Positions 1 through 21,502 of a stretch of DNA of 21,502 nucleotides are shown piece after piece. The position numbers and the translations under genes are program-made. The stretch lies in assembly GCA_008501735.1 (NCBI GenBank), contig QQUF01000013.1, forward strand, positions 1-21,502, in the 5' to 3' direction. The notes beneath the pieces were generated by a model, which was not told the origin of the DNA, made no database searches, and saw only the letters and a list, made by a program, of their open reading frames with translations. The stretch comes from Calditrichota bacterium (GTDB taxonomy: Bacteria > CLD3). How positions within the stretch are numbered: position 1 is the stretch's first letter; the number at the start of each line of letters is the position of its first letter.

Positions 1-486
1 GGGCTTGGAGTCGGTGAAAGAGTAGGAAACGTTCAATTGGATATTTTGCTTGTGAATCTAAAATTAATGGGTTGGATTGACAATGATTTGACAATTTTAC
101 CAGAATACTGTAAGACAATCTCAAAATCTTGTAAAGTTCCAGTCTCAGTTAATTATCCAGTTTTTGGACACGATGCTTTTAGAACAGGAACAGGAGTTCA
201 CGCTGCTGCAGTAATTAAAGCTCTCAGGAAAGGGGACAAATGGTTAGCTGACAGAGTTTATTCAGGAGTTCCTGCTGAAATGTTTGGCTTAGAACAAATC
301 GTTGAAATCGGTCCGATGAGTGGCGAATCAAATATAATTTACTGGTTAGAAAAACGAGGTTATACTCCTGTTGAGCATTTGGTTCACGGATTATTTAATT
401 TTGCGAAATCCTCTAATCACGTACTTACAGATGGTCAAATTCGTAATTTTATCGAAACTTACAAATTCATTGAAGATGATTTATAA
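1..486 (+). CDS. 2-isopropylmalate/homocitrate synthase-family protein, C-terminal part (5' truncated by window)
   Basis: Frame 1 is open from the first base to the TAA at 484-486, so the gene begins before the window and the 162 codons seen are its C-terminal part. The visible protein begins with the GVGERVGN motif (visible residues 3-10), the strand-7/8 signature of the DRE-TIM metallolyase barrel shared by 2-isopropylmalate, homocitrate and citramalate synthases. It continues with GHDAFRTGTGVH, equivalent to the HxxGIH segment of the family, and with the two small subdomains ending in IGPMSGESNIIYWLE. The chain stops about 45 residues after that, so the roughly 130-residue leucine-binding LeuA_dimer regulatory domain is absent. 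Substrate cannot be assigned without the N-terminal half. A 42-bp gap separates it from aroB, so co-transcription is plausible. Confidence 0.8.
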   Translation, partial: GLGVGERVGNVQLDILLVNLKLMGWIDNDLTILPEYCKTISKSCKVPVSVNYPVFGHDAFRTGTGVHAAAVIKALRKGDKWLADRVYSGVPAEMFGLEQIVEIGPMSGESNIIYWLEKRGYTPVEHLVHGLFNFAKSSNHVLTDGQIRNFIETYKFIEDDL

Positions 487-528
487 AATCCTCTTCCCAA
501 ATTAGTCAAAACTTAAAATTAAAAACGA

Positions 529-1641
529 ATGAAAAGATTATTTATTGATTTAAAAGAACGTGCTTATCCTTTGTTCATTGGGAGTGGAATTTTAGACAAT
601 TTCGAAAAATACTTTGAAGAAAATTGTCCAAAAACAAGCAAGAGAGTTCTAATAGTTTCAAACACAGTTTCGCAACTTTATTCTCACATAATTGAGAATT
701 ATATATCTTATGATTTAAAAATTGTTATTTCAGACGGAGAAGATGCTAAGAAACTTAGTTACGCCAATGAGATTTACACAAAATTAATTGAAAATAACAT
801 CGATAGACTTTCTGTAATCATTGCATTTGGAGGTGGAGTTGTAGGAGATTTGGCAGGCTTTATTGCTGCTACTTTTATGCGTGGAATACGACTAGTTCAA
901 ATTCCTTCTACACTTTTGGCACAAGTTGACAGTAGCATCGGTGGCAAAGTTGCTGTAAATCATCCGCTTGGTAAAAATTTAATTGGTGCTTTTCACCAAC
1001 CCAAATTTGTAGTTCTTGACATCGAACTTCTAAAGACTTTACCTCCAAGAGAATTAATTAGTGGATTAGGAGAAGTCATAAAATATGGAATTATTTGGGA
1101 CGAATCTTTTTGTGAATTCATAAGTGCTCATTACGAAGACATCGAAAACCTCGAAACTAATGTCCTTACGAATATTGTTGAAAAATCTTGTGCAATCAAA
1201 TCTGCAATTATCGTTCAAGATGAGTTTGACCAAAATTTAAGAACAATCTTGAATTTTGGACATACAATCGGACACGCAATTGAAGGACATTTGAAATATT
1301 CAGGACTTCGTCACGGTGAGGCAATTTTAATCGGAATGAAAGCAGCGTCAACAATTTCAAAAAAAATGGGAAGACTTGACGAAACTAATTACCAAAAAAT
1401 TTGTGATTTAATTGATAAAAACAAAATCAGCTTAGAAAATCTGAGTATTGATGTTAATGATATTGTTAAAAGATTAAAAGCTGACAAAAAAGTTGTTAAA
1501 GGTAAAACTAGATTTATTTTACCTGAAAAGATTGGCGATGTTTTTGTTACAAGCGATATTCCCGCAGAAATCGTACTTGAAACAATTCAAGAAATAAAAC
1601 TTGAATTTGAAAAGGCAAATGAATTTTTACTAAAAGTCTAA
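529..1641 (+). CDS. aroB: 3-dehydroquinate synthase
   Basis: Cytoplasmic enzyme of the shikimate pathway that converts DAHP to 3-dehydroquinate using NAD+ and a divalent metal. At 370 residues it has the usual family length. The NAD-binding glycine motif GGGVVGD lies at 101-107 and the PSTLLAQVDSSIGGK block at 126-140. The metal ligands can be read as E182 (in GLGEVIKYG), H245 (in NFGHTIGHAIE) and H262 (in RHGEA), with the same 63 and 17 residue spacing as the E. coli enzyme. All active-site blocks are intact. The ATG at 529 aligns with the normal N-terminus; it is preceded by an A-rich stretch and no clear Shine-Dalgarno. It follows the isopropylmalate synthase-like gene after 42 bp, so two amino-acid biosynthesis genes sit together. 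No terminator is obvious in the 92 bp downstream. Confidence 0.97.
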   Translation: MKRLFIDLKERAYPLFIGSGILDNFEKYFEENCPKTSKRVLIVSNTVSQLYSHIIENYISYDLKIVISDGEDAKKLSYANEIYTKLIENNIDRLSVIIAFGGGVVGDLAGFIAATFMRGIRLVQIPSTLLAQVDSSIGGKVAVNHPLGKNLIGAFHQPKFVVLDIELLKTLPPRELISGLGEVIKYGIIWDESFCEFISAHYEDIENLETNVLTNIVEKSCAIKSAIIVQDEFDQNLRTILNFGHTIGHAIEGHLKYSGLRHGEAILIGMKAASTISKKMGRLDETNYQKICDLIDKNKISLENLSIDVNDIVKRLKADKKVVKGKTRFILPEKIGDVFVTSDIPAEIVLETIQEIKLEFEKANEFLLKV

Positions 1642-1733
1642 AATTATTAGTATTTTATGGAATATCTTTTTCAAATATGAAATTATAAATTTAATTATTT
1701 TGAAAGTCATCTTAACCTTTACGGAGAAAAAAA

Positions 1734-3944
1734 ATGAAAAAACTTCTCATTACTCTACCTATTCTATTAGGTGTTAATTTAGTCTTTGGTGCTCAAAGAT
1801 TAGTTCTTTTTGAGGAAGTAACGAATGCAAGTTGTCCTCCTTGTGCAACCTACAATCCTGGTATGGAAGCTATGTTAGAGCAACTTGGTGATACCCAAGT
1901 TATTTTATTATCTTATCACGGTTGGTGGCCTGGATTTGACCCAATGTACAATGCAAATGTTGTCGATAATACAGCTAGAATTCAATATTATTCAGTTAAT
2001 GCTGCTCCGAGTGCTATCATTGACGGAATTATCAATGGAAATATGGCTTCTCCAGCATCTATGCAAACAGATATTCTTAGCCGTTACAGCTTACCAACAC
2101 CTTTTGTTTTAAACTTAACAAGTACTTTTAACCAAGGGCAATTGGATATTCAAGCTGACGTTAGTGTTGAAGCTGGAGCTAATCCAAATGATTTAAATAA
2201 TTCAAGAATTCATATTGTAGTTACAGAAAGTTTACATTATTCATCTCCTCCTGGTTCAAACGGTGAAACTGAATTTCCAAATGCTTTAATTAAAATGCTT
2301 CCTGATGCAAATGGTGAAGGATTTACACTCGCAGCAGGTGGTAGCCAAACTTTTACAAGAACAATTCCTGTTGACTCAAATTGGGAATTGGAAAATGTAA
2401 GAATTATTGCATTTGTCCAAGACAATGCATCGAAAGAAGTAAAACAAGCCGCAACAGTTAGTTTCTTAGGTGGAACAGTTTACGGAACAATAACAGATGC
2501 AAACGGAAATCCTTTGGATAACGTTGCTGTAATTACACCTGCAAAAACAGTTTACACAAACCAAATCGGAACTTATGAAATAGGTACTTTTGCTGGTAGC
2601 CAAGACATCAGTTTTTATAAATTTGGTTATGAAGCAGTTACTCAAACTATTTCTGTAAATAACACAACAAACTTCCAAGCCGACCAAACTTTGCAAAATT
2701 CACAAGTTGGTTCTTTTAACGGAACAATTACTGACGCTTCAAACGGAAGTGCAATTCCAAACATTGAAGTTCAATTAATTGCTAATGATTCATTAGACCA
2801 AGTTATTTTGACGGAAATGACAGATGCAAATGGAACTTTTAATTTCAATCAAGTTCCGATTTCGGCACAAGGATTTTTGGAATATCACACTGTAATTTTA
2901 ACACCTGAATTCAATTATCCAATTTCTGTTGACTCATCTCAAGCCATTGTAATTACTGCAAACAATCAAACTACTTCTAATTGGGATATTCCTCAAGCAG
3001 AGTTTTTGATAGTTTCAGATGACAATAACACTGAATCTCAAATGATTTTTGAAGAGGCATTGAATTTATATTCTGTTCCTTTCTTTACTTGGGATATTGA
3101 CGAAAAAGGTCAAATTGATAACACAAAGTTAAGTACTCTCTTAAAAAGAAATGTAATTTGGTCAACAAGTGAAACTCCAAATGGATTTTCAACTTCAGAC
3201 ATTACAACTTGTGAGACATTTTTGCAAAACGGTGGAAATTTAGTTTTAGCTGGTGTTGATATTTTTGATGACATAAATGGAACTAATTTTGAATCTAACT
3301 TTATCGGTGCTACAAGAGACGGAAGTGGACAAACTCACAATTTCATTCGTGGCGTTCCAACAAGTGACATTGCTTCAGGTAAACTTTTCAATACTGCAAT
3401 AAATAATTCACAACCAAATCGTGATGCCTTAACAGTTTCAACCGCTACAGTTGGTTTAGGTTACGGACCAGCAGGAACTTTTGCTCCAGCTTTAGTTTAT
3501 AATGAAGGAGCAAACTACAAAGTTGTAGCTTCTGGTTTCTCATTAGAAGGAATTGGAAACCCAAATGGAACTCCAAGTTTAAAAGACTTAGATTTTCTTT
3601 TATCTGAAATTAGTAATTGGTTTAGCGGAAACGTAAGCGTTCCTGATTTCTCGAACCCAACTCCTAATTCTTTTGCTGTTTCTCAAAACTACCCTAACCC
3701 TTTTAACCCTTCAACAAAAATTGACTTTAACCTTCCTTCAAATGAAGAAGTAACTGTTGCAATTTTTAATCTCAAAGGTGAAAAAGTTAACGAAATCCTT
3801 AACGCTAATTTGCCACAAGGAACTCACAGTGTAGTTTGGGACGGAAAAGACTTAAATGGAAATTTAGTTTCAAGCGGAACTTATTTCTACAAAGTCGAAA
3901 CTTCTGAATTCTCAGAAACTCGCAAAATGATTTTACTCAAGTAG
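1734..3944 (+). CDS. Secreted Omp28-like thioredoxin-fold protein with T9SS sorting domain
   Basis: A 736-residue exported protein. A Sec signal peptide (1-20, cleavage predicted at GA|Q) is followed by an Omp28-related thioredoxin-like domain (about 21-240) with a C34-P-P-C37 pair right after the first strand (FEEVTNASCPPC) and a likely cis-Pro loop (NAAPSA). Two carboxypeptidase-regulatory-like beta-sandwich segments follow, each starting with a GTITDA motif (about 248-310 and 327-390). Next comes an alpha/beta segment (about 425-635, beginning FLIVSDDNN) resembling the GATase1-like Rossmann domains seen in other T9SS proteins. Residues about 650-736 form a type A sorting domain (NYPNPFNPST ... 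GTYFYKV ... KMILLK). A GGAG lies 8 nt before the ATG. The protein is probably secreted by T9SS and its tail removed on the surface. Redox activity of the CPPC pair is plausible but not shown. Confidence 0.88.
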   Translation: MKKLLITLPILLGVNLVFGAQRLVLFEEVTNASCPPCATYNPGMEAMLEQLGDTQVILLSYHGWWPGFDPMYNANVVDNTARIQYYSVNAAPSAIIDGIINGNMASPASMQTDILSRYSLPTPFVLNLTSTFNQGQLDIQADVSVEAGANPNDLNNSRIHIVVTESLHYSSPPGSNGETEFPNALIKMLPDANGEGFTLAAGGSQTFTRTIPVDSNWELENVRIIAFVQDNASKEVKQAATVSFLGGTVYGTITDANGNPLDNVAVITPAKTVYTNQIGTYEIGTFAGSQDISFYKFGYEAVTQTISVNNTTNFQADQTLQNSQVGSFNGTITDASNGSAIPNIEVQLIANDSLDQVILTEMTDANGTFNFNQVPISAQGFLEYHTVILTPEFNYPISVDSSQAIVITANNQTTSNWDIPQAEFLIVSDDNNTESQMIFEEALNLYSVPFFTWDIDEKGQIDNTKLSTLLKRNVIWSTSETPNGFSTSDITTCETFLQNGGNLVLAGVDIFDDINGTNFESNFIGATRDGSGQTHNFIRGVPTSDIASGKLFNTAINNSQPNRDALTVSTATVGLGYGPAGTFAPALVYNEGANYKVVASGFSLEGIGNPNGTPSLKDLDFLLSEISNWFSGNVSVPDFSNPTPNSFAVSQNYPNPFNPSTKIDFNLPSNEEVTVAIFNLKGEKVNEILNANLPQGTHSVVWDGKDLNGNLVSSGTYFYKVETSEFSETRKMILLK

Positions 3945-3965
3945 TTACCTACTTTTAAAATTTTT

Positions 3966-3995
3966 AAGCCTTCTCATTTTGGGAAGGCTTTTTTT
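3966..3995 (+). terminator. Rho-independent terminator
   Basis: A 10-bp stem (3966-3975 with 3981-3990, one G-T pair) with a 5-nt ATTTT loop, followed by a run of T to 3995. It lies 22 bp after the stop of the Omp28-like T9SS gene. Confidence 0.85.
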
Positions 3996-4149
3996 GTTTC
4001 AAAATCTCATTGAAATACTTTCCAACCACTAATTCATTTTTTATTCAAAAGTCTTTTATTTTTTCATTTCCAAACAAAACCCAATTCTTTAAATTCACCG
4101 CAAATCTAGTAATCTACTTAGTTTTATAAACTTAAAAGGCAAAAATCAA

Positions 4150-5493
4150 ATGCTCTCAAAAAGCGAAGTGCTTAGTTTAGCAAAAGATGCTAACGTTGAA
4201 TACGTAAATATGCAATTTACCGACCTTTTCGGTACGCTAAAAGCTCTCACAATTCCAGTTAGTAAATTGGAAGAAGCCATTGACAATAATGTTTGGTTTG
4301 ATGGAAGTTCTATTGACGGTTTTACTCGTATTTCTGAAAGTGATATGTATTTGAAACCTGATTTAAGTACTTTTGCAATTTTACCTTGGACAAGACAAAG
4401 TGACCACGGAGTAATGGCAAGAATTATCTGTGATGTTTTTATGCCTGAAGGAACTCCATTCGAAGGAAGTCCAAGATACATTTTACAAAGACAACTTGAA
4501 CGCTTAGAAAAATTAGGTTACACTTTTAATGTTGGTCCTGAATTAGAGTTTTTCATTTTCAATAAAGATTCTGAAGGTAATGTTGATTTAACTCCACACG
4601 ACAATGCAGGTTATTTCGATCAAACTACAGACTTAGGAGTTGAGCTCAGAAAGGAAATGAGTAATGCTTTAAAATCTTTTAATATTGATGTTGAAGCTCT
4701 TCACCACGAAGTTGCTCCTGGACAACACGAAATTGGTTTTAAATACGGCGACGCATTAAGTGTTGCTGACAAAATTATTTCTTACAAAGACACTTTGAAA
4801 TTTATTGCAAAAAGAAATAATCTTCATATAACTTTTATGCCTAAACCTGTTGCAGGTGAAAATGGAAGTGGAATGCACGTTCACCAATCTATCGCTGACA
4901 AAGATGGCAAAAATTTATTTTATGATGCAAATGGTGAGTATAGCCTTTCTGATTTAGCAAAATATTTTATTGCAGGTCAGTTAAAACATATAAAAGCAAT
5001 GAATGCGATTATTAACCCAACAATCAATTCCTACAAAAGGTTAGTTGTTGGCTACGAAGCTCCTGTTTATGTGGCTTGGGGACAAAAAAATCGCTCTGCT
5101 TTAATCAGAATTCCAAGGCTTACAAAAGGTAGCGAAGCAAGAGCAACCCGTTGCGAACTTCGTTGTCCTGACCCAACAACAAATCCTTACTTAGCTTTTG
5201 CAGTTATGATTGCTGCAGGTTTAGATGGAATTGAAAACAAACTTCCTCTTGCAAAACCTGTTGAGGAAAATATTTTTGAATTTTCAGTTGCCAAAGCCGC
5301 ATCAAAAGGAATTGAAACTGTGGCGATAAATCTTTATGACGCTATTCAAAATTTTGAAAAAGATGAAGTCATAAAATCAGCAATTGGTGAAATGACTGCT
5401 GAAAAAATTATCAATGCAAAAAATCAAGAATGGGATAATTATAGACTTCACGTTTCTGATTGGGAACTTGATAATTATTTGACAAAATATTAA
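4150..5493 (+). CDS. glnA: Glutamine synthetase type I (GSI-alpha-like)
   Basis: Cytoplasmic ATP-dependent ligation of ammonia to glutamate, the central step of nitrogen assimilation; dodecameric in this family. The 447 residues match the short GSI-alpha form of Bacillus and Thermotoga rather than the ~470-residue GSI-beta. Visible motifs are the beta-grasp DGSSIDGF (51-58), the catalytic GPELEFFIF, the ammonia/glutamate-site PGQHEIGF, the ATP-site HITFMPKP followed by NGSGMHVH, and the RIPR plus R-x-T-R-C-E-L-R segments. R60 occupies the place of the B. subtilis arginine (R62) involved in feedback inhibition. Where GSI-beta has the adenylylated Tyr (NLYDLP) this protein reads NIFEF, so adenylylation is unlikely. 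The ATG at 4150 fits the family start; no strong ribosome binding site is seen. It is transcribed alone, between two terminators. Confidence 0.97.
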   Translation: MLSKSEVLSLAKDANVEYVNMQFTDLFGTLKALTIPVSKLEEAIDNNVWFDGSSIDGFTRISESDMYLKPDLSTFAILPWTRQSDHGVMARIICDVFMPEGTPFEGSPRYILQRQLERLEKLGYTFNVGPELEFFIFNKDSEGNVDLTPHDNAGYFDQTTDLGVELRKEMSNALKSFNIDVEALHHEVAPGQHEIGFKYGDALSVADKIISYKDTLKFIAKRNNLHITFMPKPVAGENGSGMHVHQSIADKDGKNLFYDANGEYSLSDLAKYFIAGQLKHIKAMNAIINPTINSYKRLVVGYEAPVYVAWGQKNRSALIRIPRLTKGSEARATRCELRCPDPTTNPYLAFAVMIAAGLDGIENKLPLAKPVEENIFEFSVAKAASKGIETVAINLYDAIQNFEKDEVIKSAIGEMTAEKIINAKNQEWDNYRLHVSDWELDNYLTKY

Positions 5494-5504
5494 TTTTTAT
5501 TTTT

Positions 5505-5536
5505 AGGGAATTGCTGAAAAGTAATTCCCTTTTTTT
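5505..5536 (+). terminator. Rho-independent terminator of glnA
   Basis: Stem AGGGAATTGC (5505-5514) with GTAATTCCCT (5521-5530), one G-T pair, loop TGAAAA, then six T (5531-5536). The T-run is directly followed by the ATG of nth, so the terminator occupies the whole nth leader. Confidence 0.85.
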
Positions 5537-6172
5537 ATGCGAAAAAAAGAAAAAGTCCTCGAAATCTTAGAAATTCTAAAAGCTGAATTTCCTGATTCAA
5601 AATGTTCACTCAACTACGAAAACCCATTTCAGTTGTTAATTGCGACAATCCTTTCTGCTCAATGCACAGACATTCGAGTAAATCAAGTAACCCAAGACAT
5701 TCTTTTCCCGAAGTATAAAACCCCTCAAGATTTCTTAAATGTTCCAATTGAAGAGATTGAAAAAGACATTCATTCTACAGGCTTTTACAGAAACAAATCA
5801 AAATCAATTGTCAAATGTTGCCAAACTTTAGTTGATGATTTTGGCGGTGAAGTTCCACAAACAATGAAAGCACTTACTTCACTTGGCGGAGTCGGAAGAA
5901 AGACTGCAAATGTTGTTCTTGGTAATTGTTTTGGAAATTCTGACGGAGTTGTAGTTGACACTCACGTTACAAGAATCACAAACAAACTTGGGCTCACCAA
6001 AGGCAAAAATGCAGTCAAACTTGAGCAAGATTTAAACAAAATCGTTCCGAAAGAAGATTGGGTAATTTTTTCGCACTTGCTAATTGACCACGGAAGAAAA
6101 ACTTGTAACGCTCGAAAACCAAAATGTTCCGATTGCCAATTAGTTCCTTTTTGCCCTGCTGCGGAAATTTAG
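5537..6172 (+). CDS. nth: Endonuclease III (base-excision DNA glycosylase/AP lyase)
   Basis: Bifunctional glycosylase that removes oxidised pyrimidines and nicks the abasic site by beta-elimination. The 211 residues match E. coli Nth. The N-terminal block LLIATILSAQCTD is conserved; the helix-hairpin-helix LGGVGRKTAN carries the Schiff-base lysine K122; VVVDTHV carries the catalytic aspartate D141. A [4Fe-4S] cluster motif is complete at C190-x6-C197-x2-C200-x5-C206. The start at 5537 is the only one giving the normal N-terminus, yet the ATG directly follows the T-run of the glnA terminator, leaving no free leader. The stop overlaps the convergent VOC-GNAT gene by 4 bp. Expression probably relies on read-through from glnA or on a start inside or near the hairpin. 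Confidence 0.96.
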   Translation: MRKKEKVLEILEILKAEFPDSKCSLNYENPFQLLIATILSAQCTDIRVNQVTQDILFPKYKTPQDFLNVPIEEIEKDIHSTGFYRNKSKSIVKCCQTLVDDFGGEVPQTMKALTSLGGVGRKTANVVLGNCFGNSDGVVVDTHVTRITNKLGLTKGKNAVKLEQDLNKIVPKEDWVIFSHLLIDHGRKTCNARKPKCSDCQLVPFCPAAEI

Positions 6173-7035
6173 AACTTTAGTTCAAATTCAATTTCGTGCT
6201 TAATCAGAATTTTATCAGCTCCTGTTAAAGGGATTTTTGATTTAAGTTTTCGAGACTCTTCTACAGCATTTTTATGTAAAGCACAAATCTCAAAACCTAA
6301 TTTTTGGTAAAATCTCATTGCCTTCAAATTGTCATTTGTAACAATTGCTAAAAGTCTTTTACAATTTTTTTGTTTTGCTTTCCCAATTACTTTTTCCACT
6401 AATGCTGTTCCAATTCCTCGTTTTTTTATCAAACAATAAAGTGAAACTAATTCCATTTCACCGTTTTCGATTTGGTAGTTAGCAATCCCGATTAACTTTC
6501 TATTCTCCTTTACAAAAAAACCTTCCAAATTTTTATAAGAATGAAGTTTGCCTCTACTTACTACTTTATCTGAACCCCAAGCATTTTTAAAGAATTCGCT
6601 AATTTCAGTTTTGTCTTTTTCACCAATTTCCTCTACTCTAAACTGGAATTCCACTTTTTGTTGTGAAAACCCTTGAGTATTTTGGATAAATTCCAAGCGA
6701 TTCCCGAAAGTATCGTAAACATAAAACCTCTTAACACCTTGAAGCGAAAAATCTTCTTTAACTTGAAACCCTTTTGTAAGAAAATCCTCTTTTGTTTCTT
6801 CTAAATTTTGAACTAAAAATGCGACGTGCATTTTTGTTGAAGGTTTGAAATTCTCCTCTGCTCCAACGTGAAGGCAAAAATTTTCATTTGCTAACCAAAA
6901 GCCTCCTCTTTTAGCCAAAATTTCAGGTTTTGGAATTTCTTTTAAACCTAAGATTTCACAATAAAATTTTTTGGCTTCTATTTCTGAGCCTTTTGGAATT
7001 GCGATTTGAATGTGGTCAATGTTTAAAATTTTCAT
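6169..7035 (-). CDS. VOC (glyoxalase-fold) and GNAT acetyltransferase fusion protein
   Basis: A 288-residue cytoplasmic protein with two domains. Residues 1-120 form a VOC/glyoxalase-bleomycin-resistance fold starting LNIDHIQIAIP, with candidate metal ligands H8, H70 and E115 (NRLEFI) and the typical FYVYDTFGNRLEF ending. Residues about 130-285 form a GNAT N-acetyltransferase with the acetyl-CoA pyrophosphate loop KKRGIGTAL (204-212) and the NLKAMRFYQKLGFE motif near 236-249. The two parts are joined by a short linker and the reading frame is unbroken, so this is a real fusion rather than two genes. Substrates are unknown. It converges with nth (4-bp overlap) and is divergent from the CDF exporter, with 73 bp between the start codons. 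No signal peptide. Confidence 0.85.
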   Translation of the reverse strand: MKILNIDHIQIAIPKGSEIEAKKFYCEILGLKEIPKPEILAKRGGFWLANENFCLHVGAEENFKPSTKMHVAFLVQNLEETKEDFLTKGFQVKEDFSLQGVKRFYVYDTFGNRLEFIQNTQGFSQQKVEFQFRVEEIGEKDKTEISEFFKNAWGSDKVVSRGKLHSYKNLEGFFVKENRKLIGIANYQIENGEMELVSLYCLIKKRGIGTALVEKVIGKAKQKNCKRLLAIVTNDNLKAMRFYQKLGFEICALHKNAVEESRKLKSKIPLTGADKILIKHEIEFELKF

Positions 7036-7108
7036 TTTCGTTTAGTATTGAATTTGTGAATGAGTTTTTTTAATTTGATTGCTGAATCTAACAAAAAAGA
7101 TAAATAAA

Positions 7109-8017
7109 ATGTCTCATAATCATTCACATTCTCACAGTCACTCACATTCTCACTCACACAATTCAAAATATCTTTCGATAGCTTTTTTCATTACTGTTTC
7201 ATTTATGATTGTCGAAGTAATCGGCGGATATTTAAGCAATAGTTTAGCTCTTCTTAGCGACGCAGGTCATATGTTAAGTGATTCTTTAGCTTTGGCTCTC
7301 AGTTTTTTTGCAATGAAAATGGGGCAAAAAGCTAAAACTGAATCTAAAACTTACGGCTTCCAAAGAACTGAAATTGTTGCTGCTTTGATAAATGGAGTAA
7401 CGTTAATTTTTATTGCTGGTTTGATTTGTTTCGAAGCTTTCCAAAGATTTGTAGAACAACCCGAAATAAAAGTTCCTGAGATGTTAACAGTTGCAAGTAT
7501 TGGACTTCTTGTAAACATAATTTCTGCTTACATTTTGCATAAAGGAAGCGAAGAAAGTCTGAACGTAAAAGGTGCTTACTTGCACGTTCTCGGAGATGCT
7601 TTAGGCTCTGTTGGTGCAATTGTTGGTGGAATAATTATTCTTTACACTGGATACTATTTTGTTGACCAAATAATTAGTATTGTAATTGCAATTTTGATTT
7701 TAGTTTCTTCAATTAATTTGCTAAAAGAAACAACCGACATTTTGCTTGAAGGAACTCCGAAACAAGTTGATTTCCAAAAAATCAAAAAATCACTTTTGGG
7801 TTTAGAAAGCATTGATTCAGTTCACGATTTGCACATTTGGTCTTTGACAAGCGGACAAAATATTTTGACTTGTCATTTAGTTTCAAACCAAAATTCAGAC
7901 TCAAACACTTTGCTTGAAAAGGCAAATGAACTTTTAAAATCAAAATTCAAAGTTTCCCATACAACAATTCAAATTGAAAAAGCAAACTCTAAAATTCAGT
8001 GTGAAAAATGCAATTAG
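7109..8017 (+). CDS. CDF-family divalent cation (zinc) efflux transporter with His-rich N-terminus
   Basis: Inner-membrane antiporter, by family homology exporting Zn2+ or Cd2+/Co2+ against protons. The open frame extends upstream to a TTG at 7079, but the ATG at 7109 is preferred because it starts directly at the His-rich tail (MSHNHSHSHSH..., eight His alternating with Ser or Asn up to residue 17). The 302-residue product has six predicted membrane segments. The TM2 and TM5 HxxxD metal sites are both present: H54/D58 (in SDAGHMLSD) and H159/D163 (in LHVLGDALGS), a pattern typical of zinc-type CDF members. The C-terminal cytoplasmic ferredoxin-like domain contains VHDLHIWSLTSG. The chain ends QCEKCN, a Cys pair that might also bind metal. 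Its last 10 bp overlap the next gene, so the two are translationally linked. Confidence 0.94.
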   Translation: MSHNHSHSHSHSHSHSHNSKYLSIAFFITVSFMIVEVIGGYLSNSLALLSDAGHMLSDSLALALSFFAMKMGQKAKTESKTYGFQRTEIVAALINGVTLIFIAGLICFEAFQRFVEQPEIKVPEMLTVASIGLLVNIISAYILHKGSEESLNVKGAYLHVLGDALGSVGAIVGGIIILYTGYYFVDQIISIVIAILILVSSINLLKETTDILLEGTPKQVDFQKIKKSLLGLESIDSVHDLHIWSLTSGQNILTCHLVSNQNSDSNTLLEKANELLKSKFKVSHTTIQIEKANSKIQCEKCN

Positions 8018-8442
8018 ATGAATTAGTAATTTCCTCGGATAAATCAAATTTACAATTTGATGTAATTTTCAATTACCTAAAAAATGAGTCTTACTGGGGT
8101 AAAGACAAAACAATTGAAATAGTGAAAACCTCAATCGAAAATTCTGTTTGTTTTGGAATCTACAAAGGTGAAAAGCAAATTGGTTTTACTAGAGTTGTTA
8201 CGGACATTTCAGTTTTTGCCTACTTATGCGATGTTTTCATTTTACCTGAATTTCAAGGTCAGGGAATTGGAAAATATCTTTTGAAGAATATCCTTGAAGA
8301 CAAAATGTTTTCAGGAATTGGAACTTGGTTTTTGGTAACTGATGATGCACAAAAATTTTACAATAAATTTGGTTTCGTTGAAATCCCAAGCCCAAGCAGA
8401 TTTCTAGTCAAATCAGAATCTAAAATTGTAATGAGCGAATAA
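8008..8442 (+). CDS. GNAT-family N-acetyltransferase
   Basis: A 144-residue soluble acetyltransferase. The acetyl-CoA binding signature is QGQGIGKYLL (83-92), preceded by the VFILPEF strand, and the C-terminal part has the AQKFYNKFGFVE motif. The length and the position of the motif are those of the small single-domain family members that Bacteroidota annotations list as acetyltransferase near arginine or sugar biosynthesis genes; the substrate cannot be told. The ATG at 8008 lies inside the last codons of the CDF exporter (10-bp overlap), so translation is probably coupled. Its stop is 9 bp from the stop of the convergent cyclase gene, leaving no room for a separate terminator. Confidence 0.9.
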   Translation: MQLDELVISSDKSNLQFDVIFNYLKNESYWGKDKTIEIVKTSIENSVCFGIYKGEKQIGFTRVVTDISVFAYLCDVFILPEFQGQGIGKYLLKNILEDKMFSGIGTWFLVTDDAQKFYNKFGFVEIPSPSRFLVKSESKIVMSE

Positions 8443-8451
8443 TTTCCTCCC

Positions 8452-10248
8452 TTACAGTTCAATTTTCAGAAGTTCAAATTGATTATCGAAACCTTTAATT
8501 TCAGTTGACAAATCTTTAGTTTGATGATGTGTTTTTTTGAGCCAATTTGAAACTTCAATGTCTTCACTCACTTCTTTTGAAACTACAACATCATCACCTT
8601 CTGAAAAATTTACAAGACGAGCAGCGATGTTTACTGTACTTCCGAAGTAATCTATTTTTTCATTCAAAGTTACTGCCAAACAATGACCTGAATGAATTCC
8701 AGCTTTAAGTTTCAAACCACTTTCTTCAAGTTTTTCATCTGCCATAATTAAAGCATCAACAGCTTGAATTGGTCTTGCAAAAGTTGCCATAACTGCATCA
8801 CCGATAGTTTTTACAATCGCTCCATTGTTTGCATCAATTGCTTTTTTTAAAATTTCAAAATGAGTTAGAACTTTTCCAAAAGCAGGAGCATCTCCAATTT
8901 CGTAATACATTCTTGTTGATTGAACCAAGTCTGTAAAAAGAATGGTTAAGTTTCCAACCGAAACATGCATTTCGGGTTTTAGAACTTCATCTGAGAACAA
9001 ATCTTTAAACTTTTGAAGTAGAAAAACTTCCATTGCTGTTGTCGAATAATCTTTCCAAGCAGCTCTTTCTAAAATGAAAAGTTGCTCAGTTTTAGTTGAG
9101 TTTTTAAATTTCATTTTTGGGTAAGTAGAAATCAAATTTTCTCCGCTACTCCAACCCTCTTCAGTGAGTTCAAAAGTTGATTCAAGTTCTGCAACTGGGT
9201 CAGAATTTATCAACTTAAAACCTTTAGTCGTTAAAGTTCTAATTCTGTATCGTCCTTTTTCTAAAATTGGAGAAATTTCAATTTCTTCGTTTGGTTGAAG
9301 TAAATTTTGAGCAATAAAATGTGGCGTTAAGTGAGGTCCACCGACGCAGTATTCATTTTCTTTAACTTTTCTAATTAATTGATTCGGCTTAAAAGTAATC
9401 TCAACTGAATTTTCAAAATTAGCCTCAAAATCAATATTACAAGCATCACAGTGAACTTCCTTGTCAATTTCATACAAAGATAATTTTGACTGTTTCGCAC
9501 CTTTGCAAGATGGACAAAGTAAATTCCACTGAAAATCCAATAATCCAATTCGAGTTGCTTCAAGACAAGCCTCCAAAACTTCTTTTTTGTTAAGTTCCCA
9601 TTTTGCAGCAATAAAATATGGTTGTATTTTTGAAGCAAAAATTTCGTCTGAATTTGTCAAAACATTTGTTAAGACTTCTACAATTTTTGGATTTTTAAGT
9701 CGCTTTGCTAAAACTTCTTCTAAAGACTTTAACCTTTTTCTCCCACCTTTGACAAACTCTACTTTTGCTTTTTGCTCAAAAATCTCTTCGTTTTCAAACG
9801 CAATTTTATCGTAACGTCTGAAAATTTTATCAAAATTGATTTTACTTAAAACACCTATTTGGAATGGAATTGCTGCAACTCCCAAAATATCCTTTGGAGT
9901 CGCCCAAACTTTGTATTCTAAGAATGTTCCTGTTCCTTTAGGAATTAAATCTGCAATTACTTTTAATTGTTTTACAGGTCCTGAAGAATAATTTCTTACT
10001 ACACTAAATCGTTTTGGAAATGTCCATTCAAATGGCTCTTGAATGTATTTTAGTTTGATTCCAAAAACGATAATTTCTAAAGGCATTCTATAATTTTGAA
10101 ATTCGTTTTCATCTTTTTCCAAATATTTTATTGGAGGCAAACCAGAATCGCGATCAAATCTATTTGTATCAGAAACTAAGTGCCAAAGTTTTTCAGGCGG
10201 AGTTTTTAAGTCCCAAGTCCATTTGTATTCAAAAATTGGTAAAGGCAT
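8452..10248 (-). CDS. Class III adenylate cyclase with SRPBCC-like N-terminus and zinc-ribbon-like module
   Basis: A 598-residue cytoplasmic protein with no signal peptide or membrane segment. Residues 1-150 look like an SRPBCC/START-type ligand pocket (start FEYKWTWDLKTPPEKLWHLVSD). A central region has two Cys pairs, C245-P-S-C248 and C267-D-A-C270, consistent with a zinc ribbon; the region as a whole resembles the DUF5939 segment found before cyclase domains. The cyclase domain (about 430-590) is complete: metal ligands D440 (LFTDLVQST) and D484 (TIGDAVMATF), adenine-specifying K480 and D533 (DYFG), and transition-state N540 and R544 (VNIAARL). The Lys/Asp pair indicates ATP as substrate, so the likely product is cAMP. 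The N-terminal pocket could sense a small hydrophobic ligand. It is convergent with the GNAT gene, 9 bp apart. Confidence 0.9.
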   Translation of the reverse strand: MPLPIFEYKWTWDLKTPPEKLWHLVSDTNRFDRDSGLPPIKYLEKDENEFQNYRMPLEIIVFGIKLKYIQEPFEWTFPKRFSVVRNYSSGPVKQLKVIADLIPKGTGTFLEYKVWATPKDILGVAAIPFQIGVLSKINFDKIFRRYDKIAFENEEIFEQKAKVEFVKGGRKRLKSLEEVLAKRLKNPKIVEVLTNVLTNSDEIFASKIQPYFIAAKWELNKKEVLEACLEATRIGLLDFQWNLLCPSCKGAKQSKLSLYEIDKEVHCDACNIDFEANFENSVEITFKPNQLIRKVKENEYCVGGPHLTPHFIAQNLLQPNEEIEISPILEKGRYRIRTLTTKGFKLINSDPVAELESTFELTEEGWSSGENLISTYPKMKFKNSTKTEQLFILERAAWKDYSTTAMEVFLLQKFKDLFSDEVLKPEMHVSVGNLTILFTDLVQSTRMYYEIGDAPAFGKVLTHFEILKKAIDANNGAIVKTIGDAVMATFARPIQAVDALIMADEKLEESGLKLKAGIHSGHCLAVTLNEKIDYFGSTVNIAARLVNFSEGDDVVVSKEVSEDIEVSNWLKKTHHQTKDLSTEIKGFDNQFELLKIEL

Positions 10249-10574
10249 TTTCTAATTCTTTTTAAGTTTTATAAATCGGTTTAAGTAAAAAGTTTCCTTT
10301 AGGATAACGACAAAACTCTAAATTTATTTTAAAAATTTCTTACATTAAGCAATGCTGTTCAAGTCAAAAGTTGATTTTGTAATATCGTTTTTCAAAATTT
10401 ACCCCTAATGAGAAAACCTACAAAGAAAATTTTATATAACAAAAGTAATAACTTTTGTTATCCTTGTTTCTTTGGGCAATTAATTATTAGCTCTGCCAAA
10501 GAACTAAAACCTCAGCATTTAACTTTAAAAGATTTGAAGTTACAAGAAAATTAAACACTAAACAGAGGAAAATA
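10249..10574. other. 326-bp intergenic region with two inverted repeats
   Basis: The region lies between the divergent starts of the cyclase (minus) and the first S74 fibre gene (plus), so promoters for both should be here; I cannot place either one. It contains a perfect 11-bp inverted repeat (10436-10446/10451-10461) and a second 8-bp one (10468-10475/10496-10503). A 48-codon open frame runs from ATG 10408 to TAA 10554, but it has no ribosome binding site and no recognisable family. A GAGG precedes the ATG at 10575. Confidence 0.6.
10436..10461. repeat. Perfect inverted repeat (hairpin or operator)
   Basis: ATAACAAAAGT (10436-10446) is exactly complementary to ACTTTTGTTAT (10451-10461) with a 4-nt AATA loop. 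It lacks a following T-run and has a weak AT stem, so it is more like a protein-binding palindrome or a leader hairpin than a terminator. It lies 114 bp before the first S74 fibre gene. Confidence 0.6.
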
Positions 10575-11867
10575 ATGTTCAACAGAAAAATAAAAAACAC
10601 CTTGCAAGTTTCATTAATCTTAGCATTAGCAATGACATTTGGAAATGCCTTTGCACAAACCAACAATGAATTTTTAGGTACAAATGCTGGAAATAGTATT
10701 ACTACTGGTAACAACAATGTTGCTATCGGAGATGAAGCAGGAAAGAAACTAAAAACTGGTTCTGACAATACTTTTTTGGGTACTAATTCAGGTCGTGACC
10801 AAGCCACTAAATCTGGCAATGTGTTTATGGGATATTCAATAGGTGCATCAAATCAAACTGCTGATAGTCTTACATTAATTGGTTATGGCATTTCTCAAGG
10901 AGTAAGTAACAACACTTTAATAGGACAGTTAGCTGGAGTTGGACAATCTGGAAGAGACAATGTAAGTGCTGGTTCATATGCAGGTTGGATTAATAACGGA
11001 AGTAAAAATACTTGTGTAGGAAATTCTGCGGGACTTCTTAATTCGTTTGGTAATGATAATGTTTATTTAGGCTATCAAGCTAATAGCTCTAATTCGCATT
11101 TTATTGAAAATGTTTCAATTGGTTCACAATCTAGTATTGATGGAAGTTTTTCTATTTCTATTGGTAAAGATGCAGATATTGTAGAGAAAAATTCTGTAAG
11201 TATTGGCCAGAATGCAGATATTTCAAAAGAAAGTTCCATAAGTATTGGAAATTCTACCATAGTTTCTGATACAAATTCTATTTCAATTGGTAATGGCACT
11301 ATTGTTAATTCAAAAAATTCTGTTGTTATAGGAAACTTTTCAACTATTTCAATTGGTGGAATTGTAAATTGGAGTACGACTTCTGACGGAAGATTCAAAA
11401 CAAATGTTAGAGAAAATATTATTGGTCTTGATTTCATAAATCGGTTAAGACCTGTTTCTTATAATTATCAAATTGAAAAATTAGAAAAATTTTATGGAAA
11501 AGAGATTCCTGAATCCTTAAAGAATTCAAGTAGAGAAAAAGAGAAAATCCGATACTCAGGGTTTATTGCTCAAGAAGTCGAAAAAATTAAAAATGAATTA
11601 AATTTTGATTTTAGTGGAGTTGACACCCCACAAAATAAAAATAGCCAAGTTTATGGATTGCGTTATTCGGAATTTGTTGTGCCTTTGGTAAAAGCAGTGC
11701 AAGAATTAAGTAAAAAAGTAGAATCACAAAATGAAGAAATTTCTATTTTAAAAGAGAAACAAAAAATTATTTCACCTGAAAATACTCTACTTCAAGAAAT
11801 TCAAAAAAAACTCATCAAACTGAAAGACGATTCCAATCAATCTTTATCAAACCAAATTGATTCTTAG
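10575..11867 (+). CDS. Secreted fibre-like protein with beta-roll repeats and Peptidase S74 chaperone domain, paralogue 1
   Basis: A 430-residue protein with a Sec signal peptide (1-27, cleavage FA|QTNNE). The head has about nine 17-residue repeats of the form N-T/V-F/A-L/I-G-x3-G (e.g. NTFLGTNSG), then five 14-residue repeats (SISIGKDADIVEKN type) like YadA/Hep_Hag head repeats. The linker GIVNWSTTSDGRFK leads into a Peptidase S74 intramolecular chaperone domain, with the S-x4-K dyad at S270/K275, then GLDFINRLRPVSY, GFIAQEVE and YGLRYSEFVVPLVKA. Residues about 370-425 are a coiled coil. In phage tail spikes this domain trimerises, folds the upstream fibre and cuts itself off. There is no YadA anchor and no T9SS domain. 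First gene of a four-gene unit; an SD-like GAGG precedes the ATG. Confidence 0.88.
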   Translation: MFNRKIKNTLQVSLILALAMTFGNAFAQTNNEFLGTNAGNSITTGNNNVAIGDEAGKKLKTGSDNTFLGTNSGRDQATKSGNVFMGYSIGASNQTADSLTLIGYGISQGVSNNTLIGQLAGVGQSGRDNVSAGSYAGWINNGSKNTCVGNSAGLLNSFGNDNVYLGYQANSSNSHFIENVSIGSQSSIDGSFSISIGKDADIVEKNSVSIGQNADISKESSISIGNSTIVSDTNSISIGNGTIVNSKNSVVIGNFSTISIGGIVNWSTTSDGRFKTNVRENIIGLDFINRLRPVSYNYQIEKLEKFYGKEIPESLKNSSREKEKIRYSGFIAQEVEKIKNELNFDFSGVDTPQNKNSQVYGLRYSEFVVPLVKAVQELSKKVESQNEEISILKEKQKIISPENTLLQEIQKKLIKLKDDSNQSLSNQIDS

Positions 11868-11930
11868 ATTGGTTTAATAATTAAACTATAAAGACAAAAT
11901 TGACAATAATTTTAAGGAAAAAGCAAACAA

Positions 11931-13241
11931 ATGAATAAATTTTTAAACTCTTCAACATTTTTTTCAATCTTTTTAACAATATCTTTCTCAAATGTTATTC
12001 TTGGACAAACAAATAATGAGAGTTTAGGAAACCAAGCTGGTTCAAGCATTACAAATGGAGACAATAACGTTCTTATTGGTGATAATGCTGGAGAAGAATT
12101 GACAACTGGAAGTAACAATACATTTCTCGGTAGAAATGCAGGTTTGAACCAAAAAACAGTTTCTGACAATGTGTTTGTTGGCAAAGATTCTGGAAAAAAT
12201 AATAATAGCGGAGGAGGACTTACTTTTGTTGGAACTGAATCTGGCAAATCGAACACAACAGGAGATGGGAACACATTTGTTGGTTATAAATCAGGATTCA
12301 GTAACCTTTCAAGTGGTAAAAATACCTTTTTAGGAACTTCCACTGGTTATTCTAACATTGCAGAATACAATACTTTTGTAGGCTCAGGAGCTGGATATTT
12401 TAATACTTCCGGTGAACATAATGTCTATATTGGATTTCAATCTAGTTGGCTAACATCAATAGACAGTAATAATACAGCTATTGGTTCTCAATCAGATATT
12501 GTTGGAAGCAATTCAGTTTGTATTGGGTTTACTTCTAAAGTTTTCGGAAGCAATAATGTTAGTATCGGACATCTTGCTGATGTTTCAAGTTCAAATTCGA
12601 TAAGTATTGGTGCTTCATCTCAAGTAACTGGTTCAAATTCTATTGGAATTGGATATGGAACAAAAGTAACGGCTGCCAATTCAGTTTACATCGGAAACAC
12701 TTCAATGACTTCCATAAGTGGCATTGTAAATTGGACTGCAACCTCCGACGGTAGATTCAAAACCAATGTTAAAGAAAATATTAAAGGACTCGATTTCATT
12801 AACAAACTAAGACCTGTTTCTTACAATTACAAAACTGAAAAAATTGAAAAGTTTTATGGAAAAGAGATTCCTGAATCCTTAAAGAATTCAAGTAGAGAAA
12901 AAGATGAAATCCGTTATTCTGGGTTTATCGCTCAAGAAGTTGAAAAAATTGCAAAAGAATTGAATTTTGATTTTAGTGGAGTTGATGCTCCTCAAGACAA
13001 AGATAGTCAAATTTACGGAATCCGTTATGCCGAATTTGTAGTTCCTTTAGTAAAAGCTGTGCAAGAATTGAGCAAAACTGTAGAATCTCAAAATGAAGAA
13101 ATTTCTAATCTGAAACTGCAACAAAAAATCATTTTAGCACAAAATGAACTTATTAAAGAACTCGAAAGAAAACTTATAAAGTTAGAAGAAGATTCAAAAG
13201 ACTCTATTACTCCCCTTTACAAACTCATTTCCAAAAATTAA
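11931..13241 (+). CDS. Secreted fibre-like protein with beta-roll repeats and Peptidase S74 chaperone domain, paralogue 2
   Basis: A 436-residue paralogue of the preceding gene, 63 bp downstream with no terminator between. Signal peptide 1-25 (cleavage LG|QTNNE). The head has about nine 17-residue repeats (e.g. NTFVGYKSGFSNLSSGK) followed by five 14-residue repeats (SISIGASSQVTGSN type). The S74 domain starts at TATSDGRFK with dyad S272/K277, and the GLDFINKLRPVSY, GFIAQEVE and YGIRYAEFVVPLVKA blocks are intact. A coiled coil follows (about 370-430). A 53-bp stretch is identical to paralogue 1 and a 65-bp stretch is identical to paralogue 3, so the C-terminal domains have been homogenised or recently duplicated. 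An AAGGA lies about 13 nt before the ATG. The likely role is a homo- or heterotrimeric surface fibre; the ligand is unknown. Confidence 0.88.
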   Translation: MNKFLNSSTFFSIFLTISFSNVILGQTNNESLGNQAGSSITNGDNNVLIGDNAGEELTTGSNNTFLGRNAGLNQKTVSDNVFVGKDSGKNNNSGGGLTFVGTESGKSNTTGDGNTFVGYKSGFSNLSSGKNTFLGTSTGYSNIAEYNTFVGSGAGYFNTSGEHNVYIGFQSSWLTSIDSNNTAIGSQSDIVGSNSVCIGFTSKVFGSNNVSIGHLADVSSSNSISIGASSQVTGSNSIGIGYGTKVTAANSVYIGNTSMTSISGIVNWTATSDGRFKTNVKENIKGLDFINKLRPVSYNYKTEKIEKFYGKEIPESLKNSSREKDEIRYSGFIAQEVEKIAKELNFDFSGVDAPQDKDSQIYGIRYAEFVVPLVKAVQELSKTVESQNEEISNLKLQQKIILAQNELIKELERKLIKLEEDSKDSITPLYKLISKN

Positions 13242-13282
13242 CAAATTTGTATTTTTTAAATCAAAGCATAGGAAGTTACCAA

Positions 13283-15202
13283 ATGAATCAAATTTCAAAA
13301 TTAATTACTCAAGCAATAACAATAACTTTAATGTCATATAGTGCTTCTTTGGCACAAACAAACAATGAATTTCTAGGAACAGCATCTGGTACTGGAATCG
13401 GCTCAGGTGACAATAATGTTGCTATTGGTGACTCTTCAGGAACGCAATTATCAAATGGTTCAGACAACACATTTTTAGGTGCAAGTTCTGGGAGACACAC
13501 ATTAGGTGGTAACAAAAACACTTTTTTAGGATATTCTGCTGGATATAAAAATAGTAGCGGATTCCAAAATACTTTTATTGGCTATTATTCTGGGTTTGAA
13601 AATACTGCTAATTTCAACACGTTTGTCGGTTATCAATCAGGAAAAAGTAATACTACAGGATATGACAATACTTATTTTGGCTATTCTTCTGGCAGTAGTA
13701 ATAAAAGTGGCCAAGAAAATACTTTTATTGGAAGTTTATCTGGAAAAGCAAACACTAGTGGGAACCAAAATGTTTTTGTTGGTTTTCAATCTGGAATCAA
13801 GAATAAGGGAGGTTATTTTAATACATTTAATGGCTCTAATTCAGGATCCGAAAACACATCAGGTTTTAGAAATGTATTTATCGGAGTTGAATCTGGACAC
13901 GAAAACACTTCAGGCTTTAGAAATGTATTTATCGGAAATCAATCTGGATTTGAGAATACTACAGGTTATCAAAATACTGCTATTGGAAGTAGAGCTGCTT
14001 ATGATTTAAATACCAACCATAACAATGTATCAATTGGTGACTCGGCAGGTTATGACAACAGTTTAGGAAACTATAACACATTAATTGGATCAAGTGCTGG
14101 TGCTAAAATTGAGAAAGCTGATTTTAATACAATGATTGGTGCTTATGCAGGATACAACACAAACTCTGATGATGCTTTCAGTTATGGAAATAGTAATACT
14201 TTTATTGGTTTTCAAACTGGTAAAAAAAATGTTACTGGTTCGGATAATGTAGGAATTGGTAAAGGTGCAAATATGACATCAGAATATCGCAGTAGAGCAA
14301 CTTTTATTGGTACAAATACAAGTATTTCTAATGATGATGCTGTAGCAATTGGTTATTCTGCAATTGCAAATGGAACAAATGCAACAAGTATCGGTTCGGA
14401 ATCTTCTTCAGTTGGAAATAATTCTGTAAGCCTTGGTAAAGATGCAGATATTACTGCAAACAATGCAATCAGTATCGGTTTTAATGCTGATATTACTGGG
14501 AACAAATCTATTAGCATAGGTGCAACTTCAAATATTTCAGGTATTAACTCAATCGGAATCGGTTACGGAACAACTGTTACGACCGACAATTCTGTTTACA
14601 TTGGAAATACTTCAATGACTTCAATTGGTGGAATTGTTAATTGGACTGCAACTTCTGATGGAAGATTCAAAACAAATGTGAAAGAAAACATTAAAGGACT
14701 TGAATTCATTAACAAACTAAGACCTGTTTCTTACACTTACCAAACTGAAAAATTAGAAAATTTTTATGGAAAAGAAATTCCTCAAACTCTTAGAGAAGCT
14801 AATTCTGATAAAGAAGAAATTCGATACACTGGATTCATTGCTCAAGAAGTGGAAAAGATTGCAAACGAGTTAGACTTTGACTTTAGCGGAGTTGATTCTC
14901 CCAAAGATAAAGAAAGCCAAATTTACGGAATCCGTTATGCCGAATTTGTAGTTCCTTTAGTAAAAGCTGTGCAAGAATTGAGTAAAAATTCGGAAACTCA
15001 AAATTCAATCATTCTTGCTCAAAAAGAGCAAATCGAAAGCCAAAATGAGAAAATCTCAAATTTAGAGATGCAACAAAAAATCATTTTAGCACAAAATGCA
15101 ATCATTGAAAAACTCGAAAGGAAACTTATCAATTTGGAAAAAAATTCAAAAAAACTAAAAAGTAATAATGCTCAACTCATTTCTATAAACCAAAGAGATT
15201 AA
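13283..15202 (+). CDS. Secreted fibre-like protein with extended beta-roll repeats and Peptidase S74 chaperone domain, paralogue 3
   Basis: The frame is open from a TTG at 13247, but ATG 13283 is chosen because AGGAAG sits 7 nt before it and it starts a standard signal peptide (1-24, cleavage LA|QTNNEFLG). The product has 639 residues. It differs from its two paralogues mainly in head length: about eighteen 17-residue repeats (e.g. NVFIGNQSGFENTTGYQ), one of them enlarged near residue 290, then seven 14-residue repeats. The S74 domain begins TATSDGRFK, dyad S458/K463, with all chaperone blocks present. The C-terminal coiled coil is longer (about 560-630) and contains the duplicated phrase LAQKEQIESQNEKISNLE. 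It ends 3 nt before the T9SS propeller gene, which strongly suggests co-translation. Confidence 0.88.
   Translation: MNQISKLITQAITITLMSYSASLAQTNNEFLGTASGTGIGSGDNNVAIGDSSGTQLSNGSDNTFLGASSGRHTLGGNKNTFLGYSAGYKNSSGFQNTFIGYYSGFENTANFNTFVGYQSGKSNTTGYDNTYFGYSSGSSNKSGQENTFIGSLSGKANTSGNQNVFVGFQSGIKNKGGYFNTFNGSNSGSENTSGFRNVFIGVESGHENTSGFRNVFIGNQSGFENTTGYQNTAIGSRAAYDLNTNHNNVSIGDSAGYDNSLGNYNTLIGSSAGAKIEKADFNTMIGAYAGYNTNSDDAFSYGNSNTFIGFQTGKKNVTGSDNVGIGKGANMTSEYRSRATFIGTNTSISNDDAVAIGYSAIANGTNATSIGSESSSVGNNSVSLGKDADITANNAISIGFNADITGNKSISIGATSNISGINSIGIGYGTTVTTDNSVYIGNTSMTSIGGIVNWTATSDGRFKTNVKENIKGLEFINKLRPVSYTYQTEKLENFYGKEIPQTLREANSDKEEIRYTGFIAQEVEKIANELDFDFSGVDSPKDKESQIYGIRYAEFVVPLVKAVQELSKNSETQNSIILAQKEQIESQNEKISNLEMQQKIILAQNAIIEKLERKLINLEKNSKKLKSNNAQLISINQRD
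13850..13951 (+). repeat. Two near-identical 51-bp tandem units in the head of paralogue 3
   Basis: Units 13850-13900 and 13901-13951 match at 43 of 51 bases, and each encodes one 17-residue head repeat (ENTSGFRNVFIG...). The similarity at base level points to recent growth of the head by unit duplication. Confidence 0.8.
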
Positions 15203-15205
15203 CAA

Positions 15206-18187
15206 ATGAAAAAAACTTCGACATTAATACTTACAATAGCATTTGCATTTATTTCTCAATTAAGTTTTGGGCAAGTTTATAAAGCTGAATCTCAAATCAA
15301 AGCAAACACAACAACTGCGAGTTTTCAAACTGCTCCAAAAATCGCAATGAACCGATTTAATAATTTTGTAGTTGTTTGGGAAAGCGAAGGAAATGATGGT
15401 GATGGTTTTGGAATTTATGGAAAAATTTATTCTAATAAATCAATTCCAATAACTTCTGAATTTTTAGTGAATACAACAACTTCCGGCAACCAAGTTTCTC
15501 CGTCAGTTGCAAGACGACAGCTTGGAAAATTCGTTGTTACTTGGATGAGCGAAAATCAAGATGGAAGTGGTTGGGGAGTTTATGCTCAAGTTTACCATAA
15601 TTCAGGAAGCAAACAAGGTTCGGAATTTCTTGTCAATACATCTACAACAGGACATCAAAGAAATCCTGTTGTTGCAATGGACGACTCAGGAAGTTTTGTA
15701 ATTGCTTGGCAAGAAGTTGCTTTAGACGGTTCTTCATTTTCCATAAAAGGCAAACATTACGATAAAGACAATAATTTAACCGTTGATGAATTTCAGATTA
15801 ACACTTCGTCTTCAAGTTTTCTCGGTTATCCTGCGATTGCAATTGAAGATGACGGAGCTTACGTTGTAGTTTGGCAAAGTTTGGGAACTGATGGCTCTGG
15901 ACACGGAATTTATGGGCAAAGATTCAATAACGCAAGTGTCAAGCAAGGAAGCGAATTTTTGATAAACACAACAACAGCAGGAAATCAAACTTCACCTTCA
16001 GTCGATATGGCTACAAACGGAGACTTTGTAGTTTCTTGGACAAGTTCTGGTCAAGATGGCGACCAAGGTGGAATTTATGCAAAAAGATTTTTGAGTAATG
16101 GCACAGCAAATGGAAGTGAATTTCAAGTTTCAACAACAACTGCTGGAAATCAAGACAACTCACAAATTTCGGTAAACCTTGATGCTGATTTCACAATTGC
16201 TTGGGATTCCTATGGACAAGACGGAAGTTTTACAGGAGTTTATTTACAATCTTATAACAGCGACGGAACTACAAATGGAAATGAAACTCCAATAAATGGA
16301 AGCAAAAACAATTTTCAACAAAAAGTTTCTGTTGCACAATACCAAAATTCAAAAGCTCTAATCGCCGTTTGGCAAGATGGATTAAATAACTCAACTGCTA
16401 CTCTTGACGGTGAAGATTACGGAATTTATTTTCAAAGATTTAGAACTTCTGCAACATCTGGAGGAACTGAATATGCTTTGGAATTTGACGGAGACAATGA
16501 CCGAGTAAAAGTTGATGGCTACAAAGGAATCATTGGAACTGATGCTCGGTCTGGTGAAGCTTGGATAAAAACAGGAACTTCGTCAGGAATAATTGTAGCT
16601 TGGGGATTAAATAGTTCAGATAATAGATGGCTTTTAAGAATATGTCAAAATAATGGATTAGTTGGAGCTTTGGAATTAAATGTATATGGAAGTTACATCG
16701 TTGGTTCAACGGTTGTTACTGACAACAAATGGCATCACGTTGCTTTTACTTTTGAAAATGACGGAACTCCAAGAATTGAAGATGCAAAACTTTATGTAGA
16801 TGGAGAATTAGAAGTAATTTCAACTACAAACGCAAGTGCAGTTGACTTTTCAACAGTTAGCAATGATGATTTAAAAATAGGAAAAGGTTTTTCAGGCGAT
16901 ACTTTTAATGGAATGATTGATGAATTTAGGCTTTGGAGTGATGTTAGAACACAAAGTGAAATTAGAGAGAATATGAACAAAATCCTAAATGGAGACGAAT
17001 TTAACCTAGAACTTTACTATCGTTTCAATAACTCAACAGGTTCAATTCTTACTGACATTTCTCCAAATGGTAGAAATGCTTCATTAGTAAATATGGCAAA
17101 TGATGATTGGGTTGTTTCTTCAATTCCTTTGGGCGAAACGTCGGAAACAGTAAACTACAATGCCCAAACAAATATTGGCGATTCAGGAAAACAGATGAAA
17201 GTTAGAATTACTTCAACTCCTGACGCTTCAAATTTCCTAAATGTTTATAAATCAGGTGAAGGAAACGATGTAGTAAACAGTGGTGAAAATTTCCCTGCTG
17301 GAGTTTTACAACGTTCAAATATTTTATGGGGAATTAAAGAATTCGGCGATGTAACAACAGATTTAGAATTCGATTACAATAGCATTGTTGGAGCAGAGAA
17401 TCCTGCAACGCTAAAAGTCCTCAAACGCTCTACTCCAACTGATGATTGGACAGACGTTACAAGCGACTTCACAAATGACACGAATGCAAAAACATTTTCT
17501 GGAACAGGATTTACAACTTTTTCACAGTTTTCAATCGGTGGTGGAGAAGACAATCCACTTCCTGTTTCTTTGAATTCATTCTCTGCGGAAGGGTTTGAAA
17601 AAGCAATTTTATTAAATTGGTCAACTGAAAGTGAAGTAGAGAACAAAGGTTTCATTCTCGAAAGAAAAAATGAAAACTCCGAAGAAATTTGGAGAGAAAT
17701 TGCTTCTTACAAATCTCACAAGTCTTTAAAAGGGCAAGAATTTTCTTCATCTGAAACAAAGTATTCATTTGCAGACAGTTCAGTAACTTTTGGGCAAATT
17801 TATGAATACAGAATTTCAGATGAGAGTTTAACAGGTGAAGTAACAATTCATTCAGAAACTGTAACAGCAAGTTTGAGGCAAATTGGAGAAATTGAAAATA
17901 ATTTGCCAAAAGAATTTTCAGTTTCTCCTGCTTACCCAAATCCATTTAACCCGACAACAACAATTTCTTACGCATTGCCGAAAGACACAAAAGTCTCAAT
18001 TGTTATTTACAATATTTTAGGCAAAGAAATTAGAACTTTAGTCAACGGTTCTAAATCAGCTGGATTTTACAATGCTCAGTGGAATGGACTAAACAATCAA
18101 GGTACTTTTGTTGGAACAGGAGTTTACTTTGTGAAAGTTGAAGCAGGAATTTTTTCTAAAGTAATTAAACTGACAATGCTAAAGTAA
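15206..18187 (+). CDS. T9SS-secreted protein with seven propeller-like repeats and LamG-like domain
   Basis: A 993-residue exported protein. Signal peptide 1-22 (cleavage FG|QVYK). Residues about 30-410 hold seven repeats of 50-60 residues. Each has a [FY]-V-V-x-W core strand (FVVVWES, FVVTWMS, FVIAWQE, YVVVWQS, FVVSWTS, FTIAWDS, LIAVWQD) followed by QDGSGxGIYxQ and EFxVNTTTxGNQ, which suggests a seven-bladed propeller. Residues about 420-610 resemble a LamG/concanavalin-like sandwich (YALEFDGDNDRV, WHHVAFTFENDG, MIDEFRLWSDVRT). An FN3-like segment (LPVSLNSFSAEGFEKA..., about 788-890) precedes the type A sorting domain (about 905-993: AYPNPFNPTTTISYALP ... GTGVYFVKVE ... KLTMLK). It is the last gene of the S74 fibre unit, 3 nt after paralogue 3, so it may bind or display those fibres. 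The LamG-like domain suggests glycan or matrix binding. Confidence 0.88.
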   Translation: MKKTSTLILTIAFAFISQLSFGQVYKAESQIKANTTTASFQTAPKIAMNRFNNFVVVWESEGNDGDGFGIYGKIYSNKSIPITSEFLVNTTTSGNQVSPSVARRQLGKFVVTWMSENQDGSGWGVYAQVYHNSGSKQGSEFLVNTSTTGHQRNPVVAMDDSGSFVIAWQEVALDGSSFSIKGKHYDKDNNLTVDEFQINTSSSSFLGYPAIAIEDDGAYVVVWQSLGTDGSGHGIYGQRFNNASVKQGSEFLINTTTAGNQTSPSVDMATNGDFVVSWTSSGQDGDQGGIYAKRFLSNGTANGSEFQVSTTTAGNQDNSQISVNLDADFTIAWDSYGQDGSFTGVYLQSYNSDGTTNGNETPINGSKNNFQQKVSVAQYQNSKALIAVWQDGLNNSTATLDGEDYGIYFQRFRTSATSGGTEYALEFDGDNDRVKVDGYKGIIGTDARSGEAWIKTGTSSGIIVAWGLNSSDNRWLLRICQNNGLVGALELNVYGSYIVGSTVVTDNKWHHVAFTFENDGTPRIEDAKLYVDGELEVISTTNASAVDFSTVSNDDLKIGKGFSGDTFNGMIDEFRLWSDVRTQSEIRENMNKILNGDEFNLELYYRFNNSTGSILTDISPNGRNASLVNMANDDWVVSSIPLGETSETVNYNAQTNIGDSGKQMKVRITSTPDASNFLNVYKSGEGNDVVNSGENFPAGVLQRSNILWGIKEFGDVTTDLEFDYNSIVGAENPATLKVLKRSTPTDDWTDVTSDFTNDTNAKTFSGTGFTTFSQFSIGGGEDNPLPVSLNSFSAEGFEKAILLNWSTESEVENKGFILERKNENSEEIWREIASYKSHKSLKGQEFSSSETKYSFADSSVTFGQIYEYRISDESLTGEVTIHSETVTASLRQIGEIENNLPKEFSVSPAYPNPFNPTTTISYALPKDTKVSIVIYNILGKEIRTLVNGSKSAGFYNAQWNGLNNQGTFVGTGVYFVKVEAGIFSKVIKLTMLK

Positions 18188-18207
18188 TTTGAAAATTTCT
18201 CTATTTT

Positions 18208-18243
18208 AAAAGCCTAACAATTAATTTTGCTAGGCTTTTTTTA
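18208..18243 (+). terminator. Rho-independent terminator after the S74/T9SS operon
   Basis: Stem AAAAGCCTAACAA (18208-18220) with TTTTGCTAGGCTTTT (arm 18227-18239), one internal mismatch, loop TTAATT, and a T-rich tail. It is almost the same sequence as the terminator at 20620. Confidence 0.85.
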
Positions 18244-18316
18244 TTTTGATAAAAAATAATTTCTTTATAGCTTAATTTAATTAGAAACATAAAAACTCTA
18301 TTTAGTAGGAAAAAAT

Positions 18317-20569
18317 ATGAAGCATTTTATTAAAATTCACTTGTCCGCTTTAGTTCTTAGTTTAATCACCTTAACTAATTGTTTCGCAGAATACGAAGAA
18401 AAAATTGTCGCAGCTGATGCAGCTAATTCTGACCTATTTGGTGGGTCAGTTTCTATTAGTGGAGATTATGCAATTATTGGGGCTAGACAAGATGATGATA
18501 CTGCAAGTGCTTCTGGCTCAGCTTATATTTTTATAAGGAGCGGAGCTTCGTGGACTCAACAAGCAAAACTAAATGCAAGTGATCCTGTAGCAAGTCATCT
18601 ATTTGGTGGATCAGTTTCTATTAGTGGAGATTATGCAATAGTTGGAGCAATTGGCGACAACACAGAAGGTTCTCAAGCTGGTGCTGCTTATATTTTTGTA
18701 AGAAGCGGAACTTCGTGGACACAACAAGCTAAGCTTACTGCAAGTGATGCGGCAGCACAAGATTTTTTTGGTCATTCAGTTTCCATTAGTGGAGATTATG
18801 CAATAATTGGAGCTTATTCTGATGATGATGACGGAGCTTTGTCTGGTTCAGCTTACATTTTCGTAAGAAGTGGAACTTCGTGGAATCAGCAAGCAAAGTT
18901 AAATGCAAGTGATAATGCATCACTTAAGTATTTTGGATATTCAGTTGCAATTGATGGTGAATATGCAGCTATTGGAGCTTATTTAGATAACGCAGGTGAC
19001 GAAACAGGCTCAGCTTATATTTTTAAAAGAAGTGGAACTTCATGGGCACAACAAGCAAAAATAACTGCAAGTGATGCGGCGACTGGAGATAGATTTGGTC
19101 GTTCAATCTCTATTAGTGGTGATTATGTAATTGTTGGAGCTGATAGAGATGATGACGGAGATTCTGGTACAGGTTCAGCTTACATTTTTAACAGAAGTGG
19201 AACTTCATGGACACAGCAAGCAAAAATAAATGCAAGTGATGCAGCTACAGACGACGAATTTGGTTCATCAGTTTCAATTAGTGAAGATTATGCCGTTGTC
19301 GGAACTTACCAAGATGATGATGCAGGATTTAGTTCAGGTTCAGCTTATGTTTTTAAAAGAAGTGGTACTTCTTGGACACAGCAAACTAAATTAACTTCTG
19401 ACGACGGAGCAGCAGGTGATGATTTTGGATTTTCAGTTGCAATCAATGGAAATTATATAATCTCAGGAACTCCTGACCAAGGAGGATTTGCTAATCCTAC
19501 TGGTGCAGCTTACATTTATGGGAATCTACCAATTGTAAATGCTGATGTTACTCAAACTGTAGATTCAAATACAACTTTCAGTTTTAATGACGGAACAAAC
19601 GAAGATACAGGAATTAATATTAATTTCACTGGAGTTTCAAACTCTGCTACTATTCAATGCCAATCTTACGTTGAAACACCAGCAGACACTGCCGGAATTG
19701 GTGCAACTGTTCAACCTATTCGTTGGGTAATTACTGATGGAGGTTTGACTTTTACAAATGCTGAAATTAGAATCGACCTATCGGCTTTACCTTTTACTCT
19801 TGATTTTCCATATAACGCTGCAATTTTCCACAGACCAACTGAAGGAAGTGGAACATTTACACAACTCGCTACAACTTTAGATGGAGATACTTTAGTTGCA
19901 CACACAAATAGTTTCAGTGAATTTACAATTGTTGGAGGTGATGGAAGTTTACCTGTTGAACTAACAAGTTTTGAAGCTGAGTCTGTTTCAAATGGAATAA
20001 AACTTTTGTGGAGAACTGAAACTGAGACAAACAATCTTGGATTCAAGATTTATCGTTCTACTTCTGAAAAAGGTGATTTCCAAACTATTGCTTCTCACTC
20101 AGCTGATGAAAATCTTCGTGGGCAAATCAATTCTACTTTCTCGACAAATTACAATTGGACTGACACAGAAGTTGAGACTAGTAAAAAATACTTCTACTAC
20201 ATTGCTGACATTAATTTAGACGGAATGGAAACTACTCACAAAGACAAAATAGTTTCGGTAACTACAAACTTAGTTGAACAAACAGAAGTTGTTGAACTAT
20301 TCATTTTAGCTCAAAACTTCCCGAATCCTTTTAACCCAAGCACTACGATTAATTACGAATTTAGAATTGCGAATTACGAATCAGGGAAACTTGCAATTTT
20401 TAATGTAAGCGGTGAGAAAGTCAAAGAATTTGAACTTACAGATGAAAAAGGTTCGGTTGTTTGGGACGGAACTGACAGTTTTGGAAAATCCGTTTCAAGT
20501 GGAACTTACTTCTACAAACTTACTTCTGGGGCTTTCACCAAAACTAACAAAATGATTTTATTGAAATAA
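18317..20569 (+). CDS. T9SS-secreted FG-GAP repeat protein
   Basis: A 750-residue exported protein. Signal peptide 1-24 (cleavage CFA|EYEE; the Cys is not in a good lipobox). Seven FG-GAP repeats of 54-55 residues start at F41, F96, F151, F206, F260, F315 and F370, each reading FGxSVSISGDYAIVGA followed by an Asp-rich loop (e.g. DDDDGA, DRDDDGDSG) and GSAYIFxRSGTSWTQQAK. Seven copies match the integrin-alpha-type propeller, and the Asp loops are likely calcium sites. A beta-rich segment (about 403-545) and an FN3-like segment (LPVELTSFEAESVSNG..., about 547-650) precede a type A sorting domain (about 665-750: NFPNPFNPSTT ... GTYFYKLTS ... KMILLK). The sorting domain contains an unusual NYEFRIANYE stretch. 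An AGGA precedes the ATG. Probably transcribed alone between two terminators. Likely adhesive. Confidence 0.9.
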   Translation: MKHFIKIHLSALVLSLITLTNCFAEYEEKIVAADAANSDLFGGSVSISGDYAIIGARQDDDTASASGSAYIFIRSGASWTQQAKLNASDPVASHLFGGSVSISGDYAIVGAIGDNTEGSQAGAAYIFVRSGTSWTQQAKLTASDAAAQDFFGHSVSISGDYAIIGAYSDDDDGALSGSAYIFVRSGTSWNQQAKLNASDNASLKYFGYSVAIDGEYAAIGAYLDNAGDETGSAYIFKRSGTSWAQQAKITASDAATGDRFGRSISISGDYVIVGADRDDDGDSGTGSAYIFNRSGTSWTQQAKINASDAATDDEFGSSVSISEDYAVVGTYQDDDAGFSSGSAYVFKRSGTSWTQQTKLTSDDGAAGDDFGFSVAINGNYIISGTPDQGGFANPTGAAYIYGNLPIVNADVTQTVDSNTTFSFNDGTNEDTGININFTGVSNSATIQCQSYVETPADTAGIGATVQPIRWVITDGGLTFTNAEIRIDLSALPFTLDFPYNAAIFHRPTEGSGTFTQLATTLDGDTLVAHTNSFSEFTIVGGDGSLPVELTSFEAESVSNGIKLLWRTETETNNLGFKIYRSTSEKGDFQTIASHSADENLRGQINSTFSTNYNWTDTEVETSKKYFYYIADINLDGMETTHKDKIVSVTTNLVEQTEVVELFILAQNFPNPFNPSTTINYEFRIANYESGKLAIFNVSGEKVKEFELTDEKGSVVWDGTDSFGKSVSSGTYFYKLTSGAFTKTNKMILLK
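18437..19522 (+). repeat. Seven tandem ~165-bp units encoding FG-GAP repeats
   Basis: Unit spacing is 165 bp except one of 162 bp. Strings such as CAGTTTCTATTAGTGGAGA recur in units 1 and 2 exactly, and the GGAACTTCGTGGA region recurs in several units, so similarity is visible in the DNA as well as the protein. Confidence 0.85.
20351..20385 (+). repeat. AATTACG-type heptanucleotide tract inside the T9SS sorting domain
   Basis: Five consecutive 7-nt units: AATTACG, AATTTAG, AATTGCG, AATTACG, AATCAGG. They are read in frame as NYEFRIANYESG, close to the NYELRIT heptapeptide that a perfect (AATTACG)n array encodes. Confidence 0.7.
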
Positions 20570-20619
20570 TTTATTGTATCTATAAAATTTTGAAAACCTT
20601 TCTGTTCTTTTGCAATTTT

Positions 20620-20653
20620 AAAAGCCTAACAATTAATTTTGTTAGGCTTTTTT
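20620..20653 (+). terminator. Rho-independent terminator of the FG-GAP gene
   Basis: A perfect 13-bp stem, AAAAGCCTAACAA (20620-20632) with TTGTTAGGCTTTT (20639-20651), loop TTAATT, followed by further T. One base differs from the terminator arms at 18208-18239. Confidence 0.9.
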
Positions 20654-20712
20654 GTTTTGTGAAAAATGGATTACTGTTTTAAGTTTTGCTTCATTTTAAT
20701 TCAGAGACTTTT

Positions 20713-21502
20713 ATGACTTACGAGTTTATTTCAAAAATTGCATCAGGAACTTTCGGAACAGTTTACAAAGTAAAGAAATCAACTAATGGTGATTTCTATG
20801 CACTAAAACTTATACACGAGAATTATAAGAATCCAAAAGAACTCAAACGAATTAAACGTGGTTTTGAATCTGCTCAAAAAGTTTCTCACCCAAATTGTGT
20901 AAAAATGATTGAATGGTTTGAAGATAAAAACGAAATCGGTTTTGTTATGGAATTTGTAGATTCCGTAGAGACGCAAAAACTTGCCTCTAGTAAAAAAAAT
21001 AATTCTGTTTTAGAGACACAAAATCTTGCGTCTCTAAAAGACAAAATCACTAAAATTATTCAAATTGCAAACGGATTAGAAGCACTTCATTCTCAAGGAA
21101 TTGTTCACAGAGATTTGAAACCTGCTAACATTCTTGAAACAAAAGATGGTCAAATAAAAATCACTGATTTTGACCTTATAAAAATTGATAATGCCTCGAC
21201 AATGACTGCAAGTGGTGATTTTCTTGGAACTTTAAAATATTCTTCACCTGAACAATGTAACAATTCAACTCAAATTGATTCTCGGTCAGACCTCTACTCT
21301 CTTGGAATTATTTTTTATGAATTGTTAACAGGAGTTTGTCCGATAAATGGCGAATCTCTTGGAGAAATTGCTCTCGCTCATTTACGTTCACCAATTATTT
21401 CTCCAAGACAAATCATTCCCGATTTACCTCCCAAAATTGAAAAAGTCGTTTTGAGGCTTTTAGAGAAAAACCCAAAAGATAGGTTTCAGAGTGCGAGTGA
21501 AG
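20713..21502 (+). CDS. Ser/Thr protein kinase (Hanks type), N-terminal part, truncated by window end
   Basis: Open from ATG 20713 to the window end without a stop: 263 codons of a eukaryotic-like protein kinase. Seen in order: a glycine loop ASGTFGTV (first Gly replaced by Ala), ATP-anchoring K32 (YALKL), a hinge MEFVD, the catalytic loop HRDLKPANIL with D134, a metal-binding DFD (152-154, in place of DFG), GTLKYSSPEQ, DLYSLGIIFYELLTG and the C-lobe arginine segment PKDRFQSA. All residues needed for catalysis are present. Between the hinge and helix D (about residues 84-107) is an insertion with the repeated octapeptide VETQKLAS / LETQNLAS, encoded by two copies of a palindromic DNA repeat. 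The kinase domain is nearly complete; what follows it, sensor or membrane segment, lies outside. It starts 59 bp after the terminator of the FG-GAP gene. Confidence 0.92.
   Translation, partial: MTYEFISKIASGTFGTVYKVKKSTNGDFYALKLIHENYKNPKELKRIKRGFESAQKVSHPNCVKMIEWFEDKNEIGFVMEFVDSVETQKLASSKKNNSVLETQNLASLKDKITKIIQIANGLEALHSQGIVHRDLKPANILETKDGQIKITDFDLIKIDNASTMTASGDFLGTLKYSSPEQCNNSTQIDSRSDLYSLGIIFYELLTGVCPINGESLGEIALAHLRSPIISPRQIIPDLPPKIEKVVLRLLEKNPKDRFQSASE
20965..20990. repeat. Degenerate copy of TAGAGACGCAA palindromic repeat
   Basis: GTAGAGACGCAA on the left and TTGCCTCTA on the right around a short A-rich loop; the right arm lacks the GT needed for a perfect palindrome. It is read in frame within the kinase gene. 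Confidence 0.65.
21011..21036. repeat. Second copy of TAGAGACGCAA palindromic repeat
   Basis: TAGAGACACAA (21011-21021) pairs with TTGCGTCTCTA (21026-21036) in 10 of 11 positions, with a 4-nt loop AATC. It starts 46 bp after the first copy starts, in the same orientation and coding frame. Confidence 0.75.

Follow-up and report, generated by a model that had tools for sequence, protein, structure and literature searches.

Three adjacent genes in the window analysed here, a stretch of 21,502 nucleotides that is exactly contig QQUF01000013.1 of a Calditrichota bacterium (GCA_008501735.1) and ends at position 21502, encode secreted proteins with an S74 domain. The question raised by this locus is whether such fibres belong to a phage or to the cell and, if to the cell, how they reach its surface. 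A preliminary description proposed that the three fibres could form an undescribed bacterial surface fibre system. The cellular assignment holds against a prophage origin, but the combination of a fibre with an S74 domain is not by itself undescribed because it is known from the MATs of Bdellovibrio (accessible text of PMC10769870) and because S74 domains were detected in 26 of the 32 surveyed genomes of one Bacteroidota order, with 1 to 11 copies in each. The new part is the gene at 15206-18187, whose product is a co-encoded partner with a sorting domain of the type IX secretion system (T9SS).

The fibre genes and the gene that follows them

The features of the window that bear on this question are the following.

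10575-11867, + strand: fibre 1, 430 aa; signal peptide 1-27, head 28-269, S74 domain from Ser270, coil from about residue 380
11382-11726, + strand: S74 domain of fibre 1, PF13884 and SDGRFK motif
11931-13241, + strand: fibre 2, 436 aa; signal peptide 1-25, head 26-271, S74 domain from Ser272, coil from about residue 382
12744-13088, + strand: S74 domain of fibre 2, PF13884 and SDGRFK motif
13283-15202, + strand: fibre 3, 639 aa; signal peptide 1-24, head 25-457, S74 domain from Ser458, coil 552-636
13355-14653, + strand: head of fibre 3; 17-residue beta rungs at about 29-346, then 14-residue YadA-type rungs at 354-440 (AlphaFold2)
14654-14998, + strand: S74 domain of fibre 3, PF13884 and SDGRFK motif
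15206-18187, + strand: T9SS partner, 993 aa; signal peptide, seven-bladed beta-propeller at about 24-416, Laminin_G_3 at 428-586, T9SS type A sorting domain at 910-988
17933-18169, + strand: T9SS type A C-terminal sorting domain (CTD) of the partner, TIGR04183 and PF18962 above their cut-offs
18317-20569, + strand: second T9SS protein, 750 aa; seven FG-GAP repeats and a type A sorting domain
20620-20651, + strand: terminator-like hairpin of 13 pairs with a T tail after the FG-GAP gene, a consensus match only

The three paralogous open reading frames were present with the lengths previously given (430, 436 and 639 residues), and the architecture claimed for them, a Sec signal followed by a head, an S74 domain and a coiled coil, was seen in all three. 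The open reading frame of fibre 3 spans 13247-15202; the ATG at 13283 yields 639 residues and a possible TTG at 13247 yields 651. Inspected by eye, the N-termini of fibres 1, 2 and 3 have a hydrophobic signal and then a Gln (..FA/QTNN, ..LG/QTNN and ..LA/QTNN, respectively), which fits the paper on the Q-rule of Bacteroidetes, and the signal of fibre 3 falls slightly below the threshold of a simple hydrophobicity test. A heptad-rich C-terminal tail follows the S74 domain in each fibre.

All three fibres scored above the curated cut-off of the Peptidase_S74 profile (PF13884; 40.4, 46.9 and 44.6 bits against a cut-off of 22, E-values from 4e-10 to 3e-12), which disposes of the possibility that they lack an S74 match. 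The SDGRFK motif starts at residues 270, 272 and 458 of fibres 1, 2 and 3, and is intact in all four copies of the fibre gene in the genome. It is established that S74 domains act as chaperones in trimer folding and are then cleaved at a serine (S782 of Bd3182; PMC10769870, accessible text), and the fibres would be expected to cleave themselves before Ser270, Ser272 and Ser458. When the four genomic copies were compared, the heads were 40-48% identical and the S74 domains 70-85% identical, the pattern of a variable fibre or shaft with a conserved chaperone. Fibres 1 and 2 have identical 23-base palindromic stretches inside their S74 domains (11508-11530 and 12870-12892), within a block of DNA of 84% identity that suggests a recent duplication or conversion.

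The fold of fibre 3 was predicted with AlphaFold2 as a single chain from a 16-sequence alignment (mean pLDDT of 71.7). In the model, beta rungs run from residue 29 to residue 440, S74 helices of low confidence occupy 473-530, and a single long helix spans 552-636. Residues 332-450 match the YadA-type heads 3s6l (Z of 15.3, rmsd of 1.9 over 113 residues, 30% identity) and 1p9h (Z of 13.2, rmsd of 1.9 over 108 residues). Similarity to the Pfam YadA-head and Hep_Hag profiles was weak and under the cut-off, but matches to solved heads were significant, both with a single sequence (3s6l and 1p9h, E of about 1e-6) and with a profile (BpaC, EibD and YadA, E from 5e-15 to 4e-12). YadA-type heads are trimers in solved structures. 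The single-chain model of fibre 3 thus predicts a fibrous fold and not a non-fibrous one. MyRF ICA (7dc3) and 3gud were only weak matches to its S74 part, and the S74 region alone had no significant match among PDB sequences. Matches of the N-terminal rungs to phi29 gp12 and to tailspikes were set aside as generic beta-helix similarity. Structural matches of the fibre in BFVD include proteins of giant viruses, namely an FhaB-like adhesin of Bodo saltans virus and S74 proteins of Pithovirus, Tupanvirus and Edafosvirus.

The partner gene begins 3 bp after fibre 3. Its product scores 35.9 bits with TIGR04183 against a cut-off of 23, and its propeller has structural matches with Z of up to 39. The preliminary description overlooked this co-encoded gene and was incomplete in that respect. 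Searches of Pfam and NCBIfam found no sorting domain (TIGR04183 or TIGR04131) on the three fibres of the window themselves. Contig 46 has a fourth fibre copy, which is flanked by housekeeping genes (ftsH and an RND pump) and followed after 3 bp by a paralogue of the partner that is 58% identical to it. The recurrence of the fibre, the 3-bp gap and the partner at this second locus indicates that the conserved unit is a fibre with a sorting-domain partner, not a set of three fibres. The FG-GAP (integrin-alpha-like) T9SS gene directly after the partner is missing from the second locus, and is possibly the last gene of the fibre and partner transcript. In a sigma-70 scan, promoter-like sites were no commoner than in shuffled sequence.

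The genome encodes the T9SS translocon protein SprA in one frame of 2293 residues (759 bits in total), and its PorP/SprF matches fall under the cut-off. More than 150 matches to the partner were detected in the same genome, nearly all limited to the sorting-domain end, a number that represents an unusually large set of type IX cargo.

Sorting domains fused to or beside S74 genes

A contig scan with a single fibre protein returned nothing, and a scan with the four-copy alignment returned 24 named Bacteroidota loci, whose best segments reached at most 44% identity. In the nearest group, the fibre gene was followed at 18-48 bp by a gene with a Sec signal in 11 of the 11 loci with a readable neighbour. 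The next genes examined in ten of these loci were of the adhesin type, with HYR, SprB or similar repeats, and each of the four adhesin-type genes with an intact 3' end (L026, L027, L034 and L029) encoded a sorting domain. At locus L035, the sorting domain is one gene further on, in the third gene. At four other loci a T9SS type A domain that passes the curated cut-off forms the end of the S74 protein itself.

This arrangement was surveyed in 32 genomes of one Bacteroidota order, centred on Acidiluteibacter. The survey covered nearly all S74 sites with enough flanking sequence; open reading frames were called by a mechanical procedure, and the profile used to detect sorting domains had been grown from seeds verified by NCBIfam or Pfam. 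Two loci were left out: L268, picked because L027 was already known, and L242, which looks like a split fused gene because its CTD frame lacks a signal peptide and the CTD is fused in L246, its near-twin. Eighteen S74 proteins carried their own T9SS sorting domain, and NCBIfam confirmed 16 of the 18 as type A. Of the 37 S74 genes that had a readable neighbour and lacked a CTD, 23 were directly followed by a CTD gene (against 22 of 413 for other genes as the background, p = 5e-17), and of the 18 with their own CTD none was (p = 4e-6); both p-values overstate independence because the surveyed genes share descent. The first count gave eight more S74 genes with a CTD two or three genes downstream. 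The upstream neighbour encoded a CTD in 6 of 25 cases, against the 23 of 37 downstream. By NCBIfam, the 24 sorting domains of next genes included 14 of type B and 11 of type A, some being both. All partners had their own signal peptide except in the split case of L242. The SDxxxK motif was retained in 37 of the 42 relatives linked to a partner and in 22 of the 24 with a fused CTD. An S74 tree, which is poorly resolved, has at least five changes between the fused and the adjacent states of the CTD. Outside Bacteroidota, a CTD neighbour was found beside none of seven S74 genes, and of the eight other genomes from the small phylum to which the present bacterium belongs, only two had S74, both times with no CTD neighbour.

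Loci L246 and L242, from two genomes, have near-identical S74 domains, with the CTD fused in the former and separate in the latter (S74 frame at 9794-11572, CTD frame downstream at 9400-9777 and lacking a signal peptide). The difference between them looks like a recent split or frameshift.

In some of the S74 operons, the S74 gene is followed in order by genes for a type B sorting-domain protein of about 245 aa, PorP/SprF (TIGR03519) and an OmpA/PorE-like protein. Genes of these kinds occur together with those for type B T9SS surface proteins (abstract of PMC9143113).

A possible route to the cell surface

From the domains, the gene order, the conserved pairing and the T9SS translocon gene, all observed directly, we infer trimerisation, self-cleavage, surface location, contact between fibre and partner, and dependence on T9SS. 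The fibres are probably self-processing trimeric surface adhesins whose export through, or anchoring at, the outer membrane depends on T9SS. Sec would carry each fibre across the inner membrane. Three chains could wind into a beta-solenoid and YadA-type shaft, with the S74 domain and the coiled coil serving as an intramolecular chaperone to nucleate the trimer. The S74 domain would then cut itself off before the serine of SDGRFK and free the mature shaft. A sorting domain, fused or on a partner, may bring the complex to SprA/PorV or hold it at the surface; this domain is fused behind S74 in many Bacteroidota and lies here on the propeller, LamG and CTD partner. That T9SS exports or anchors S74 trimers with a sorting signal supplied in trans by the co-encoded partner, and within one chain elsewhere, is a narrower proposal that we advance tentatively.

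It may instead be that the partner is merely another adhesin in the operon and that the fibres reach the surface by some other route, with no contact with the partner or with T9SS. Operons of unrelated adhesins are common, the window fibres lack a CTD, and S74 proteins outside Bacteroidota lack CTD neighbours, all of which would be expected if the two products were independent. The discussion of the MAT paper likewise names no export route in its accessible text (PMC10769870). Independence accounts poorly, however, for the 18 S74 proteins in which the CTD is fused and then never found in the next gene, for the mostly downstream position of separate CTDs, which is the order of the fused proteins, for the unrelated partner families that occupy the same slot, and for the presence of PorP/SprF inside some S74 operons. 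Mutual exclusion of fused and adjacent CTDs, together with the prevailing order, favours one functional unit that has been split rather than co-regulation alone, as far as gene arrangement can indicate, and we consider an unconnected partner unlikely.

Searches of the open-access literature found no case of T9SS export of a CTD-less protein by way of a partner, and no paper that links S74 fibres or the 'tail fiber domain' with T9SS. The fused-or-next-door rule offers a direct and testable answer to how S74 proteins cross the outer membrane in Bacteroidota and related phyla. A link between S74 and T9SS would give a role to many proteins annotated as 'tail fiber domain-containing', and at the present locus T9SS may export an oligomeric cargo that processes itself, with the sorting signal in trans.

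Phage fibres and other known systems

A rival reading is that the fibre genes are prophage remnants or moron genes, that is, tail fibres captured from a phage. PHROGs profiles label the fibres as tail spike or tail fibre (PHROG 4636 and 1980), and more than 400 viral relatives were found, the best with about 30% identity. Against a captured fibre stand the signal peptides, which a simple hydrophobicity test detected in 83 of 96 cellular S74 open reading frames but in only 2 of the 67 viral ones with a complete N-terminus (among 80 viral relatives). Virion structural genes are absent from both loci, as the preliminary description had noted for the window: no window frame other than the fibres matched phage structural PHROGs, and none of these genes was found at the second locus in contig 46. 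Phage genes flanking the fibres outside the window were considered as well; the contig ends with the window, and the second locus has none. Elsewhere the window carries cellular genes (aroB, glnA, nth, a CDF transporter and a cyclase, several of these names being read from the sequence by eye). The cyclase gene (8452-10248, - strand) encodes an adenylate/guanylate cyclase catalytic domain joined to DUF5939 and to an N-terminal region in which the eye sees some likeness to SRPBCC. In a FastTree analysis of 136 S74 domains, based on few columns, the 45 viral domains formed one side of a branch with support of 98, and the window fibres fell in a cellular group; of its 17 rows, all that are uncut have a CTD gene following. 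These observations largely refute a prophage origin, which we judge to be very improbable. An ancient exchange of S74 between phage and cell, in either direction, is possible.

Phage S74 tail spikes and fibres, such as endosialidase and the T5 L-shaped fibre, share with the proteins described here a beta-helical or beta-roll head followed by a self-cleaving S74 chaperone. They differ from them in that the present fibres have a signal peptide, belong to a cellular S74 clade and are not accompanied by virion genes. Bacterial S74 fibres with a Sec signal have already been described as the MAT family of Bdellovibrio, and the accessible text of that work (PMC10769870) gives the S74 subgroup (Bd3182) a Sec signal, a long trimeric beta-fibre and a C-terminal S74 domain with SDxxxK, as well as several paralogues with variable heads, traits also seen or predicted in the fibres of the window. 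The same text assigns MATs a conserved beta-rich domain of about 130 residues directly after the signal peptide, whereas in the model of fibre 3 the rungs begin at residue 29 with no separate domain, and the fibres are likened to MATs by description. No secretion partner is reported for MATs in that text, in contrast to the T9SS-tagged partner co-encoded here.

Trimeric autotransporter adhesins (YadA, BpaC, EibD and BoaA) share the 14-residue YadA-type head repeats and the same predicted fold, but a type Vc fibre with its YadA-like head carried by its own barrel is refuted by domain content and can hardly be credited, given that Pfam and NCBIfam searches found no YadA membrane anchor on the fibres and that their C-terminus consists of S74 and a helix.

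The T9SS adhesins SprB and RemA, with their PorP/SprF partners, resemble the present system in being encoded in adhesin operons with CTD proteins, and PorP/SprF and OmpA genes occur in relatives of the fibre locus. Unlike adhesins of the SprB/RemA type, the window fibre has no CTD, which is carried by the product of the next gene. Loci L024-L034 in Flavobacteriales have a recurring gene set upstream of S74, judged by eye to include a possibly membrane or TPR protein of about 660 aa and an SGNH/AlgX-like protein, and this set may modify or supply a surface glycan.
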